From positions 62,001-126,000 of the forward strand of contig NZ_CAJYGQ010000001.1 in NCBI RefSeq assembly GCF_913773635.1: a DNA stretch of 64,000 bases. The letters are read 5' to 3'. The DNA is from an uncultured Mucilaginibacter sp. GTDB taxonomy: Bacteria; Bacteroidota; Bacteroidia; Sphingobacteriales; Sphingobacteriaceae. The notes beneath the pieces were generated by a model, which did no database searches, was not told where the DNA came from, and saw only the letters and a program-made list of their open reading frames with translations. Within the stretch, counting starts at the first letter, position 1. Every line of letters starts with the position of its first letter. Shown here piece after piece: positions 1 to 64,000 of the stretch. The translations under genes were made by a program, and so were the position numbers.

Positions 1-590
1 CTCTTAACCAGGCTTTGCAGCGTTTTATTTTCCGTGTTAAGAACGTTGCCCAATATGGCAGCGTACGAAGCCGGACTTAGCGGATATAAACTATCAAAGT
101 ATTTAAAAACCAGGCCCTGCTGCTGTTCATAGGCAACTGTAAGTTCGTTGTTCTCAATGGTTTCGTTTAAGCTGCTTCCTAAAAATGGAACCATAAGCGG
201 TTCATCCCTGAATAGGGCAGAGGTCCATGTTGCATCGAAAAAAGATGCATACATAGACAGCTTCCCTTTTTCAAGCACATCCATTAACCACGGGTTATTG
301 TGATGGAACCCCATGTGGTTAGGAACAATATCCTGCAACCAGTCAATATTGCTTTGCCCCAGTCTGGATGTAATTGCCTTTAGCTGTTTTTCGGTGCCAA
401 TTTCGGGATTAATACGATGCGGATTCACCCCATCATAACCGTGCGTACTACCCGGAGCTGCCTCAAATACAGGGGATGCATATATTGTACTTACACCCAG
501 CTTTTGCAGGTAAGGAATTATACGCTCAAAATCATCAAACGTAAACGCCGAATGGAATTGAATACGGTAGGTAGCAACAGGATTATTCAT
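1..590 (-). CDS. treY: Malto-oligosyltrehalose synthase (partial, N-terminal 196 residues)
   Basis: Start ATG is at 590 on the minus strand and the reading frame stays open to the window edge, so only the N-terminal 196 or so residues of a GH13 protein usually over 700 residues long are present. The translation begins MNNPVATYRIQFHSAFTF and carries the TreY hallmarks YASPV, GSTHGYDGVNP and QDIVPNHMGFH, with the last giving the first conserved GH13 region. TreY isomerises the reducing-end glucose of a malto-oligosaccharide into an alpha,alpha-1,1 linkage, making maltooligosyltrehalose. It overlaps the end of treZ by 8 bases, so translation of the two is probably coupled. The assignment is firm; the catalytic half is not visible. 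Confidence 0.93.
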   Translation of the reverse strand, partial: MNNPVATYRIQFHSAFTFDDFERIIPYLQKLGVSTIYASPVFEAAPGSTHGYDGVNPHRINPEIGTEKQLKAITSRLGQSNIDWLQDIVPNHMGFHHNNPWLMDVLEKGKLSMYASFFDATWTSALFRDEPLMVPFLGSSLNETIENNELTVAYEQQQGLVFKYFDSLYPLSPASYAAILGNVLNTENKTLQSLVK

Positions 591-2421
591 TAATATAAAT
601 TATAAATGATTCGGGTTGAAGTTGCACAGGTGCTTCGTTGGTTAAACTTAATGGAGCGGCCTGCGGTCCGTTCCATTTTACATCGGCAGAATCAAATTGT
701 TTAGTCCATGACGATGAAGTAGCGGGTAAATATAACGTTTGAATGTTAAGAGAAAAGTTCATCAACACTACTGCAGTTTGATCCTCATTTTTACGTGTAA
801 GCGTTAGCGTATTGGTTGTTGCATCGGCTACAGCTTCGGTCTCTTTGCGGTTTAATTTACTTAATGCCGGTACGTTTTTGCGCAGGGCTATCAGCTCACG
901 GTAAAAGTTAAGCATAAGCTTGTGCTTGTCATCACTTAGTGAAGCCCACTGCAACTTTGAATTTTTATACGTTTCTTCCGACATTGGGTCCGGCGCTTCT
1001 CCCTGCGCATGAAAGGCTGCAAATTCTTCTTTACGTCCTTTACGCACTGCTTCGGCCAATTCAGGATCGGTATGGCTAACAAAGTACATAAAGCGATTGG
1101 CTTCGGCCCATTCTTCACCCATAAAAAGCATAGGTAAGTAAGGCGCCGTGAGTACAGCTCCGGCCATTAACTTTTGCATCTCAAAGCTGAATAATTCGCT
1201 GCTGCGTTCCCCAAGCATCCTGTTTCCAACCTGATCATGGTTTTGTGAGAATACAATAAACTGCTCTCCACCGTTTTCGGTAGCCTTGCTGCCAAAGTTT
1301 TTATCACGATGCGGCGAGTATTGACCATCATAAACGTAAGCATCATTATAAGCTTTGGCTAAATGATCAATGCCGCTAAAGTCGCTGTAATAGCCTGTTT
1401 GTTCGCCGCCTGCTGTAATGCGCAAAGCGTGATGAAATTCATCTATCCATTGGCTGTCCATGCCATAACCAGCTTTTTTAATAGGGTTGATGTAACGCGT
1501 ATCGTTCAGGTCGCACTCAACAATCAGATAGTGTTTCCGGCCTGTTTCCTGCATTAAACTATCTACACTGCTTTTAATTTCGGCCAGTATATGCACCGGG
1601 CTAAAGTCTTTAATTGCATGTACAGCATCCATTCGCAGTGCATCAATATGAAAATCGCGGAACCACATCAGCACATTTTCAATAAAGTAATGACGTACCG
1701 CATCACATCCTGCATCATCAAAGTTGATGGCATTACCCCATGGAGTGTTATATTTTTCGGTAAAATAAGGGCCATAACCGTTAAAATAATTTCCTTCTGG
1801 ACCAAGATGGTTATAGACAACATCAAGCACAACTGCCAAACCTTTCGCGTGGCATGCATCAACAAGTGCTTGTAACCCTTTTGCACCTCCGTAGGAATTT
1901 TGTACAGCGTATGGAAAAACTCCATCGTAACCCCAATTGCGTTCGCCTGGAAATTGAGCCACAGGCATAATTTCAATAGCTGTAATACCAAGGCTCACCA
2001 AATGGTCAAGTTTCGCTTCAATGCCCTTGAAATCTCCTTCTGATGTAAAGGTTCCGGTATGAAGCTCGTATATGATGTAGCTTTCCAGAGCCGGATTTTG
2101 CCAGTTGGCATCCTTCCATGCAAATGCTTTTAAATCAACCACCTCTGATGTGCCATGCACCCCGTCGGGCTGACTTAAAGAGGCGGGATCAGGTAATTCA
2201 TCACCACCATCAATAGAAATTTTATACCTGTCGCCAGCATTTATTTCATCGCTTGTAAGGTGCCAGTAGCCCCGTTCTGCTTCTTGCAAATCGAAAGATT
2301 TGCCTTGCACCTTAAGGGCTACTGTTTCTGCCTCCGGCGCCCACACCCATACCGATGCGCGGTTATCAGTTATATTTACTCCGGGGCGTGTGTTAATTTG
2401 ATTCATTGTAGCTTTGGTCAT
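583..2421 (-). CDS. treZ: Malto-oligosyltrehalose trehalohydrolase
   Basis: This 612-residue GH13 enzyme releases trehalose from maltooligosyltrehalose. It has an N-terminal CBM48-like beta domain (about residues 12-95), a TIM barrel with VVYNHLGPEGNY near 201-212, the nucleophile in LRMDAVHAI (Asp265), the general acid in VECDLND (Glu302), SQNHDQVGNR as the third conserved Asp, and a C-terminal beta domain. Length fits the family. An alternative start is Met6 at 2406; both lie inside the preceding glgX reading frame, which overlaps by 29 bases. It is the middle gene of a glgX-treZ-treY operon that supplies the complete route from glycogen or maltodextrin to trehalose, an osmolyte and stress protectant. 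Confidence 0.95.
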   Translation of the reverse strand: MTKATMNQINTRPGVNITDNRASVWVWAPEAETVALKVQGKSFDLQEAERGYWHLTSDEINAGDRYKISIDGGDELPDPASLSQPDGVHGTSEVVDLKAFAWKDANWQNPALESYIIYELHTGTFTSEGDFKGIEAKLDHLVSLGITAIEIMPVAQFPGERNWGYDGVFPYAVQNSYGGAKGLQALVDACHAKGLAVVLDVVYNHLGPEGNYFNGYGPYFTEKYNTPWGNAINFDDAGCDAVRHYFIENVLMWFRDFHIDALRMDAVHAIKDFSPVHILAEIKSSVDSLMQETGRKHYLIVECDLNDTRYINPIKKAGYGMDSQWIDEFHHALRITAGGEQTGYYSDFSGIDHLAKAYNDAYVYDGQYSPHRDKNFGSKATENGGEQFIVFSQNHDQVGNRMLGERSSELFSFEMQKLMAGAVLTAPYLPMLFMGEEWAEANRFMYFVSHTDPELAEAVRKGRKEEFAAFHAQGEAPDPMSEETYKNSKLQWASLSDDKHKLMLNFYRELIALRKNVPALSKLNRKETEAVADATTNTLTLTRKNEDQTAVVLMNFSLNIQTLYLPATSSSWTKQFDSADVKWNGPQAAPLSLTNEAPVQLQPESFIIYINE

Positions 2422-4537
2422 ATATTACCGGGTGATGAAGGACTACAATTGAACGGCCGTTAACAGTTATGTTCGATTCGGCATCATAAGTCTCTTCGTC
2501 AGCAACGGTATGGTTGGTGGTGTCAATAATTTTAGTCCAGTTTTTTGAGTACAAACTTCCTGGTAACTTATATTCAACCGGTTCCCAATGGGCGTTGAAA
2601 ATCACGTAGAACCCATCATCTATAATGGCTTCACCAACACTGTTACGTGTACGTAAAGCGCGGCCGTTTATAAACACCGCCAATGATTTAGCAAAGTCAG
2701 TATTCCAATGTTCGTCAGAAAACTGCTCACCTTCGGGTAAAAACCAGGCAATATCTTCAACGCCTTTAATTGGCGTACCTCTAAACCAGCGCTTGCGGGC
2801 AAAAGCAGGGTGTTTACGCCTGAAATGGATCATCTGGCTGGTAAATTCAATAAGCTCCTGATCGGCACTTGACCAGTCGACCCATGATATTTCGTTATCC
2901 TGGCAATAAGCGTTATTGTTGCCATTTTGGGTACGGCTCATTTCATCCCCTGCTACCAGCATAGGTACCCCTTGCGATAGGAATAGCGTGGTAATGAAAT
3001 TACGTTTCTGCTGCTCGCGTATTTGGTTTATCGTCTCGTCATCAGTGGGACCTTCGGCGCCATAGTTGCAAGAACGGTTGTTGCTTTCACCGTCTTTATT
3101 ATCCTCACCATTGGCATCATTATGTTTGTCGTTGTAGCTTACCAGATCATTCAGGGTAAAGCCATCATGAGCCGTAATGAAGTTTATACTTGCAGTAGGA
3201 TTTCTAAAATCATCTTTATATAAGTCGGCGCTGCCGGTAAACCTCGATGCAAATTCAGCAAGGGTACTATGTTCGCCGCGCCAGTAATCGCGCACGCAAT
3301 CGCGGTACTTGCCGTTCCACTCGCCCCAGCCTTGTGGGAATTTACCTACCTGGTAGCCACCTTCGCCTACATCCCAAGGCTCTGCAATTAACTTAACCTG
3401 TGATATAATCGGGTCTTGGTGAATAATATCGAAAAAGGCACTCAGGCGATTTACTTCATGCAACTCGCGCGCCAGGGTAGAGGCCAGGTCAAAACGGAAA
3501 CCATCAACGTGCATCTCAGTAATCCAGTAACGCAGGCTATCCATTATCAAACGTAATACGTTTGGCAGGTAAGCATTAAGGGTGTTGCCCGTACCTGTAT
3601 AGTCCATGTAATGGCGCTTATCTTCGGTGAGGCGGTAATAGCCTTCATTATCAATACCCTTAAACGAAAGGGTAGGACCAAGCTCATTACCTTCGGCAGT
3701 ATGGTTGTAAACCACGTCCAATATTACCTCTATGCCTGCTTTATGCAGCTCCTTAACCATTTGCTTAAATTCGGTTACCTGTTCGCCTTGTTTGCCGGCG
3801 CTTGCATACCGGGCGTCAGGTGCAAAATAACCTATGGTGTTATAGCCCCAGTAATTGGTTAAGCCTTTTTCAACCAAATGACGGTCGGCCACAAAATGGT
3901 GTACCGGCATAAGCTCAATAGCAGTTATGCCTAATTTTTGTAAGTACTCAATAGTTACCGGATGCCCTAATGCAGCGTAACTACCGCGTATTTCTTCAGG
4001 AATATCAGGATGAAGCTTGGTAAAGCCTTTAACATGCGCCTCATAAATAACAGTGCTATGATACGGAGTTGCAGGAGGGCAGTCGTCCTCCCAATCAAAT
4101 TTCGAACTTACTACAACGCTTTTTGGTATGAACGGCGCGCTGTCGGTTTCGCTAAAGCTTAGATCTTTTTCATCGCTGTAAACATCATAAGCAAAAAGCG
4201 AGTCATGCCAGTCGATAGTGCCTGAAATAGCTTTTGCATAAGGATCAATAAGCAATTTATTAGGATTAAAGCGTAAGCCGTTTTGCGGCTCGTATGGGCC
4301 ATGTATGCGGTAACCGTATAACTGGCCCGGCTTTAAATGAGGCACATATGCATGCCATATATGGTGCGAATGTTCTGTAACATCTATTTTTAGGAATTCA
4401 ACTTCATCTTGCGGTGTTTTAAATAAGCAAAGCTCAACTTTAGTAGCATTGCTTGCATATATAGCGAAGTTAACGCCTTTGCTGTCAGGGGTAGCGCCTA
4501 ACGGATAAGGTTTACCAGGGAAACTGTTTGTTTTCAT
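2393..4537 (-). CDS. glgX: Glycogen debranching enzyme (GlgX/TreX type)
   Basis: This 714-residue protein hydrolyses alpha-1,6 branches in glycogen. The N-terminal CBM48 domain (about residues 8-105) starts with the family sequence PYPLGATPDSKGVNFAIYAS. The GH13 barrel shows VVYNHTAEGNELGPT (about 275-289), the nucleophile in DGFRFDLAS (Asp350), the acid in IAEPWDVG (Glu386) and TAHDGFTL (Asp458). GlgX and isoamylase-type TreX are hard to separate by sequence alone. Because treZ and treY follow in overlapping frames, the likely role is to feed linear malto-oligosaccharides to TreY, the TreX role. It is the first gene of the operon, and its promoter must lie in the 315-base divergent gap shared with xylB. 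Confidence 0.93.
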   Translation of the reverse strand: MKTNSFPGKPYPLGATPDSKGVNFAIYASNATKVELCLFKTPQDEVEFLKIDVTEHSHHIWHAYVPHLKPGQLYGYRIHGPYEPQNGLRFNPNKLLIDPYAKAISGTIDWHDSLFAYDVYSDEKDLSFSETDSAPFIPKSVVVSSKFDWEDDCPPATPYHSTVIYEAHVKGFTKLHPDIPEEIRGSYAALGHPVTIEYLQKLGITAIELMPVHHFVADRHLVEKGLTNYWGYNTIGYFAPDARYASAGKQGEQVTEFKQMVKELHKAGIEVILDVVYNHTAEGNELGPTLSFKGIDNEGYYRLTEDKRHYMDYTGTGNTLNAYLPNVLRLIMDSLRYWITEMHVDGFRFDLASTLARELHEVNRLSAFFDIIHQDPIISQVKLIAEPWDVGEGGYQVGKFPQGWGEWNGKYRDCVRDYWRGEHSTLAEFASRFTGSADLYKDDFRNPTASINFITAHDGFTLNDLVSYNDKHNDANGEDNKDGESNNRSCNYGAEGPTDDETINQIREQQKRNFITTLFLSQGVPMLVAGDEMSRTQNGNNNAYCQDNEISWVDWSSADQELIEFTSQMIHFRRKHPAFARKRWFRGTPIKGVEDIAWFLPEGEQFSDEHWNTDFAKSLAVFINGRALRTRNSVGEAIIDDGFYVIFNAHWEPVEYKLPGSLYSKNWTKIIDTTNHTVADEETYDAESNITVNGRSIVVLHHPVIYDQSYNESN

Positions 4538-4732
4538 ACCTCATCAAGGATTTTAAACAAAAAATGTTTGAGAAGTGGATAAAATGCGTATGGGCTATTA
4601 ACAAGTACAAGGAGTAAGAAAAGTTCAGCTTATATAATCATATCCTATTTTTGTTTAACAACTAAACTGAAGTGCCCTGTAACTAAGTCTAACTTCTTAA
4701 AATAAACAAAGGTGTTTTTTGTACACTAACTA

Positions 4733-4762
4733 TTGTATGGTAAGAAAATCAAACTATATTTG
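4733..4762 (+). promoter_or_regulatory. Bacteroidota-type promoter of the xylose operon
   Basis: A TTG (4733-4735) is followed after exactly 19 bases by TATATTTG (4755-4762), an exact match to the phylum -7 consensus TAnnTTTG. The expected transcription start is about 5 bases further on, inside the palindrome at 4764-4773. That leaves a leader of roughly 85 bases before xylB. Confidence 0.7.
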
Positions 4763-4763
4763 A

Positions 4764-4773
4764 CAATCGATTG
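4764..4773. promoter_or_regulatory. Candidate LacI-family operator, copy 1 (xylB)
   Basis: The sequence CAATCGATTG is a perfect 10-base palindrome with the central CG typical of LacI-family operators. It starts one base after the -7 box and covers the predicted transcription start, the usual place for a repressor site. The same core occurs upstream of xylA (6395-6404) and of the transaldolase gene (45619-45628). Confidence 0.62.
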
Positions 4774-4852
4774 CAAAAGGTGGATTCGCCTTATTTAAGT
4801 CAGGCGTAACAGTTATATCAACCGACATCAACGTTAGAAAAAAAGCAAACTA

Positions 4853-6334
4853 ATGCTATTATTAGGTATAGATATAGGCACATCATCGGTAAAAGTATCA
4901 GTGGTTGATGCTTATTCACAAAAGGTACTTTCATCGGCGCATTATCCGGAAACCGAATCACCAATTATTTCTTTGCAACTGGGCTGGGCCGAGCAAGACC
5001 CTGAAATGTGGTGGCAGCAGGCACAGCAAGCTATTAAAATGTGTAATGCAAAAGGCGGTTACAACCCGCATGATATTGGTGCCATCGGCATCGCTTATCA
5101 AATGCACGGTCTGGTATTGGTTGATAAACACCAGCAGGTATTGCGCAATAGCATTATATGGTGCGATAGCCGCGCGGTTGAATACGGTGATAAGGCATTT
5201 GAGACCATTGGCGAGGAGCGGAGCTTATCGCACTTACTAAACTCGCCCGGTAACTTTACAGCAGCTAAGCTGGCTTGGGTTAAGCATAACGAACCCACGG
5301 TTTTTGAACAAATTGATAAGGTTATGCTTCCGGGTGATTTTATTGCTATGAAGCTTACGGGTGAAATTACTACGTCGGTATCTGCATTGTCTGAAGGAGT
5401 ATTTTACGACTTTAAAGAGAAATCCCTTTCTAAAGATGTAATGGGCTTCTTTGAATTTGATGAGGATCTGATTCCGCAGGTAAGACCATTGTTTTCAAAT
5501 CATGGCGGGCTAAAGGCCGATGTAGCTGCTGCTTTGAAACTTAAAGCCGGCATACCGGTAGCTTATAAGGCGGGTGATCAGCCTAATAACGCTTTATCAC
5601 TAAATGTGCTTAATCCCGGCGAAGTTGCAGCAACAGCCGGAACGTCGGGGGTTATTTATGGAGTAAGTGACCAACTTGCTTATGATCTGCAATCGCGCGT
5701 GAATACGTTTGCACATGTTAACTACAATGAGGCAAAACCACGTATGGGCGTTTTACTATGTATTAATGGCACGGGAAGCTTGAACCGGTGGACCAAAAAC
5801 CTGTTTGGTGCCAACATGAGTTATGCAGAAATGAACAATCTGGCTACACTAGCCCCAGAGGGTAGCAACGGGTTACGTATACTGCCCTTTGGTAATGGTG
5901 CCGAGCGTATGCTTTGCAATAAATTGGTAGGTGTTCACTTACACCATATTGATTTAAATTTACACCAACAACCGCATATATTTCGTGCGGTGCAAGAGGG
6001 CATAGCATGTGCTTTCCGTTATGGTTTGGATATTATGCGCAGTAACGGTATGGACCCTACGGTAATTCGCGCAGGTAAAGCCAACCTCTTTTTAAGTGAT
6101 TTATTTGCCCAAACCTTTGTAAACGTAACCGGCGTACCTGTGGAGCTATATAATAATGATGGCAGCGTTGGCGCAGCCTTGGGGGCGGGTATAGGAGCAG
6201 GCTTATTTTCAACGCCAGCCGAAGCTTTCAGAGGCATGGAGAAATTACAGGTTGTTGAACCTGACCCCAATAGCAAGATTAATGAAATATACGAGGAGTG
6301 GAAATTGCTTTTGGAAAAGCAGCTTATTGCCTAA
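4853..6334 (+). CDS. xylB: Xylulokinase
   Basis: This 493-residue FGGY-family kinase phosphorylates D-xylulose to xylulose 5-phosphate with ATP. The phosphate-1 loop LLGIDIGTSSVKV (residues 3-15), the substrate-site MHG (84-86), the catalytic Asp in AGDQPNNA (Asp242) and the following TAGTSGVIYG support it, and length matches the family. It is the first gene of the xylose unit xylB-xylA-symporter. The 115-base gap to xylA carries another copy of the candidate operator, so xylA may also have its own promoter. Other FGGY substrates are possible from sequence alone, but the neighbouring xylose isomerase makes xylulose by far the best choice. Confidence 0.95.
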   Translation: MLLLGIDIGTSSVKVSVVDAYSQKVLSSAHYPETESPIISLQLGWAEQDPEMWWQQAQQAIKMCNAKGGYNPHDIGAIGIAYQMHGLVLVDKHQQVLRNSIIWCDSRAVEYGDKAFETIGEERSLSHLLNSPGNFTAAKLAWVKHNEPTVFEQIDKVMLPGDFIAMKLTGEITTSVSALSEGVFYDFKEKSLSKDVMGFFEFDEDLIPQVRPLFSNHGGLKADVAAALKLKAGIPVAYKAGDQPNNALSLNVLNPGEVAATAGTSGVIYGVSDQLAYDLQSRVNTFAHVNYNEAKPRMGVLLCINGTGSLNRWTKNLFGANMSYAEMNNLATLAPEGSNGLRILPFGNGAERMLCNKLVGVHLHHIDLNLHQQPHIFRAVQEGIACAFRYGLDIMRSNGMDPTVIRAGKANLFLSDLFAQTFVNVTGVPVELYNNDGSVGAALGAGIGAGLFSTPAEAFRGMEKLQVVEPDPNSKINEIYEEWKLLLEKQLIA

Positions 6335-6394
6335 AATGTTATTTAGGAGAAAATTAAAAAGTAAGAACCGAAATCACAATAATACAAATTAACA

Positions 6395-6404
6395 CAATCG
6401 ATTA
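6395..6404. promoter_or_regulatory. Candidate LacI-family operator, copy 2 (xylA)
   Basis: CAATCGATTA matches the perfect palindromes at 4764 and 45619 in 9 of 10 bases, with an intact AATCGATT core. It lies 45 bases before the xylA start, in the gap after xylB. I see no clear -7 box beside it, so it may modulate an internal promoter or act as an auxiliary site. Confidence 0.5.
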
Positions 6405-6449
6405 AATAAAGCTGAAATCGAAAATTCGAGATCCAAAAATAAGATAACT

Positions 6450-7778
6450 ATGAGCATATTAACGGGAGACAGAGAGTATTTTAAAGGCATAGGGCAAATA
6501 AAATTTGAAGGACCTGAGAGTGATAACCCCTTAGCATACCGCTGGTATGACGAGAACCGGGTGGTTGCAGGCAAAACCTTAAAAGAACATTTAAAGTTTG
6601 CCGTAGCTTACTGGCATTCTTTTAATGGTAACGGCAGCGATCCGTTTGGAGGTGCTACCCACAACTTTGCTTGGGATGAAAAGGCCGATGCCGTTGAACG
6701 CGCTAAAGATAAAATGGATGCCGCGTTTGAGTTTTTTACCAAGTTAGGCTTGCCATATTATTGTTTTCATGATGTTGACGTGGTTGACTACGGTAACAAT
6801 ATTAACGAAAACGACCGCCGCTTACAGGCGCTTGTTGACTACGCCAAAGAAAAGCAAGCCGCCAGCAGTATAAAATTACTTTGGGGTACTGCCAACCTGT
6901 TTTCACACAAGCGTTACATGAACGGTGCGTCAACCAACCCTGATTTTCATGTATTGGCACATGGTGCAGCACAGGTAAAAGCAGCCTTAGATGCTACCAT
7001 TGCCTTAGGTGGTGAGAATTACGTTTTTTGGGGCGGACGCGAAGGTTATATGAGCTTGCTTAATACCGATATGAAACGCGAGCAGGAACACTTGGCTAAG
7101 TTTTTACATGCATCAAAAGATTACGCCCGTGAACAAGGTTTTAAAGGCACATTCTTCATTGAACCAAAACCCTGTGAACCGAGCAAGCATCAGTATGATT
7201 ATGATGCAGCTACCGTAATAGGCTTTTTGCAGAAATATGACCTGCTTAACGATTTTAAACTCAACCTTGAAGTAAACCATGCCACCTTGGCCGGCCATAC
7301 TTTTGCCCACGAAATGCAGGTAGCTGCTGATGCAGGTTTATTAGGCTCATTAGACGCTAACCGCGGCGATTATCAGAACGGCTGGGATACTGATCAGTTT
7401 CCCAACGATATTACCGAAGTAACGGAGTATATGCTGGTATTGCTACAGTCCGGCGGTTTACGGGGAGGCGGTATTAACTTCGATGCCAAGATTCGTCGCA
7501 ACTCTACCGATCAGGCTGATTTGTTTTATGCACACATAGGCGGAGCCGATATTTTTGCCCGTGCGTTAATCATTGCCGACAATATTTTGCAAAAATCTGA
7601 TTACAAAAAGGTGCGTAGCGAGCGATATTCGTCATTTGACAGTGGAAAAGGTAAAGAATTTGAAGAAGGTAAACTTTGCCTGGAAGATTTGAGAGCTTAT
7701 GCAATCGATAACGGTGAACCAGCCGTAATTAGTGGAAAACAGGAGTACCTCGAAAATTTGATTAACAGGTTTATTTAA
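6450..7778 (+). CDS. xylA: Xylose isomerase
   Basis: This 442-residue TIM-barrel enzyme interconverts D-xylose and D-xylulose and needs two divalent metals. The length and the long N-terminus place it in the class II xylose isomerases. Visible motifs are YYCFHDVDV (catalytic His107 with Asp110), [15 protein letters not shown] (metal ligand Glu238 and Lys240), [17 protein letters not shown], and [17 protein letters not shown] near the second metal site. It lies between xylulokinase and the symporter, giving the standard import, isomerise and phosphorylate order of function. A 48-base gap separates it from the symporter gene. Confidence 0.97.
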
Positions 7779-7826
7779 GTATACTTGTTGCCAGTTAAAA
7801 CCAAAAATCCAAGTATACATTAAAAA

Positions 7827-9497
7827 ATGAAAGAGTTAATCGCAGGAGATTGGATCGTATTCGCAGTCTACTTTGTTATTGTGGCCGCTTATGGCTTATG
7901 GGTGTATCGTCGTAAACGCAACGCCGACGCTACCTCAAAAGATTATTTCTTAGCCGAAGGCTCGTTAACCTGGTGGGCTATAGGTTCATCTTTAATTGCT
8001 TCTAACATCTCAGCCGAGCAGTTTGTGGCCATGAGCGGTAACGGCTTCACCATGGGTTTGGCGGTATCTGCGTATGAATGGATGGCCGCCATTACTCTTG
8101 TAATTGTAGCCATATTCTTTATTCCGGTTTACTTGCGGAATAAGATTTTCACCATGCCGCAATTCCTGCACCAACGTTATAATAGCACCGTAGCTATGAT
8201 TATGGCGGTGTTTTGGTTGTTGTTATACGTTATAGTTAACCTTACCTCAATTTTATACCTGGGTGCTATTGCCGTTAACGGTATCTCTGGCATCAACTTC
8301 ACCGTTTGTTTAATTGGCTTAGCGTTCTTTGCCGTTATCATTACCCTTGGTGGTATGAAGGTAATTGGTTTTACCGATGTTATTCAGGTATTCTTCTTGA
8401 TACTGGGTGGTTTGGTAACTACCTATATAGCAGTTAGTCTTGTAGCCGAGCACAGTGGTTCAACAGGTGTATTGAATGGGTTGAAGATCATGAGCGAAAA
8501 AGCAAACGATCACTTCCACATGATATTGAAGAAAAACAACCCAAGCTTTATAGATTTACCTGGCTTAACCGTGTTGTTGGGTGGTATGTGGATAGTAAAC
8601 TTAAATTATTGGGGCTGTAATCAATACATTACACAACGCGCTTTAGGTGCAAACCTCAAAACCGCCCGTAACGGTATCTTATTTGCGGCATTTTTGAAAT
8701 TAATGATGCCTTTAATTGTGGTATTGCCAGGTATTGCAGCTTACGTGTTGTATAAAGATCAAGTGTTTGACGCTGGCGCACAAGGCAGTTTAAAGGAGAA
8801 CGCTGATAACGCTTATCCAATTCTGTTAAATTTACTTCCTGCGGGCTTCAAAGGTCTATCATTTGCAGCATTAACAGCTGCAGTTGTTGCTTCTTTGGCT
8901 GGTAAGGCTAACAGTATTGCTACTATCTTTACCTTAGACATCTTCAAAAAGTTGAAGCCTGAAACTCCTGATTACAAACTGGTGTCAGTTGGTAAAATTA
9001 CCGTGGTTGTGGCTATGATTTTGGGCGTAGTTATTTCTCCGTTTTTAGGTATCGATAAAAAAGGTGGTTTTACCTTTATTCAGGAATATACAGGCTTCGT
9101 ATCTCCGGGCATTTTCGCCATGTTTATTTTGGGCTTCTTCTGGAAAAAAGCCACATCAAATGCAGCTTTATTTGCAACAATCGGTGGCTTTATATTCTCA
9201 GTGATATTTAAGTTCCTTCCAAAATATGTTGACTTATCATTCCTGTACTCAAGTGGTTTTGCAGTAATTGGTAAAGACAGCCACAGATATGAAATTCCAT
9301 TCCTTGACCGTATGGGCTTCGTATTCATCATTTGTATTATTGGTATGTGGATTATCAGTACTATTGAAACTTCAAGAGGTGTTAAAACAAATGGTCTTGA
9401 CGTTGATACTTCAATGTTTAAAACATCAAAATCTTTTGCTATAGGTTCATTGCTTATTGTAGGCATCCTGGTAGCACTATACTCTTTACTTTGGTAA
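7827..9497 (+). CDS. Sodium:sugar symporter, probable xylose importer (SSS family)
   Basis: This is a 556-residue integral membrane protein of the sodium:solute symporter family, SGLT-like, with about 14 hydrophobic segments. The N-terminal GDWIVFAVYFVIVAAYG segment, the YFLAEGSLTWWAIGSSLIASN stretch typical of SGLT-type carriers (split here around residues 40-58), and NYWGCNQYITQRAL support the family. The substrate is inferred as D-xylose because it is the last gene of the xylB-xylA unit and a strong terminator follows. Many Bacteroidota have similar isomerase/kinase/symporter clusters. Galactose or glucose transport cannot be excluded from sequence. Confidence 0.88.
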   Translation: MKELIAGDWIVFAVYFVIVAAYGLWVYRRKRNADATSKDYFLAEGSLTWWAIGSSLIASNISAEQFVAMSGNGFTMGLAVSAYEWMAAITLVIVAIFFIPVYLRNKIFTMPQFLHQRYNSTVAMIMAVFWLLLYVIVNLTSILYLGAIAVNGISGINFTVCLIGLAFFAVIITLGGMKVIGFTDVIQVFFLILGGLVTTYIAVSLVAEHSGSTGVLNGLKIMSEKANDHFHMILKKNNPSFIDLPGLTVLLGGMWIVNLNYWGCNQYITQRALGANLKTARNGILFAAFLKLMMPLIVVLPGIAAYVLYKDQVFDAGAQGSLKENADNAYPILLNLLPAGFKGLSFAALTAAVVASLAGKANSIATIFTLDIFKKLKPETPDYKLVSVGKITVVVAMILGVVISPFLGIDKKGGFTFIQEYTGFVSPGIFAMFILGFFWKKATSNAALFATIGGFIFSVIFKFLPKYVDLSFLYSSGFAVIGKDSHRYEIPFLDRMGFVFIICIIGMWIISTIETSRGVKTNGLDVDTSMFKTSKSFAIGSLLIVGILVALYSLLW

Positions 9498-9516
9498 TAA
9501 AATTATAATAACCACG

Positions 9517-9556
9517 AAAGGGCGGTATCTTTAAAAAGACACCGCCCTTTTTATTT
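9517..9556 (+). terminator. Terminator of the xylose operon
   Basis: AAAGGGCGGT (9517-9526) pairs with ACCGCCCTTT (9541-9550). There is extra CTTT/AAAG pairing inside the loop and a T-rich tail. Confidence 0.9.
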
Positions 9557-9674
9557 TACGCCTGCACGTGCTGGCTAACTTAAATGTATTTAAAATGTCA
9601 TGAAGCAATATTGCTGCTTAAGCGTTGTAACTTGTGTGCTTTGCGCCTATCTAAATTTAAAATACAATTTATAA

Positions 9675-10367
9675 GTGGAATCCATACTTGATATTACTAA
9701 CCTGACTAAAAGTTACGGTAGTGCCGGTAAATCCCTTACCGTGCTCGACGATATAAATTTTTCAATTGAAGCCGGATCAAGCAATGCAATTGTTGGGCCC
9801 TCGGGTAGCGGAAAGACAACATTGTTGGGGCTTTGTGCAGGTCTTGATCGCTCAAGTGCCGGGAGCGTGGTACTTAACGGTATCAACTTAAATAATTTAA
9901 ATGAAGACAAGCGGGCGCAGGTGCGTAATCAATTTATAGGCTTTATATTCCAAAACTTTCAGTTGTTACCCACACTTACGGCTTTGGAAAATGTGATGGT
10001 GCCTTTGGAGTTACGTGGCGAGCGCAATATTAAAGCACGCGCAATGGACTTGCTGGATAAAGTGGGTTTATTGGGCCGTAGCCACCACTACCCAACGCAG
10101 TTATCAGGTGGTGAGCAGCAGCGCGTTTCAATTGCGCGTGCTTTTTCCAATCAGCCTAAAATATTATTTGCCGATGAACCCACCGGTAACCTTGATACTG
10201 AAACTGGCGAAAAGGTAGAAAGATTACTCTTTGACCTTAACCGTGATGCAGGTACAACGCTTGTTGTAGTTACACATGATTTGGAGCTTGCCGGTAAAAC
10301 GCAACGCATATTACGCATTAAAGGAGGCAAATTAGTTGCTGACGATAAAACCAACAGCCTACAATGA
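9675..10367 (+). CDS. ABC transporter ATPase of the LolD/YbbA type
   Basis: This 230-residue ATPase has Walker A GPSGSGKTT (41-49), a Q-loop in FIFQNFQLLPTLTALENV, signature LSGGEQQR (143-150), Walker B with FADEPTGNLD (165-174) and the switch His in VVVTHDLELA. The EPTGNLDT form is characteristic of the MacB/LolD/YbbA subfamily, which partners FtsX-type permeases. The start codon is GTG at 9675, since no earlier in-frame ATG exists. It overlaps the permease gene by 4 bases (ATGA), indicating translational coupling. The order ATPase, permease, TesA-like esterase is the neighbourhood of E. coli ybbA-ybbP-tesA, so it likely works in envelope lipid or lipoprotein handling rather than nutrient uptake. 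Confidence 0.92.
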   Translation: MESILDITNLTKSYGSAGKSLTVLDDINFSIEAGSSNAIVGPSGSGKTTLLGLCAGLDRSSAGSVVLNGINLNNLNEDKRAQVRNQFIGFIFQNFQLLPTLTALENVMVPLELRGERNIKARAMDLLDKVGLLGRSHHYPTQLSGGEQQRVSIARAFSNQPKILFADEPTGNLDTETGEKVERLLFDLNRDAGTTLVVVTHDLELAGKTQRILRIKGGKLVADDKTNSLQ

Positions 10368-12931
10368 GCAAGCATGATAACTATGTTGATTTGAGGCGTA
10401 AGGTTAATTTTAAGTGGCTGTTTACCATGGCCTGGCGCGATAGCAGGCGCAATCGCTCAAGACTGCTTCTGTTTATATCATCAATTACCTTAGGTATAGC
10501 AGCCTTAGTTGCCATTTATTCCTTTGGCTACAATTTACGTGCTGATATTGATAAGCAGGCGGCTACCCTGTTAGGCGCAGACCTGGTGATATCGGGTAAT
10601 AAAGCTCCCGAAAAGGGTATACAAAAACTGCTTGACACTTTAGGTAGTGAGCAATCACAAGAGCGCAACTTTGCATCAATGGTTTACTTTGTTAAAAGTA
10701 ACGCAACAAGGTTGGTGCAAATACGTGCCTTACAAGGAGATTTTCCTTTCTATGGCACCATTGACGCAACACCCGAATCAGCATCAAAAGAATTCAGAAC
10801 GGGTAGATACGCGCTTGTTGATGCTTCGTTAATGGAGCAATACAAAGCAAGTGTAAATGATTCCTTGAAAATAGGAAAGACAGCTTTTGCTATTAAGGGC
10901 GTTTTAAAACAGGCACCCGGTCAAAGCGGACTTGCTGCAGGTGTGGCACCTGTTGTATATATACCGCTACAATACCTTGATGAAACCGGACTTGTTGATA
11001 AGGGCAGCCGCATAGGCTACAGCTTTTATTACAAGTTTAATGATACTACCAACGTTGATGCACTTGCCGAAAAACTTGATAAGCAAAAGCTTGATAAAGC
11101 TAACCTGCGCTATGAAACCATACAAACCCGAAAAGAAAATACTGGGCGCGTATTTAGTGACCTTAATAAATTTCTATCATTAGTTGGCTTCATTGCCCTG
11201 TTACTCGGTTGCATAGGGGTAGCAAGCGCTACACAAATTTATATACGCGAAAAAGTAGCGTCCATAGCGGTGTTGCGTTGCTTAGGGGTCAAGGCATCTG
11301 AGGCATTCCTGATATTTCTTATTCAAATTGCTTGTCTGGGCTTAATTGGTTCAATTATAGGTGCTGCACTAGGCACGCTTGTTCAGCATCTATTGCCTAT
11401 GGTGCTGAAGGATTTCATTCCTTTTGATATATCGGTGTCTGTATCGTGGCCGGCGTTAACCCAGGGCGTAGTGTTAGGCGTAATTATATCAATACTGTTT
11501 GCACTGCTGCCTCTGGTAGGCATACGTAAAATATCGCCGCTAAATACGCTGCGTTCTGCTTTTGAATCATCAGTTTCTAAGATTGATCCGGTACGGTGGG
11601 TTGTTTACATTTTAATTCTTGCCTTTGTAGCGGTGTTTAGCTATCTGCAGTTAGGCAACTGGCAGGGAAGCGCCGCCTTCACCGTAGCAGTTGTAGTTTC
11701 GTTTTTAATACTGGCTTTGATGGCGCTATTACTCATGCGGGTAATGCGGCTTGTTGTAAAGGCGTCGTGGAGTTACCTGGTGCGTCAGGGTTTTGCGAAC
11801 TTATACAGGCCAAACAATCAAACCGTTATATTGATGGTTTCGATTGGTTTAAGCACAGCATTTATTTGCCTGCTTATATTTGTTCAGAGCCTTTTAATTA
11901 AGCAGGTAACGCTCTCTGCAAGCGGTAACCAGCCCAATATGGTACTTTTTGATATACAAACCCCACAGGAAAAAGGGGTGCTGGATATTACTAAGAAATA
12001 TAAATTGCCTGTTATACAACAGGTGCCCATTGTTACCATACGTATTGATAACATAAACGGTAAAACAGCTGGTAGTTTGCCAAAGGATAGCACATATGAT
12101 GACAAGAGGCGCGCCTTCGGTTATGAGTATCGAGTAACTTACCGTAATCAACTGATATCATCAGAGAAGATAGCTTCCGGGAAATGGATTGGTGAAGCTC
12201 CGGAAAAAGGTGATATTCCGGTTTCAATAGATGAACGCATGGCTAACCGCCTTGATTTGAAGTTAAATGACAAAATCACCTTTAACGTTCAGGGTTCTTT
12301 AGTAAATACATATGTAGCTAACCTGCGCAAGGTAAATTGGAATAAGGTGCAAACCAATTTTCAGGTTGTTTTCCCAACCGGTGTGTTGGAACAAGCGCCG
12401 CAATTTCATGTATTGCTTACACATGTGCCCTCAGCTCAGGTATCAGCAAAATATCAAGGCGCGGTGGTGAAAGAATATCCGAATATATCAATTGTTGATT
12501 TGGGCCTGGTACTAACAGTGCTGGATGAAATACTGGATAAAATTGGTTACGTAATACGCTTTATGAGCGGTTTTAGCATAGCAACAGGTGTAATAGTGCT
12601 TATTGCATCTGTACGTATAAGCAAATATCAACGTATAAAGGAAAGCGTATTGCTGAGAACTTTAGGCGGCAGCCGCACGCAAATTTTATGGATATCGGCG
12701 CTGGAGTATTTTTTCCTGGGAGCCTTATCGGCTTTAACCGGAATCTTGCTGGCTATAGCAGGTGGCTGTCTGCTGGCTAAGTATACCTTTGAGGTGCCGT
12801 TTAATATAAGCCTGATGCCTGCTGCAATTTTACTTGCGTTAACTATTGGCCTCACAATTGTTATTGGATTGTTAAACAGCCGGGGAGTGCTTAACCGCCC
12901 GCCGCTGGAAATATTACGATCTGAAACATAA
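10364..12931 (+). CDS. FtsX/MacB-family ABC permease, YbbP-like
   Basis: This 855-residue membrane protein has a double FtsX layout. There is a TM helix after residue 25 (SRLLLFISSITLGIAALVAI), a large periplasmic domain (about 55-265), three TM helices (about 270-390), a central TM pair (about 410-460), a second N-terminal-type TM (about 485-510), a second periplasmic domain (510-720) and three final TMs (730-850). This is the organisation of YbbP, predicted to pair with the upstream ATPase as a mechanotransmission type exporter or extractor. The first methionine overlaps the ATPase stop. The E. coli YbbAP complex associates with TesA, encoded next here. The substrate is unknown. Confidence 0.87.
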   Translation: MSKHDNYVDLRRKVNFKWLFTMAWRDSRRNRSRLLLFISSITLGIAALVAIYSFGYNLRADIDKQAATLLGADLVISGNKAPEKGIQKLLDTLGSEQSQERNFASMVYFVKSNATRLVQIRALQGDFPFYGTIDATPESASKEFRTGRYALVDASLMEQYKASVNDSLKIGKTAFAIKGVLKQAPGQSGLAAGVAPVVYIPLQYLDETGLVDKGSRIGYSFYYKFNDTTNVDALAEKLDKQKLDKANLRYETIQTRKENTGRVFSDLNKFLSLVGFIALLLGCIGVASATQIYIREKVASIAVLRCLGVKASEAFLIFLIQIACLGLIGSIIGAALGTLVQHLLPMVLKDFIPFDISVSVSWPALTQGVVLGVIISILFALLPLVGIRKISPLNTLRSAFESSVSKIDPVRWVVYILILAFVAVFSYLQLGNWQGSAAFTVAVVVSFLILALMALLLMRVMRLVVKASWSYLVRQGFANLYRPNNQTVILMVSIGLSTAFICLLIFVQSLLIKQVTLSASGNQPNMVLFDIQTPQEKGVLDITKKYKLPVIQQVPIVTIRIDNINGKTAGSLPKDSTYDDKRRAFGYEYRVTYRNQLISSEKIASGKWIGEAPEKGDIPVSIDERMANRLDLKLNDKITFNVQGSLVNTYVANLRKVNWNKVQTNFQVVFPTGVLEQAPQFHVLLTHVPSAQVSAKYQGAVVKEYPNISIVDLGLVLTVLDEILDKIGYVIRFMSGFSIATGVIVLIASVRISKYQRIKESVLLRTLGGSRTQILWISALEYFFLGALSALTGILLAIAGGCLLAKYTFEVPFNISLMPAAILLALTIGLTIVIGLLNSRGVLNRPPLEILRSET

Positions 12932-12943
12932 ATTATATCTACT

Positions 12944-13639
12944 ATGAGCAAGCAAACGTTTGTTGCCTTACTAGCTTCTTTAAGCCTTTTAAGCTTTACA
13001 GCCTGCGAAAGCGGCACGAGCACCAAACAGGCTGATTCCACGGCTACTGCAGACAGTATGAATGACAGCGCCAAGAGCAAACCCACTAAAACAGTATTGT
13101 TTTTTGGCGACAGCTTAACTGCAGGCTACGGGTTGGACGATCCGGCCACAGATTCTTACCCAAGCATTATTCAGCAAAAGATAAACAGTGAAAAGTTGCC
13201 GTATACAGTCATCAATGCAGGTAATAGCGGTGAAACCAGCGCGGGGGGGCGAACCCGTATTGATTGGGTATTGAAGCAAAAAATAGATGTTTTTGTACTT
13301 GAGCTGGGAGCCAATGATGGTTTGCGTGGTATGCCGGTAAGTGAAACAACCCGTAACCTGCAGTTTATTATTGATAAAGTGAAGGCGAAGTACCCCGAAG
13401 CTAAGTTGGTAATGGCTGGCATGCAAGTTCCGCCAAGTATGGGGGCCGATTATGCTAACAGATTTAAGGCTGTGTTTACAAAATTGGCCGATAAGAACAA
13501 GATGACTTTGATACCTTTTTTACTGGAAGACGTAGGGGGGATAGCAAAACTCAATCAGGATGATGGTATTCACCCTAACCCCGATGGTGCTAAAATTGTA
13601 GCAGATAATGTTTGGAACGTTCTCAAAAACGTATTGTAA
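12944..13639 (+). CDS. tesA: TesA-like SGNH esterase, predicted lipoprotein
   Basis: This 231-residue SGNH hydrolase resembles acyl-CoA thioesterase I/lysophospholipase L1. A lipoprotein signal ends at Cys21 (LLSFTAC), followed by a Ser/Thr/Asp-rich linker. Block I is FFGDSLTAGYG with nucleophile Ser57, block II is NAGNSGETSAGG, block III is ELGANDGLRG, and the Asp-His pair is in DDGIHPNPDGA near the C-terminus. The lipid anchor differs from the soluble periplasmic E. coli TesA and puts the enzyme on the membrane beside the YbbAP-like complex encoded 12 bases upstream. Natural substrates are not predictable; lysophospholipid or acyl ester hydrolysis is likely. Confidence 0.88.
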   Translation: MSKQTFVALLASLSLLSFTACESGTSTKQADSTATADSMNDSAKSKPTKTVLFFGDSLTAGYGLDDPATDSYPSIIQQKINSEKLPYTVINAGNSGETSAGGRTRIDWVLKQKIDVFVLELGANDGLRGMPVSETTRNLQFIIDKVKAKYPEAKLVMAGMQVPPSMGADYANRFKAVFTKLADKNKMTLIPFLLEDVGGIAKLNQDDGIHPNPDGAKIVADNVWNVLKNVL

Positions 13640-13641
13640 TT

Positions 13642-13678
13642 AAATAAGGCTGAACAAATGCGTTGTTCAGCCTTATTT
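13642..13678. terminator. Bidirectional terminator between tesA and the FAD/Fe-S oxidoreductase
   Basis: A perfect 16-base stem, 13642-13657 with 13663-13678, surrounds the 5-base loop ATGCG. A-rich and T-rich flanks allow it to end both converging transcripts. Confidence 0.92.
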
Positions 13679-13685
13679 TCAAGTA

Positions 13686-16600
13686 CTACTTTCTGAGTTT
13701 TATAAATGCAGTTATCGTAGCTGCAACAGCTAGGGTAACACCCCCTAACAGTGCATATCGTTTTAAGGTTCCTCTTGGTATATGTGGTTTAACCGTGTAA
13801 GGTTTTTCCGGATAAGCCTCATTTCTATTGTGCCCTTGCTGCTTAAGCGCCATTTGCAGTACTTGTGCAGTGTGTAGGGCCTCGCGGTCGGTGCCTTGTT
13901 CTATTTGCTCCCGGCAACTGAACCCGTCGGTTATAACCAGGGTTTCTTTTGCAGCTTCACGAACTGATGGAAGCAACACCTGCTCGCCTACAGCTAGGCC
14001 AACGTCATAATGAGCGCCTTCTTCATAGCCGAAGTAACCAGCCATGCCACAGCAGCCTGTTTTCAGGTGCTCATAGTCAAGACCGGTTTTGTCTAACGTT
14101 TTGCTATCGGCCTCAGTTTTCATAATAGCCTTGTGATGGCAGTGTGTGTGCACTATCGCTTTCTTGTTTAACTGCGGTACTTCGAAATCGGGCGCATACT
14201 TAACCAAAAACTCAGATATTGTAAACACCTGATTGCGCAAATGCTTGGCATCATCACGGTCGGGCAGTAAGCTGGTCATTTCGTCTCTGAATACAGCTAC
14301 ACAGCTCGGCTCCAGCCCAACAATAGGTATACCTTGCTTAATTTCCTCTTTTAGGCTGCTTAAAATATCTTTTAATAGTCGCTTGGCGGTGTCAAGCATA
14401 CCGAAGTCATAAAGAGGCCTGCCGCAGCAAAGTATTTGCTTAGGCACAATCACTTTGAAACCTGCAGCCTCAAGTACATCCTTAGCGGCAACCAGTGTAT
14501 CAGGTTTGAAATAATTGTTAAAGGTATCGGCCCATAAAATAACCTGCGTTTTGTTGATGTTTTTACGCGGTTGCTTATAAAACCAGTCTCTGAAATTGAA
14601 TTTAGCAAACTGCGGTATGTCACGTTTTTGAGTAACGCCCGCCATTTTTTTAGCAATTTTTGCTGTGAACGGGTTGCTGGTAAAAAAGTTAGCAACTTCC
14701 GGCGCTAATGAAGCCAGGCGTGTCCACCAGTAAATCCAACCAAAGGCATAAGCTGATCGTGGACGCATTTTACCTTCATAATAATGTGATAAAAACTCGG
14801 CTTTATAAGTCGCCATATCCACGTTTACCGGGCAATCACTTTTACAGCCCTTACATGCCAGGCAAAGGTCAAGCGCTTCTTTAACCTCTTCGCTTTTCCA
14901 GCCTTTGGTAATAACATCGCCTTCCAGCATTTCAAACAATAACCTTGATCGGCCACGTGTTGAATGCTGTTCTTCGCGTGTAGCCATAAAGCTGGGGCAC
15001 ATGGTGCCACCTTCGTGTTTACGGCATTCGCCTACGCCCACACACCGTATGGTAGCGTGTGCAAAGCTGCCGCCATCCTCTGGAAAGCTGAAGTGCGTTT
15101 TTAGTTTGGGCGGATTATAATCGGGACCCAAGCGTAAATTGCTTGTTTGTCCGTAAGGGTCAATCACCTTACCCGGGTTCATTTTCCACTCCGGATCCCA
15201 TATTTCTTTAAACTCACGAAAAGCCTGCATAAGCTCTTCACCAAACATCATTTCTAAAAGGTCGGCACGTGATTGTCCGTCGCCGTGTTCACCTGAAAGT
15301 GAACCACCATATTTCAGTACCAGTTCAGTAGCCTCAACAGTAAAGTTGCGGTATTTCTCTAATCCCTCTTCTGATGAAAAGTCAAAGTTGATGCGTGTAT
15401 GCATGCAACCATCGCCAAAGTGGCCGTAAAGAGCACCGTCATATTGGTACTTATCCATCAGCTTATAAAAATCCTCAAGATAGGGTCCTACATGGTCGGG
15501 GTGCACGGCAGCGTCTTCCCAACCTTCCCAAGTATCGGCCATGCCTGGTACAAATGCCGTAGCACCTAAGCCGGCTTTGCGTATCTCCCATATTTTTTGA
15601 GCTTGACCCAAATCATAAAATAATTGCATTTGAGGGCAATCGCCCTCGGCCTCCAAACGCTTCATTACCTCAACGGCCTTGTTGTCGGCTTCTTGCTGGC
15701 TATGACCGTCAAATTCAACCAATAACCATCCTTTGCCCGGAGGTAAAAGGGTTAAATCATCTACGCGCAAACCCTTTTTATGCATAAAGATGATCAGCTT
15801 ATCATCAATTGCCTCAATAGCAATAGGCTTCATTTCGCGTATATGACTAGAGTGTTTCCCGGCTTCATAAATGGTAGGATAGCCTAAAACCAGTAGTGCA
15901 CGATATTTGGGGCGGGGTATAAGATTAAGCGTAGCATCTAATATAGTTACGCAGGTGCCCTCGGTACCAACAAGCGCCCTCGCAACGTTAAAACCGTTTT
16001 CAGGTAACAGCTCATCAATATTATAACCCGATACACGCCGTGGAATATTGGGGAACCGCGCACGTATCAAATCTGCATACTTGTCGCGTATATCCTTTAA
16101 TCGTTTATAAATATCACCTTTACGACCGCCCTCACTGATTATCTGTTCCAACTCTTCCTCGGTGGTAGGGCCAACATCAAGCACCAACCCATCATAGGTA
16201 AGCACGGTAAGGCGCTCGGTATTATCAGACGTACGCGAACCCCGGCCGGCATTTTGAGCCATTATAGAGTGTGTACCACATGAGTTATTACCCAACATGC
16301 CGCCCAGCGCGCAATGATTATGCGTAGCCGGATCAGGACCAAATGTTATGCCCTCTTTTTCAGTTACTTTGCGTAACTCATCCAGTACGATACCCGACTC
16401 TACCTTGGCTTCCATTTTTTCTTTATCAACACTTAAAATGCTGTTAAAGTATTTGGTCATATCCATTACTACCGCAATGTTGCAGCACTGGCCGGCTAAG
16501 CTGGTGCCACCACCGCGTGATAGTACAGGCGCTTTATATTTATTACATATCGCAACCGTATCGATGATATCTTCACGCGTTTTGGGTAGTACAACGCCTA

Positions 16601-16754
16601 TTGGAATTTGCCTGTAGTTTGAGCCATCGGTAGAATAAGTTGCACGGCTGCCATTATCAAACCTTACTTCGCCGCTTACAACAGCCCGAAGCTCAATTTC
16701 GAGCATGTTAACATCTATTTTGGCTACATGGGCCTGTACGTCTTCAACTTTCAT
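13686..16754 (-). CDS. Three-part FAD/Fe-S/CCG oxidoreductase, D-lactate dehydrogenase-like
   Basis: This 1022-residue protein fuses three modules that are separate subunits in glycolate or glycerol-3-phosphate dehydrogenases. Residues about 1-540 are a GlcD-type FAD-binding oxidase with the PP-loop region SRGGGTSLAGQCC and the C-terminal motif GSLSGEHGDGQSR. Residues about 565-680 hold two 4Fe-4S clusters, with cysteines in CVGVGECRKHEGGTMCPS and CLACKGCKSDCPVN. Residues about 750-985 carry GlpC/HdrB-type CCG motifs in LCCGRPLYDFG and GCCGMAGYFG. A final hydrophobic helix (about 1000-1018) may anchor it to the membrane. It probably oxidises D-lactate or another 2-hydroxyacid and passes electrons to quinone. 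The exact substrate is inferred only from the family. Confidence 0.85.
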   Translation of the reverse strand: MKVEDVQAHVAKIDVNMLEIELRAVVSGEVRFDNGSRATYSTDGSNYRQIPIGVVLPKTREDIIDTVAICNKYKAPVLSRGGGTSLAGQCCNIAVVMDMTKYFNSILSVDKEKMEAKVESGIVLDELRKVTEKEGITFGPDPATHNHCALGGMLGNNSCGTHSIMAQNAGRGSRTSDNTERLTVLTYDGLVLDVGPTTEEELEQIISEGGRKGDIYKRLKDIRDKYADLIRARFPNIPRRVSGYNIDELLPENGFNVARALVGTEGTCVTILDATLNLIPRPKYRALLVLGYPTIYEAGKHSSHIREMKPIAIEAIDDKLIIFMHKKGLRVDDLTLLPPGKGWLLVEFDGHSQQEADNKAVEVMKRLEAEGDCPQMQLFYDLGQAQKIWEIRKAGLGATAFVPGMADTWEGWEDAAVHPDHVGPYLEDFYKLMDKYQYDGALYGHFGDGCMHTRINFDFSSEEGLEKYRNFTVEATELVLKYGGSLSGEHGDGQSRADLLEMMFGEELMQAFREFKEIWDPEWKMNPGKVIDPYGQTSNLRLGPDYNPPKLKTHFSFPEDGGSFAHATIRCVGVGECRKHEGGTMCPSFMATREEQHSTRGRSRLLFEMLEGDVITKGWKSEEVKEALDLCLACKGCKSDCPVNVDMATYKAEFLSHYYEGKMRPRSAYAFGWIYWWTRLASLAPEVANFFTSNPFTAKIAKKMAGVTQKRDIPQFAKFNFRDWFYKQPRKNINKTQVILWADTFNNYFKPDTLVAAKDVLEAAGFKVIVPKQILCCGRPLYDFGMLDTAKRLLKDILSSLKEEIKQGIPIVGLEPSCVAVFRDEMTSLLPDRDDAKHLRNQVFTISEFLVKYAPDFEVPQLNKKAIVHTHCHHKAIMKTEADSKTLDKTGLDYEHLKTGCCGMAGYFGYEEGAHYDVGLAVGEQVLLPSVREAAKETLVITDGFSCREQIEQGTDREALHTAQVLQMALKQQGHNRNEAYPEKPYTVKPHIPRGTLKRYALLGGVTLAVAATITAFIKLRK

Positions 16755-16896
16755 AATTATATACCAGCAATTTAGGTACTATGTGAGGATTAATTATAAT
16801 TAGGTAACGCATTATACAATTATTTGTAGGTGCAAAAGCACTTGTTTAATAATTTATAATCGTTTAAAATAAGGCGTTGCAAGATTAGCTAAACAA

Positions 16897-16931
16897 CAAA
16901 GCCGCTGTTAACAAACTCAACAGCGGCTTTG
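16897..16931 (-). terminator. Terminator of the DUF4251 gene
   Basis: A 13-base stem, CAAAGCCGCTGTT (16897-16909) with AACAGCGGCTTTG (16919-16931), lies 22 bases beyond the stop codon. Upstream of it, 16755-16890 shows no gene or clear motif. Confidence 0.85.
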
Positions 16932-16952
16932 TAAATATTGTTGGTCAACCGG

Positions 16953-17519
16953 CTACTTTTCGGCAATGTAACCGTCGTATGATATAGAATTTTTGTTATT
17001 GCTAAGCACCTGCAACGTTGCACGGCCGCTGGTTGTAACATCTAAAATCATGCGGTTGGTGTACCTTGCATCCTTTGGATTAATCGTAATAGTGGTATTT
17101 CCCTTTTTGCCGACTTTTGATCCGTATTCAAATTTTGTTGAAGTAAACTGCACGCCATTATCGCTGTTGGTACCATAAGGAACGGCCATGGTTGCACGCC
17201 CGAAATAAGGAAGGAAAGCAATCACCGAATCTGGCTTTATACGTACGTCGTAATTATAATTCAGGTAAATGTGGCCTGTTCCATCAGGCGAAAGGTTAAA
17301 CATTCTGCCGTTAAGGGTGGTATACGGCCCGCCCAAGGGGTTTGCATATTCAGCTTTAAAAACAAAGCTTTTGCTATCAAGTAATTGTTTAACCTCTTCC
17401 GCTTTCATGTCTTTATGTACATGCTTTACTTTCTTTAAGCTGTCAGCCTCCTGCGCATTGCTGCTAAACGTAAAGCCAAGTACAGTGGTAAATAATATAA
17501 GATATTTTAAGCTTTTCAT
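16953..17519 (-). CDS. DUF4251 family secreted protein
   Basis: This 188-residue protein has a cleavable signal peptide (hydrophobic residues 4-20, SSNAQ cleavage region) and a beta-rich body. The body holds the family pattern VKQLLDSKSFVFKAEYANP, PDSVIAFLPYFGRA and a C-terminal strand-rich segment ending SYDGYIAEK. DUF4251 proteins are common in Bacteroidota, are predicted periplasmic or surface proteins and have no assigned function. It stands alone between two terminators, so it is a monocistronic gene. I recognise the family but cannot give a role. Confidence 0.8.
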   Translation of the reverse strand: MKSLKYLILFTTVLGFTFSSNAQEADSLKKVKHVHKDMKAEEVKQLLDSKSFVFKAEYANPLGGPYTTLNGRMFNLSPDGTGHIYLNYNYDVRIKPDSVIAFLPYFGRATMAVPYGTNSDNGVQFTSTKFEYGSKVGKKGNTTITINPKDARYTNRMILDVTTSGRATLQVLSNNKNSISYDGYIAEK

Positions 17520-17600
17520 ATTTGTTATATTATGAGTAACTGGTTAAATTATAAGCATATCCAAACAGTATTGTTTGATAATTGAAGCATTTAGACGCAA

Positions 17601-17631
17601 AAAAAGCTGCCTGGTTTAAGAGGCAGCTTTG
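17601..17631 (-). terminator. Terminator of purM
   Basis: AAAGCTGCCT (17603-17612) pairs with AGGCAGCTTT (17621-17630). On the minus strand the stem is followed by a run of T residues. Confidence 0.85.
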
Positions 17632-17658
17632 TATATAGCTTATATTTTAACCAATAAA

Positions 17659-18837
17659 TTAGTGATAAATAAATTCACCAAATTCTGATTTTACAGTTAC
17701 TTGCTTTTTACCTTCCTCAACACGTCCTATGATTTTGGCTTCAATGCCGAAGCTTTGAGAGATATCGATAATGTCGGCAGCAATTTCTTCAGAAACGTAA
17801 ACTTCCATACGATGACCCATATTGAACACCTTATACATTTCCTGCCACTCAGTGCCTGATTCCTGCTGTATAAGTTTAAATAGCGGCGGGATAGGGAAAA
17901 GGTTGTCTTTTACCACATGTACATCATCAACAAAGTGTAGCACTTTGGTTTGAGCACCGCCACTGCAATGTACCATACCATCAATCTGGCTGCGGTATTT
18001 ATCTAAAATAGCTTTTATTACCGGTGCATATGTACGGGTTGGTGATAGCACCAGTTTGCCCGCGGTAACAGTTTGCCCGTTGCCAATATCAATTACATCT
18101 GTCAGGTTTTTTCCACCCGAAAAAACAAGGCTTTCCGGCACAGCAGGGTCAAAACTCTCAGGAAATTGTTGCGCTACGGTTTTGTTGAACACATCATGGC
18201 GGGCAGATGTTAAGCCATTGGAACCCATACCACCGTTATACTCTTTTTCATAAGTGGCCTGACCGTATGAAGCCATGCCTACAATCACATTGCCGGGTTT
18301 AATGCGATGATTCGATATTACATCATCGCGTTTTAAGCGGCAGGTAACGGTAGAATCAACAATAACAGTACGTACCAAATCGCCCACATCGGCAGTTTCT
18401 CCTCCGGTAGAGTAAATGCCTATACCGTGGCTGCGTAACTCTTCCAAAATTTCCTCGGTACCGTTTATAATGGCGGCAATAACCTCGCCGGGTATAAGGT
18501 TTTTATTGCGGCCGATGGTAGATGACAGCAAGATGTTATCTGTAGCGCCAACGCAAAGCAAATCATCAAGATTCATGACAATGGCATCCTGCGCAATCCC
18601 TCGCCAAACAGAAAGGTCGCCGGTTTGTTTCCAGTACACGTAAGCCAGTGACGACTTAGTGCCTGCACCATCGGCATGCATAATATTACAGTACGCCGGG
18701 TCGTTGGTTAATATATCGGGTATTATTTTACAAAAAGCTTTAGGATAAAGGCCTTTATCAATGTTTTTGATAGCGGCGTGCACATCATCTTTAGAGGCTG
18801 ATACCCCGCGCTGATCGTATCTTTGCTCAGAAATCAT
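17659..18837 (-). CDS. purM: Phosphoribosylformylglycinamidine cyclo-ligase (AIR synthase)
   Basis: This enzyme catalyses the ATP-dependent closure of FGAM to AIR, the fifth step of purine synthesis. The protein of about 392 residues shows YDQRGVSASKDDVH at the N-terminus, HADGAGTKSSLAY, MNLDDLLCVGA, STGGETADVGD and the C-terminal half with HCSGGAQTKVLHF and FNMGHRMEVYV. The frame can be read from a TTG at 18843, but that triplet is part of a promoter -7 box. The ATG at 18837 is the likely start. Being somewhat longer than the about 345-residue E. coli enzyme fits my impression of Bacteroidota PurM. It stands alone and no other pur gene is in the window. Confidence 0.92.
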   Translation of the reverse strand: MISEQRYDQRGVSASKDDVHAAIKNIDKGLYPKAFCKIIPDILTNDPAYCNIMHADGAGTKSSLAYVYWKQTGDLSVWRGIAQDAIVMNLDDLLCVGATDNILLSSTIGRNKNLIPGEVIAAIINGTEEILEELRSHGIGIYSTGGETADVGDLVRTVIVDSTVTCRLKRDDVISNHRIKPGNVIVGMASYGQATYEKEYNGGMGSNGLTSARHDVFNKTVAQQFPESFDPAVPESLVFSGGKNLTDVIDIGNGQTVTAGKLVLSPTRTYAPVIKAILDKYRSQIDGMVHCSGGAQTKVLHFVDDVHVVKDNLFPIPPLFKLIQQESGTEWQEMYKVFNMGHRMEVYVSEEIAADIIDISQSFGIEAKIIGRVEEGKKQVTVKSEFGEFIYH

Positions 18838-18840
18838 GGT

Positions 18841-18848
18841 CAAATATA
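18841..18848 (-). promoter_or_regulatory. -7 promoter box of purM
   Basis: On the minus strand this reads TATATTTG, an exact TAnnTTTG match, only three bases before the chosen ATG. I see no TTG 19 bases upstream. If the box is used, transcription would begin at or next to the start codon, giving a leaderless or nearly leaderless mRNA. Confidence 0.5.
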
Positions 18849-18899
18849 CGGCTTAGGGTTTTAAATTTTGTTACTTTGCTTACTTCGCATTCTTTAACT

Positions 18900-20681
18900 A
18901 TGATAAAAAAGCTACTTGTTATTGTAAACCACTGGCGCACCCGGCAGCCATCGCAACGCAATTTTTTAATATACTGCAGTGTGCTGGTAGGGTTACTTGG
19001 TGGTTTAGCAGCAGTAGTTTTGAAGTTTTTGGTTCATTTTATGGAAGAGTTGAGCCGAAACCTGGCATCACAGGTCCCGTATCATTATAGCTATTTATTG
19101 CTGCCTGCCTTAGGCATACTAATAACCGTAGCTTACCAGCATTTTATAAACCGCGACAGCATGCAAAAGGGTATTGGTAACATACTCATGAACATTAAGC
19201 GGAATCAGGCTAACGTACCGCATGATAACGCTTACGCACACTTGGTAAGCAGTTCGCTAACTGTGGGTTTTGGTGGATCATCAGGTTTGGAGGCGCCAAT
19301 TGTAGTTACAGGTGCGGCCATTGGTTCCAACGCCGGGCGATTTTTTAAGCTAAGTACGTACGAAAAAACCGTTTTACTTGCAGCCGGTTCGGCAGCGGGT
19401 ATTGCTGCTGTTTTCAACAGCCCAATAGCCGGAGTGCTTTTTGCGTTAGAGATATTGATAGGGGAGATAACCATTCCAACCTTTATACCACTGCTTATAG
19501 CATCAGCTACAGGGGTTGTTGTAGCAAAGCTGCTTAATTCACAACAGCTGTTTCACCTGGTAACCGAGGGATGGCTAGTTAAGGCATTGCCATTTTACGC
19601 TATACTAGGGGTATTAAGTGGTTTGATTGCTGTGTACATTAATAAAGTTGGCCACGGTTTAGAAAAGGGAATACTGCCTAAACTGAATAGATATACCCGC
19701 GCCCTGGCCGGTGGACTTATGTTAGGGGTGCTGATATTGTTATTCCCTCCGCTTTTAGGCGAAGGTTATCATTACCTGCAGGCTATATTAAACGGCAATA
19801 TTGATGTTTTAAAAGAAGAATCTTTATATGCCGATTGGTTATCTGAACCGTGGGTAATGTTGCTGTTTATTGCTGCGCTTGTACTTATTAAAATTGTGGC
19901 GGCGGGTATAACCTTGGGCTCTGGTGGTAACGGCGGTACATTTGCACCTACCATGTTTACTGGTGCATTTTTAGGCTTGCTATTGGCTTACGGTGTAAAT
20001 CAAACGGGTTTAATTCATTTAAACACCAGTAACTTTATAGCAGTTGGCATGGCCGGAGCTTTAAGCGGCGTGTTGCATGCTCCGTTAACAGCTATATTTT
20101 TGATTGCCGAAATAACAGGTGGGTATATTTTATTTATACCCCTGATGATTGTCTCGGCCATATCATACATTATATCACGGCTGTTTAATAAGCATAATGC
20201 TTACTGGCATACGCTTATACATGAAAAAGACATACACCCTGATCAGGATTTCAGCATGTTAAATACAATGAGGCTCGATTCTTTGGTAAACCGTCAATAT
20301 GTTGCACTTAGGCGAGATATGCCGGTTGCCGAACTTTATAACATACTGTCAACCGGTACGGCCAATATTTTTGCTGTTTTAAATGACGAAAAAGAACTTG
20401 AGGGCGTAATATGGATGGACGAAATACGCAAGCAGTTATTTAAAGCCAAACAGCCCGATGCCAAAGTTGAAGATATAATGGTCGACCCACCGGCGCTGAT
20501 CAGTTATAACCAGCCAGTAAGCAGCGTAATGAATGTATTTGATCATTTGGATGTATGGCAGTTGCCTGTTATCCGTAATGGTAAATTTATTGGCTTTGTA
20601 TCTAAATCAGGCTTACTTAATCAGTATAGACAGGTGTTTATACAGCAACATAAAGATGCTGACTTATTTTCACGCTCCTAA
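18900..20681 (+). CDS. ClC-family chloride channel/transporter with CBS domains
   Basis: This protein of about 593 residues has ten or more hydrophobic helices of the ClC voltage-gated chloride channel family, followed by a cytoplasmic CBS pair (about residues 450-590). The selectivity motif SSGLEAPIV keeps the gating glutamate at the GREGP-like position, and the later motif SGGNGGTFAPTMFTGA is conserved. The CBS region, with VEDIMVDPPALISYNQP, suggests nucleotide control. A TTG at 18876 gives a longer frame, but the ATG at 18900 is preferred. The gene is divergent from purM and converges on the arginine deiminase-like gene with a 4-base gap. Channel versus proton antiporter cannot be decided here. 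Confidence 0.88.
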   Translation: MIKKLLVIVNHWRTRQPSQRNFLIYCSVLVGLLGGLAAVVLKFLVHFMEELSRNLASQVPYHYSYLLLPALGILITVAYQHFINRDSMQKGIGNILMNIKRNQANVPHDNAYAHLVSSSLTVGFGGSSGLEAPIVVTGAAIGSNAGRFFKLSTYEKTVLLAAGSAAGIAAVFNSPIAGVLFALEILIGEITIPTFIPLLIASATGVVVAKLLNSQQLFHLVTEGWLVKALPFYAILGVLSGLIAVYINKVGHGLEKGILPKLNRYTRALAGGLMLGVLILLFPPLLGEGYHYLQAILNGNIDVLKEESLYADWLSEPWVMLLFIAALVLIKIVAAGITLGSGGNGGTFAPTMFTGAFLGLLLAYGVNQTGLIHLNTSNFIAVGMAGALSGVLHAPLTAIFLIAEITGGYILFIPLMIVSAISYIISRLFNKHNAYWHTLIHEKDIHPDQDFSMLNTMRLDSLVNRQYVALRRDMPVAELYNILSTGTANIFAVLNDEKELEGVIWMDEIRKQLFKAKQPDAKVEDIMVDPPALISYNQPVSSVMNVFDHLDVWQLPVIRNGKFIGFVSKSGLLNQYRQVFIQQHKDADLFSRS

Positions 20682-20685
20682 TACA

Positions 20686-22134
20686 TTATACTAGTTCATC
20701 TCTGAGCAAAGGCAAACTCATACAATGAAAACCGCCTCTTGCGCGTGATAATTCTGACGATGGCATTAGTATCAGCGTATCCTGCATCTCCTGAGGGTTT
20801 ATAGTTCCGTTTTCCATGTCTTGCAGCAGGTCGGCTACTTTTACAATTTTGAAGCCGTTTTGCTTAAATGCATCTACGGTTTTGTCGTTACGATCATAAC
20901 CTAATACCACACCCTCGCGCAAGGCTAACAGGTTGCATGAGTCGGTCCATTGCTCGCGCGCATCAAAAGGAAAAGTGTTATTCCCGGAGTATATAAACTT
21001 GGTTTTGGTATTGCTTTTTAAGTCGTTAACACTTACGTCGTCAAGTAAACTTTCAATACTATCAAAAGTGCGTGGTTTGCTTTTACCAACAGTAAATTGA
21101 ACAATTTCAACCTTGTCTTTTTGCTTCTTTTCGCCAAAGTAATTGATAGGGTCTTGCGATTCCTTTTTGCTTTCATTTTTTGCCAGTGAACCTAAAATTA
21201 CCCAAGTGTCCCGTTTAACTTGAGTAAACACGGTATCAATGTGCATGTAATCACGCTTATGCGGTATTTTAAGTATAGTTACCTTTTCAATAACTTTGTG
21301 GTCGAACAACAACTTCAGGGCTTGTTGAGCTCCGCTAAGCGATGTGCGCTCACTACAGCCTATAATGACGTGATTTGGGCTTACTACCATTACGTCACCA
21401 CCTTCCAAAGTAGTTTTCTCATCCTGATCTTTGCCGGGACGTAAAAAATGCTGGATGGGATCGGCTATCTCCAAAATATTATTGCGATGATTTTCAAAAA
21501 TGGGATGATTAAATAATATATATCTGGCAAGCAGTGTCTCGCGTGAGCGGGCTTTTTTTGCGGGCTTATTTATCAGTATATGGTTATTGATGGTGATGCC
21601 AATGTCGCGCGAGAAAATGAGATTGGGTATGGGCGCAAATATCATATTGTCCTTATCAAGCGCTCCCGAAATAAATATTTTAGCAAGTTCAACAGGTGAA
21701 ATCTTATTTAACTTCTCCTGTAGCCTGTAATTGCAGCTCTCAATAGCACAAACAGATGCAGTAAGTTTTTCTCGAATAACACTATCTTGCAGAATATCAG
21801 CCAACAGGGTTTGTATTTCTATAACTCTATCCGATGCGTAAAAGTCTTCGTGATCGGGTTTGTAAAAAGTCCGGTCGCTTTCCACAGCATCAATTTGGGC
21901 AAGGCGACCCTTGATTTTGTCGGCATCTAAAAAGTAGAGTAACAGTTTTATATAGTAATCATACTCATTGCTGCGCATGGTATCTAAATGAACAATGTCT
22001 TCAAAAAGCCAATCTTGCGCCTTTGATGGCACTACCTTACCCAAACCGCTATCAGGACTATGAATGAGTAATGCTTTAAGAGTTCCTATTTCAGACGTAA
22101 CATTAATATTCAGTTTGTTTGATAGTAGTGTCAT
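20686..22134 (-). CDS. Arginine deiminase-family hydrolase
   Basis: This 482-residue guanidino-group-modifying enzyme keeps the whole catalytic set of arginine deiminase: FSRD (Asp), TTLEGGD (Glu), HKRDYMHIDTVFT (His-x-Asp) and the nucleophile Cys in RGGFHCMSLPL near the C-terminus. It would convert L-arginine to citrulline and ammonia. It is longer than typical ArcA (about 410 residues), with an insert of charged residues around 325-390. No arcB, arcC or arcD is nearby, so it does not form the classic fermentation operon. It is instead divergent from argS, which charges tRNA with the same amino acid. An exact -7 box precedes it. Confidence 0.82.
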   Translation of the reverse strand: MTLLSNKLNINVTSEIGTLKALLIHSPDSGLGKVVPSKAQDWLFEDIVHLDTMRSNEYDYYIKLLLYFLDADKIKGRLAQIDAVESDRTFYKPDHEDFYASDRVIEIQTLLADILQDSVIREKLTASVCAIESCNYRLQEKLNKISPVELAKIFISGALDKDNMIFAPIPNLIFSRDIGITINNHILINKPAKKARSRETLLARYILFNHPIFENHRNNILEIADPIQHFLRPGKDQDEKTTLEGGDVMVVSPNHVIIGCSERTSLSGAQQALKLLFDHKVIEKVTILKIPHKRDYMHIDTVFTQVKRDTWVILGSLAKNESKKESQDPINYFGEKKQKDKVEIVQFTVGKSKPRTFDSIESLLDDVSVNDLKSNTKTKFIYSGNNTFPFDAREQWTDSCNLLALREGVVLGYDRNDKTVDAFKQNGFKIVKVADLLQDMENGTINPQEMQDTLILMPSSELSRARGGFHCMSLPLLRDELV

Positions 22135-22150
22135 AAGTAATTGTAAACTT

Positions 22151-22158
22151 CAAAGTTA
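22151..22158 (-). promoter_or_regulatory. -7 promoter box of the arginine deiminase-like gene
   Basis: On the minus strand this reads TAACTTTG, an exact TAnnTTTG match, 16 bases before the ATG at 22134. The predicted leader is about 12 bases. It shares an 84-base divergent gap with argS. Confidence 0.5.
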
Positions 22159-22206
22159 TTCAATATAATGAATTTAAATATAGGCATGAGGTTAAGCCAA
22201 TTTAAT

Positions 22207-22214
22207 TAATTTTG
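22207..22214 (+). promoter_or_regulatory. -7 promoter box of argS
   Basis: TAATTTTG is an exact TAnnTTTG match, separated from the argS ATG (22219) by only the four bases CGCG. The predicted transcription start coincides with the start codon, so the argS mRNA may be leaderless. No clear -33 element is visible. Confidence 0.5.
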
Positions 22215-22218
22215 CGCG

Positions 22219-23985
22219 ATGGACTTCATTACCAACGCCACCGTAAAAGCTGTTGAGCATTTATATAACGCAACTATAACCGCACAGGATGTAAACCTGC
22301 AACAAACACGCAAAGAGTTTGAAGGGCAGATAACGATAGTAACCTTCCCGTTTACCAAAGTATCGCGCAAGGGGCCTGAGCAAACCGGCCAGGAAATTGG
22401 CGAGTACCTGCAAGCTAACGTACCTGAGGTGGCAGGTTTTAACATTATTAAAGGTTTCTTGAATATTTCAATTGCGGATAGCTTTTGGCTTAATGTATTC
22501 AAAGGAATATATGAAAATGAAAACTTCGGAACATTGCCGGCTAACGGCAAAAAGGTGATGGTGGAGTATTCATCTCCAAATACAAACAAGCCATTGCACT
22601 TGGGGCATGTGCGTAACAACTTGTTAGGTTACTCAGTAGCTGCAATACTACAGGCTGCGGGTTACGAGGTAATCAAAACTAATTTGGTTAACGATAGAGG
22701 TATACATATATGTAAGTCGATGCTGGCCTGGCAGCTATTTGGTAATGGAGAAACACCAGAGTCAGCCGGAATGAAGGGTGATCATTTGGTTGGGAAGTAT
22801 TACGTGGTTTTTGATAAGGAATATAAAAAACAGATAGATCAGCTTAAAGAAGAAGGAAAAACTGAGGAAGAAGCCAAAAAGCAGGCGCCACTTATTTTAC
22901 AAGCCCAACAAATGCTACAAAAGTGGGAAGCAGGCGATGAAGAGGTGATTGAGCTTTGGAAGACCATGAATACCTGGGTTTATGAAGGTTTTAGCAAAAC
23001 ATACAAAAAACTGGGCGTTGATTTTGATAAATACTATTACGAAAGCAATACCTATTTACTAGGTAAAGATATTATTGAGGAAGGACTTGCAAAAGGCGTG
23101 TTCTTTAAAAAGGAAGATGGTTCGGTATGGATTGATTTAACTGAAGACGGCCTTGACCAAAAACTAGTTCTTCGTGCCGACGGTACCTCTGTATATATAA
23201 CGCAGGATTTAGGCACTGCCCAACTCAAGTACGATGACTTTGGAATGAATGAGTCGATATATGTTGTAGGTAACGAGCAAGACTATCATTTTAAAGTGCT
23301 TTTCCTGATTTTGCAAAAGCTTGGCAAAGCTTGGGCAAACGGACTGTACCATCTTTCATACGGCATGGTTGATCTTCCATCTGGCAAAATGAAGTCAAGA
23401 GAAGGTACCGTGGTTGATGCTGATGACTTAATTGCTGAAATGGAGCGTACTGCTAAAGAGCAGACCGAAGCGCTAGGGAAAACAGGCGACTTAGCAGAAG
23501 CGGACAAGCAGCACTTATATCATATAATAGGTATGGGTGCTTTAAAATATTTCCTTTTAAAAGTTGATCCTAAGAAGCGTTTGTTATTTGATCCTAATGA
23601 GTCTGTAGACTTTCAAGGGCATACCGGTCCGTTTATTCAATATACTCATGCACGCATAAAGTCGGTACTCAGCAAAATTCAAAATGCTGGATCAGAAATT
23701 TTGCTCCCAGACTCATTGCAAAATGAGGAAAGAGACCTCATTATTTTGCAGTCGCAGTTTATTGATGTTATATCACAAGCTGCAAAGGAATATAATCCGT
23801 CTGCAGTTGCTAATTATGCTTATGAATTAGCTAAAACCTATAATAAATTTTATCACGAGCATTCAGTATTACAAGCCGAATCTCAAAATTTAGTCTATTT
23901 CCGAGGTGGATTATCAAAAAAAACAGCACAAATCCTGTCAAAAAGCATGCAAATGTTAGGAATTGAGGTCCCGGAACGTATGTAA
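22219..23985 (+). CDS. argS: Arginyl-tRNA synthetase
   Basis: This 588-residue class I aminoacyl-tRNA synthetase attaches arginine to its tRNA. It has an N-terminal Arg-tRNA synthetase domain (about 1-100), the HIGH-type motif in PNTNKPLHLGHVRNN (about 119-133), a catalytic core with VNDRGIHICKSM and GNEQDYHFKVLF, the KMSK-equivalent KMKSREGT, and a C-terminal DALR anticodon-binding domain (about 470-588) ending GIEVPERM. Length and order match the family. The ATG at 22219 gives a normal N-terminus. A hairpin terminator follows about 75 bases after the stop. Confidence 0.97.
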   Translation: MDFITNATVKAVEHLYNATITAQDVNLQQTRKEFEGQITIVTFPFTKVSRKGPEQTGQEIGEYLQANVPEVAGFNIIKGFLNISIADSFWLNVFKGIYENENFGTLPANGKKVMVEYSSPNTNKPLHLGHVRNNLLGYSVAAILQAAGYEVIKTNLVNDRGIHICKSMLAWQLFGNGETPESAGMKGDHLVGKYYVVFDKEYKKQIDQLKEEGKTEEEAKKQAPLILQAQQMLQKWEAGDEEVIELWKTMNTWVYEGFSKTYKKLGVDFDKYYYESNTYLLGKDIIEEGLAKGVFFKKEDGSVWIDLTEDGLDQKLVLRADGTSVYITQDLGTAQLKYDDFGMNESIYVVGNEQDYHFKVLFLILQKLGKAWANGLYHLSYGMVDLPSGKMKSREGTVVDADDLIAEMERTAKEQTEALGKTGDLAEADKQHLYHIIGMGALKYFLLKVDPKKRLLFDPNESVDFQGHTGPFIQYTHARIKSVLSKIQNAGSEILLPDSLQNEERDLIILQSQFIDVISQAAKEYNPSAVANYAYELAKTYNKFYHEHSVLQAESQNLVYFRGGLSKKTAQILSKSMQMLGIEVPERM

Positions 23986-24060
23986 TTCGGTATTTCTTTA
24001 TTTTAAGTAGCGTTTAGTATCACATTTTTATTACAATAGACTTTCTTGTTCAAAATTTGA

Positions 24061-24092
24061 AAGCGGGTAGTGTTAACTATCCGCTTTTTTAA
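24061..24092 (+). terminator. Terminator of argS
   Basis: AAGCGGGTAGT (24061-24071) pairs with ACTATCCGCTT (24076-24086), with one G-T pair and loop GTTA, followed by TTTT. The remaining AT-rich 190 bases before the SusC gene include CACTTTTG about 30 bases before its start, a one-mismatch -7 box. Confidence 0.85.
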
Positions 24093-24282
24093 TTAAACAT
24101 TTATAATTTGGGTATTTACTTACACAATATTGGAGCTGATTGGGCAAATAGTGCTTTAAAATTCTACGATTTTTAAAAAAAGACACTTTTTTTAAAAATA
24201 TCTTCAATATTTCTATGATTTATCGAATTGAATTTATAATTTTCACTTTTGAAAACTATTTATTAACTCAAACAATTAACAA

Positions 24283-27200
24283 ATGAAGAAAATTTTACTC
24301 AAATTCTTCTGGGTTTTGTGTGTCTTGTGCTCAATAGGGGCATATGCTCAAAACCAGTCAGTTTCCGGTAGAGTAACCGGTAAAGATGACGGACTCCCAT
24401 TAGCAGGTGTAAGTGTAAATGTTAAGGGCACAAATATCGGGACTCAAACTAACGCCGATGGTAAGTTCTCTATAAACGTTCCTCGCAATGCAACACTTGT
24501 TATTACATTTATTGGTTATGCTAATCAAGAAGTTTCTGCTAACGGAAACTTGAACATTGCACTTAATCCAACGTTAAATCAACTTAATGAAGTATTGGTA
24601 GTATCGTATGGTACTGCAAACAAAAATACTTTTACAGGTTCAACTGCGCAGGTAAACGCTGCAGATTTTGAAAAGCGCCCTATAACTAACGTGCTTAGTT
24701 CAGTTGTTGGAGCGGGTCCGGGTATTTCAACTACTGTTGCCAGTGGTGCGCCTGGATCAAGTCCTGCAATTCGCATCAGAGGTTTTGGATCAATCAACGC
24801 TGGTTCTGGTGCTCTGATTATTGTTGACGGTGCTGTATATGATGGAACAATTGCTACAATTAACCCTGATGACGTTGAAGCAGTTTCAGTACTTAAAGAT
24901 GCAGCCACAACAGCTTTATATGGTTCTAGAGCAGGTAACGGTGTTGTTCAAATTACCACCAAAAAAGGTAAAGCAGGCAAACCTACACTTACTTTTAAGG
25001 CAAACAGAGGCTGGCTTAGCAGAGGTTTGCCCGAGTATGACAGAGTTGATGCTTATCAATATTACCCATTAATGTGGGAAGCGCAGAGAAATGCAATGGT
25101 GTTCTCAACCAGCAATCCCGTTCCCATTGATATCGCAAACAGCATTGCATCTGGATTAACCACTTCTTATAATGGAAATACCTATTCAGGTATCAAATCA
25201 AATTTAGGATATAATCCATTCAATGTTGCTGATAATCAAATTGTGGGAGTTGATGGTAAAATAAATCCTAATGCCAGTTTACTTTACCCTGGTGACCTAG
25301 ATTGGGCAAAGGAGGCAGCCAAAGGAGGTAAGTCAAGACAAAATTATAATATGACCTATTCTGGCGGTGCTGATAAATCAGATTACTTCGGATCATTTGG
25401 TTATACTAAAGAAGAAGGATACCTGATAAATTCAAATCTTGAAAGATATAACGGCCGTTTGAATGTAAATACTCAACCACTTAAATGGTTTAAAACAGGT
25501 ATGAATTTAACAGGGTCATATACTAAAGAACGTTTTGATAACGTAGGTGACGGTGGAACATCTGTTGTAAATCCGTTTTACATATCTCGTTTTATAGCGC
25601 CAATATATCCTGTTTATGCTCATGACGCTAATGGAGGATTTATTCTTGGACAAGACGGACAACCGTTGTTTGACTTTGGTACATCCCGTCCATTCTCACA
25701 AAACAGACATACAATATTTGAAAATCTTACAGATCAGCAAAACTTAGTTCGTGGCGCTATAAATAGCCGTGCTTATGCTACAATTAATTTTTATAAAGAT
25801 TTAAAATTAACTACCAATATAGCTTTCGACTTACAAGACAGCCATCAGCGTACTTATGATAACCCTATTGTTGGTGACGGTGCACCTAACGCAAGAGCAT
25901 ATCATGATTTTTGGCGTACCACTTCGTATACCTTCAACCAATTGTTAGAATACAGCAAAAATTTTGGTAAACATCATATTGATGCACTTGCTGGTCATGA
26001 AAACTATGCTTATAAGTATAACATTTTATCAGCAGCCAAGGGAGGATTTATTGTAGCAGGTATTACTGAATTGCCAAACTTTGCTACCATTTTAGGTACG
26101 CCTTCGTCAAGAGAAGATAATTCGACTATTGAAAGTTATTTATCTCGATTGAATTACAATTTCGATGAAAAGTATTTATTGAGCGCAAGCTTAAGAAGAG
26201 ACGGTAACTCAAAAGTAGCTCCTGATAACAGATGGCAAAACTTTTGGTCAGTTGGCTTAGGTTGGAATTTGCATAATGAAGACTTCTTTAAAGTAAGCTG
26301 GCTTGATCAATTGAAGTTGAGATCTTCATACGGCGTATTGGGTAATGCTGATATTGGTCTGTTCCCTTATCAGGCGTTATACACCTTGGGTAGAAATAAC
26401 TATACTCAGCCAGGATTTACCCAAGCATCATTACCTAACTATGATTTAAAGTGGGAAACATCTAAAAACTTTGATATCGGCATTGATTTCACAGCTTTTA
26501 CAGGTCGTATCAGCGGTAGTGTTGAGTACTTCAACCGCGTAACCGATGGTTTAATTTTCGATGTGCCGATTTCGTTAGCAAACGGTGGTACTACAACTTC
26601 AAATAATTTTACTATCCCTACCAATATTGGTTCAATGTACAATAAGGGTGTAGAGTTGAATTTGAATGCACAAGCCGTAAGGTCTAAAGATTTTAACTAT
26701 AACGTTAATTTAAATCTTACCCACTTCAAAAATCAAATAACAAAAATGCCGGAGAGCAGTCCACTTGTTCAAGATGGTACTAAAGCTTACAGTGCTGGTC
26801 ATTCACGTTATGATTATTACTTGCGTGAATTTTATGGTGTTGATCCTCAAACTGGTGCAGCATTATATAAAACCAACGCAACAACTGCAAATTCTCGCAT
26901 TATAGGTCAGGATACCGTTACAACGCAAATTGGTGAAGCTAACTTTAGATATGTAGGTAAGTCTTCAATACCTAAAGTGTCTGGTGCGATGACTCACACC
27001 GTAAACTATAAAAATTTCTCTCTAAATGTTCAGTTCACCTTCCAGCTAGGAGGAACTGCATATGACACTCAATACGCACAACTTATGCATAGCGGAAATT
27101 ATGGTACTGCTTTAGCTACCGATATTTTAAACCGTTGGCAAAAGCCAGGTGATATTACCAACGTTCCTCGTATGGAGGCAGGTAATCTTGCTAACTTAGG

Positions 27201-27456
27201 AGGTGCTACCAGTACACGTTGGCTAATAAGCGCAAGCTACTTCCAATTGAATGCAGCGAATTTAAATTACAGCCTTCCTAAAAGCTTGCTAACCAAGGTT
27301 GGGGTAAAAAATGCTAATATATTTGTTAGTGGTGAAAACCTTGCGCTTTTCAGTGCCAGAAAAGGCATGAACGTATCAGGTACCTTCAACGGAACGAATG
27401 ATAATACATATAATTTTAGCCGTATTGTATCTTTAGGTTGTAACGTGAGTTTTTAA
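24283..27456 (+). CDS. SusC/RagA-type TonB-dependent outer-membrane transporter
   Basis: This 1057-residue outer-membrane protein takes up large nutrients with energy from TonB. It has a signal peptide (1-22, ending GAYAQ), a carboxypeptidase-regulatory-like domain (about 25-100, SVSGRVTGKDDGLPLAGVSV), a TonB-box/plug region with NEVLVVSYGT and IRIRGFGSINAGSGALIIVDG, the SusC signature SVLKDAATTALYGSRAGNGV, and a long beta-barrel to the C-terminal RIVSLGCNVSF. It is followed after 27 bases by a SusD partner. No glycosidase, protease, sensor or sigma/anti-sigma pair is next to it, so the substrate cannot be inferred. Confidence 0.95.
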   Translation: MKKILLKFFWVLCVLCSIGAYAQNQSVSGRVTGKDDGLPLAGVSVNVKGTNIGTQTNADGKFSINVPRNATLVITFIGYANQEVSANGNLNIALNPTLNQLNEVLVVSYGTANKNTFTGSTAQVNAADFEKRPITNVLSSVVGAGPGISTTVASGAPGSSPAIRIRGFGSINAGSGALIIVDGAVYDGTIATINPDDVEAVSVLKDAATTALYGSRAGNGVVQITTKKGKAGKPTLTFKANRGWLSRGLPEYDRVDAYQYYPLMWEAQRNAMVFSTSNPVPIDIANSIASGLTTSYNGNTYSGIKSNLGYNPFNVADNQIVGVDGKINPNASLLYPGDLDWAKEAAKGGKSRQNYNMTYSGGADKSDYFGSFGYTKEEGYLINSNLERYNGRLNVNTQPLKWFKTGMNLTGSYTKERFDNVGDGGTSVVNPFYISRFIAPIYPVYAHDANGGFILGQDGQPLFDFGTSRPFSQNRHTIFENLTDQQNLVRGAINSRAYATINFYKDLKLTTNIAFDLQDSHQRTYDNPIVGDGAPNARAYHDFWRTTSYTFNQLLEYSKNFGKHHIDALAGHENYAYKYNILSAAKGGFIVAGITELPNFATILGTPSSREDNSTIESYLSRLNYNFDEKYLLSASLRRDGNSKVAPDNRWQNFWSVGLGWNLHNEDFFKVSWLDQLKLRSSYGVLGNADIGLFPYQALYTLGRNNYTQPGFTQASLPNYDLKWETSKNFDIGIDFTAFTGRISGSVEYFNRVTDGLIFDVPISLANGGTTTSNNFTIPTNIGSMYNKGVELNLNAQAVRSKDFNYNVNLNLTHFKNQITKMPESSPLVQDGTKAYSAGHSRYDYYLREFYGVDPQTGAALYKTNATTANSRIIGQDTVTTQIGEANFRYVGKSSIPKVSGAMTHTVNYKNFSLNVQFTFQLGGTAYDTQYAQLMHSGNYGTALATDILNRWQKPGDITNVPRMEAGNLANLGGATSTRWLISASYFQLNAANLNYSLPKSLLTKVGVKNANIFVSGENLALFSARKGMNVSGTFNGTNDNTYNFSRIVSLGCNVSF

Positions 27457-27483
27457 TCTGAAGTAACTTAAAATATTACAACA

Positions 27484-28971
27484 ATGAAAAAAATATTTAA
27501 TCGCACAGTTTTAGGCTTGGCTATAATAGTTGCGGCAAGTTCTTGCAACAAAGAATATTTGGAAACTAATCCAACCAATCAAGTTTCTACTGCAGATGCG
27601 TTCAGCTCTACTCAAAATGCTTGGGCGGCATTGAATGGTATACATCGTACCCTGTATATGCAAATTTATGGTTCACAGCCACAAGGTGGGCAAAGTGGAA
27701 ATAAAATTTATATGGATATGATGGGTGAAGATATGGTTTTGAATACCACATCAAACTCCGGTTTCCGATCAGAATATCAGTGGACTACACATCGTGTTCC
27801 GACAAGTACCGTTAATGAGTATCATTACTCGTTTTATTACATGATCATTGCTAACGCAAACATGATTCTGGAAAATATTGATAATGCAGCAGGGCCGCAA
27901 GCTGACAAAAATTTTATCAAAGGTCAAGCCCTTGCTTACAGAGCGTGGTCATATTTTCAAATGGTTCAACTTTTTGGTGAACGTTATGTTGCAAATGCGC
28001 CAAACAGTGGGCTTGGTGTACCTTTAGTGTTAAAGCCAACTACCGCAAAAACCCCAAGAAACACTGTGGCAGAAGTTTATGCTCAAATCAATAAGGACCT
28101 AGATGAAGCCATAACCAATTTACAAGGTTACAACAGAGCTACAGATAAGTCGCAGTTTAATATTAATGTGGCAAAAGGCTTTAAAGCGCGTGTAGCGTTA
28201 ACTCAACAAAATTGGGCTGATGCAATTAAGTTTGCGCAAGAAGCCAGAAGTGGTTTTACTTTGATGACTGCAACTCAATATCAGGCAGGCTTTAATGATT
28301 ACAGCAATCCGGAATGGATGTGGGGATCACGTATGACATCTGATCAAACTAACTACTTCTATTCGTTTTTTGCATATATATCATCAAATTATGCTTCAAC
28401 TGCAACAAGGACAAGTCCTAAGTCAATTTTTTCTGTATTGTATAATAAAATTACAAATACTGATGTTCGCAAGAAGCTGTGGGAGCCAAATGTATCTAAC
28501 ACCGCATTTCCAATTCCCGCAGGAGGAACCAGATATCCTTACATAAGCAATAAATTCAGATCTACTGATGCCAGTCAACCAACAGGTGACTTTGTGTATA
28601 TGAGAGCTGCTGAGATGTACTTGATTGAAGCTGAAGCTCAGGCTCGCAGTGGAAATAATGCCGCGGCTGCAACTGCTTTATACAATCTAGTTGTTACGCG
28701 CGATCCATCTTACACTTTGTCAACAAAATTAAATGGCGATTTAATTGAAGAAATCATGATCCAACGTCGTATAGAGCTATGGGGCGAAGGATTCCGTTTT
28801 TACGATTTGAAACGTACTAATAGTCCTCTTGACAGAACAGGTGGTAATCACACAGCAACTAACGCAAACAATACTTTGCAGGTTCCTGCGGGAGATAAAA
28901 GATGGCAGTTTTTGATACCACAGGAAGAAATTATAGTGAGTAATGGTGTTGTTACCCAAAACCCACTTTAA
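27484..28971 (+). CDS. SusD/RagB-type surface lipoprotein
   Basis: This 495-residue nutrient-binding lipoprotein caps its SusC partner. The lipoprotein signal ends at Cys in IIVAASSCNKEYLETNP (about residue 21). The N-terminal SusD-like domain has TPR-like helices with KGQALAYRAWSYFQMVQLFG, and the RagB/SusD C-terminal region contains FVYMRAAEMYLIEAEAQAR and IMIQRRIELWGEGFRFYDLKR, which are highly diagnostic. It is in an operon with the upstream SusC gene and is closed by a strong terminator. The substrate is unknown. Confidence 0.95.
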   Translation: MKKIFNRTVLGLAIIVAASSCNKEYLETNPTNQVSTADAFSSTQNAWAALNGIHRTLYMQIYGSQPQGGQSGNKIYMDMMGEDMVLNTTSNSGFRSEYQWTTHRVPTSTVNEYHYSFYYMIIANANMILENIDNAAGPQADKNFIKGQALAYRAWSYFQMVQLFGERYVANAPNSGLGVPLVLKPTTAKTPRNTVAEVYAQINKDLDEAITNLQGYNRATDKSQFNINVAKGFKARVALTQQNWADAIKFAQEARSGFTLMTATQYQAGFNDYSNPEWMWGSRMTSDQTNYFYSFFAYISSNYASTATRTSPKSIFSVLYNKITNTDVRKKLWEPNVSNTAFPIPAGGTRYPYISNKFRSTDASQPTGDFVYMRAAEMYLIEAEAQARSGNNAAAATALYNLVVTRDPSYTLSTKLNGDLIEEIMIQRRIELWGEGFRFYDLKRTNSPLDRTGGNHTATNANNTLQVPAGDKRWQFLIPQEEIIVSNGVVTQNPL

Positions 28972-28987
28972 TTTTCTATTATTAAAT

Positions 28988-29018
28988 AAAAAAGCCGCCT
29001 TATATAGGCGGCTTTTTT
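28988..29018. terminator. Bidirectional terminator between SusD and bioD
   Basis: A 13-base perfect stem, AAAAAAGCCGCCT (28988-29000) with AGGCGGCTTTTTT (29006-29018), and loop TATAT serve both converging units. Confidence 0.92.
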
Positions 29019-29029
29019 ATTTAATAAAA

Positions 29030-29635
29030 CTATAAAATAACTTGATTTTTAACTTGATTTCTACTTAAATCATTGATCAAAGGAATAGATGCATGGCAAT
29101 TATCGTGGCGACTTAAAATTATACTTTCACTATCCTCATCTCTATCTCCGTTAAATATAATTTTGTTTACAACTATTCCTCTTGCCTTTAATAGCTCTAA
29201 TGAGAGCAGCGTATGGTTAATGCTTCCTAAATAGTGTTTAACTACCAAAATAACTTCTGCATTGAACTTTTGAATTAAATCAATGATGAAATGTTTATTG
29301 TTTAATGGCACCATCAGGCCGCCGGCTCCTTCAATAACTAGTTGGTTATCGGTTTCGGGAATAATTATTTTTTCAAGATCAATTTCTACGCCATCTAACC
29401 GGGCCGACTTATGGGGCGAAAACGGTTGGTTTAGCCGATATGCTTCTTTATGAAATTTTGAAATGGGATTTGATACTAGTGCCTTAACTTTCATGGTGTC
29501 ACTGTTATCCAGGTCGCCTGATTGTATGGGTTTCCAATAGTCAGCCTTCAAGTATTCAACCATTATGGCCGATACTACTGTTTTACCAACATCAGTACCT
29601 ATGCCTGTAACAAACAATGGAGCTTTATTTTTCAT
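29030..29635 (-). CDS. bioD: Dethiobiotin synthetase
   Basis: This 201-residue P-loop enzyme closes the ureido ring of dethiobiotin from DAPA, CO2 and ATP. The P-loop is VTGIGTDVGKTVVSA (about 9-23). WKPIQSGD carries the conserved Lys and Ser, and IEGAGGLMVPLN is the Mg/ATP loop. It overlaps the end of bioF by 11 bases, so the pair is co-translated. bioA and bioB are not in the window, so the rest of the pathway lies elsewhere. Confidence 0.93.
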   Translation of the reverse strand: MKNKAPLFVTGIGTDVGKTVVSAIMVEYLKADYWKPIQSGDLDNSDTMKVKALVSNPISKFHKEAYRLNQPFSPHKSARLDGVEIDLEKIIIPETDNQLVIEGAGGLMVPLNNKHFIIDLIQKFNAEVILVVKHYLGSINHTLLSLELLKARGIVVNKIIFNGDRDEDSESIILSRHDNCHASIPLINDLSRNQVKNQVIL

Positions 29636-30749
29636 TTTGTAATTGTTGTATTAGTTGCACTAAAGTACCTATCTCATGCCTGGTATTGTAGGAGTGTATG
29701 CATATCCGTAACCTTTCAGTGCCGGTTCTTACGGTAGGGCTCAAAATAGGCCTTACGTCAAAGCTGTTTTGCTGAAGTGCCTCAGCCATTCGCTTTGTTG
29801 CATTATTGCCGCCAATAATTATTGTTTTGATTGTGCTTTCTGTTAAAACCTGCATGGGCGCTTTTTGGTTCATAAGCTGATTATACAGCGCAATATTCTC
29901 CTGCAATTTCGAAATCTTGTGAATGTTTAAATTCAGCATCTTGTAGGCCATTTTAATGGCTGCCAATTGATGAAATGATGCTGCGGTTGTATAGATGAAG
30001 GACCTTGCAAAATTAATGAGATATTGCCTTAAGGCAGTGTTTCCAAGCACCGCTGCTCCATGGCACCCCATAGCTTTTCCAAAAGTTATTATTTGTGCAA
30101 AAATTTCTGTTTTGAGACCCAAGTTCGATATTAGCCCTTTGCCAAAAACGCCAATTGCGTGCGCTTCATCCACTATAACTTCGGCCTTAAAACTATTGGC
30201 AAGTTCACATATTTGTTTTAAGGGAGCGATATCCCCATCCATTGAATACACACTTTCAACTATGATAAAGATGGTGCCTTTGGCTTTACTAAGTTTTCTT
30301 TCAAGATCATGAATGTCATTGTGTCTGAATGAAAACCTGTCGGCATGGCTAAGTCTTATACCATCTATGATTGATGCATGTGCAAGTTCATCATGTATTA
30401 CGGTATCGCCACGCTGTGGTACAGAGGATAGCAGACCAAGATTGGCGTCATAACCTGAATTAAAAAGCAAAGCGGAAGGAGCATCATGATATTCAGCAAT
30501 CAAGTTCTCAAGTTCTTCGGCATACGTTGTATTACCCGATAGTAACCTTGAGCCTGATGAACCGTTTAAATGGTTTGGGTGTGCAGAAAGTTCATCTGCT
30601 ATGAGCTGTTTTAATTGAGGCGATCTGGCAAAGCCAAGATAGTCATTTGAGGAAAAATCAATTAAATGACTTTCAGGTTTCAGCTCTCTGTATGATAGGC
30701 TTTCAATCCGCTGCTGTAGTTTCTTTTCGATGTAAGCGTTTGCTCCCAA
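29625..30749 (-). CDS. bioF: 8-Amino-7-oxononanoate synthase
   Basis: This 374-residue PLP enzyme of the alpha-oxoamine synthase family condenses pimeloyl-ACP or -CoA with alanine. It shows DFSSNDYLGFARSPQL, GSSGSRLLSGNTTYAEELE, VDEAHAIGVFGKGL (PLP Asp and His) and the Schiff-base Lys in ITFGKAMGCHGAAV. The in-frame start is a TTG at 30749, because no ATG lies near the expected N-terminus. The SRLLSG and catalytic-Lys contexts favour BioF over KBL or serine palmitoyltransferase, as does the overlap with bioD. Confidence 0.9.
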   Translation of the reverse strand: MGANAYIEKKLQQRIESLSYRELKPESHLIDFSSNDYLGFARSPQLKQLIADELSAHPNHLNGSSGSRLLSGNTTYAEELENLIAEYHDAPSALLFNSGYDANLGLLSSVPQRGDTVIHDELAHASIIDGIRLSHADRFSFRHNDIHDLERKLSKAKGTIFIIVESVYSMDGDIAPLKQICELANSFKAEVIVDEAHAIGVFGKGLISNLGLKTEIFAQIITFGKAMGCHGAAVLGNTALRQYLINFARSFIYTTAASFHQLAAIKMAYKMLNLNIHKISKLQENIALYNQLMNQKAPMQVLTESTIKTIIIGGNNATKRMAEALQQNSFDVRPILSPTVRTGTERLRICIHSYNTRHEIGTLVQLIQQLQNEK

Positions 30750-30765
30750 TGGCGTTGATTTTATG

Positions 30766-30773
30766 CAAAAATA
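30766..30773 (-). promoter_or_regulatory. -7 promoter box of bioF
   Basis: On the minus strand this reads TATTTTTG, an exact TAnnTTTG match, 16 bases before the TTG start. It abuts the terminator of the upstream DUF4890-type gene. Confidence 0.45.
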
Positions 30774-30801
30774 AAAAAAGCGGCTAAGTGCCGCTTTTTT
30801 T
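30773..30801 (-). terminator. Terminator of the DUF4890-type gene
   Basis: AAAAAGCGGC pairs with GCCGCTTTTT around the loop TAAGT, five bases after the stop codon at 30806. Confidence 0.88.
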
Positions 30802-30805
30802 AAGG

Positions 30806-31189
30806 TTACTTTTGTGCCGGGGGAGGGTTACCACCGCCCTGGCGCATTCTGCTTGCCCTTTCAGCTTGCCATTTTTCGAAGGCTGCTTTTTGATCGGCAG
30901 TTAATACCTCTTTAATTTTTGCATTCGACGCTTCCATCATGGGGCGCCATGCTTGCATCATAGCCTGGCGGTCGCCATTAGTAGCCGTCATTAGGCTGTC
31001 GCGCTTTTTAGCCTGCACATCGTAAATCGCTTTAATTTTTGCGGTTTGTGCATCGTCAAGCTTAAGCTGAGCCTGTAAACGTTTAGCCTGTTCTTCCGGA
31101 TTGCCACCCATTCTGCCTCCGCCACCTTGGGCAAAGCTTACAGCGCTAATTCCAAGCAGGAAAAAGCACATCAAAAAGATCTTTTTCAT
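30806..31189 (-). CDS. Small secreted helical protein, DUF4890/Spy-LTXXQ-like
   Basis: This 127-residue protein has a signal peptide (about 1-20, SAVSFAQ) followed by a Gly-rich stretch. Two amphipathic helical segments, AKRLQAQLKLDDAQTAKIKA and SNAKIKEVLTADQKAAFEKW, resemble the LTxxQ motif of Spy/CpxP periplasmic chaperone-like proteins. The C-terminus is rich in Arg, Gly and Pro. It is likely periplasmic and monocistronic. A role in envelope stress or folding is suggested only by fold similarity. Confidence 0.7.
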   Translation of the reverse strand: MKKIFLMCFFLLGISAVSFAQGGGGRMGGNPEEQAKRLQAQLKLDDAQTAKIKAIYDVQAKKRDSLMTATNGDRQAMMQAWRPMMEASNAKIKEVLTADQKAAFEKWQAERASRMRQGGGNPPPAQK

Positions 31190-31251
31190 TTTAAGTTTGT
31201 TTAGTTTTTTGATAAAGATATTGGCTATGAGTTTAATAACAAGCCTGTAAC

Positions 31252-32025
31252 TTAATTGTTGCTTTGCAAACGTGAAATGGATTTCTGCATTTCGGCCATC
31301 ATGCTAGTGAGGTTTTCAATGCTTGGCTCGGGCGTAGGCATTGGCAAATGTGTAGATAAAAATGCTTTTGCTTTCCATATTTCCAAAATGTCTTCCCCGC
31401 CAATTTCATATGGTTCATAAGCCGGGTTATCAGACAGTAACTTCAACTTTTTGTTGTCGCGGTACTTGTTGCCAATCCGTTTATAAACCACGCCTTCGTT
31501 TTTTGATAATACAACGTAAGTTTCGCCAGCTTTGATATCGGCCCAGTTTTCAACATACTCACCAATAATTACAGTGCCTGACACTAAAGGCAGCATTGAG
31601 TCGCCTTTTATTTCAAATGCACGGTAAGTACCTTGTTTAAACATAGGTAAATACAGCTTAGGTAAATTTGATACGTACTCCGGATCGGCGTAGCCATTAA
31701 GGTAACCCGCGCTGGCTTTTACCGGTACCATCTCAATATTTTCGTTTTCATCTTTATCAACCGTAATACTCAAAACACGCAAGTTAGCCGGATTGCCTTT
31801 TGGCTTCGGGGCCCATTTCTCGTTGATAGTCTCATTGATAAAATCATCAATACTCACCTCAAAATATAGTGCTATTTTTTTTAGTAAATCATATTTTGGG
31901 TCGGCACGGTCTTCCTCATAGGCACCGACTAGGGAGCGTTTAATGCCAATTTCGTCGGCAAATTGCTGTTGCGTAAGACCTTTCTTTTTTCTGAGGAATT
32001 TAATATTAGATGAAATTATTGACAT
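31252..32025 (-). CDS. XRE-family regulator with S24 (LexA-type) peptidase domain
   Basis: This protein of about 257 residues has an N-terminal HTH (IKFLRKKKGLTQQQFADEIG, then SLVGAYEEDRADPKYDLL) and a C-terminal S24 peptidase-like domain. The catalytic Ser is likely in EIKGDSMLPLVSG and the Lys in GVVYKRIG. It would act as a repressor that may self-cleave upon RecA activation, as in LexA/CI proteins. A longer frame from an ATG at 32067 exists, but the HTH family starts at the ATG at 32025. It is divergent from the GIY-YIG-like gene across an AT-rich gap with repeated TTAGT half-sites. Whether cleavage occurs cannot be read from sequence. Confidence 0.82.
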   Translation of the reverse strand: MSIISSNIKFLRKKKGLTQQQFADEIGIKRSLVGAYEEDRADPKYDLLKKIALYFEVSIDDFINETINEKWAPKPKGNPANLRVLSITVDKDENENIEMVPVKASAGYLNGYADPEYVSNLPKLYLPMFKQGTYRAFEIKGDSMLPLVSGTVIIGEYVENWADIKAGETYVVLSKNEGVVYKRIGNKYRDNKKLKLLSDNPAYEPYEIGGEDILEIWKAKAFLSTHLPMPTPEPSIENLTSMMAEMQKSISRLQSNN

Positions 32026-32038
32026 AAAATTTGGAAAT

Positions 32039-32076
32039 ACTAAATTTGTTAGTAAATTTATGCTCATAAAATTAGT
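32039..32076. promoter_or_regulatory. Candidate operator region and promoter between the XRE/S24 and GIY-YIG-like genes
   Basis: An inverted repeat ACTAA-ATTTG-TTAGT spans 32039-32053, and a further TTAGT lies at 32072-32076, 23 bases (about two helical turns) after the second half-site. The first repeat contains TAAATTTG (32041-32048), an exact -7 box facing the GIY-YIG-like gene. Autoregulation by the XRE/S24 protein is a plausible inference. Confidence 0.4.
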
Positions 32077-32109
32077 AACAAATTTCTATTTAGCAAAATA
32101 TATTATCAA

Positions 32110-32463
32110 ATGAAACACTTCATCTATATCCTTACTGATAGGAATCGCAATAATCTTCACGTTGGATTGTGTACTGATATTTTAAAAACAATAAAATTTT
32201 ATGATGAGATGCCAACGCTGTTTTTTGACAAAGCGCAGCAACTAAATCGCTTAGTATATTTCGAGGAGATAAATACAGAAGAGCAGGCAATGGAACGCTT
32301 TAAGCTTTTAAGCACGTTCACCCGTGCGCAAAAAGAAAAGATGATCAGAGCTGTAAACCCTGATTGGATTGATCTTACTATTGGTTTACAGATGGAAAAT
32401 GCCAGAGTGAGACCACTGCTAAGACCATCGCTTGCTGCCAGAAGACGCGCTTTTGCTGTTTAA
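32110..32463 (+). CDS. GIY-YIG-like small protein with degenerate active site
   Basis: This 117-residue protein aligns by eye with UvrC/YhbQ-type GIY-YIG domains: FIYILTDRNRNNLHVGLC corresponds to the GIY and YIG strands, then come LVYFEEI and a C-terminal NPDWIDLT typical of the stand-alone family. Key residues differ. YIG reads HVG, and the helix usually written AxxREKxxK reads AMERFKLL, so the catalytic glutamate position is Phe. It may be a DNA-binding but inactive relative. It is divergent from an XRE/S24 repressor and may be part of its regulon. Confidence 0.7.
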   Translation: MKHFIYILTDRNRNNLHVGLCTDILKTIKFYDEMPTLFFDKAQQLNRLVYFEEINTEEQAMERFKLLSTFTRAQKEKMIRAVNPDWIDLTIGLQMENARVRPLLRPSLAARRRAFAV

Positions 32464-32490
32464 CAAAGCAACAGGATAGAGCAGTGTTAA

Positions 32491-33105
32491 CTATAAAGCG
32501 CGGTCTTGAGGGATAAGGCATTTGCTTAAGGTATGCATAATACCGTTGCTCTCTTCAACATCAAATAATCCAATTACGCTTTTGCCGCCAGTGTTGTCGG
32601 TTAAAATAATGTTTCTGTTTTCGTTTACGGTAGCGGTTAATTTGCTGCCGGCTAGCGTTAAAATTGTAGCTGTTCCATGGGCATCTTTTATAAGTTTTAA
32701 CAGGTCCTTACTTGTATAACGGCCGGGTAATATATGATAGCTCAAAAAGTTTACCAGCTCATATTTATGAGTTGGCTTCATCAATGTATCTAACCTTGCT
32801 CCAAGCTGTTGCTTTAAATCATCATCGGCAGGTAACAATAGGGTAAGAGGTCCGCGGCTTTTTAATGTTCCATACATTCCTGATACTCGTAGCGCGTTCA
32901 AAAAAATTGTGTTTGATTTTGACGCCGTTAAGTTTTCTATAAAATCCATAGCCTTATTAACAGGTTCCCCATTAACCATTATTACTTTTCCTTCAGCAGC
33001 GCTTGCCCGTACCGAGTCTTGATATGACGAGCCGCGCGTGGGTATGGTTTGCGCCGAGGCCGTAACCGATAGAATTGTAGTTATAAACAATATTAAGTAT
33101 TTCAT
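32491..33105 (-). CDS. Fasciclin (FAS1) domain secreted protein
   Basis: This protein of about 204 residues has a signal peptide (MKYLILFITTILSVTASAQ) and one FAS1 domain (about 70-204), with the H-box-like NFLSYHILPGRYTSKDLL and the C-terminal IGLFDVEESNGIMHTLSKCL. FAS1 domains mediate adhesion between proteins or to polysaccharides. The frame is open to 33198, but that extension has no signal peptide at its start and overlaps the terminator of the upstream gene. The ATG at 33105, directly before a good signal peptide, is preferred. Confidence 0.82.
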   Translation of the reverse strand: MKYLILFITTILSVTASAQTIPTRGSSYQDSVRASAAEGKVIMVNGEPVNKAMDFIENLTASKSNTIFLNALRVSGMYGTLKSRGPLTLLLPADDDLKQQLGARLDTLMKPTHKYELVNFLSYHILPGRYTSKDLLKLIKDAHGTATILTLAGSKLTATVNENRNIILTDNTGGKSVIGLFDVEESNGIMHTLSKCLIPQDRAL

Positions 33106-33150
33106 AGTGTAGGTATTTATATTACTGATTGCTATAAAATTTGTTTTATG

Positions 33151-33176
33151 AAAAAAAGCGGCGCTACGGCCGCTTT
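33151..33176 (-). terminator. Terminator of the protease-propeller-barrel gene
   Basis: AAAGCGGC (33155-33162) pairs with GCCGCTTT (33169-33176). On the minus strand a T run follows, about 22 bases after the stop codon at 33199. Confidence 0.82.
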
Positions 33177-33198
33177 CAAAGTTATAACTTATGTACAA

Positions 33199-36100
33199 TT
33201 ACCAGCCTGGGGTAAAGTTCAGGCCAAACACCGGTTTTTTAACATCGGTACGGTTAAATGGAATTGCATAGTACGGCTCTAATATAAGCGCACCAAACAG
33301 GTTTACTCGTAATGAAATACCAGCACTTAACGCAGGAACACGCTGATTGGTGTTGTAAACCCCATCAAGTATAGGTTTTCCTTCACTGTCTAAAACCGGC
33401 CTGTTGTTATCATCAACACGGGGCTGATAATATAATAAGTCAGGTGCTTTTTGGAATTTAATGGTATTACCGCTGTTCCATGCTAAACCTGCATCAAAAA
33501 ACAGATTCAATTCGCTGAATAAAAACTTTGATTTTATTGCCGACAGCTTTTCAGGACCGGTGAATGGTAATCTGATCTCGAAATTAAATACCGCAACTCT
33601 TGATCCTGATAGCTGATCAATAGTAAATCCATTTGATCCTTGCGTAGAGTTGTTGTAAAAGGTTTGACTTTCATAACCTCTTATGAGGAAAGGATAACCA
33701 ATGTAGTATGGGTACAAACCGGTTTCTTGCCCAAAGCGGCCGAATGAATTAAAACGCGCTGCAAGTGTTATGGGCTTTAAGCGCTCATATTTACGCAAAT
33801 CAATTGTTGGCGAAAAGAAGCGGTAGGAGCCCACATTATATTCTGCCTGCAAGCGATACCTGAAGCCGCTTAATGGTGATGCAATGCCAAAATAAGAGTT
33901 ATCGCCAACTAAAGCCGCACTTATTTGAGCCAGTGAAAACGACCTTAAATATCCTACGTTATTGTATTGGTCATTGTTATAATCATCTAATGAAACGCGT
34001 CTGCGCCTATCGCGGTAAATGCCGCCACCATCAGGGTAGTAGGTGCTAAAGCGATGAACCATATAAGAGTTATGCGAAAAGCCTCCTCCAAATTCGGCAC
34101 GTGTTGTTTTTGAAAATGGATAAGCTGTAAACACGCTTACCTGATCCTGAAATATGCGTATAATATCAAATCGCTCTTCAACAGCATCAACAGTTACATC
34201 CTGCCCTGAATTGTTTTGGTATGTGAACTTGCTTGGTACAATATTGTAGGTTGCAAGCTGGTAGGGTATGTGAGACAAACCAAAGCCGAAGTTCCAGCGG
34301 CCTGTTTGCTTAATGTATAGAGCCTGCGCACCAAAATCATAAATTTCCCCGTTGACAGATGCTCCGGCATATATCTGATTTCTGCCCAATATATCACTGA
34401 ACATGCCCTGTATACCGCTTGATAAACCCGCACCGTAACTGCCTGCACCGCCTATGCCCACGCCAACGCCTACACCGCTGCTGGCAAGGTAATCAAGCTT
34501 GAATTGCGGACGATACGGAATGTTTTGTATAGAGTCGATAGCAATACGCTGGTACGATAAGAAATTATTAAGGTTGGAGTTTATTAAATCAACACCAACG
34601 GCACGCGGCGGAGGCAGTAGTGCTGCTTCGAAATTAGTTTCATTGGCAGCAACAGTTTTTACATCTTTAAAGTCGCTGGCCTTTGCATTATAAAGGGTAT
34701 ACTTTTGTGCACGATAATAAGAATACAATACATCGTCATTTGTAGATACGCTTAAAGCAGGTGAAAATTCGGTAATACCTGATATACCGGTGAACAAATG
34801 AGTCATTTGCTCAACATTTCCGGTGGCTGATGTAAACCTGTAAAGGTTGCGGAATCCATCTCGGTTAGAGAGGAAATAAATCTGTTTCCCATCACCCGAG
34901 TATTGCGGGTTCATGTTGTTGGCACCATCAAAAATTTTAAGATCGATTACTTTGCGAGACGCCAAGTCGAGCTCGGCCAGGTTAAACGTTATGGCTTGCG
35001 TTGTTGAAGCATCGTAAGTAGTACGGTCGCTGGTGAAAATTATCTTTCTACCATCGCGTGAAAACGCTGGCTGATAATCTGAAAATTTATCGTTGGTTAG
35101 CTGCGTAACTTCTTTGGTATTGAAGTTATACATATACAAATCGCTTTGCCCGTTAGCAAGACCCTGGAACGCTATTAAATTACCATCGGGGGACCAAGTA
35201 AGGTTACTGAATTGACCCACCCGCCCCATTGAAATATTTTGAAGAACTTTTCCGCTTGGCACCGATACAACAAGCATTCGGTTTCGACCACCGCTGAAAA
35301 CGCTGAACGCAAACTTTTTGCCATCCGGCGACCAGGTTCCGGCCGATTCGATAAAGTTGAATTCATCTATGTGCGTATTGGACGTTTTGCTTGTGAGTCG
35401 CCGTATAATTTTACCCGTTTTAGCGTCGGCCAAAAATAAATCAATCGAAAACAAATCTTTTTCAGAAAGGAACGTCATGTATTTGCCGTCAGGACTAACA
35501 GAGGGCGCAACGTTCATTTCGCCTGAGTTTTTGTTGTCAATTACCTTGGTTCCGGGCAAAAACTGAGTTGTGTCTTTCAAATAAGGTTTATACATATTTA
35601 CTATGGAGTTTTTCCATAGGTTTGATAAAGTTTTATCATCATATCCAAACGTACGCCGTATACCATACTCTAGTCCAAAACGGGCAACATTTTTGAAGAA
35701 CGGTACGATGATGGTATCGCCGTAGGTTGATCCTAAGTATGACCAAAACGCCTCCCCATACCTGTACGGGAAATACTTGCCGCTTTCCGTCAAATCTCGT
35801 ATGGTAGGTATGTCGTTATTTAAGTAGGCATCGCGCATCCACATTGCTGTATATGCATCCTTTTTTCCTAATGATAAATACTCAGCCATACCTTCAATCA
35901 TCCATAGTGGCAAATTGTTGATGTTATTTTGGCCGGTTGTATCACTCTCTAAAAGTATGTGGTACTGAAATGCATGCACCAACTCGTGCCCTAGTACATG
36001 GCGGGTGGTGTGGTTGGTTTCCATAATTGGCATAACCACACGGTTTTTTAACCCTTCGGTAACACCGCCTGTACCTACTCCTATATCACCATCAATGGCC

Positions 36101-36426
36101 GTGGTTTGTTGAAAATCAGGATGATCGGCATATAATATAATAGGGTTGGGGCGTTTGAAAGTGTCTCTGAAAACCTGTTGATGCAGAGTATACCACAGCT
36201 CGCTCTCCTGCGCAAAACGCTTGAGCAAGCTATCGTTTTTCATGTAGTAGTAAATTTCAAAGTGAGGAGTTTTAAATACTTTGAACTTCAAATTTTTATA
36301 GCGAACCTTATTTTGCCCAAAATACTGAGCCTGGGCCGGTTGGCTCATGAACACGATACTTAGAACGAAAACAAGCAGGAGGCAAACCTTTTTAACTTTG
36401 CTTACCACAAAGTATAATTTACTCAT
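33199..36426 (-). CDS. Outer-membrane protein fusing a metallopeptidase domain, a TolB-like propeller and a BamA-like barrel
   Basis: This protein of about 1075 residues has a signal peptide (about 15-34, ending AQAQ). A peptidase-MA-like domain carries HELVH (about 147-151) with a downstream glutamate in WMIEGMAEYLSLG (about 182), the zinc pattern of gluzincins. WD40-like PD40 repeats then run over about 290-620 (SPDGKYMTFLS, SPDGKKFAFSV, SPDGNLIAFQG, SRDGRKIIFTS, SGDGKQIYFLS). The last 400 residues form a strand-rich Omp85/surface-antigen barrel ending VFGLNFTPGW. The ATG at 36426 is preferred to a TTG two codons earlier. Similar proteins occur in Bacteroidota without assigned function. It is predicted to sit in the outer membrane with its peptidase and propeller in the periplasm. 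Confidence 0.8.
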   Translation of the reverse strand: MSKLYFVVSKVKKVCLLLVFVLSIVFMSQPAQAQYFGQNKVRYKNLKFKVFKTPHFEIYYYMKNDSLLKRFAQESELWYTLHQQVFRDTFKRPNPIILYADHPDFQQTTAIDGDIGVGTGGVTEGLKNRVVMPIMETNHTTRHVLGHELVHAFQYHILLESDTTGQNNINNLPLWMIEGMAEYLSLGKKDAYTAMWMRDAYLNNDIPTIRDLTESGKYFPYRYGEAFWSYLGSTYGDTIIVPFFKNVARFGLEYGIRRTFGYDDKTLSNLWKNSIVNMYKPYLKDTTQFLPGTKVIDNKNSGEMNVAPSVSPDGKYMTFLSEKDLFSIDLFLADAKTGKIIRRLTSKTSNTHIDEFNFIESAGTWSPDGKKFAFSVFSGGRNRMLVVSVPSGKVLQNISMGRVGQFSNLTWSPDGNLIAFQGLANGQSDLYMYNFNTKEVTQLTNDKFSDYQPAFSRDGRKIIFTSDRTTYDASTTQAITFNLAELDLASRKVIDLKIFDGANNMNPQYSGDGKQIYFLSNRDGFRNLYRFTSATGNVEQMTHLFTGISGITEFSPALSVSTNDDVLYSYYRAQKYTLYNAKASDFKDVKTVAANETNFEAALLPPPRAVGVDLINSNLNNFLSYQRIAIDSIQNIPYRPQFKLDYLASSGVGVGVGIGGAGSYGAGLSSGIQGMFSDILGRNQIYAGASVNGEIYDFGAQALYIKQTGRWNFGFGLSHIPYQLATYNIVPSKFTYQNNSGQDVTVDAVEERFDIIRIFQDQVSVFTAYPFSKTTRAEFGGGFSHNSYMVHRFSTYYPDGGGIYRDRRRRVSLDDYNNDQYNNVGYLRSFSLAQISAALVGDNSYFGIASPLSGFRYRLQAEYNVGSYRFFSPTIDLRKYERLKPITLAARFNSFGRFGQETGLYPYYIGYPFLIRGYESQTFYNNSTQGSNGFTIDQLSGSRVAVFNFEIRLPFTGPEKLSAIKSKFLFSELNLFFDAGLAWNSGNTIKFQKAPDLLYYQPRVDDNNRPVLDSEGKPILDGVYNTNQRVPALSAGISLRVNLFGALILEPYYAIPFNRTDVKKPVFGLNFTPGW

Positions 36427-36499
36427 ATACAACGGTTATAACTGTAAAAGAACAGGTTAAATTTATTTAAATTACTGCAAATTGCGTAATGGTTGGCAA

Positions 36500-38803
36500 T
36501 TATTGTTGCGCAGTAGTATCAGGCGGTGCAATAATACTGCTATCGGCCGGTGCGCTTGTGCTATCACTTACCGATGAGGTGTCAACCCTGATGCGTGGCG
36601 ACGGACACATGTAAGTTTTAGTTATTTTAGACCAAGGCTTAGGAAAAGGCCCATAAGTGTAGCCTGATGAAGGGTCGGAATAAACCTTCTCCATAAAAGA
36701 ACCAAAGATAGGTAGTGCAGTATGTGACCCTTCACCTGTTTCAGATGAATTGAAGTGTACACTACGGTCATCGGCACCAACCCAAATTCCTGTTATTAAA
36801 TCTTTGGTTATACCCATATACCATCCGTCCACATAATCAGATGAGGTTCCGGTTTTACCACCAATTTGATTGCTGGCTTTTTTCCAAAGAATTGGATATT
36901 CCCATAGCGCTTGTGAGGTGCCACCGGGTTCCTCCATGCCGCCGCGGAACATATACAGCATTAGCCAAGCTGTTTCCTCGCTGATTACGCGTGTGCTTTT
37001 AAGTCCGAATTCTTTAATAACATTATCATTATGATCAGTAATCTTTGTAACCAAAAGCGGATCAATTCTTTCGCCCCTATTCAAGAATGTGCTGTAAGCC
37101 CTAACCATTTCATAAACTGATACGTCGTTTGAACCCAATGAGACTGAAGGGACAGCTTTCAGCGGACTTTCAATACCGCACTTGTGAGCATATTCAACCA
37201 CCTTATCCCAGCCAACTTCCTGCGTAATTTGTGCAGTAATTGAGTTAACAGATTTGCCCATGGCCCAACGTAAAGACATTTCACGGTATGAGAAATGAAA
37301 GTCGGCGTTTTTAGGTTCCCAAACTTCAGGCTTGCCGTTATCATCATATGAAATTGATACCGGTTTATCGGTGAACTTATCGCAAGGTGAATGGCCGTTA
37401 TCAATTGCAGTTAAATAAGCAAAAGGCTTGAACGTTGAGCCAGCCTGCCTTTTAGCCTGGTTAACGTGATCGTATTTGAAGTACTTGTTGTCAATTCCGC
37501 CAATCCAAACCTTTATTTTCCCGGTAGATGGCTCAATAGTCATCATGCCGGTATTAAGCAATTTGGTGTAGTAAATAATTGAATCGGTTGTTGAAAATGT
37601 AGTATCGCGTTCACCTTTCCAGGTAAATACCTTCATTTGTTTAGGCTTATCAAAATACTTGTTTATCTCAACAGTATCACCGTTGTATTTCTTCTTCAAT
37701 AAGCTGTAAATAGGCAGCTTCTGTTTGGCTTTCCATAAAAAGTCGGGTATCTCATTGCCTTTTGAGTCGCGCCATGGATTTTTGCCCCGCCATACGTTAT
37801 AAAACCTGCGCTGCAACATTTTCATCTTTTCGGCAACGGCTTCTTCCGCAAAGCCCTGCAGCTTTGAGTCAATAGTGGTATAAATTTTCAAGCCGTCTTC
37901 ATACAAATCGTAGTCGTTCTCTTTAAGCCACTTATCAAGCCACTTTTCAACTGCCCTGCGTAAGTAAGAGTCACTTTGACCCACCTCTTCAATGTGACTT
38001 AAATCAAGCCCTATTGGCTGTTTAATGTTGGCATCATACTCAGCCTTTTTCAGGTAGCCGTATTTTTCCATTTGCCCTAACACTACGTTACGGCGTTCAA
38101 CCGCTTTGTCGGGATAACGTATAGGGTTGTAGGTTGATGTTGCCTTAAGCATACCAATTAACAGTGCAGCTTCGGCAGCGTTAACTTGCTGAGGGTTTTT
38201 ATTAAAATATTTTAACGTAGCTGTTTTTATCCCAAAGGAGTTATTGCCAAATGTTACCGTGTTAAAATACATGGTAAGTATTTGTTGCTTGTTGTAAAGG
38301 TGTTCAATTTTAAACGCCGTAAGCCACTCCTTAAACTTAAATGCCACTGTACGCACCAGCGGAATATGCCGTATAAAACCTTGAGCTTTACGTTTACGGG
38401 TTTTGAAAAGATTTTTGGCAAGCTGTTGCGTTATGGTACTGGCACCGCGCCTGTCGCCGGTGGCAGTAGATATTAAGCTGGTAAAAAAGCCATAATAGTC
38501 AACACCGCCATGTTTATAAAACCTAACATCTTCTGTAGCCACCAGGGCATTAATCAGGTTAGGCGAAAGATCTTTATACTCTATAGGTGAGCGGTTCTCC
38601 TTGTAAAACTTGGCAAGCAGTTTCCCATCGGCGGTATATACTTCTGATGATAATGATAGCGTAGGGTCTTTAATATCCTGTAAACTTGGCGAATAGCCAA
38701 ATATTCCGAACAGGTTTAACTCTATAGAGCAGAAGAATATAATGACGAAATAAATAAATATCAGAAGGTAACGCAGTATAGGATTGCGGACACGTTTAAA
38801 CAT
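36500..38803 (-). CDS. Class A penicillin-binding protein (PBP1A-like)
   Basis: This 767-residue bifunctional peptidoglycan synthase is anchored by one N-terminal helix (about 9-30). The GT51 glycosyltransferase domain (about 60-250) has the catalytic Glu in TEDVRFYKHGGVDYYG and the RRGASTITQQLAKNL motif. The transpeptidase domain has the active Ser in QAGSTFKPFAY, the SxN motif in GKSVNSITAQ and KTG in IGGKTGTSSDYVDGWY. The C-terminus is a Ser/Thr/Pro-rich tail. It is alone on its strand, 67 bases upstream of the propeller/barrel gene. It is the main cell-wall synthase type in this phylum. Confidence 0.93.
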   Translation of the reverse strand: MFKRVRNPILRYLLIFIYFVIIFFCSIELNLFGIFGYSPSLQDIKDPTLSLSSEVYTADGKLLAKFYKENRSPIEYKDLSPNLINALVATEDVRFYKHGGVDYYGFFTSLISTATGDRRGASTITQQLAKNLFKTRKRKAQGFIRHIPLVRTVAFKFKEWLTAFKIEHLYNKQQILTMYFNTVTFGNNSFGIKTATLKYFNKNPQQVNAAEAALLIGMLKATSTYNPIRYPDKAVERRNVVLGQMEKYGYLKKAEYDANIKQPIGLDLSHIEEVGQSDSYLRRAVEKWLDKWLKENDYDLYEDGLKIYTTIDSKLQGFAEEAVAEKMKMLQRRFYNVWRGKNPWRDSKGNEIPDFLWKAKQKLPIYSLLKKKYNGDTVEINKYFDKPKQMKVFTWKGERDTTFSTTDSIIYYTKLLNTGMMTIEPSTGKIKVWIGGIDNKYFKYDHVNQAKRQAGSTFKPFAYLTAIDNGHSPCDKFTDKPVSISYDDNGKPEVWEPKNADFHFSYREMSLRWAMGKSVNSITAQITQEVGWDKVVEYAHKCGIESPLKAVPSVSLGSNDVSVYEMVRAYSTFLNRGERIDPLLVTKITDHNDNVIKEFGLKSTRVISEETAWLMLYMFRGGMEEPGGTSQALWEYPILWKKASNQIGGKTGTSSDYVDGWYMGITKDLITGIWVGADDRSVHFNSSETGEGSHTALPIFGSFMEKVYSDPSSGYTYGPFPKPWSKITKTYMCPSPRIRVDTSSVSDSTSAPADSSIIAPPDTTAQQ

Positions 38804-38910
38804 TGGCTAAAATTGTAAGTTATATAGTAACATAAAGCCACCAACCAATACCAATAACGGTAATATGCGTTGTAAATTTTATGCTAACATCGCACAAAGC
38901 TATTTTAATC

Positions 38911-39789
38911 ATGCAAAATATAACTAACAATTTTAAAATTACCGGTAATAAGAAAATTTCTCTTAACAATTTCGATACAGACTATACTGCTGATGTAAAA
39001 AAAGAAGATGCAAAAGCAATTTTAAAAGCGCTGGTTAAAGAAACAGCCGATTTACAGGATAAGCTTTACGCGGCCAATAAATATAGCATGCTGCTTATAT
39101 TTCAGGCTATGGATGCAGCCGGTAAGGATGGAGCTATAAAACACACTATGTCGGGCATAAATCCGCAAGGATGCCAGGTTTATAGTTTTAAGCAGCCAAG
39201 TACCGAGGAGTATAATCATGATTTTTTATGGCGTCATAGTAAAGCTTTACCCGAGCGCGGACGCATAGGCATCCATAACCGGTCGCATTATGAGAATGTA
39301 CTGGTTAGTAAGGTACATCCCGAAAACGTTCTAAGAGAAAATTTGCCTGACATACATAGAGTTGAGGATATTGACGATAAGTTTTGGAATGAGCGTTACA
39401 AGAGCATCAGAGCCTTTGAACGAAACCTGCATAACAACGGAACTGTAGTTATTAAATTCTTTTTGCATCTATCAAAAAAGGAACAGAAAAAGAGGTTTTT
39501 GCAACGTATCGACGATCCTTCAAAGAACTGGAAATTTAGTGCGGCTGATATAAAAGAGAGAGGGTATTGGAAGGATTATATGGCGGCTTATGAACAAGCC
39601 ATAAGCGAAACTGCCAATGATGATGCTCCATGGTATATTATACCGGCTGATAAAAAGTGGTTTTCACGGATAGCCATATCAAGCGTAATTGTAGAAACGC
39701 TGAAAAGCTTGGAATTGCAATACCCGGTGTTGCCAAAGGACGAAGCCTACCGTTTGCAACAAACCAAGGAGCAACTAATGGGCGAATAG
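38911..39789 (+). CDS. ppk2: Polyphosphate kinase 2 family protein
   Basis: This protein of about 292 residues is in the PPK2 family, which moves phosphate between polyphosphate and nucleotides. Walker A-type FQAMDAAGKDGAIKHTMSGI, the lid and binding segment WRHSKALPERGRIGIHNRSHYE, and RIDDPSKNWKFSAADIKERGYW are all characteristic. Single-domain length suggests polyphosphate-driven AMP or ADP phosphorylation, but the class cannot be fixed by eye. The frame is also open from an ATG at 38881. The start at 38911 is chosen because TAAATTTT (a one-mismatch -7 box) runs right up to the earlier ATG. It ends directly against the stop of the Rrf2 gene, tail to tail with no gap. Confidence 0.88.
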   Translation: MQNITNNFKITGNKKISLNNFDTDYTADVKKEDAKAILKALVKETADLQDKLYAANKYSMLLIFQAMDAAGKDGAIKHTMSGINPQGCQVYSFKQPSTEEYNHDFLWRHSKALPERGRIGIHNRSHYENVLVSKVHPENVLRENLPDIHRVEDIDDKFWNERYKSIRAFERNLHNNGTVVIKFFLHLSKKEQKKRFLQRIDDPSKNWKFSAADIKERGYWKDYMAAYEQAISETANDDAPWYIIPADKKWFSRIAISSVIVETLKSLELQYPVLPKDEAYRLQQTKEQLMGE

Positions 39790-40245
39790 TTAATTCAGAT
39801 CTATTAATGCAGAATCACCAAGGGAAACCTCCTTGCTGATTAAGTCGGCAATGCTGGTTTCAGAAAGTATTTTTAGCGTTGCATCTCTGATGTCCATAAA
39901 CATACTTCTGATACCGCAGGTAGACTCGTTGTGGCATTCTTCGCAACGGTGATAAAAGTTAAGACTTACGCAAGGCACCATGGCAATGGGCCCATCAGTA
40001 ATGCGAAGTATGCTTACTAAAAAAATATCTTTTGGGTCTTTGTTTATGGCGTAGCCGCCACCTGCTCCTTTTTTGCTGTACAAAAATCCAGCTTTGCGTA
40101 ATTCAAGCAATATAACTTCAAGAAACTTTTTAGGTATTTTTTCCAGCTCTGCTATCTGCGCAATCTGCATCGGCGGATTGTCTTTGTTTTTTCCCAAAAC
40201 AATCAGCGCCTTAATGGCATACTTAGTTTTCTTAGATAGCATAGT
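39790..40245 (-). CDS. Rrf2-family transcriptional regulator with cysteine cluster
   Basis: This regulator of about 151 residues has the Rrf2 winged helix MLSKKTKYAIKALIVLG, then IAQIAELEKIPKKFLEVIL and KKGAGGGYAINKDP. The sensing region contains four cysteines in VPCVSLNFYHRCEEC plus a further Cys seven residues on (STCGIR), spacing compatible with an Fe-S cluster or thiol switch as in IscR, NsrR or CymR. The frame extends to 40308, but the ATG at 40245 gives the standard family N-terminus. Targets are unknown. Sulfur or cysteine metabolism, iron-sulfur supply or nitrosative stress are the usual Rrf2 themes. Confidence 0.85.
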   Translation of the reverse strand, partial: TMLSKKTKYAIKALIVLGKNKDNPPMQIAQIAELEKIPKKFLEVILLELRKAGFLYSKKGAGGGYAINKDPKDIFLVSILRITDGPIAMVPCVSLNFYHRCEECHNESTCGIRSMFMDIRDATLKILSETSIADLISKEVSLGDSALIDLN

Positions 40246-40441
40246 TAAAAGTGAGGTACAATTATAGGAAAAAATGCAGCCAAATAAAAAATTGACCTTT
40301 ACAAGCAAACAATTGGTTTGAATATCGTCTTAAAGCGATTTATAAATACCGCAGTCTTTCAATCAATTTGTAAGACTGTTGATATCCATTTAAATAGCAG
40401 TAAGGTCTACTAAAATTATGGATTATTTGCCAAACAAAATA

Positions 40442-41587
40442 TTATTCTTTAATTTTTTGCACCATTAGCACAATTAAACCGCCTAACATGGCTATTAAGC
40501 CAAAAGACCAGCGTAGGCCAACCGCTTGTGCAACGTAGCCGACAAATGGCGGTACAAGTAAGAAACCGAAGTAACCTATAGTAGATATAGAAGCAATAGC
40601 GACCCCGCTGCTTAACGTGGCAGATTTACCTGCAATACTGAAAACCAGCGGTACAACGCAGGCAACGCCAAGGCCCACAAGCATAAATCCTATAGCCGCA
40701 GGTATGGCGTAAGGCACTAGTACGGCAAGCAGCAGTCCGGCAAATATAAACCAACCACTATAGTTGAGCATGTTTTTAATGCCAATACGTGTAACAACCT
40801 TATCTCCAACAAAACGCGCTATGGTCATAGCTATCATATAGCCTACAAAAGCCGCTGTTGCCGTGGCCTTGCCGGTATAAATGGCTTTTTCAAAGTAAAT
40901 GGCACTCCAATCGTACATGGTGTTTTCACAAGCCATGCAGGCGAAGCAAATAACTGCAAACTTAAGCATGTGCTTATCAGGCAGTATTAAAAATGGTTTA
41001 CGTTCAACAGGCTTTGGTTTCTGGTGAAATGTTGACGGATAGTAATAGATTGAGGCCGCACAAAGCAGTAAACTTACAGCGCCAAGATGATACAGTAAAC
41101 CGATATTAAAGCTAACCATCACATATCCAACGGCAGCACCTGCAAAGCCGGCCATGCTCCAAATACCATGAAAGGTTGTGATTATAGACTTTGGATATAG
41201 CGATTGTACACCTACTGATTGTGCATTAACAGATAAATTAAGCAAGTTTCGGCCTGAGCCAAATGCAAATAGTATAACGGCAAATTGCCAAACCGTGGTT
41301 GCAAGACCCAAAAACAGCAGCACAGCATTAAACAGCAACGCACCAAACATCATTATGCTGCGGCTGGTGTAATGGCTAAGCAGCCGGCCTGTAACGGGCA
41401 TAGTTGCCATGAGGCCAATTGGAAGTGCAAAAAGTAATGAACCTAACTGGGCTTCATTCAAATGCAAATCATGCTGTACACTTGGTATACGCGACGCCCA
41501 TGATGAATAACCAAAGCCTGAAATAAAAAAGAAGACTGCACACCCTATGCGTAAATCACGAGGCGATTTATTGACGAACTCTGCCAT
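40442..41587 (-). CDS. MFS transporter, YbjJ-like
   Basis: This carrier of about 381 residues has 12 hydrophobic segments in the major facilitator superfamily. The N-terminal LRIGCAVFFFISGFGYSSWASRIP and GTXG-like conserved loops resemble the E. coli YbjJ group. It lies 40 bases downstream of the LacI-family regulator on the same strand and may be co-transcribed with it, so a sugar or sugar-related substrate is possible. The ATG at 41587 is chosen over a TTG three codons earlier. The substrate is unknown. Confidence 0.78.
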   Translation of the reverse strand: MAEFVNKSPRDLRIGCAVFFFISGFGYSSWASRIPSVQHDLHLNEAQLGSLLFALPIGLMATMPVTGRLLSHYTSRSIMMFGALLFNAVLLFLGLATTVWQFAVILFAFGSGRNLLNLSVNAQSVGVQSLYPKSIITTFHGIWSMAGFAGAAVGYVMVSFNIGLLYHLGAVSLLLCAASIYYYPSTFHQKPKPVERKPFLILPDKHMLKFAVICFACMACENTMYDWSAIYFEKAIYTGKATATAAFVGYMIAMTIARFVGDKVVTRIGIKNMLNYSGWFIFAGLLLAVLVPYAIPAAIGFMLVGLGVACVVPLVFSIAGKSATLSSGVAIASISTIGYFGFLLVPPFVGYVAQAVGLRWSFGLIAMLGGLIVLMVQKIKE

Positions 41588-41626
41588 GCGCCGCAAAAAT
41601 AAGCATTGCAGCGGCTTTTTTGGCCT

Positions 41627-42661
41627 TTACTTCCTTTTAACTGATGAATCCCTGATTATTATCTCGGATTTTTGCGTGATTCTTTTTGCAGATTGAGCAG
41701 CTGCTGATGTGTTATTTATACGGTTAACAAGTATGCGGGCGGCCTCTTCGCCCATTATATCGCCTTTGTAATTTACCGTTGTCAAATTGGGCTCAATTAT
41801 ACTTGCTTCGGTGTCATTGTTAAACCCGGCAAAGGCAATATCCTGAGGAATGCGTATGCCAGATTTTTTTATCTCCTGCATGCAGCCTACGGCGCAGGCA
41901 TCGTTAGTAACAAAAACAGCATCAGGCCGCTCTTCCATATTCATTATTTGTTGAGCCGCATCAATCCCAGCATTCATGGTAAGGTCTGTCTTAATAACTA
42001 AGCTTTCATTAAAAGGTATATTATAATCTTCCAATGCCTTTTTATAGCCGGTAAACCTATCGGCTGCTACACTACTTATTTTAAAGGCAGTAACATGCGC
42101 AATGCGTTTACAGCCCTGTGTAATTAAGTGCTCAGTAATATCATAAGCGGCCTTTATATTGTCTATCTCAATACCCGGGCATTTAGGGTGCGGCCAAACA
42201 CGGTCAAAATATACCAGCGGAATACCGCGTTTTACAAAACTTTCGAAATGGTCTGCATTCTCCGTTTCATAAGCTAAAGATACCAGCAACCCATCAACCC
42301 GGTTATTGTACATAGCCTGCGCTATGTTAATTTCTTTGTTAACATTATCAAGGGATTGACTGATGATGAGATTATAGCCGGCATCACTCAAAACTCTTTC
42401 GGCGCCGGCAATAACGTTTGACATGAAGCTGCTGTTGAGGTTACCTACTATAATGCCAATGATGTTACTTTTACGCTTACGCAGGTTGCTGGCCATTTGG
42501 TTTGAGCGGTATCCCATGCTTTTTGCCGTTTCCTGCACCTTTGCTTTGGTATTAATATTTACCGAGGGATGGTCCATCAATGCACGGCTTACGGTAGCTG
42601 CTGAAATATTTAAAGCTTTGGCAATATCGTATATCGTAATTTCTTTATCAGGAATACTCAT
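41627..42661 (-). CDS. LacI-family transcriptional regulator
   Basis: This 344-residue regulator has an N-terminal HTH (ITIYDIAKALNISAATVSRAL), hinge ASNLRKRKSNIIGIIV, and a periplasmic-binding-protein-like effector domain (about 62-335) with QSLDNVNKEINIAQAM, RVDGLLVS and DIAFAGFNNDTEASII. The effector is likely a sugar or sugar phosphate. It follows the tal-tktN-tktC genes on the same strand but has its own exact -7 box. It is the best in-window candidate to bind the CAATCGATTG palindromes at xylB, xylA and tal, a proposal based on palindrome type and location. LacI proteins mostly repress and are released by an inducer; some activate. Confidence 0.9.
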   Translation of the reverse strand: MSIPDKEITIYDIAKALNISAATVSRALMDHPSVNINTKAKVQETAKSMGYRSNQMASNLRKRKSNIIGIIVGNLNSSFMSNVIAGAERVLSDAGYNLIISQSLDNVNKEINIAQAMYNNRVDGLLVSLAYETENADHFESFVKRGIPLVYFDRVWPHPKCPGIEIDNIKAAYDITEHLITQGCKRIAHVTAFKISSVAADRFTGYKKALEDYNIPFNESLVIKTDLTMNAGIDAAQQIMNMEERPDAVFVTNDACAVGCMQEIKKSGIRIPQDIAFAGFNNDTEASIIEPNLTTVNYKGDIMGEEAARILVNRINNTSAAAQSAKRITQKSEIIIRDSSVKRK

Positions 42662-42683
42662 TTCATCAAATTCATTTTAATGA

Positions 42684-42691
42684 CAAATGTA
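42684..42691 (-). promoter_or_regulatory. -7 promoter box of the LacI-family gene
   Basis: On the minus strand this reads TACATTTG, an exact TAnnTTTG match, 22 bases before the start codon. Together with the terminator at 42781-42807 it suggests separate transcription from tktC. Confidence 0.5.
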
Positions 42692-42780
42692 AAGGTAGCG
42701 TTTATAGTTGTATAATAAACCTGATTGTTACGGTATAGAGAGGGGATGTAGCCTCGCTGATTAATACAGCGTGTAAACAG

Positions 42781-42807
42781 AAAAAGCCGCCTTGAAGGCA
42801 GCTTTTT
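42781..42807 (-). terminator. Terminator of the transketolase genes
   Basis: AAAAAGCCGCCTT pairs with AAGGCAGCTTTTT with one mismatch and a tight loop, about 24 bases after the tktC stop. Confidence 0.78.
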
Positions 42808-42830
42808 CTGTTTTGTATTAGCGAATTAAT

Positions 42831-43787
42831 TTATCCTTTACGCTGGATAGCTTTTTGCGCTGCCTCAACAATGGCAGGTGCATTAAGCTTATATTTCTGC
42901 ATCAGTTGCTCTGGTGTACCTGATTCACCAAATGAATCATTAACTGCTACGTACTCTTGTGGTGCCGGCAGGTTTTTAATTAATACCTGTGCAACCGAAT
43001 CACCTAAACCACCTAGGCGGTTGTGCTCTTCGGCTGTTACCACGCAACGTGTTTTGCTAACTGATTTTAAAATGGCTTCTTCATCCAAAGGTTTGATGGT
43101 GTGGATGTTAATTATCTCAGCTGAAATACCCATAGCTTCCAGTTGCTCTCCTGCTTGTATGGCTTCCCACACCAGGTGGCCGGTTGCAATAATGGTAACA
43201 TCAGTACCTTCACTAACCATCCAGGCCTTACCAATTTCAAAAACCTGATCGGCAGGGGTGAAGATAGGCACTACCGGGCGACCGAAACGCAAGTAAACCG
43301 GGCCATGATGCTCGGCAATGGCAATGGTAGCTGCTTTGGTTTGGTTATAATCACAAGGGTTAATAACGGTCATGCCCGGAAGCATTTTCATCATACCCAA
43401 ATCTTCCAGTATCTGGTGGGTTGCGCCATCTTCGCCCAGGGTTAAACCGGCGTGTGAAGCACAAATTTTAACGTTTTTATCAGAATAAGCTATTGATTGG
43501 CGAATTTGATCGTAAACGCGGCCGGTTGAAAAGTTGGCAAAAGTACCGGTGAATGGAACATGGCCACCAATTGTCATACCGGCTGCAATACCCATCATGT
43601 TAGCTTCGGCAATACCTACCTGTACAAAACGTTCCGGGAATGCATTGATAAAATCCTGCATTTTAAGTGAGCCAACCAAATCGGCACAAAGGGCAACAAC
43701 TTTAGGGTTGCGTTTACCAGCCTCAAGCAAACCTGCTCCAAAGCCCGAACGCGTATCTTTTTTCTCTGTATATGTATACTTGGTCAC
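42831..43787 (-). CDS. tktC: Transketolase, C-terminal subunit
   Basis: This 318-residue protein matches the pyrimidine-binding and C-terminal domains of transketolase: SGFGAGLLEAGKRNPKVVALCADL, RFVQVGIAEANMMGIAAGM (activating Glu), THAGL-type SHAGLTLGEDGATHQ, and a C-terminal domain with EEHNRLGGLGDSV. It joins the N-terminal subunit encoded upstream to make an active enzyme that moves two-carbon units in the pentose phosphate pathway. Start is GTG at 43787. A 94-base gap separates it from tktN. DXP synthase-type proteins look similar, but the paired N-subunit and the adjacent transaldolase favour transketolase. Confidence 0.9.
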   Translation of the reverse strand: MTKYTYTEKKDTRSGFGAGLLEAGKRNPKVVALCADLVGSLKMQDFINAFPERFVQVGIAEANMMGIAAGMTIGGHVPFTGTFANFSTGRVYDQIRQSIAYSDKNVKICASHAGLTLGEDGATHQILEDLGMMKMLPGMTVINPCDYNQTKAATIAIAEHHGPVYLRFGRPVVPIFTPADQVFEIGKAWMVSEGTDVTIIATGHLVWEAIQAGEQLEAMGISAEIINIHTIKPLDEEAILKSVSKTRCVVTAEEHNRLGGLGDSVAQVLIKNLPAPQEYVAVNDSFGESGTPEQLMQKYKLNAPAIVEAAQKAIQRKG

Positions 43788-43881
43788 TGTTTTCTTCTTA
43801 AGTGATTGAGTTATTCAGTTAATTTTTGTTGGAAACGTGAATTACGAGTTAAAATTTTGTTTTCTACTCTTGGCTCTGTTC

Positions 43882-44727
43882 TTAGTAGTCTCCTAAAGTT
43901 TCCTGTAATTGATCTAACGCCTGCTGTAACTGGGCATCGTTAGGTGCAACGCCGTGCCATTTGTGGCTGCCCATCATAAAATCAACTCCGGCACCCATCT
44001 CGGTTTGCATCAATATCATTACCGGTTTGCCTTTACCGCTAAGGGCAATAGCTTTTTGCAGTCCTTCAACAACCAAGGCCATGTCATTGCCCTGCATTTC
44101 CATAACCTCCCAGCCGAAAGCTTCAAACTTAGCACGCAAATCGCCTAATGATAATACCACTTTCGTAGGACCATCAATTTGCTGGCCATTTACATCAACT
44201 GTAGCAATCAGGTTGTCGACACGGTTGTGTGGAGCAAACATAGCTGCTTCCCAAATTTGGCCTTCCTGTAATTCTCCATCGCCATGTAAAGTAAATACCA
44301 GGCGGTCATCACCGTTGAGCTTTTTACTCAACGCAGCACCAATACCAACCGATAAGCCCTGGCCTAATGACCCGGATGCCATGCGAATGCCAGGCAAACC
44401 TTCGTGCGTAGTAGGGTGACCTTGCAGCCTTGAATCTAACTTACGGAAAGTTCCTAATTCTGATTTGTCAAAGTAACCGGCGTGAGCCAGTACCGAATAG
44501 AAAACAGGTGATATGTGCCCGTTTGATAAAAAGAAAAGGTCTTCGCCAACACCGTCCATATTAAAAGACGGGTCGTTTTTCATGATTGAAAAATATAAGG
44601 CTACCAAGTAATCGGTACAGCCTAATGAGCCACCCGGATGACCGCTTTGACAGCCGTGCACCATGCGCACAACATCGCGGCGTACTTGTGAGGCAATATT
44701 TTTAAGCTCTGAAATATCTTGTGTCAT
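43882..44727 (-). CDS. tktN: Transketolase, N-terminal (ThDP pyrophosphate-binding) subunit
   Basis: This 281-residue protein carries the ThDP/Mg-binding motif GDGELQEGQIWEAAMFA with IATVDVNGQQIDGPT, the N-terminal HGCQSGHPGGSLGCTDYLVALYF and the phosphate-site RLQGHPTTHEGLPGI. It must associate with the C-terminal subunit encoded next. Split transketolases are common in Bacteroidota and archaea. It lies between tal and tktC; the 97-base gap on the tal side contains a palindromic repeat. Confidence 0.92.
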   Translation of the reverse strand: MTQDISELKNIASQVRRDVVRMVHGCQSGHPGGSLGCTDYLVALYFSIMKNDPSFNMDGVGEDLFFLSNGHISPVFYSVLAHAGYFDKSELGTFRKLDSRLQGHPTTHEGLPGIRMASGSLGQGLSVGIGAALSKKLNGDDRLVFTLHGDGELQEGQIWEAAMFAPHNRVDNLIATVDVNGQQIDGPTKVVLSLGDLRAKFEAFGWEVMEMQGNDMALVVEGLQKAIALSGKGKPVMILMQTEMGAGVDFMMGSHKWHGVAPNDAQLQQALDQLQETLGDY

Positions 44728-44758
44728 TTTTAGTATTAGTTGATTGATATTAGTTCAT

Positions 44759-44819
44759 AGTTAATGGTTTATAGTTCATAGCGTGAGCCTAAGCAGCCAT
44801 GAACTATGGACCATAAACT
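44759..44819. repeat. Imperfect palindromic repeat between tktN and tal
   Basis: A 21-base arm (44759-44779) pairs with 44799-44819 in 18 of 21 positions around a 19-base loop. The left side also contains two direct copies of AGTTCATAG. Its AGTTCATAG/CTATGAACT-like words look like a dispersed REP-type element rather than a normal terminator, since no T run follows. It may affect tal-tkt mRNA stability. Confidence 0.55.
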
Positions 44820-44824
44820 TAAAA

Positions 44825-45502
44825 TTATTTAACCGGCTCAACGCCCGCTGCAGCAGCTTTAGCATGGTCGGCAAGGAACTGAGCCAGGCCGTTGTCGGTT
44901 AACGGGTGTTTCAACAAAGCAGTAATTGCGCTAAGTGGGCCGGTGATAACATCGGCACCAATTTTAGCACAATTAATGATGTGCATAGCATGACGAACCG
45001 AAGCTGCAAGAATTTGAGTTTCGTACCCGTAGTTATCATATATCAAACGGATATCTTCAATCAAAGTTAAGCCATCTGTTGATACGTCATCTAAACGGCC
45101 AATAAACGGCGATACGTAGGTAGCACCCGCTTTAGCAGCCAATAATGCCTGACCAGCCGAAAATACCAGTGTACAGTTAGTTTTAATACCTTGCTGGGTA
45201 AAATATTTAATGGCTTTAACACCATCTTTAATCATTGGCACTTTTACAACAATGCGTTCGTGCAGCTCGGCCAAAGCCAAACCTTCGGCAACCATTTCAT
45301 CATAAGTAGTTGCAATTACTTCGGCGCTAACATCACCATCGGTAATGTCGCATATAGCTTTATAATGAGCAATTACATTATCATGGCCGGTAATACCTTC
45401 TTTAGCCATGAGTGATGGGTTAGTGGTTACACCGTCTAAAATCCCCATGTCATGGGCTTCGCTAATTTGAGACAGGTTGGCCGTGTCGATAAAAAACTTC
45501 AT
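44825..45502 (-). CDS. tal: Transaldolase, TalC/fructose-6-phosphate-aldolase type
   Basis: This 225-residue TIM-barrel enzyme is of the small transaldolase class. [49 protein letters not shown] (Schiff-base Lys in VKVPM), [20 protein letters not shown] and ILAASVRH are hallmark segments (the first is given only in part by its ends). It moves a dihydroxyacetone unit in the non-oxidative pentose phosphate pathway. Some close relatives are fructose-6-phosphate aldolases. The following transketolase genes favour transaldolase. A copy of the candidate LacI operator lies 117 bases upstream. Confidence 0.92.
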
Positions 45503-45618
45503 AATTAATGGTATGTATTGAATTAAATGTCAGAATAACACTTATTTTAAATTTGTTAAAGCTAAAGAATGCGGTGTAAAAATGCAATTAATTTTCGGGG
45601 TTACCTAAATATTTTCTG

Positions 45619-45628
45619 CAATCGATTG
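45619..45628. promoter_or_regulatory. Candidate LacI-family operator, copy 3 (tal)
   Basis: CAATCGATTG is identical to the xylB site at 4764-4773. It lies in the 167-base gap between the tal start (45502) and the end of the upstream barrel gene, on the promoter side of tal. Confidence 0.6.
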
Positions 45629-45669
45629 TATTGCTAATTGCTTGTATTTAGTAAATATTGAAGAAGAAC

Positions 45670-46920
45670 TTAGAAAGCTTCACCCAATCCAAAACGTATT
45701 GATGAGAAACCTTTGCTCATGCCATAGTCAATGGCAATATTAGTATTTGAGGCCTTGTTTACTTTAATGCGTAAACCGCCACCTGCTGCAGGGTGAAAGT
45801 AGTTGAATTGCCGTGTATCAGGCTCATTCACTGTTGTTACGTTTGCAAATAGTACAAAGCCAAGCAAACCGTTACGTGTAATGCTGCGACGATACTCGGC
45901 TTCGGTATACCATAATGCTTGTCCGCGGTAACGGTTTTGCTCCAAACCGCGCCCTGATGTATTATAAAAATCCCAACCCACAGCCGGCAGACTTAGATAA
46001 GGGGTGCCACGGTCTAACGTTGTCCAGAAATAAGTCCAGAAAGCAAGTGTGTTTTGGCGCGATGGTTTGGTTTCATCAAGTGCAATGTACTTTCTTACAT
46101 CGGCATAAAGTGATGACCACGGCCTGGTGCTACCAAGTAAAGTTGAGTTATAGCGGTAAACTAAATTAGCATAACAGCCGGGCAGGGGATTGATGGAATT
46201 ATTACGGGTGTCATAAAGCAAATTAACCGTAACACCCGATGAAAATGAGTTTTGACCTTGAGCGGTTCCGAATATATAGCCAGATGCATCATCAAGTTCT
46301 GGCGCATCATGATTGGTTTTAATGCGCATGTGGTAATCAAGGTTGTAACCTACGCCTGCAAAAAAGTACGGTTTAATGCGCCTGAGTAAACTTTGATAAA
46401 AACGAATGTACTTATAATCAACACGCATGCGAGCACTTTCAGGAGTGCCGCCACCAAGGCCCCAGGTGTCTTGCGGATAAACTAAAAAACGCGTGTCGCC
46501 GGCTATATACCATTTGTTATCGTTTAGCCAAACACTTGAGCGTAGTGGTAAGCCAAACCTACCATTGAGATTGAAGTATGGAGTAAAGCTGATGTTTGAA
46601 ATATTGGTAGTTTGCTCGTTACCCATGTAGAAGCTGGCAGTGGTAGAGGTAACAAACATTTTTCCACCACCACTCGGCAATGCCGATGCCGTTGGTAAAA
46701 AGGAGAAATACACTTTGTCCTCCTTTTGATCAAGCTTTATATCATTGCGTTTAGTTTTTGGCTTAAACACTGTTCTGAAAACATCGATTAAATCTTTTTG
46801 ACCCGTTGTGTCAATATTTTTTTGCTTAAAGGTTGATACTATAGTACTGGTGTCTTGAGCTACCAGTAAAGCCGGAGCAAGCAACAATATCCATGAAAGC
46901 ATCAATTTGTTAAGGGCCAT
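45670..46920 (-). CDS. BamA/TamA-type surface-antigen outer-membrane protein
   Basis: This protein of about 416 residues has a signal peptide (MALNKLMLSWILLLAPALLVAQ) and a beta-barrel of the Omp85 surface-antigen family. Visible segments include strand pairs such as VWLNDNKWYIAGDTRFLVYP, VDYKYIRFYQSLLRRIKPYFFAGVG, NSSFSSG-like strand turns, and the C-terminal KASNTNIAIDYGMSKGFSSIRFGLGEAF (described here by its ends, KASNTN and FGLGEAF). There are no POTRA domains, so it is not BamA itself. Function is unknown; it may be a stand-alone barrel or lipase/translocator partner. The ATG at 46920 is preferred to a TTG one codon earlier. Confidence 0.78.
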   Translation of the reverse strand: MALNKLMLSWILLLAPALLVAQDTSTIVSTFKQKNIDTTGQKDLIDVFRTVFKPKTKRNDIKLDQKEDKVYFSFLPTASALPSGGGKMFVTSTTASFYMGNEQTTNISNISFTPYFNLNGRFGLPLRSSVWLNDNKWYIAGDTRFLVYPQDTWGLGGGTPESARMRVDYKYIRFYQSLLRRIKPYFFAGVGYNLDYHMRIKTNHDAPELDDASGYIFGTAQGQNSFSSGVTVNLLYDTRNNSINPLPGCYANLVYRYNSTLLGSTRPWSSLYADVRKYIALDETKPSRQNTLAFWTYFWTTLDRGTPYLSLPAVGWDFYNTSGRGLEQNRYRGQALWYTEAEYRRSITRNGLLGFVLFANVTTVNEPDTRQFNYFHPAAGGGLRIKVNKASNTNIAIDYGMSKGFSSIRFGLGEAF

Positions 46921-47056
46921 CAATATTTAAGCAAGTAACGGGTCAGTATTACAAATTGTAAATAACAAATTATAAGCCAATATTGCAATAGTATGACATT
47001 AAATGTTTAACGTGAGCGAGTATCTAAAAGTTATATAAGCGAACCTTTATAACCAA

Positions 47057-47088
47057 AAAAGGTGCAATGCAGCTGCATCACACCTTTT
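47057..47088 (-). terminator. Terminator of the glycine-zipper gene
   Basis: AAAAGGTG (47057-47064) pairs with CACCTTTT (47081-47088), and a perfect inner palindrome ATGCAGCTGCAT can stack on the stem. The rest of the gap up to 46920 is AT-rich and without a visible gene. Confidence 0.8.
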
Positions 47089-47109
47089 ACCCGTCCGAAT
47101 TTAAGTAGA

Positions 47110-47421
47110 TTATAGTCTTCCGGGATGATAGTTTTTTCTACTACGATATGCTTTGCGGTTAGCTCTTGCGCGTTTTTCTTTCGCTCTGCGGCTTTCATTG
47201 CCTATGATATAACCGCCACCGGCGCCAACAGCTCCGCCTATTATAGCTCCTTTGGCGTTGCCGCCAATTAATCCTCCTGCTACAGCACCACCTGCGCCGC
47301 CAATAATGGCACCTTTAGCTTGTGAACTCATCCCTTTTTTGCGCTTTTGAGCAAATGATGAATTAGTTGCACTGATGACTAATGTTAATATAAGGCTTAA
47401 TAAAAATAGCGTCTTTTTCAT
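47110..47421 (-). CDS. Small glycine-zipper protein
   Basis: This 103-residue protein has a signal peptide (MKKTLFLLSLILTLVISATN) and a glycine-zipper core of small-residue repeats (GAIIGGAGGAVAGGLIGG and GAIIGGAVGAGGGYIIG, about 37-75). A strongly basic tail (RRAKEKRARANRKAYRSRKN) follows. Glycine zippers insert in or pack against membranes, so a role in the outer membrane or envelope is likely, with the basic tail contacting LPS or peptidoglycan. It stands alone. Confidence 0.8.
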   Translation of the reverse strand: MKKTLFLLSLILTLVISATNSSFAQKRKKGMSSQAKGAIIGGAGGAVAGGLIGGNAKGAIIGGAVGAGGGYIIGNESRRAKEKRARANRKAYRSRKNYHPGRL

Positions 47422-47478
47422 GTTGATGTATGAATGTTTTTTGCCAATACTTTACAAATTGCAAGCCAACTTTATTCA

Positions 47479-48219
47479 CTACACCTCGAGCAGGTAGTAT
47501 GGGCATTGGTAACCGGCTTTGCTTAACACCTGTTTTGCAACGTTAAATACCTTGATGTCACTGTTAGTTATTGAGCCTTCAAGCGTACCTGCGTGAGCAT
47601 GGCCGTGAAAAGCGGCAGTTACGTTATTTCTTATTAGCGGCTCGGCTAAACGTGATGAACCCAAGAATGGATAAATTTCAGGCGGCTCGCCTACAACGGT
47701 AGCTTTAATAGGTGAATAATGTAAAACGGCTATTTTTTTGTTCACCTGAAACTCACTATCAAGTTTGTTGAGTGCACGCTCTAAATGTAATGCTTCATCT
47801 ACAGCCTCCTGAACGTAGGCCTTGTTGGCGTCTTCGCCAAACATCGTAAGCAGGTAGCGGTCAAAACCACCACCAAAACCTTTTACACCAGCAAAACCAA
47901 CACCTCCAATTACAATAGCTTCCCCATCAAGTACGTGTACGTTTGCGCTTTGTATAGCTTGCCTTATGAGCTTGTGCCTGCCTTTTTCATAATCATGATT
48001 ACCAAGCACGCAAACTACCGGTATGGTGCACGCATGTAATTCAGTAGCAAGTATAGCCGCTTCGTCTTCATCACCTGTATCGGTTAAATCACCGCAAATA
48101 ATGAGCACATCTGCATTAGCCGATACTTCTTTAAAGTAACTTACCCATTTTCCTTTGTCAGTTTCTTTAACATGTATATCTCCAACGGCTGCTATGCGGG
48201 TTACTTTTATATCGTCCAT
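47479..48219 (-). CDS. Calcineurin-like metallophosphoesterase
   Basis: This 246-residue phosphoesterase has all five metal-binding blocks: VGDIHVKE, ICGDLTDTGDEDE, VLGNHDYEKG, VLHYSPIKATV and FHGHAHAGT. No signal peptide is present, so it is cytoplasmic. It starts 6 bases after the stop of a nucleotidyltransferase-fold gene, and the two are surely one operon. The substrate is unknown. Pairing with a nucleotidyltransferase raises the possibility of removing or hydrolysing a nucleotidyl group, which is inference only. Confidence 0.85.
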   Translation of the reverse strand: MDDIKVTRIAAVGDIHVKETDKGKWVSYFKEVSANADVLIICGDLTDTGDEDEAAILATELHACTIPVVCVLGNHDYEKGRHKLIRQAIQSANVHVLDGEAIVIGGVGFAGVKGFGGGFDRYLLTMFGEDANKAYVQEAVDEALHLERALNKLDSEFQVNKKIAVLHYSPIKATVVGEPPEIYPFLGSSRLAEPLIRNNVTAAFHGHAHAGTLEGSITNSDIKVFNVAKQVLSKAGYQCPYYLLEV

Positions 48220-48225
48220 AAGTCA

Positions 48226-48963
48226 TTAAACGGTTTTAATGGTGTATGATTTATAGTCCCAATCTTTTACATCAACACTGTATTGTGTTTGGTCAATCAT
48301 TGGGCCACGACAAACTTTCTCTTCGGGTGAAGGCAAGTCAAACTGTTCAGCCGCGCGGCGTAACAATTCATCATAAAGCCAGCGTGGTATTATGTTTTGA
48401 TAATCGGCAGGGTAAACAAATTGAAAATTAATCAGCTGACCTAAAAGCAACTGCCAGTGCTGATCGAGCCTGAAAAGTAAATGATGCCAGTCTAAATTTT
48501 TTCCGTACTGTACCAGTAAATGGTTTAAATCTGCCCCATCATATCTTTCGCGGTTTTGTACGTATATTTTACTCCATATCAACTCCTCAGGGCCGAGCAG
48601 TTTTACATCCCTGTCAAAAAAGCTCGCATCAACTGCGCGTTCTATCCAGGTATCGTCAACCTTACAAATGTTGTTTACGGTATCAAATATCAAATCAATG
48701 AAGTATTCTCCTTTGAAAATCTTGGCCAACCAGCGTGCGTCGGTAAATTGGGTTTCGTATCCTAAATCGCCAAAATATTTCATTATCCGCGGACAATCAA
48801 CCGATTTACAGTACACATCAAGGTCTTTTGTATCGCGGTAAATTCCGGTGTAATGAAATATGGCAAATGCGCCACCAAGCATATATTCTATACCGCTGTC
48901 TCTTAAATGGTCAAGAGCTTCCTGGTAAAATGCTATGCAATCTTCATCGTCGTTAATTCTCAT
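48226..48963 (-). CDS. Nucleotidyltransferase-fold protein
   Basis: This 245-residue protein has the minimal nucleotidyltransferase signature. MLGGAFAIFHYTGIYRDTKD is followed by the metal pair in KDLDVY and a third acid in FIDLIFDT, and then a helical C-terminal half with WSKIYVQNRERYDGADLNHLL. The arrangement resembles the AbiEii/MNT-like group, whose members transfer NMPs to RNA or proteins or act as toxins. It is the first gene of a two-gene unit with the metallophosphoesterase. No partner HEPN protein is present. The specific target is unknown. Confidence 0.72.
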   Translation of the reverse strand: MRINDDEDCIAFYQEALDHLRDSGIEYMLGGAFAIFHYTGIYRDTKDLDVYCKSVDCPRIMKYFGDLGYETQFTDARWLAKIFKGEYFIDLIFDTVNNICKVDDTWIERAVDASFFDRDVKLLGPEELIWSKIYVQNRERYDGADLNHLLVQYGKNLDWHHLLFRLDQHWQLLLGQLINFQFVYPADYQNIIPRWLYDELLRRAAEQFDLPSPEEKVCRGPMIDQTQYSVDVKDWDYKSYTIKTV

Positions 48964-49088
48964 TTCAGGTGTTTGTTAAACAGTACTGCGCTATTGAATA
49001 CTGCGTTCTGTTTAACATAACCTTAATATAATACTTAGTGTTTTAGAGTTAATAGCCAATTTGCTTAAATTGAATTGCTTTGATAAGC

Positions 49089-49123
49089 AAAAAAGCGACT
49101 TGTGGCTTCACAAATCGCTTTTT
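49089..49123 (-). terminator. Terminator of the sigma/repeat-protein operon
   Basis: AAAAAGCGA pairs with TCGCTTTTT, with an inner TTGTG-GCTT-CACAA hairpin, 19 bases after the last stop codon. Confidence 0.87.
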
Positions 49124-49141
49124 ATACTTTAATAACTAAGC

Positions 49142-49582
49142 TTATCTATCGGGTGTTCCGCGTTCACCAAGTTGTTTTATTAGTTCTTCGGTAAATTCAC
49201 GTTCACTTTGAAAAACGCGGTTAACTTTATCAGGAGGTAATATTTTTAAAAACTCCTTTGTATAATGTTTTTTGGCATCAACCAATTGCTGATCGTACTC
49301 AAGGTCTTTCTGAATCTGATCTTTTGACTTATTAAGGCGGTTTTGCAGTTTGGCTTTACGTATAGAGTTTACTTCTTCTTTATACTCTCGGTAAACCGGC
49401 CAAAACTTGGCTTTCTCATCATTACTTAGCTTAATTTGAGTTTCAATATAACCCTCGCGTATTAAGTTAAGCTTTTTTGACGGAGCCGATGTGCTTCTGA
49501 AAGATGCCGGTGGCTGGCTGAACACCTCATAGCCGGCAAAAATCATCAACGTAAACAATAAATATTTCAATAGTAACTTCAT
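49142..49582 (-). CDS. Small periplasmic helical protein, third gene of the ECF sigma operon
   Basis: This 146-residue protein has a signal peptide (about 1-22, YEVFSQ) and a predominantly helical, highly charged body. IETQIKLSNDEKAKFWPVYR and KILPPDKVNRVFQSEREF have the pattern of Spy/CpxP-like or zinc-resistance-sensor-like proteins. It starts 9 bases after the repeat protein stop, in the unit sigma-repeat protein-this gene. A periplasmic stress-sensing or chaperone role beneath the anti-sigma-like protein is an inference from position. Confidence 0.72.
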   Translation of the reverse strand: MKLLLKYLLFTLMIFAGYEVFSQPPASFRSTSAPSKKLNLIREGYIETQIKLSNDEKAKFWPVYREYKEEVNSIRKAKLQNRLNKSKDQIQKDLEYDQQLVDAKKHYTKEFLKILPPDKVNRVFQSEREFTEELIKQLGERGTPDR

Positions 49583-49591
49583 CTTAATTAA

Positions 49592-50533
49592 TTATTGCAA
49601 ATCAACATAATCCTGTATGGCCGCTCTTAAAGCGTTACTGTCTATCTGCGTGCCGTCGGCAATTACTCTGTGTTCGGTTTCGGTAGCTTCAGTTTGGGTT
49701 TCCAAAAAGTTTCTGATATCATCAGAAGGTATTTCTGAAAGTTCCTGATGCAGGTACGACTGTCCGTGTGATTTTAACAAAGGCGCGTCGCTGAAATATA
49801 GTGCTGCACCCGCTACAATGGCAAAACAAGCCGCTGAAGCATATTTAAATGCCGCAGTTGAAACCAGCTTGCGAATTACACCAACCGGCCTTGAAGGCAT
49901 TTGAATAACTTTAGCTTCACCCTCGCCGGTAGTTTGGCTTATTATGCTTTGCTGTAAAGTGTCAAAATACCCGGCTGGAACTTCAAAAGCATTTTGATGA
50001 GGCTCGGTAGCTTCTTCTAAAGCAATGCGGCTTAAGATGCTGTCACTCAAGTTTTCAAAATAGCCCTTTGGTACCTCAAAGCCTTCATTTTCACCGGCTA
50101 AAGCTTCTTCAATCACTAAACGGCTTTGAATGTTACTGTTTAGTTCTTCAAAATAGCCTTGCGGAACGGTGAACGCTTCCTGGCTTGCATCTGTAGCTTT
50201 TTCAATAGTGATGCGACTTTGAATATTAGCTGCAAGTTCATCAAAGTAATTTGCCGGTACAGCAAATGCATTTGTTGAACCAGTAAGGGTTTCTTCAATG
50301 GCAATACGGCTTACAATATTATTGCTTAAACCGGCAAAGTAATTTTCCGGAACTGTAAAACCACCACTAATGTCGTTACGCTTAAATTGTTCTAAATGTA
50401 CACCCGATATGATCCGCTCGCTCAAATCATTAAAGTACCCTGCAGGCACATCAAAAGCATTGCCTGGTTGAGGCAGCTTTTGGCGCCAGGAGTTGTCTTC
50501 CGGCAGGTCTTTATGTTCTATATCGATTTCCAT
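49592..50533 (-). CDS. Membrane protein with six VP-x-x-YF repeats, probable anti-sigma-type partner
   Basis: This 313-residue protein has, on residues about 25-208, six tandem repeats of about 31 residues with consensus xxFxVPxxYFxxLxxxIxSRIxIE. The repeat starts are at about 25, 57, 88, 119, 150 and 181. A single TM helix (about 230-250, SAACFAIVAGAALYF) and a 60-residue C-terminal part follow. It lies 51 bases after an ECF sigma factor gene, the usual position of an anti-sigma factor, but has no recognisable ZAS or FecR domain. The repeats would lie in the cytoplasm and might bind the sigma factor. The function is inferred from context. Confidence 0.7.
   Translation of the reverse strand: MEIDIEHKDLPEDNSWRQKLPQPGNAFDVPAGYFNDLSERIISGVHLEQFKRNDISGGFTVPENYFAGLSNNIVSRIAIEETLTGSTNAFAVPANYFDELAANIQSRITIEKATDASQEAFTVPQGYFEELNSNIQSRLVIEEALAGENEGFEVPKGYFENLSDSILSRIALEEATEPHQNAFEVPAGYFDTLQQSIISQTTGEGEAKVIQMPSRPVGVIRKLVSTAAFKYASAACFAIVAGAALYFSDAPLLKSHGQSYLHQELSEIPSDDIRNFLETQTEATETEHRVIADGTQIDSNALRAAIQDYVDLQ
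49910..50461 (-). repeat. Six tandem 93-base coding repeats
   Basis: This region encodes the six VP-x-x-YF units. Protein motifs are well kept while codons have drifted, indicating an old internal amplification under selection at protein level. Units are 31 residues long, and the first has one extra residue. Confidence 0.8.
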
Positions 50534-50584
50534 ATCCCTCGTTAGATTAAAATGAAACTAAAAGGTTTAATGTGTAAATGAAAA

Positions 50585-51139
50585 TTAATCGGTTGATAAT
50601 AAGAATGCTTCAATTTTTTTTACTGCCAAATGGAAAGACGCCTTTAAAGCTCCTACACTTGTACCCAGTATTTCTGAAATTTCTTCATACTTCATATCAT
50701 CGTAGTATTTCATGTTAAATACCAGCCGTTGTTTATCGGGCAGGGTAAGCAAAGCTTGCTGAAGTTTAAGCTGCACCTTGTCGCCGCTGAGGTACGTGCT
50801 GTCGGCCAGTGACTCCGATAACTCATACGACACATCATCCAACGGAATGTTATTCTTTTGTTTCTTTTTATTTAAAAATGTAATGCACTCGTTAGTTGCA
50901 ATCCGGTACATCCAGGTGTACAGCTGGGCATCGTTCCTGAAACCTGGCAAGTTTTTCCATATTTTTATGAATACATCTTGTACCAGGTCATCTGCATCGT
51001 CATGATCAATAACCATGCGGCGAACATGCCAATATATTTTTTGCTGATACTTTTTAAGCAGCAAATTGAAAGCCTCATTTCGGGTACGTTCGTCCTGAAA
51101 CTTAGCAAGTATCTCGGTATCACTAACGGATGCTGACAT
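50585..51139 (-). CDS. ECF sigma factor (RNA polymerase sigma-70 family)
   Basis: This 184-residue sigma factor has region 2 with HDDADDLVQDVFIKIWKNLP and AQLYTWMYRIATNECI. Region 4 has LTLPDKQRLVFNMKYYDDM and the HTH YEEISEILGTSVGALKASFH. It has no extra domains. Its operon includes the repeat membrane protein and a periplasmic helical protein, forming a likely signal chain from envelope to transcription. No target promoter motif was identified. Confidence 0.93.
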   Translation of the reverse strand: MSASVSDTEILAKFQDERTRNEAFNLLLKKYQQKIYWHVRRMVIDHDDADDLVQDVFIKIWKNLPGFRNDAQLYTWMYRIATNECITFLNKKKQKNNIPLDDVSYELSESLADSTYLSGDKVQLKLQQALLTLPDKQRLVFNMKYYDDMKYEEISEILGTSVGALKASFHLAVKKIEAFLLSTD

Positions 51140-51242
51140 TTAAATTTATATCTGTTGGATGGATGCTAAAGTGATAGGTTTAATGCCAAAGCACTTTATT
51201 TTACAATAAAGCTAAGTTATAAAAATGTTTTAATTTACCTCA

Positions 51243-51707
51243 TTACGCTTTTAGCAGGTCAAGCACTTGTTGTGATGAGTTTTTTGTATCTACTTTTGCA
51301 ATAACGTGGCTTATTACACCTTCGGGATTTATAATAAATGTGGTGCGCTGGGTACCCATATATTTTTTGCCGTACATATTTTTTTCAACCCATACGCCAT
51401 AGTCATTCACAATTTTTTGGTCGGTATCGGCAATTAGTGTAAATGGTAAGCTGTATTTGGTTTCAAACTTTTTGTGAGATTTTTCATCGTCAACACTTAC
51501 ACCAATAACTTCATATCCTTGCGAACTAAGGTATTCGTAATTGTCTCTGAAATCGCATGACTCGGCAGTGCACCCAGGGGTATCATCTTTCGGATAAAAA
51601 TATAAAATGACAGTTTTTCCTTTGTAATTGTCTAAAGATACCGTGTTGCCATTTTGGTCTTTAGCTGAAAATTCAGGGGCTTTATCGCCTTGTTTTAAAC
51701 TCGACAT
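51243..51707 (-). CDS. bcp: Thioredoxin-dependent peroxiredoxin (BCP/PrxQ)
   Basis: This 154-residue peroxidase reduces H2O2 and alkyl hydroperoxides. The peroxidatic Cys46 and resolving Cys51 are in TPGCTAESCDFRD, and the family sequences VILYFYPKDD, GVSVDDEKSHKKFETKY and QRTTFIINPEGVI are present. It is 17 bases after the M23 peptidase gene and is probably co-transcribed with it. Confidence 0.94.
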   Translation of the reverse strand: MSSLKQGDKAPEFSAKDQNGNTVSLDNYKGKTVILYFYPKDDTPGCTAESCDFRDNYEYLSSQGYEVIGVSVDDEKSHKKFETKYSLPFTLIADTDQKIVNDYGVWVEKNMYGKKYMGTQRTTFIINPEGVISHVIAKVDTKNSSQQVLDLLKA

Positions 51708-51724
51708 ATTGTATAGTGTAAATG

Positions 51725-53437
51725 TTATTTGTTAAATGTAACTCTATATTGTGAAACGTTATCTTTAGCATCGGTAGCTGTTACTTCAAACTCATGCTTA
51801 CCTGCACTTACGCTTTCATCAAAGGTATATCTGTATATGCGTGTGCGGTAATCCTGGGTAAGTAAAATCCACTTGCCGTCAATTTTTGCAACAACCGATT
51901 TTAACCCCGACAAGTCATCACTTGCACGCAGCGAAATGCTTTTGGCTGCTGCTAAGTTGGCGCCGTTACTAATGTTTATTGGAACAATACGTGGTGCAGT
52001 AGTATCAACCTTAATGTAGTAATCACCAAATACAGCTGGTTGTGCCTTTATATAACCATCTTCAAATTTGCCGCCCATGCTGCCACGCATAGTGTTCACG
52101 ATAACTGCTTTGTTAGCCAGCGAACCAATAGACGCATCGGGCTTAATCCATAAGTTGATGTGATCATGAATAGGGGTGAGGCGATTATGTATACGATGTA
52201 TAACCGAGTACATTCCGGGCTTTTGTGGCAGGGTACTGTACTTAAAATCCAGGTCATCATAAAGGTTGCCCGGATCAACTACCACCTTAACCGCAGCGTT
52301 ATTAAACTCATTACGTTGATTGTATGAAAACTTGGTACCCGAATAAGTAACCACTGGCTTATCTTTGGGAATGCTCGACTGTACTTTCAATTTAAGTGTT
52401 GAAACGTTACCTGCAACGTCTTTAACCAGGTATTCCACATCGTGCAAAAGGGTATCACGGAAGCTAATGATGCCCCGGTTTTCGTTTTGTGGATAAAGTG
52501 TTATGCGGCTGCCTGGAGGAATAAAGCACTTCTGAATCCACCGTTTATATTGAATAAACTGCGGATAATCAATATAGCCATTTATAGCGTGGGTTTGATC
52601 AAATGCAAAACGTTCAACTGCAAAGGTATAAACGGTGCGGCCATCAAGCTTAAGCTCAACGGAGTAAATTCCGTTACGGTTTGCCGATGAGTTATTGAGA
52701 TCATTAGCTGTTATTCCAAAACCTATATCGCCGCTTAAATTAAGTGTTTGTGGTTTGGTAAGGCGGTAATTACCTGAAGCACCGGTTACGGCATAAGGCT
52801 CTCTGAAAGTATTTTCGCTAAAGGGTTTACCATTCAAATGATAAATGCTGATGCCGCTTATGCTTGGCGGAATGTTATCAGCTATGGTTAATCCGAAAAG
52901 CTGCGGATTAATAGTTTCCTCGGTTAACGAATCACGGATTTCAAAGTGAAGATGCGGACCACCCGAAGCACCAGTATTGCCTGATATAGCAATAAGTTGA
53001 CCCTTGGTTACCGGAAACTGGAAAGGCTGCAACTTAAAGTCAACCTCAAAGCTTTGATGCTCGTACTGATACTTGCGTACAGCAGCAGCAAGCTCGGGTG
53101 TAAGATGATCAAGGTGAGCATATACACTGGTAAACCCGTTTGGATGGGTAAGGTACACAGCGTTACCAAAACCGCCTAATTGTACCCGCAACCTTGATAC
53201 GTAACCATACATGGCTGCATGCACCGGAAAACCAATTTGACGGTTGGTTCTAAAATCGAGCCCGGAATGAAAGTGATTGGCGCGTAATTCACCAAAAGAA
53301 CCGGCAGTGCTTGGGGTTAAATCAAGTGGATATTGAAAAACCCCTTTTTGATAAGTTTTAGTTTGTACAATTTCTTGCGCCCGGATGCTTTGTAAAGAGG
53401 CAAGACATCCGAGCAGGCAAAATAGCTTTTTTAGCAT
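51725..53437 (-). CDS. Secreted M23 (LytM-type) metallopeptidase
   Basis: This protein of about 570 residues has a signal peptide (MLKKLFCLLGCLASLQSIRAQ) and an N-terminal-half M23 domain. The zinc His-x3-Asp is in HFHSGLDFR and the second His pair in HLHFEIRDS (about residues 57-170). About 380 further residues of Ig-like strands lack known catalytic motifs. M23 enzymes cut peptidoglycan cross-bridges or serve as degenerate regulators; here the metal ligands look intact. The ATG at 53437 is preferred to a TTG one codon earlier. It sits in an operon with the FAH-family and BCP genes. Confidence 0.87.
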   Translation of the reverse strand: MLKKLFCLLGCLASLQSIRAQEIVQTKTYQKGVFQYPLDLTPSTAGSFGELRANHFHSGLDFRTNRQIGFPVHAAMYGYVSRLRVQLGGFGNAVYLTHPNGFTSVYAHLDHLTPELAAAVRKYQYEHQSFEVDFKLQPFQFPVTKGQLIAISGNTGASGGPHLHFEIRDSLTEETINPQLFGLTIADNIPPSISGISIYHLNGKPFSENTFREPYAVTGASGNYRLTKPQTLNLSGDIGFGITANDLNNSSANRNGIYSVELKLDGRTVYTFAVERFAFDQTHAINGYIDYPQFIQYKRWIQKCFIPPGSRITLYPQNENRGIISFRDTLLHDVEYLVKDVAGNVSTLKLKVQSSIPKDKPVVTYSGTKFSYNQRNEFNNAAVKVVVDPGNLYDDLDFKYSTLPQKPGMYSVIHRIHNRLTPIHDHINLWIKPDASIGSLANKAVIVNTMRGSMGGKFEDGYIKAQPAVFGDYYIKVDTTAPRIVPINISNGANLAAAKSISLRASDDLSGLKSVVAKIDGKWILLTQDYRTRIYRYTFDESVSAGKHEFEVTATDAKDNVSQYRVTFNK

Positions 53438-53443
53438 CAAGAA

Positions 53444-54055
53444 TTATTTTACGTGAAAATCGAGTAATTTTTGTCCGTCGAGATAACCCTCTAAGTGGTC
53501 ACCTTGTTTTACGGCCGATACACCTTCAGGTGTTCCGGTAAAAATTAAGTCGCCCTTTTTTAACGTAATGTATTGTGATACAAACGCTATTAAACGTTCA
53601 AATGAAAATAAAAGATCTTTAGTATTGCCATCCTGGCGTGTTTGCCCGTTAATGTCAAGTTTAAGGTTTAAGTTGTAAAGATCAGTAAATTGAGCTTTAG
53701 GCAAAAAGTTACTGATAGGGGCCGAGTGATCAAAACCTTTTGCAAGCTCCCATGGTAAACCCTTTTCTTTATGGCGTGCCTGTATATCACGAGCAGTAAA
53801 ATCAATACCTAAACCAATTTCTTCAAAATAGTCGGCTGCGAATTTCTCATTAATGTATTTACCCTCCTTACTGATTTTGAGCACCAATTCTATTTCATGA
53901 TGCACATCGTTTGAAAACTCTGGTAAATAAAAAGGCTTGTTATCTTTTAAAATGGCAGTATCGGGCTTCATAAAAATAACCGGGGTAGTAGGTACCGGGT
54001 TATTCAGCTCTTTAGCATGTTCGGCGTAGTTGCGGCCAATGGCTATAATTTTCAT
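53444..54055 (-). CDS. Fumarylacetoacetate hydrolase-family protein
   Basis: This 203-residue single-domain FAH-fold enzyme has metal ligands in HHEIELVLKI (two Glu) and the Asp of GLGIDFTARDIQ. KGFDHSAPI and DLIFTGTPEGVSAV are standard. Such proteins hydrolyse or decarboxylate acylpyruvates, oxaloacetate or ring-cleavage products. The substrate is not predictable, as no aromatic pathway gene is nearby. It is the first gene of the FAH-M23-BCP unit, 6 bases upstream of M23. Confidence 0.88.
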   Translation of the reverse strand: MKIIAIGRNYAEHAKELNNPVPTTPVIFMKPDTAILKDNKPFYLPEFSNDVHHEIELVLKISKEGKYINEKFAADYFEEIGLGIDFTARDIQARHKEKGLPWELAKGFDHSAPISNFLPKAQFTDLYNLNLKLDINGQTRQDGNTKDLLFSFERLIAFVSQYITLKKGDLIFTGTPEGVSAVKQGDHLEGYLDGQKLLDFHVK

Positions 54056-54072
54056 AGTGATTGAGTAAAAAT

Positions 54073-54080
54073 CAAATCTA
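54073..54080 (-). promoter_or_regulatory. -7 promoter box of the FAH-M23-BCP unit
   Basis: On the minus strand this reads TAGATTTG, an exact TAnnTTTG match, 17 bases before the start codon. Confidence 0.45.
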
Positions 54081-54291
54081 TAAAATAATACAATTTACGG
54101 CCCAATATTATTTTTAAACATCAGGTATGTGTTTTCTTGTGTTTAATCATATTTTAAAATATAATTAATGTTGGTTAAACGAACGTTTGATTGTAATTAA
54201 ATAGTTGTTAAATATGCTGGATTTGCGTTGTCATAATCAACATAATTGTATATTAGTATTCCTGATTCTTGATTAATAAATATTGTATATT

Positions 54292-54483
54292 ATGGCTGCA
54301 AAATTATTGTGTTGCCCTAAGTGCAAAAAGCCATTTAGCTATCGCGTTGCCCGCGCAAAGTGGGTCAAGTTGTTATTGTTTTTTCTTCCGATACGACGTT
54401 ATTTCTGCAGCGCATGCTTTGCAAAAAGATATGTGCTTTACATGAATACTGCAAGGTTTCAAAACATGCTGGAAAGTAAATAG
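54292..54483 (+). CDS. Zinc-ribbon microprotein
   Basis: This 63-residue basic protein has CPKC near the N-terminus and CSAC about 35 residues later, a four-cysteine zinc-ribbon arrangement, with a hydrophobic WVKLLLFFLP stretch between. It resembles short zinc-ribbon proteins of Bacteroidota without known function. The frame is open from a TTG at 54283, but the ATG at 54292 directly precedes the conserved part. It stands alone in a 430-base interval between two genes of the opposite strand, so no operon context helps. Confidence 0.62.
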   Translation: MAAKLLCCPKCKKPFSYRVARAKWVKLLLFFLPIRRYFCSACFAKRYVLYMNTARFQNMLESK

Positions 54484-54493
54484 GATGAAGATT

Positions 54494-54997
54494 TTATAAG
54501 ACAGTTATACGGCGTATAACCGATTCGGTACCAACCATAACTCTTAAAAAGTAAAAGCCACTGGTGAGGTTACCCGGTAAAGGTGAGGTGAATTTTTTTT
54601 CGCCCGATTCAACCCTGTCTGAAAATAAGGTTGCAACGTTGTTTCCTAAAACATCAACAATTTTAATGGTTACGTTAACATTGCGCGAAACCATGTACTT
54701 AACGTTAATCTGATCAACAACCGTTGTAGGGAAAATTTGTACGTTATTTAAAAGCTTATCAGTACTTACCGGAATGGTTGGTTTAATATTACTGTATGGA
54801 GATGGCTTAATTTGAGGCATGCTGCCCGGCGTTAAGCCGTTTTTTAAATAGGAGTTTTTGGCAGACCTGGTTTTACGTGCGTAAATGGTATCAGCTTTGG
54901 CGTGGCTACCCAACCCCAAAGTAAAGGCAAAGTTTATGGATATTGCTGCTGCAATTAATGTTATCCATAAATAATTAAAAGTATATCTTTGCCCCAT
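54494..54997 (-). CDS. Small protein with type IX secretion C-terminal sorting domain
   Basis: This protein of about 167 residues has an N-terminal hydrophobic signal (about 10-30, LWITLIAAAISINFAF) and a basic, Pro- and Ser-rich linker. A C-terminal domain of the T9SS type A kind (about 85-167) holds IKIVDVLGNNVATLF, GNLTSGFYFLRVMVG and the terminal IRRITVL. There is almost no cargo between signal and sorting domain. The frame extends to 55084, but the ATG at 54997 places the signal correctly. It is predicted to be surface-exposed or secreted; function unknown. Confidence 0.72.
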   Translation of the reverse strand: MGQRYTFNYLWITLIAAAISINFAFTLGLGSHAKADTIYARKTRSAKNSYLKNGLTPGSMPQIKPSPYSNIKPTIPVSTDKLLNNVQIFPTTVVDQINVKYMVSRNVNVTIKIVDVLGNNVATLFSDRVESGEKKFTSPLPGNLTSGFYFLRVMVGTESVIRRITVL

Positions 54998-55192
54998 ATT
55001 TACATTTGATACAAAGGTACTAATAAAACAGTAACCCGTTACAGTGTACAAAGTACATATTATAATTTTAACAATTTTTAACAAAATTGAATTATAGGGG
55101 TTTGGTAATATAATTACTTGTTTATACAGGCATTCAAATGGTTAAGTGTAGAATGACCGTTTTCTTTTTTCAGTAAAATTTATACTTTAAAA

Positions 55193-57139
55193 GTGTCATC
55201 ACATCATAAAGATCTGCAAAAGCTCACAGCTGCTGGGCTGCTTATCAGTTTAGGTATTATATACGGCGATATTGGTACCTCTCCACTTTACGTATTCAAG
55301 GCCATTGTAGGTGGCCACCGCATTTCAGAAGCACTTGTTCTTGGAGGTGTTTCGTGTATTTTTTGGACGCTTACGCTGCAAACAACCATTAAATACGTGG
55401 TTATAACGCTGCAGGCCGATAACAAAGGGGAGGGTGGAATATTTTCACTCTTTTCGCTTGTAAGGCGCAGGGCTAAATGGCTCATTGTTCCCGCAGTGTT
55501 AGGGGGCTGTGCGCTACTTGCTGATGGTATAATCACACCACCAATTACCATATCATCAGCCATTGAGGGTTTGCACACCGTTTATCCAAATTTGCCAACA
55601 ATGAGCGTTGTTATAGCAATTATAGCCGGCTTGTTTTTCATACAGCAATTTGGTACATCACTGGTAGGTAAAGCTTTCGGTCCTATCATGTTTTTGTGGT
55701 TTACCATGATGGGCGTATTAGGTATAATTTATATAACGCAAATGCCTTGGGTTTTCAAAGCACTTAATCCATACTATGCGTATCATTTGCTAAGCACAGA
55801 TCCCGCGGCGTTTACCATTTTGGGGGCAGTATTTTTGTGTACAACAGGTGCAGAGGCGTTATATTCTGATCTTGGACATTGTGGGCGCTCAAACATCCGC
55901 ATAAGCTGGATTTATGTGAAAGCCTGCTTGATACTGAATTACCTGGGTCAGGCAGTTTGGCTAATGCAGCACGACGGCCAAATACTGGATCTGAACAAGC
56001 TCAATCCGTTTTATCAAATAATGCCGCAGCAGTTCTTGATATTTGGAATTGGTATAGCTACAGTTGCTGCAATTATTGCCAGCCAGGCACTCATATCAGG
56101 CTCATACACACTCATATCTGAAGCTGTAAGGCTCAATCTTTGGCCTAAAGTTAAAATTAATTACCCTTCTGAACAAAAGGGACAATTGTACGTGCCGAGC
56201 ATTAACTGGATTATGTGTGCCGGTTGTATTGGCGTGGTATTGCTATTTCAACATTCGGCCGAAATGGAAGCTGCTTATGGTTTGAGCATTACGGTTGCCA
56301 TGTTAATGACAACCATTTTGGTGTCAAAGTTCTTAAAGCGACGCAAGGTGCCGGGTTATTTGATTAACCTATTTTTAGCAATATATTTACTGGTAGAGGG
56401 TATATTTTTATACGGAAACCTGCGTAAGTTTGTTGATGGCGGCTGGTTTACATTAAGCATTGGCTTAATATTGTTTGGCGTAATGTGGAGCTGGCATACA
56501 GCAAGGCGCATACGCAACCGCTATGTTAAATTTGTTGAAATTGAAGACTATTACGACATTCTTAAAGAATTGAGTGACGATGATACAGTACCTAAATATT
56601 CATCGCAGCTAGTTTACTTAACCAGTGCAAACTTCAATTCTGAAGTTGAATCAAAGATTATATACTCTATACTTCAAAAGCAACCAAAAAGGGCAGATGT
56701 TTACTGGTTAGTACACGTTGACGTAATGGACGAACCATATACCCGTGATTATGAGGTAGACTTTTTAGTGCCTAACAAGTTAATAAGAATTGACTTTAAA
56801 CTTGGTTTTAGGGTAGAACAGCAGATAAACCTACTCTTCCGCAAGGTGGTGGAAGATTTGGTTAAAAAGGGCGAAGTGGATATTACCAGCCGTTACAAAT
56901 CACTTAATAAAAGAAAAATTGTAGGCGACTTCCGTTTTGTGGTAATTGAGAAGGTACTGTCACGTTCTCATAGTTTATCGTTTTACGAACGGGTTATTAT
57001 GGCGGTGTACGCGCAACTAAAAAAAGTAAGTATATCTGAAGAGCGCGGTTTTGGTTTAGATTTAAGCTTCGTTACACTTGAAAAGGTGCCACTTATGCTT
57101 ACCGATCCGGAGACGGTTGTTATCAATCGCGTTAGTTAA
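55193..57139 (+). CDS. kup: Kup-type potassium uptake protein
   Basis: This 648-residue K+/H+ symporter has 12 membrane helices (about 12-450) and a soluble C-terminal domain of about 200 residues. It opens with LISLGIIYGDIGTSPLYVFKA, a family signature (shown in part), and keeps DNKGEGGIFSLFSLVRRRAKW and GTSLVGKAFGPIMFLWF. Start is GTG at 55193; no upstream ATG fits. It is monocistronic with a strong terminator. Confidence 0.95.
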   Translation: MSSHHKDLQKLTAAGLLISLGIIYGDIGTSPLYVFKAIVGGHRISEALVLGGVSCIFWTLTLQTTIKYVVITLQADNKGEGGIFSLFSLVRRRAKWLIVPAVLGGCALLADGIITPPITISSAIEGLHTVYPNLPTMSVVIAIIAGLFFIQQFGTSLVGKAFGPIMFLWFTMMGVLGIIYITQMPWVFKALNPYYAYHLLSTDPAAFTILGAVFLCTTGAEALYSDLGHCGRSNIRISWIYVKACLILNYLGQAVWLMQHDGQILDLNKLNPFYQIMPQQFLIFGIGIATVAAIIASQALISGSYTLISEAVRLNLWPKVKINYPSEQKGQLYVPSINWIMCAGCIGVVLLFQHSAEMEAAYGLSITVAMLMTTILVSKFLKRRKVPGYLINLFLAIYLLVEGIFLYGNLRKFVDGGWFTLSIGLILFGVMWSWHTARRIRNRYVKFVEIEDYYDILKELSDDDTVPKYSSQLVYLTSANFNSEVESKIIYSILQKQPKRADVYWLVHVDVMDEPYTRDYEVDFLVPNKLIRIDFKLGFRVEQQINLLFRKVVEDLVKKGEVDITSRYKSLNKRKIVGDFRFVVIEKVLSRSHSLSFYERVIMAVYAQLKKVSISEERGFGLDLSFVTLEKVPLMLTDPETVVINRVS

Positions 57140-57159
57140 GCGGTTTTTTACATAATATG

Positions 57160-57194
57160 AAAGGCTGCTGTGCTTATGCATGGCAGCCTTTTTT
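57160..57194 (+). terminator. Terminator of kup
   Basis: AAAGGCTGC (57160-57168) pairs with GCAGCCTTT (57183-57191), followed by T residues. It lies between convergent kup and the PAP2 gene and may serve both. Confidence 0.88.
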
Positions 57195-57201
57195 GTGTGT
57201 A

Positions 57202-57861
57202 TTACTTACGCTTGAGTAAGCCTTTGCTCATGGCTTGTGAATGCATAAACGGGCGATTATCCATAAAAGTGATCCAGATGATTGTTGATATGGTACCTAC
57301 AATTGAGCCTGCCGTAACGTCTTCAAAAAAGTGCTGGCTTAAGTACATGCGTGAATATGCGACGGCAATAGCCATTAGTAAAAATATAAAGCCCCAGCGC
57401 TTATTAACAGCGAAATAGGAAAGCACCACTGCCGCCGAAAATGCCGTAACGGTATGGCCCGATGGAAAGCTGTTACTGTGCAATAGAGATATCCCTTTAA
57501 CAAAATGTATATCGGCAAGCTCCTTTTCAAAGTAAACAACGGGGCGGGGGGCTTGTACTATGTGCTTTATAACTTGTACTGTAATACCGCTTACCGCAAA
57601 GCTGGTTATAAGCAACAGCGTTTTACGGTAGCTAAAAAGAAGCATTATAAGCGTTAGCGTTACTACCATGTACCCTTCGCCAAAATCAGTAACGTACGGA
57701 AACAGCCAGTCACCCCAATTGCTGTGGCGCGTGTTAACGGCAAAGTAAATAGCCTCACGGGTATAAGAAAGTTTAATAATGAGGCAAGCAATAAGGATGA
57801 TAAGGTATGGTAAAAAGAACAATCTTATCTGTCGTAAAACGTCGGTAATGCGGGTGTTCAT
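57202..57861 (-). CDS. PAP2-family membrane phosphatase
   Basis: This phosphatase of about 219 residues has five to six TM helices and the three PAP2 signatures: KHIVQAPRP, SFPSGHTVTAFSA with the catalytic His, and YSRMYLSQHFFEDV with the nucleophile His. Likely substrates are undecaprenyl pyrophosphate or lipid phosphates. The frame continues to 57939, but the ATG at 57861 removes overlap with the divergent permease promoter. The periplasmic active site would recycle lipid carriers for wall or glycan assembly. Confidence 0.88.
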   Translation of the reverse strand: MNTRITDVLRQIRLFFLPYLIILIACLIIKLSYTREAIYFAVNTRHSNWGDWLFPYVTDFGEGYMVVTLTLIMLLFSYRKTLLLITSFAVSGITVQVIKHIVQAPRPVVYFEKELADIHFVKGISLLHSNSFPSGHTVTAFSAAVVLSYFAVNKRWGFIFLLMAIAVAYSRMYLSQHFFEDVTAGSIVGTISTIIWITFMDNRPFMHSQAMSKGLLKRK

Positions 57862-57905
57862 GGCACAAATTAAATACAATATCTGTATTAACGTTAAAAA
57901 ATGGT

Positions 57906-57913
57906 TATGTTTG
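57906..57913 (+). promoter_or_regulatory. -7 promoter box of the amino-acid permease
   Basis: TATGTTTG is an exact TAnnTTTG match, 25 bases before the ATG, in a 77-base divergent gap. No clear -33 TTG is seen. Confidence 0.45.
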
Positions 57914-57938
57914 ATACTGCTAACGTTTAAACATTCCA

Positions 57939-59639
57939 ATGTCGAAAAGTATATTTCGAAAAAAATCCCTTGACAGAATTCTGGCCGACGTGCAGAGCGG
58001 TTTTAGTGACAGTGAACATACCGGCGGAACCCACCTTAAAAAAGAACTTCGTACTAAAGATTTAACCCTCATGGGTATAGCCGCAGTTGTTGGCGCAGGA
58101 ATTTTCTCAACAATTGGCGAAGCATCATTTCATGGCGGACCCGGAGTGGCTATACTTTTTGTACTTACTGCTATAACCTGTGGCTTTTCGGCAATGTGTT
58201 ACGCTGAGTTCGCCTCACGTATACCAGTTGCGGGGAGTGCCTACACATATGCCTACGCCTCGTTTGGTGAGCTTATTGCCTGGATAATTGGTTGGGATTT
58301 ACTTATGGAATATGCCATTGGAAACATTGCAGTGGCTATATCGTGGAGTGGTTATTTTGTAAACCTGCTGGAAGGCTTTAATATCCATATGCCTGAATAT
58401 TTAACAATGGATTACTTTTCGGCTTTTAAGGCGCACGAAAAGCTTGCAGAGCTTACCGCCGGGGGCAAGGTAGCCGAGCTAACCGATCAAATTAAAACCG
58501 GTGCATTGGCTTGGGCAAGTGCACCATCAATTGGTGGCATAAAGCTTATTGCCAATATTCCTGCTTTAATTATTGTAGTGCTCATAACGTACTTGGTTTA
58601 CATTGGTATACGCGAAACAAAGAAGGTTACCAATGCCATGGTGCTTTTAAAAATAGGGGTTGTACTGGCCGTAATAGTTTTAGGCTTTTTTTATATAACT
58701 CCCGAAAACTGGCACCCGTTTATGCCTAACGGCTTTAAAGGAGTAATGAAAGGTGTTTCAGGCGTGTTTTTTGCCTACATAGGTTTTGATGCCATATCAA
58801 CCACAGCCGAAGAGTGTAAAGATCCTCAGCGCGACCTGCCTAAGGGTATGATTTATTCGCTGATTATTTGTACAATACTTTACGTTCTCATTGCGCTGGT
58901 ATTAACGGGTATGGTAAGCTATAAAGACTTACAGGTAGGTGATCCGCTTGCATTTGTGTTTGCCAAAGTTGGCCTTAACAAAATAAGCTATGTAATATCA
59001 GTAAGTGCGGTTATTGCTACTGCAAGCGTGTTGCTGATATTTCAAATGGGGCAGCCACGTATTTGGATGAGCATGAGCCGCGATGGTTTGCTGCCTAAAG
59101 CTTTTTCACGCATTCATCCAATTTATCAAACGCCATCTTTTGCCACTATTATTACTGGTATTGTTGTGGCTGTACCGGCGTTATTTATGAACCTTACGGA
59201 GGTTACCGATTTAACAAGCATTGGTACTTTGTTTGCATTTGTATTGGTTTGCGGAGGTGTGCTGTTACTGCCAAAAAACGAGGCCGGTGCAGGTAAATTC
59301 AGAATACCGTACATTAACGCAAAGTGGATTGTACCTGTTCTGTTTGTTGCCGGTATTGCATTCTTTTGGGAACCTATGCTTGGAGTATTTAAGGTTGAGA
59401 ACAGTCACGAGCAATTTCCATTCGCGCTGTTCATCATTTTATCTGCTACTTTAACCGTGCTTGCATTTGTTAAAAACTTGTCGCTTATACCTGTGCTTGG
59501 TTTGTTAAGCTGCTTTTACCTCATGACTGAGTTGGGTTACACCAACTGGTTACGCTTTTTAGTGTGGTTGATAATAGGTTTGGTTATTTATTTCAGCTAC
59601 AGCTACAAAAACAGCCGTTTAGGTAAAGAGCTTAACTAA
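57939..59639 (+). CDS. APC-family amino-acid permease (cationic amino-acid transporter type)
   Basis: This 566-residue membrane protein has about 12-14 hydrophobic helices. The N-terminal helix motif IAAVVGAGIFSTIGEAS holds the backbone substrate-binding GAGIF, and AMCYAEFASRIPVAGSAYTY and FFAYIGFDAISTTAEECKDP are typical of the CAT/YfnA subgroup. The substrate is likely a neutral or cationic amino acid. No amino-acid metabolic gene is adjacent. It converges with the GT9 gene across 14 bases without a visible terminator. Confidence 0.88.
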   Translation: MSKSIFRKKSLDRILADVQSGFSDSEHTGGTHLKKELRTKDLTLMGIAAVVGAGIFSTIGEASFHGGPGVAILFVLTAITCGFSAMCYAEFASRIPVAGSAYTYAYASFGELIAWIIGWDLLMEYAIGNIAVAISWSGYFVNLLEGFNIHMPEYLTMDYFSAFKAHEKLAELTAGGKVAELTDQIKTGALAWASAPSIGGIKLIANIPALIIVVLITYLVYIGIRETKKVTNAMVLLKIGVVLAVIVLGFFYITPENWHPFMPNGFKGVMKGVSGVFFAYIGFDAISTTAEECKDPQRDLPKGMIYSLIICTILYVLIALVLTGMVSYKDLQVGDPLAFVFAKVGLNKISYVISVSAVIATASVLLIFQMGQPRIWMSMSRDGLLPKAFSRIHPIYQTPSFATIITGIVVAVPALFMNLTEVTDLTSIGTLFAFVLVCGGVLLLPKNEAGAGKFRIPYINAKWIVPVLFVAGIAFFWEPMLGVFKVENSHEQFPFALFIILSATLTVLAFVKNLSLIPVLGLLSCFYLMTELGYTNWLRFLVWLIIGLVIYFSYSYKNSRLGKELN

Positions 59640-59653
59640 GCAGCGCTATAAGT

Positions 59654-60739
59654 TTACAGCGAAGCATTTTCTACTTGTTTCGGAAGTAATTGTTGGGCTG
59701 CTTCAATAATTTGCGCAGGTGAAGGTAATGGAACCGGCTGGCTGTAAAGCTTCCGATCTAAAAATCTGATTACCTCGTTTTTGCTCTTAAGGTGTTGAGG
59801 AACGCTGAATTCTAAAATAGCCGCAGGTGTATTCCATGGAGTATGCTGTGGGTTAGTTTGTGCGTATAACACTATAGTAGGCGTTTTAAATGCGGCTGCA
59901 ATATGTATGGTGCCTGTATTTACAGATAGTAAGAGGGGCGCATGTTCAACAAGGCATATGAACTCATTTAGCGGCAATAAACCAGCTACAGAAAATGAAC
60001 CTGCCCCAATTAACTTTTGGAGGTCATCGGTCATCGCTTTTTCTGACGATGCACCCGTAAGTAAAACCTGATATCCTGATTCTACCAATTCTTTGCCAAC
60101 CAACGCCCACTCATGCAGAGGATATTGACGTTTAAGCTCGCTAACGCCGGAATGCAGTATTACCCACGGCTTTTTAAGTTCGATGTAATAGGCTTGCAGC
60201 TTTTGATTGAGATCAGAAAAACTGTAATTGCTTAGTAGCCTTAAGTCATTGTTGTTTGTGTAAGCACCAACATGCGCAACCAAATCCAAATCGCGTTGAA
60301 CCTGGTGCTTAATACCCTCATAAGGCTCTTTATCGGGTACCCAGCAATTAATTAATTGATAGGGGTTTTCGCGGCAATAGGCAAGTATTTGAGGTATGCC
60401 AGCCAAATAAGCCAACATAGCTGTTGGTAGCGGATTTTGACTTAATACGGTAAAAATTACGGCAGCACCAAAATTACCTTGTTTAATTGTTGCTACTACC
60501 TCATTAAGCATTCCGGGCTTTGGAGTATCAGCTGTTTTTACCCAAGGAAGATCAAAAATTATGGAATCGTCAACTTCGGGCATATGGGCAATTATGTTCT
60601 TCGCCATGCCCGAAGTTAACACGGTGATATGTGCGTTAAATGTTTCCTTAAGTGCCCGTATGGCAGGTCCGCTCATAATAAGATCACCCATGTTGTCGGG
60701 GCGAATCACCAGTATTTTCTTACAGCTTTGCCACTTCAT
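59654..60739 (-). CDS. Glycosyltransferase family 9 (ADP-heptose:LPS heptosyltransferase-like)
   Basis: This 361-residue GT-B enzyme begins ILVIRPDNMGDLIMSGPAIR, the GT9 nucleotide-loop start. It also has ILHSGVSELKRQYPLHEW and VNTGTIHIAAAFKTPTIVLY near the C-terminal donor site. It overlaps the HAD phosphatase gene by 4 bases, which makes the donor precursor heptose 1-phosphate, so heptose transfer onto a surface glycan or LPS core is the best inference. It is the last gene of a four-gene operon. Confidence 0.88.
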   Translation of the reverse strand: MKWQSCKKILVIRPDNMGDLIMSGPAIRALKETFNAHITVLTSGMAKNIIAHMPEVDDSIIFDLPWVKTADTPKPGMLNEVVATIKQGNFGAAVIFTVLSQNPLPTAMLAYLAGIPQILAYCRENPYQLINCWVPDKEPYEGIKHQVQRDLDLVAHVGAYTNNNDLRLLSNYSFSDLNQKLQAYYIELKKPWVILHSGVSELKRQYPLHEWALVGKELVESGYQVLLTGASSEKAMTDDLQKLIGAGSFSVAGLLPLNEFICLVEHAPLLLSVNTGTIHIAAAFKTPTIVLYAQTNPQHTPWNTPAAILEFSVPQHLKSKNEVIRFLDRKLYSQPVPLPSPAQIIEAAQQLLPKQVENASL

Positions 60740-61302
60740 GCAAATTGAGTAGTAAGTATATCACTTGCAGCCTGATTTATTGAACTGCATACGTAGCCTG
60801 GTGACCTCATTGGCCCTGCCAGCCATTCAGTTTCATTACCATTGTTAATTAAAATCGTTCTGCAGCCTGCTCTGTTTCCCGCTTCAACATCGTTTAGTAT
60901 GTCGCCAATCATCCATGATTCTGTTAAATCAATTTTCAATTCACCTGCAGCTTTAATTAAAAGACCTGGCTCAGGTTTGCGGCAAGTGCACGCTGTTACA
61001 AATGCTGAATTTGCCTCGCTTACCGCCTCATGAGGGCAATAGTAAAAGCCGGATAAAGCCAAGCTAAACGGTTGAAGCAGTTCTTGTAAACGCGAATAAA
61101 CACCATTTAATTCTGCTTCGGCAAATAATCCACGCGCCACACCCGATTGATTGGAAATTATTACAAATAAGTATCCCTCATCCCTTAAACGCTGCAAACC
61201 TTCAATGGTATCATCACTTATGGTGATCAGGCTGGGGTTAACGTTGTAAGGAATATCGGGTATCAATGTGCCGTCTTTATCTAAAAAAATGGCTTTATTC
61301 AT
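60736..61302 (-). CDS. gmhB: HAD-IIIA phosphatase, GmhB-like (heptose bisphosphate phosphatase)
   Basis: This 188-residue HAD phosphatase has motif I IFLDKDGTLI (nucleophile Asp), motif II ISNQSGVARG, a Zn-binding CPH...CTC arrangement in YYCPHEA and ACTCRKPEP, and motif IV MIGDILNDVEAG. The zinc loop is the mark of GmhB and close histidinol-phosphatase relatives. It likely makes D-glycero-D-manno-heptose 1-phosphate. Stop and start overlap by 4 bases with the GT9 gene. Confidence 0.86.
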   Translation of the reverse strand: MNKAIFLDKDGTLIPDIPYNVNPSLITISDDTIEGLQRLRDEGYLFVIISNQSGVARGLFAEAELNGVYSRLQELLQPFSLALSGFYYCPHEAVSEANSAFVTACTCRKPEPGLLIKAAGELKIDLTESWMIGDILNDVEAGNRAGCRTILINNGNETEWLAGPMRSPGYVCSSINQAASDILTTQFA

Positions 61303-61338
61303 GATGGTGTTAAGCGTAAGTTTTGAATAGTACGTTCA

Positions 61339-62631
61339 CTAAGCTGCTGCCTGGCTTTTGCTTTGAGGTACGGCAATGTGGCGGCGTAAAATAGCAGGCT
61401 GTAACTTTTTGTATAAGCTGTTAATTTGCTTGGCAACCTCCTCCCAGGTAAACAAGTCATTTACCCGTTGCACTGCTTTAGCACCTGCGTTGTAAAGAAG
61501 TGATTCATCATTTAATACCTCTGTAAGTTTTGATGCCAATGCTTGCGGATTATGCGGAGGTACCAACCATCCGGTTTCTCCATCGGCTACGCTATATTTG
61601 ATGCCACCTACATCCGAACCAATTACCGGAGTGCCGCAGGCCATTGATTCCAGTGGAGTAATACCGAACGGTTCATACCATGGCGTTGTAATAAACACAT
61701 CTGCAGCGGCGTAATAATATTTCAACTGATCGCGATTTTTACGCCCGGTAAAAATTACCGAATCTTCTAAATTCAAATCGCGAACTATGTTCATCAAACG
61801 CGCATACTCCGGGCTTTCACTTTCAGTAAGCTGATCAGATTCGCCACCAACTATTACCAGTTTAACCGGTTTTGAGGCATTCTTTAACTTTGATAGAGCC
61901 TGTATAACGTTATCAACGCCTTTACGTGGAACCATACGTCCCAACTGTAAAATAATATGTTCATTTTGTGGAAGACCAGTAATCTTGCGTGCACATTCCT
62001 TATCGATTTGATAAAACTCCTGTGAGCTAAAACCGCACGGAACTATGCTCATTTTATTGGCGGGTGCGTTGTAGTATTGCATCAGGTCATCCATATCCTG
62101 CGGACATTCGGCAATAATATGATCGGCTTCCAAAACTGCCTGTTCTTCAATTAATAAGCGCTCCTCAGGAAACTTATCCTTTTCGGCCTGATGAATTTTA
62201 CGTACATGGCCTAATGCGTGGAACGTAACAACAAAAGGTATATCCAATTCTTTTTTTATACCTATGGCCACCAAAGCCGACATAAAGAAATTGGCATGTA
62301 CCAGCGAATAATGTAATTGTTGATTGATGATGAAGGCAATCATATTGTCCTTAAACTCATCCATGTATTGCAAAATTTCTTCTTTTGCAATAACCGTTGC
62401 AGGGCCCGCCGTAACATGAATTACCCTAACCCCGCGCACCCAGTTAACAACTTCGGGAGTTGTATTGCTTTCCTGGCGCGTATAAATATCAACAAGGTAA
62501 CCTTGCGCTGCCAAATGCTTTGCAAGCTGGGCAACATAAACATTCTGACCGCCTGTATCAACACCTCCAAGGCTTGCTAACGGAGAAGCGTGTTCGCTGA
62601 TAAAGGCAATTTTTTTGTGCTGTAATTTCAT
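61339..62631 (-). CDS. GT4-family glycosyltransferase
   Basis: This GT-B enzyme of about 430 residues has FISEHASPLASLGGVDTGGQ at the N-terminus, typical of the sucrose-phosphate-synthase/MshA-like GT4 clade. LQLGRMVPRKGVDNVIQAL and the donor motif EPFGITPLESMACGTPVIG with the E-x7-E pair follow. It probably transfers glucose, GlcNAc or mannose from a nucleotide donor, but the acceptor is unknown. The ATG at 62631 is preferred to a TTG two codons earlier. It lies 10 bases after the next GT gene and 36 bases before the GmhB-like gene. Confidence 0.86.
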   Translation of the reverse strand: MKLQHKKIAFISEHASPLASLGGVDTGGQNVYVAQLAKHLAAQGYLVDIYTRQESNTTPEVVNWVRGVRVIHVTAGPATVIAKEEILQYMDEFKDNMIAFIINQQLHYSLVHANFFMSALVAIGIKKELDIPFVVTFHALGHVRKIHQAEKDKFPEERLLIEEQAVLEADHIIAECPQDMDDLMQYYNAPANKMSIVPCGFSSQEFYQIDKECARKITGLPQNEHIILQLGRMVPRKGVDNVIQALSKLKNASKPVKLVIVGGESDQLTESESPEYARLMNIVRDLNLEDSVIFTGRKNRDQLKYYYAAADVFITTPWYEPFGITPLESMACGTPVIGSDVGGIKYSVADGETGWLVPPHNPQALASKLTEVLNDESLLYNAGAKAVQRVNDLFTWEEVAKQINSLYKKLQPAILRRHIAVPQSKSQAAA

Positions 62632-62641
62632 AAGCAATTAA

Positions 62642-63595
62642 TTATGCCGATAAAACATTCTTGTTTTTTTGAGTCACTTCGGCAAATAATTGTTCCCAGT
62701 CATTGGTAAACCTTTCAATGTTGAAGCGCTTCAATGCTACTTCACGTCCGTTGTTTCCAATTTCACGGGCAAGTTCAGGATCGGCAATTAACAAATTCAT
62801 TTTATCGATCAGGTAGTTTATATCTGTATGTATAAATCCCGAAAAGCCGTTATCAATTACGGCCGATAGTTCAGTAGTGGCTAATCCAACTACGGGTATT
62901 CCCATCATCATGGCTTCGCAAATAGCCAGGCCAAGGCTTGTGTAGCGTATAGGGTTGAAGAAAAAGCGGTACCTGCTTTGAAATTCAGGTAACTCAGGGT
63001 GTAAGACTTCTCCCAGGCCAAGGTCTCCGGTATTCATTCCCACCAAATCAAGCGGAACGTATTCCCGTGCTTCCATAAAAACATCAAGGCCTAACAGGCG
63101 GCCACGGCTTGGTAAATTATTAATAACTACTATGCCGCGGGCAATATCACCTTTGTAGCTTATAGGTGATGTTGTTACGCCATGTTCTATTACGCGCGTA
63201 GGAGTTTGGTTACTTTCCCACATTAAACGGTTAAAATGCGTAACGTGCACAAGAGTAACATCAGTGGTATCTAAAATATGCTTAGTATCAGTAGGATGCT
63301 GGCGAGGTGGATCATGTTCTATGTATATTTTGGGTAGCTCGCGCTGTTCGGCACTTAAAATTTCGTACTGATCTTTTAAGTAATTCTGATTGGTTTGAAA
63401 TAGTATACAGTCAAATTCATAATTCTTTACTTCATTGGCCGGAATTTCAATGACATTATCGCCAAATGGAAATGTTTCACCTCGCCCGTAATATCCTTCA
63501 GTTTTTTCGGGCTTGGTAGGTATGTAAATGGTATAATTTCCCTGCGACAGATAAAACAAATAGCTGCCATGAATATGCCAGGTAAAAATTTTCAT
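62642..63595 (-). CDS. Putative glycosyltransferase (GT-B fold)
   Basis: This 317-residue protein has a divergent N-terminal Rossmann half with FPFGDNVIEIP and a C-terminal GT4-like half with RFFFNPIRYTSLGLAICEAMM. The E-x7-E-like pattern, MGIPVVGLATTELSAVI and NNGREVALKRFNIERF are typical of GT4 enzymes. It is the first gene of the four-gene glycan operon. The upstream operon members, if any, lie beyond 63596, where no coding region is seen. Donor and acceptor are not predictable. Confidence 0.75.
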   Translation of the reverse strand: MKIFTWHIHGSYLFYLSQGNYTIYIPTKPEKTEGYYGRGETFPFGDNVIEIPANEVKNYEFDCILFQTNQNYLKDQYEILSAEQRELPKIYIEHDPPRQHPTDTKHILDTTDVTLVHVTHFNRLMWESNQTPTRVIEHGVTTSPISYKGDIARGIVVINNLPSRGRLLGLDVFMEAREYVPLDLVGMNTGDLGLGEVLHPELPEFQSRYRFFFNPIRYTSLGLAICEAMMMGIPVVGLATTELSAVIDNGFSGFIHTDINYLIDKMNLLIADPELAREIGNNGREVALKRFNIERFTNDWEQLFAEVTQKNKNVLSA

Positions 63596-64000
63596 AGGTG
63601 TTGTTATTAGTGATGCTTGCTTAAGTTGCTTCTCAATAATGACACCGTTTTTGACTTTTAGTTTTAAAATATTGTTTATAATTAAAATTGTAAGCTTTAA
63701 ATTATGATTGTGATAAATACTGAACTAATAACAGCCTGATATTTATTAAAAATTAAAAAATTAGAAAATTTTAAGAAATGCTTTGGCACGCCACACGCTA
63801 TGGTAATAATTAATTATGTATAGAGAAGTGAACCTTGTTGTTCAGTAAACGTTTCAACTTAAAGATTGAAGGATTACGGATTTAAGTTTCATGGATAAGC
63901 TATTTAATTATTAATGCAATGAATTATTTATAAGTTATTTTTTAAAAACACATGTTGTAAAAATGTTGTAGTAGATAAAAATGCTTCTATGAATAACATC
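63596..64000. other. AT-rich non-coding region upstream of the glycosyltransferase operon
   Basis: These 405 bases contain no reading frame I can support on either strand, no tRNA and no clear hairpin. The minus-strand promoter of the glycosyltransferase operon should lie here, but I found no exact TAnnTTTG box facing it. AAACGTTT at about 63847-63854 is a short palindrome of unclear meaning. Confidence 0.5.

Follow-up and report, generated by a model that had tools for sequence, protein, structure and literature searches.

Organization of the three-gene operon

The window analyzed here, a stretch of 64,000 nucleotides, contains a three-gene operon located entirely on the minus strand, in which the gene of an ECF sigma factor is followed by the gene of a repeat protein and by that of an exported helical protein. 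The first gene (50585..51139) codes for a protein of 184 aa that matches the Pfam models Sigma70_r2 (8.4e-18) and Sigma70_r4_2 (1.3e-15), both over the cut-off, as in the ECF class (group 4 sigma70). With its sigma2 and sigma4 domains and its position immediately upstream, this gene suits the role of partner of the repeat protein that an earlier note on this DNA had given it. Residue D50 of the sigma factor (codon 50990-50992), the position that covaries with the repeat protein, falls in its putative region 2.2. The second gene (49592..50533) encodes the repeat protein of 313 aa, which we propose to be a membrane anti-sigma factor on the grounds of its units, its transmembrane segment and the gene order. 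The third gene (49142..49582) encodes an exported, predicted four-helix protein of 146 aa, designated Spy/CnrX-like, a putative periplasmic sensor or chaperone.

Upstream of the sigma gene sits a peroxiredoxin (bcp-like) gene (51243-51707, minus strand). Many related loci likewise show the end of a peroxiredoxin gene ahead of sigma, and others seemingly that of a transketolase-like gene, both names coming from a reading of the upstream DNA by eye and not from a search. An ECF-type promoter was not recognized by eye upstream of 55 Mucilaginibacter-type loci, and autoregulation of the operon is therefore not claimed.

Repeat units, membrane topology and selection

Six tandem units of about 31 residues precede the single transmembrane helix of the repeat protein. 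They follow the pattern F-x-V-P-x-x-Y-F-x-x-L-x-x-x-I, with FxVPxxYF as the core, and start at aa 27, 59, 90, 121, 152 and 183 (spacings of 32, 31, 31, 31 and 31 residues). Unit 1 (aa 27-58; 50360..50455, minus strand as all features of this gene), the only one with a basic residue at position 14 (R40), is the proposed anchor on sigma region 2.2. It is followed by unit 2 (aa 59-89; 50267..50359), unit 3 (aa 90-120; 50174..50266), unit 4 (aa 121-151; 50081..50173), unit 5 (aa 152-182; 49988..50080) and unit 6 (aa 183-206; 49916..49987), which is of the last type. The motif residues F, V, P, Y, F, L and I are kept in 6/6 units. The transmembrane segment (about aa 229-253; 49775..49849) comes after a basic stretch, and a C-terminal tail of about 60 aa (49595..49774), proposed to be periplasmic, completes the protein.

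The most hydrophobic segment of the protein is the 19-residue window from aa 235. The 20 residues before the hydrophobic segment hold four K/R and no D/E, and the 20 residues after it one K/R and four D/E. Since the basic stretch precedes the membrane segment, the positive-inside rule puts the repeats on the cytoplasmic side. The regular motif spacing, the one hydrophobic segment and the charge pattern around it thus bear out what had been claimed from a first reading of the sequence, namely six repeats ahead of a single membrane helix and probably on its cytoplasmic side. In six Sphingobacterium-type relatives (L077, L078, L081, L084, L088 and L091) the best hydrophobic window is weak, with a mean of 0.81-0.95, and the transmembrane segment is uncertain.

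The four internal units of the window share 50-62% of their residues at the protein level and 57-68% of their nucleotides, with a pS of 0.82 and a pN of 0.26, and the array was not reported in the DNA by Tandem Repeats Finder. Because the DNA of the internal units has diverged while synonymous change exceeds nonsynonymous change, the array is taken to be old, and selection to have kept it. The claim of the earlier note that the repeats are under selection is upheld by these values along with the conserved motif residues. Comparison with the units of the relative L005 gave a dN/dS of 0.18, indicative of purifying selection. In the whole window the same program reported a single tandem repeat, at 44737-44781, made of 2.1 copies of a 21-base unit.

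Searches of the repeat protein against Pfam and NCBIfam returned chance-level matches only and no covering model, in accordance with the earlier statement that it lacks known anti-sigma domains. The general anti-sigma model NF052375 matched three of four relatives scanned at 16-20 bits, far under its cut-off of 100. This model was rejected as evidence, as its six matches in the window's genome lie elsewhere and none is over the cut-off. No other significant match of the unit profile was found in the window's own genome.

In the AlphaFold2 model every unit consists of a loop and a subsequent helix that starts at the Tyr-Phe pair and spans about 20 residues, or 13 in the last unit. Judged by the hydrophobic moment, the unit helices of the window's protein are no more amphipathic than shuffles. 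The model of sigma and repeats had a mean pLDDT of 66, a moderate confidence, and gave no reliable placing of the units relative to sigma; as a read-through of the two proteins it yielded no docked complex (pTM 0.25), a result uninformative either way.

The exported helical protein

The third protein carries a signal-like N-terminus, and its model shows four helices after the signal-like helix (pLDDT 87, pTM 0.69). No Foldseek match was found at E<=0.001; CnrX entries occupied 9 of the first 13 rows. Structural alignment with VIA-align gave Z scores of 6.0-7.6 for CnrX, 6.0 for ZraP, 5.8 for STV and 5.7 for CpxP, among many other helical proteins, and as all scores of this protein stay under 8, the range of common helical bundles, they are suggestive only. 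The best VIA-align match of the model (m6469475a71e0) was PDB 3kdw, a Bacteroides vulgatus protein called putative sugar-binding, with a Z of 7.8 and an rmsd of 7.5, and may be due to chance.

The window's protein matched neither of the profiles LTXXQ (PF07813) and Metal_resist (PF13801), and a PDB sequence search with the alignment of Spy-like proteins found nothing related. Four of ten relatives of the third protein match LTXXQ, Metal_resist or both, all below the cut-off. Together, the predicted four-helix exported fold and the sub-threshold matches of the relatives favor the Spy-like character assigned to this gene earlier, and we use "Spy/CnrX-like" as a suggestive working label.

Distribution and conservation of the gene order

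The repeat protein is present in 35/37 genomes of the same genus, the window's own included, and the two genomes without it are 71% and 61% complete. In a scan of named genomes, the best 80 of at least 194 relatives belonged mostly to Mucilaginibacter, Sphingobacterium and Pedobacter. A profile of the unit only matched 19/395 genomes of the phylum at E<=1e-4, and a broader unit profile at E<=0.01 matched 211/395 genomes of the class, in 118/196 genera. Two genomes, G594 (contigs C27 and C1) and G1397 (contigs C244 and C50), have a significant unit in two separate places each, so that a cell may carry more than one such switch.

All fetched loci, with identical proteins counted once and a unit of at least 15 bits required, comprised 433 distinct unit-bearing proteins. 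These loci were found through the unit or the repeat protein and never through sigma, and they represent the better-scoring matches, so that stray units may be under-counted. An ECF sigma gene lies directly upstream in 429/433 and a Spy-like gene downstream in 427/433. Among the four proteins without an upstream sigma gene, L202 stands at a contig end and the fetched stretch of L387 stops 145 nt upstream. The locus L456 (43-1827) holds a sigma fragment cut by the stretch, a unit protein, a Spy-like gene and a second unit protein without a sigma gene of its own, and is a partial duplication of the operon. At L470 (485-1839) the unit protein directly follows what by eye seems to be a ribonuclease Z gene with no sigma gene between them, which makes this locus the one clear exception to the link with sigma.

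Profile counts, which are minimum values since diverged units are missed, gave one unit in 190 of the 433 proteins, two in 100, three in 50, four in 30, five in 21, six in 30, seven in 11 and eight in 1. With this range of one to eight units, the operon recurs widely across related bacteria. The comparison of repeat number among orthologues, proposed earlier as a check, showed it to be variable: the 55 distinct proteins of Mucilaginibacter-type loci have four (8 proteins), five (10), six (27), seven (9) or eight (1) units.

Covariation between the sigma factor and the unit

Inter-protein covariation was assessed by mean-field coupling analysis with neighbour-permuted runs as the null. Signals from 164 sigma/unit pairs were within permutation noise. 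Analysis of 304 pairs revealed two inter-protein couplings that recurred in all or nearly all of the four sets tried. The coupling of sigma residue 111 with unit position 1 reached z 5.5-7.4, and none of 70 neighbour-permuted first-unit runs reached 7.4. For sigma residue 50 and unit position 14 the four sets gave z 4.4, 4.0, 5.7 and 6.2 against permutation maxima of 5.5, 4.5, 5.2 and 6.0, the maximum being exceeded, slightly, only in the last-unit set and the set of proteins with at most two units.

Both couplings were stated as predictions before 125 new pairs were fetched, whose proteins are new but come partly from families already sampled. In these pairs position 14 of the first unit is occupied by R, K or H in 61/80 proteins beside a sigma factor with Asp50 vs 4/45 with Asn50 (Fisher 7e-14), and phylogenetically independent contrasts were concordant in 8 cases, discordant in 0 and tied in 6. 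The last unit behaves alike, with a basic position 14 in 59/80 proteins with Asp50 and 4/45 with Asn50. The candidate contact of sigma 111 with position 1 was rejected on the same holdout (Tyr1 in 2/15 with Ile/Val111 vs 7/108 with Leu/Met, p 0.30). Across all 429 pairs, sigma 50 and position 14 form the top inter-protein coupling, with z 7.1 for the first unit and 8.2 for the last, and z 7.6 in the 186 single-unit proteins; the null, 40 neighbour-permuted runs on the first-unit set, peaked at 5.4.

When aligned to solved sigma factors, residue 50 belongs to the stretch DDADDLVQDVF and stands at what we take to be the start of region 2.2. The covariation suggests a contact of unit position 14 with sigma residue 50, and the acidic-basic pairing at this region is what would be expected, by analogy, from an anti-sigma helix lying on sigma2.

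Sigma contact and gene order alone are compatible with either sign of control, and FecR-type proteins can be required for sigma activity. The repeat protein might accordingly activate sigma or anchor it from within the membrane, in a positive role like that of FecR, instead of inhibiting it. We consider this improbable, as no FecR domain occurs in the repeat protein, the putative contact surface is the RNA polymerase docking region in the available account of PMC7406223, and the middle gene is inhibitory in a Phocaeicola operon of like layout, according to the available part of PMC13114119.

The unit as a likely sigma-binding module and the possible role of extra copies

The smallest members of the family have only 32 (L133), 35 (L130) or 39 (L187) residues before the membrane, which is essentially one unit, and another eight of the 33 single-unit proteins studied have 45-47. 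Since little else precedes the membrane in these proteins, the unit itself is likely the sigma-binding module, provided that binding is cytoplasmic. Units of multi-unit proteins fall into three classes, with 54% identity between first units, 55% between last units, 36% between first and last units and 66% among internal units within a gene. Scored against the class profiles, the 33 single-unit proteins proved to be 14 first-like, 12 internal-like, 5 last-like and 2 mixed, so that no one class is singled out as ancestral.

The earlier note envisaged that the repeats bind several sigma molecules or other partners, as a multivalent sponge. In its strict form, each unit of an anti-sigma factor would hold its own sigma, and the repeat number would set the amount of sigma held. 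The motif kept in every window unit, the purifying selection acting on the units (against L005) and the variation of unit number from 1 to 8 overall and from 4 to 8 among close relatives are in line with this idea; the basic residue at position 14 is not. Asp50 proteins with 1, 2, 3-4 and >=5 units have on average 0.70, 0.97, 1.39 and 1.31 units with a basic position 14, that is, about one per protein whatever the unit number, and the window's protein has it in unit 1 only. Among 20 close relatives, the window's protein included, position 14 is basic in 15/20 first units vs 1/71 internal units, and units differ in class according to whether they stand first, internally or last. Amplified units as equivalents were rejected on this count, and unit copies are not interchangeable as to this residue. 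Some basic position 14 also occurs in Asn50 multi-unit proteins, in 14/29 with 3-4 units and 3/5 with more. Of the multivalent proposal, the contact of a unit with sigma is thus backed by covariation, but six equal sites are not, and one sigma per unit appears rather unlikely. Equally doubtful is the wider claim that the units make up a separate structural class of ECF anti-sigma modules, smaller than those in the literature examined and widespread in Bacteroidota, and at the same time hold several sigmas per membrane protein when amplified in tandem; were several sigmas held per protein, the repeat number would tune the activation threshold.

Internal units have a pattern of their own, with a basic position 18 in 69/71 of those in the 20 close relatives besides the near absence of a basic position 14. 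This pattern would suit a protein in which unit 1 binds the cognate sigma and the internal units bind other ECF sigmas (the window's genome has 29 Sigma70_r2 matches) or another cytoplasmic partner. As no partner was found for the internal units, and single-unit relatives do without them, we regard such an arrangement as a long shot. An anchor on sigma2 with re-specialised copies fits the sequence data better than six equal sigma sites do; these copies may serve sigma4 binding, added avidity or another partner, and a weaker hold of the internal units on sigma is also conceivable.

Proposed mechanism and significance

The reading that best accommodates these results, and that we hold to be very probable, is that of a modular family of membrane anti-sigma factors in a CnrYXH-like operon, whose unit would bind region 2.2 of sigma. 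By sequence, charge pattern and gene order, the repeat protein has the layout of a membrane anti-sigma factor: it is encoded beside sigma and has a cytoplasmic part, one transmembrane segment and an outer part. It would act as the anti-sigma factor of a membrane sigma/anti-sigma switch, with the VPxxYF unit as a very small sigma-binding module in which an extended FxVP segment caps one helix of about 20 residues. Placed against region 2.2, the docking surface for RNA polymerase, this helix would keep sigma off the polymerase. Unit 1 of the window's protein is the candidate canonical anchor, with R40 facing sigma D50, and units 2-6 would be copies that arose by duplication, became re-specialised in part and contribute further contacts or avidity. 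The outer tail and the exported Spy/CnrX-like protein are proposed to monitor the condition of the envelope and thereby to bring about sigma release. The computed support for this scheme consists of the three-gene layout, the single-unit members, the charge pattern of the membrane segment and the sigma-unit covariation, from which we infer that the repeat protein binds sigma directly and inhibits it, that the third protein acts as a sensor, and what the extra units do.

In the literature searched, no paper naming the VPxxYF motif was found, and a search for VPEGYF, VPENYF, VPDGYF, PEGYFE and PENYFE returned as its sole match a paper on a cellulase, judging by its title. The proteins described here are best regarded as a new family within an established type of regulator, and perhaps even as a structural class of their own. 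In comparison with the anti-sigma modules in the literature examined, the unit would be remarkably small for a sigma binder, and its occurrence in one to eight copies offers a natural series in which to measure how valency affects the control of sigma.

Comparison with known anti-sigma systems

According to the available text of PMC7406223, a class I anti-sigma domain adjoins 6% of Bacteroidetes ECF sigma factors vs 32% overall, and other anti-sigma classes are suspected to dominate in this group. The VPxxYF module provides a specific candidate to fill a portion of this gap, though not all of it, because there is usually one locus per genome. Among membrane anti-sigma factors of Bacteroidota, those of the Dma/Reo type in Bacteroides and Phocaeicola are likewise adjacent to an ECF sigma gene. 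As far as described in PMC13088901, PMC9308784 and PMC13114119, they have a C-terminal beta-barrel reaching the outer membrane, whereas the repeat protein has only about 60 residues after its transmembrane segment. Nor did Pfam or NCBIfam yield a FecR match for it at E<=1.

The operon of Phocaeicola vulgatus composed of CirY (sigma), CirZ (anti-sigma) and Spy has the same order of sigma, anti-sigma and co-transcribed Spy-like gene, a likeness in gene order, and PMC13114119, in the part available, reports higher cirY and spy when cirZ is deleted. That part describes no repeats in CirZ, in contrast to the six of the window's protein. In six Bacteroidales-like loci the downstream genes, read by eye without a search, are not those named for the CirY regulon, so that identity with CirYZ is unproven.

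Known anti-sigma factors contact both sigma2 and sigma4, while here contact with sigma2 only is indicated. In class I anti-sigma factors (RseA, RsiW, RskA and ChrR), the fourth helix of a four-helix domain binds sigma regions 2.1/2.2, where RNA polymerase docks, as outlined in PMC7406223, and this contact resembles the one suggested for the unit helix. The repeat protein differs in having no such domain: no Pfam or NCBIfam match to the class I four-helix domain was obtained at E<=1, and AlphaFold2 predicts one helix per unit.

A parallel in overall design is offered by CnrY-CnrX-CnrH of Cupriavidus metallidurans, where an ECF sigma factor is combined with a very small helical anti-sigma factor and a periplasmic helical sensor (PMC4598750 and PMC7406223, as far as available). 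A PDB sequence search with the repeat alignment, of a kind that would miss a short divergent domain, returned nothing related and found no similarity to CnrY. The accessible descriptions give CnrY two helices and mention no repeats (PMC4598750, PMC7406223), unlike the present unit with its one predicted helix in tandem copies. Both systems share, in the present case putatively, a small sigma-binding part and a helical periplasmic sensor, with CnrX prevailing in the first Foldseek rows of the third protein, and the second helix of CnrY is reported in PMC7406223, as far as its available text goes, to bind sigma2 much like the fourth helix of class I.
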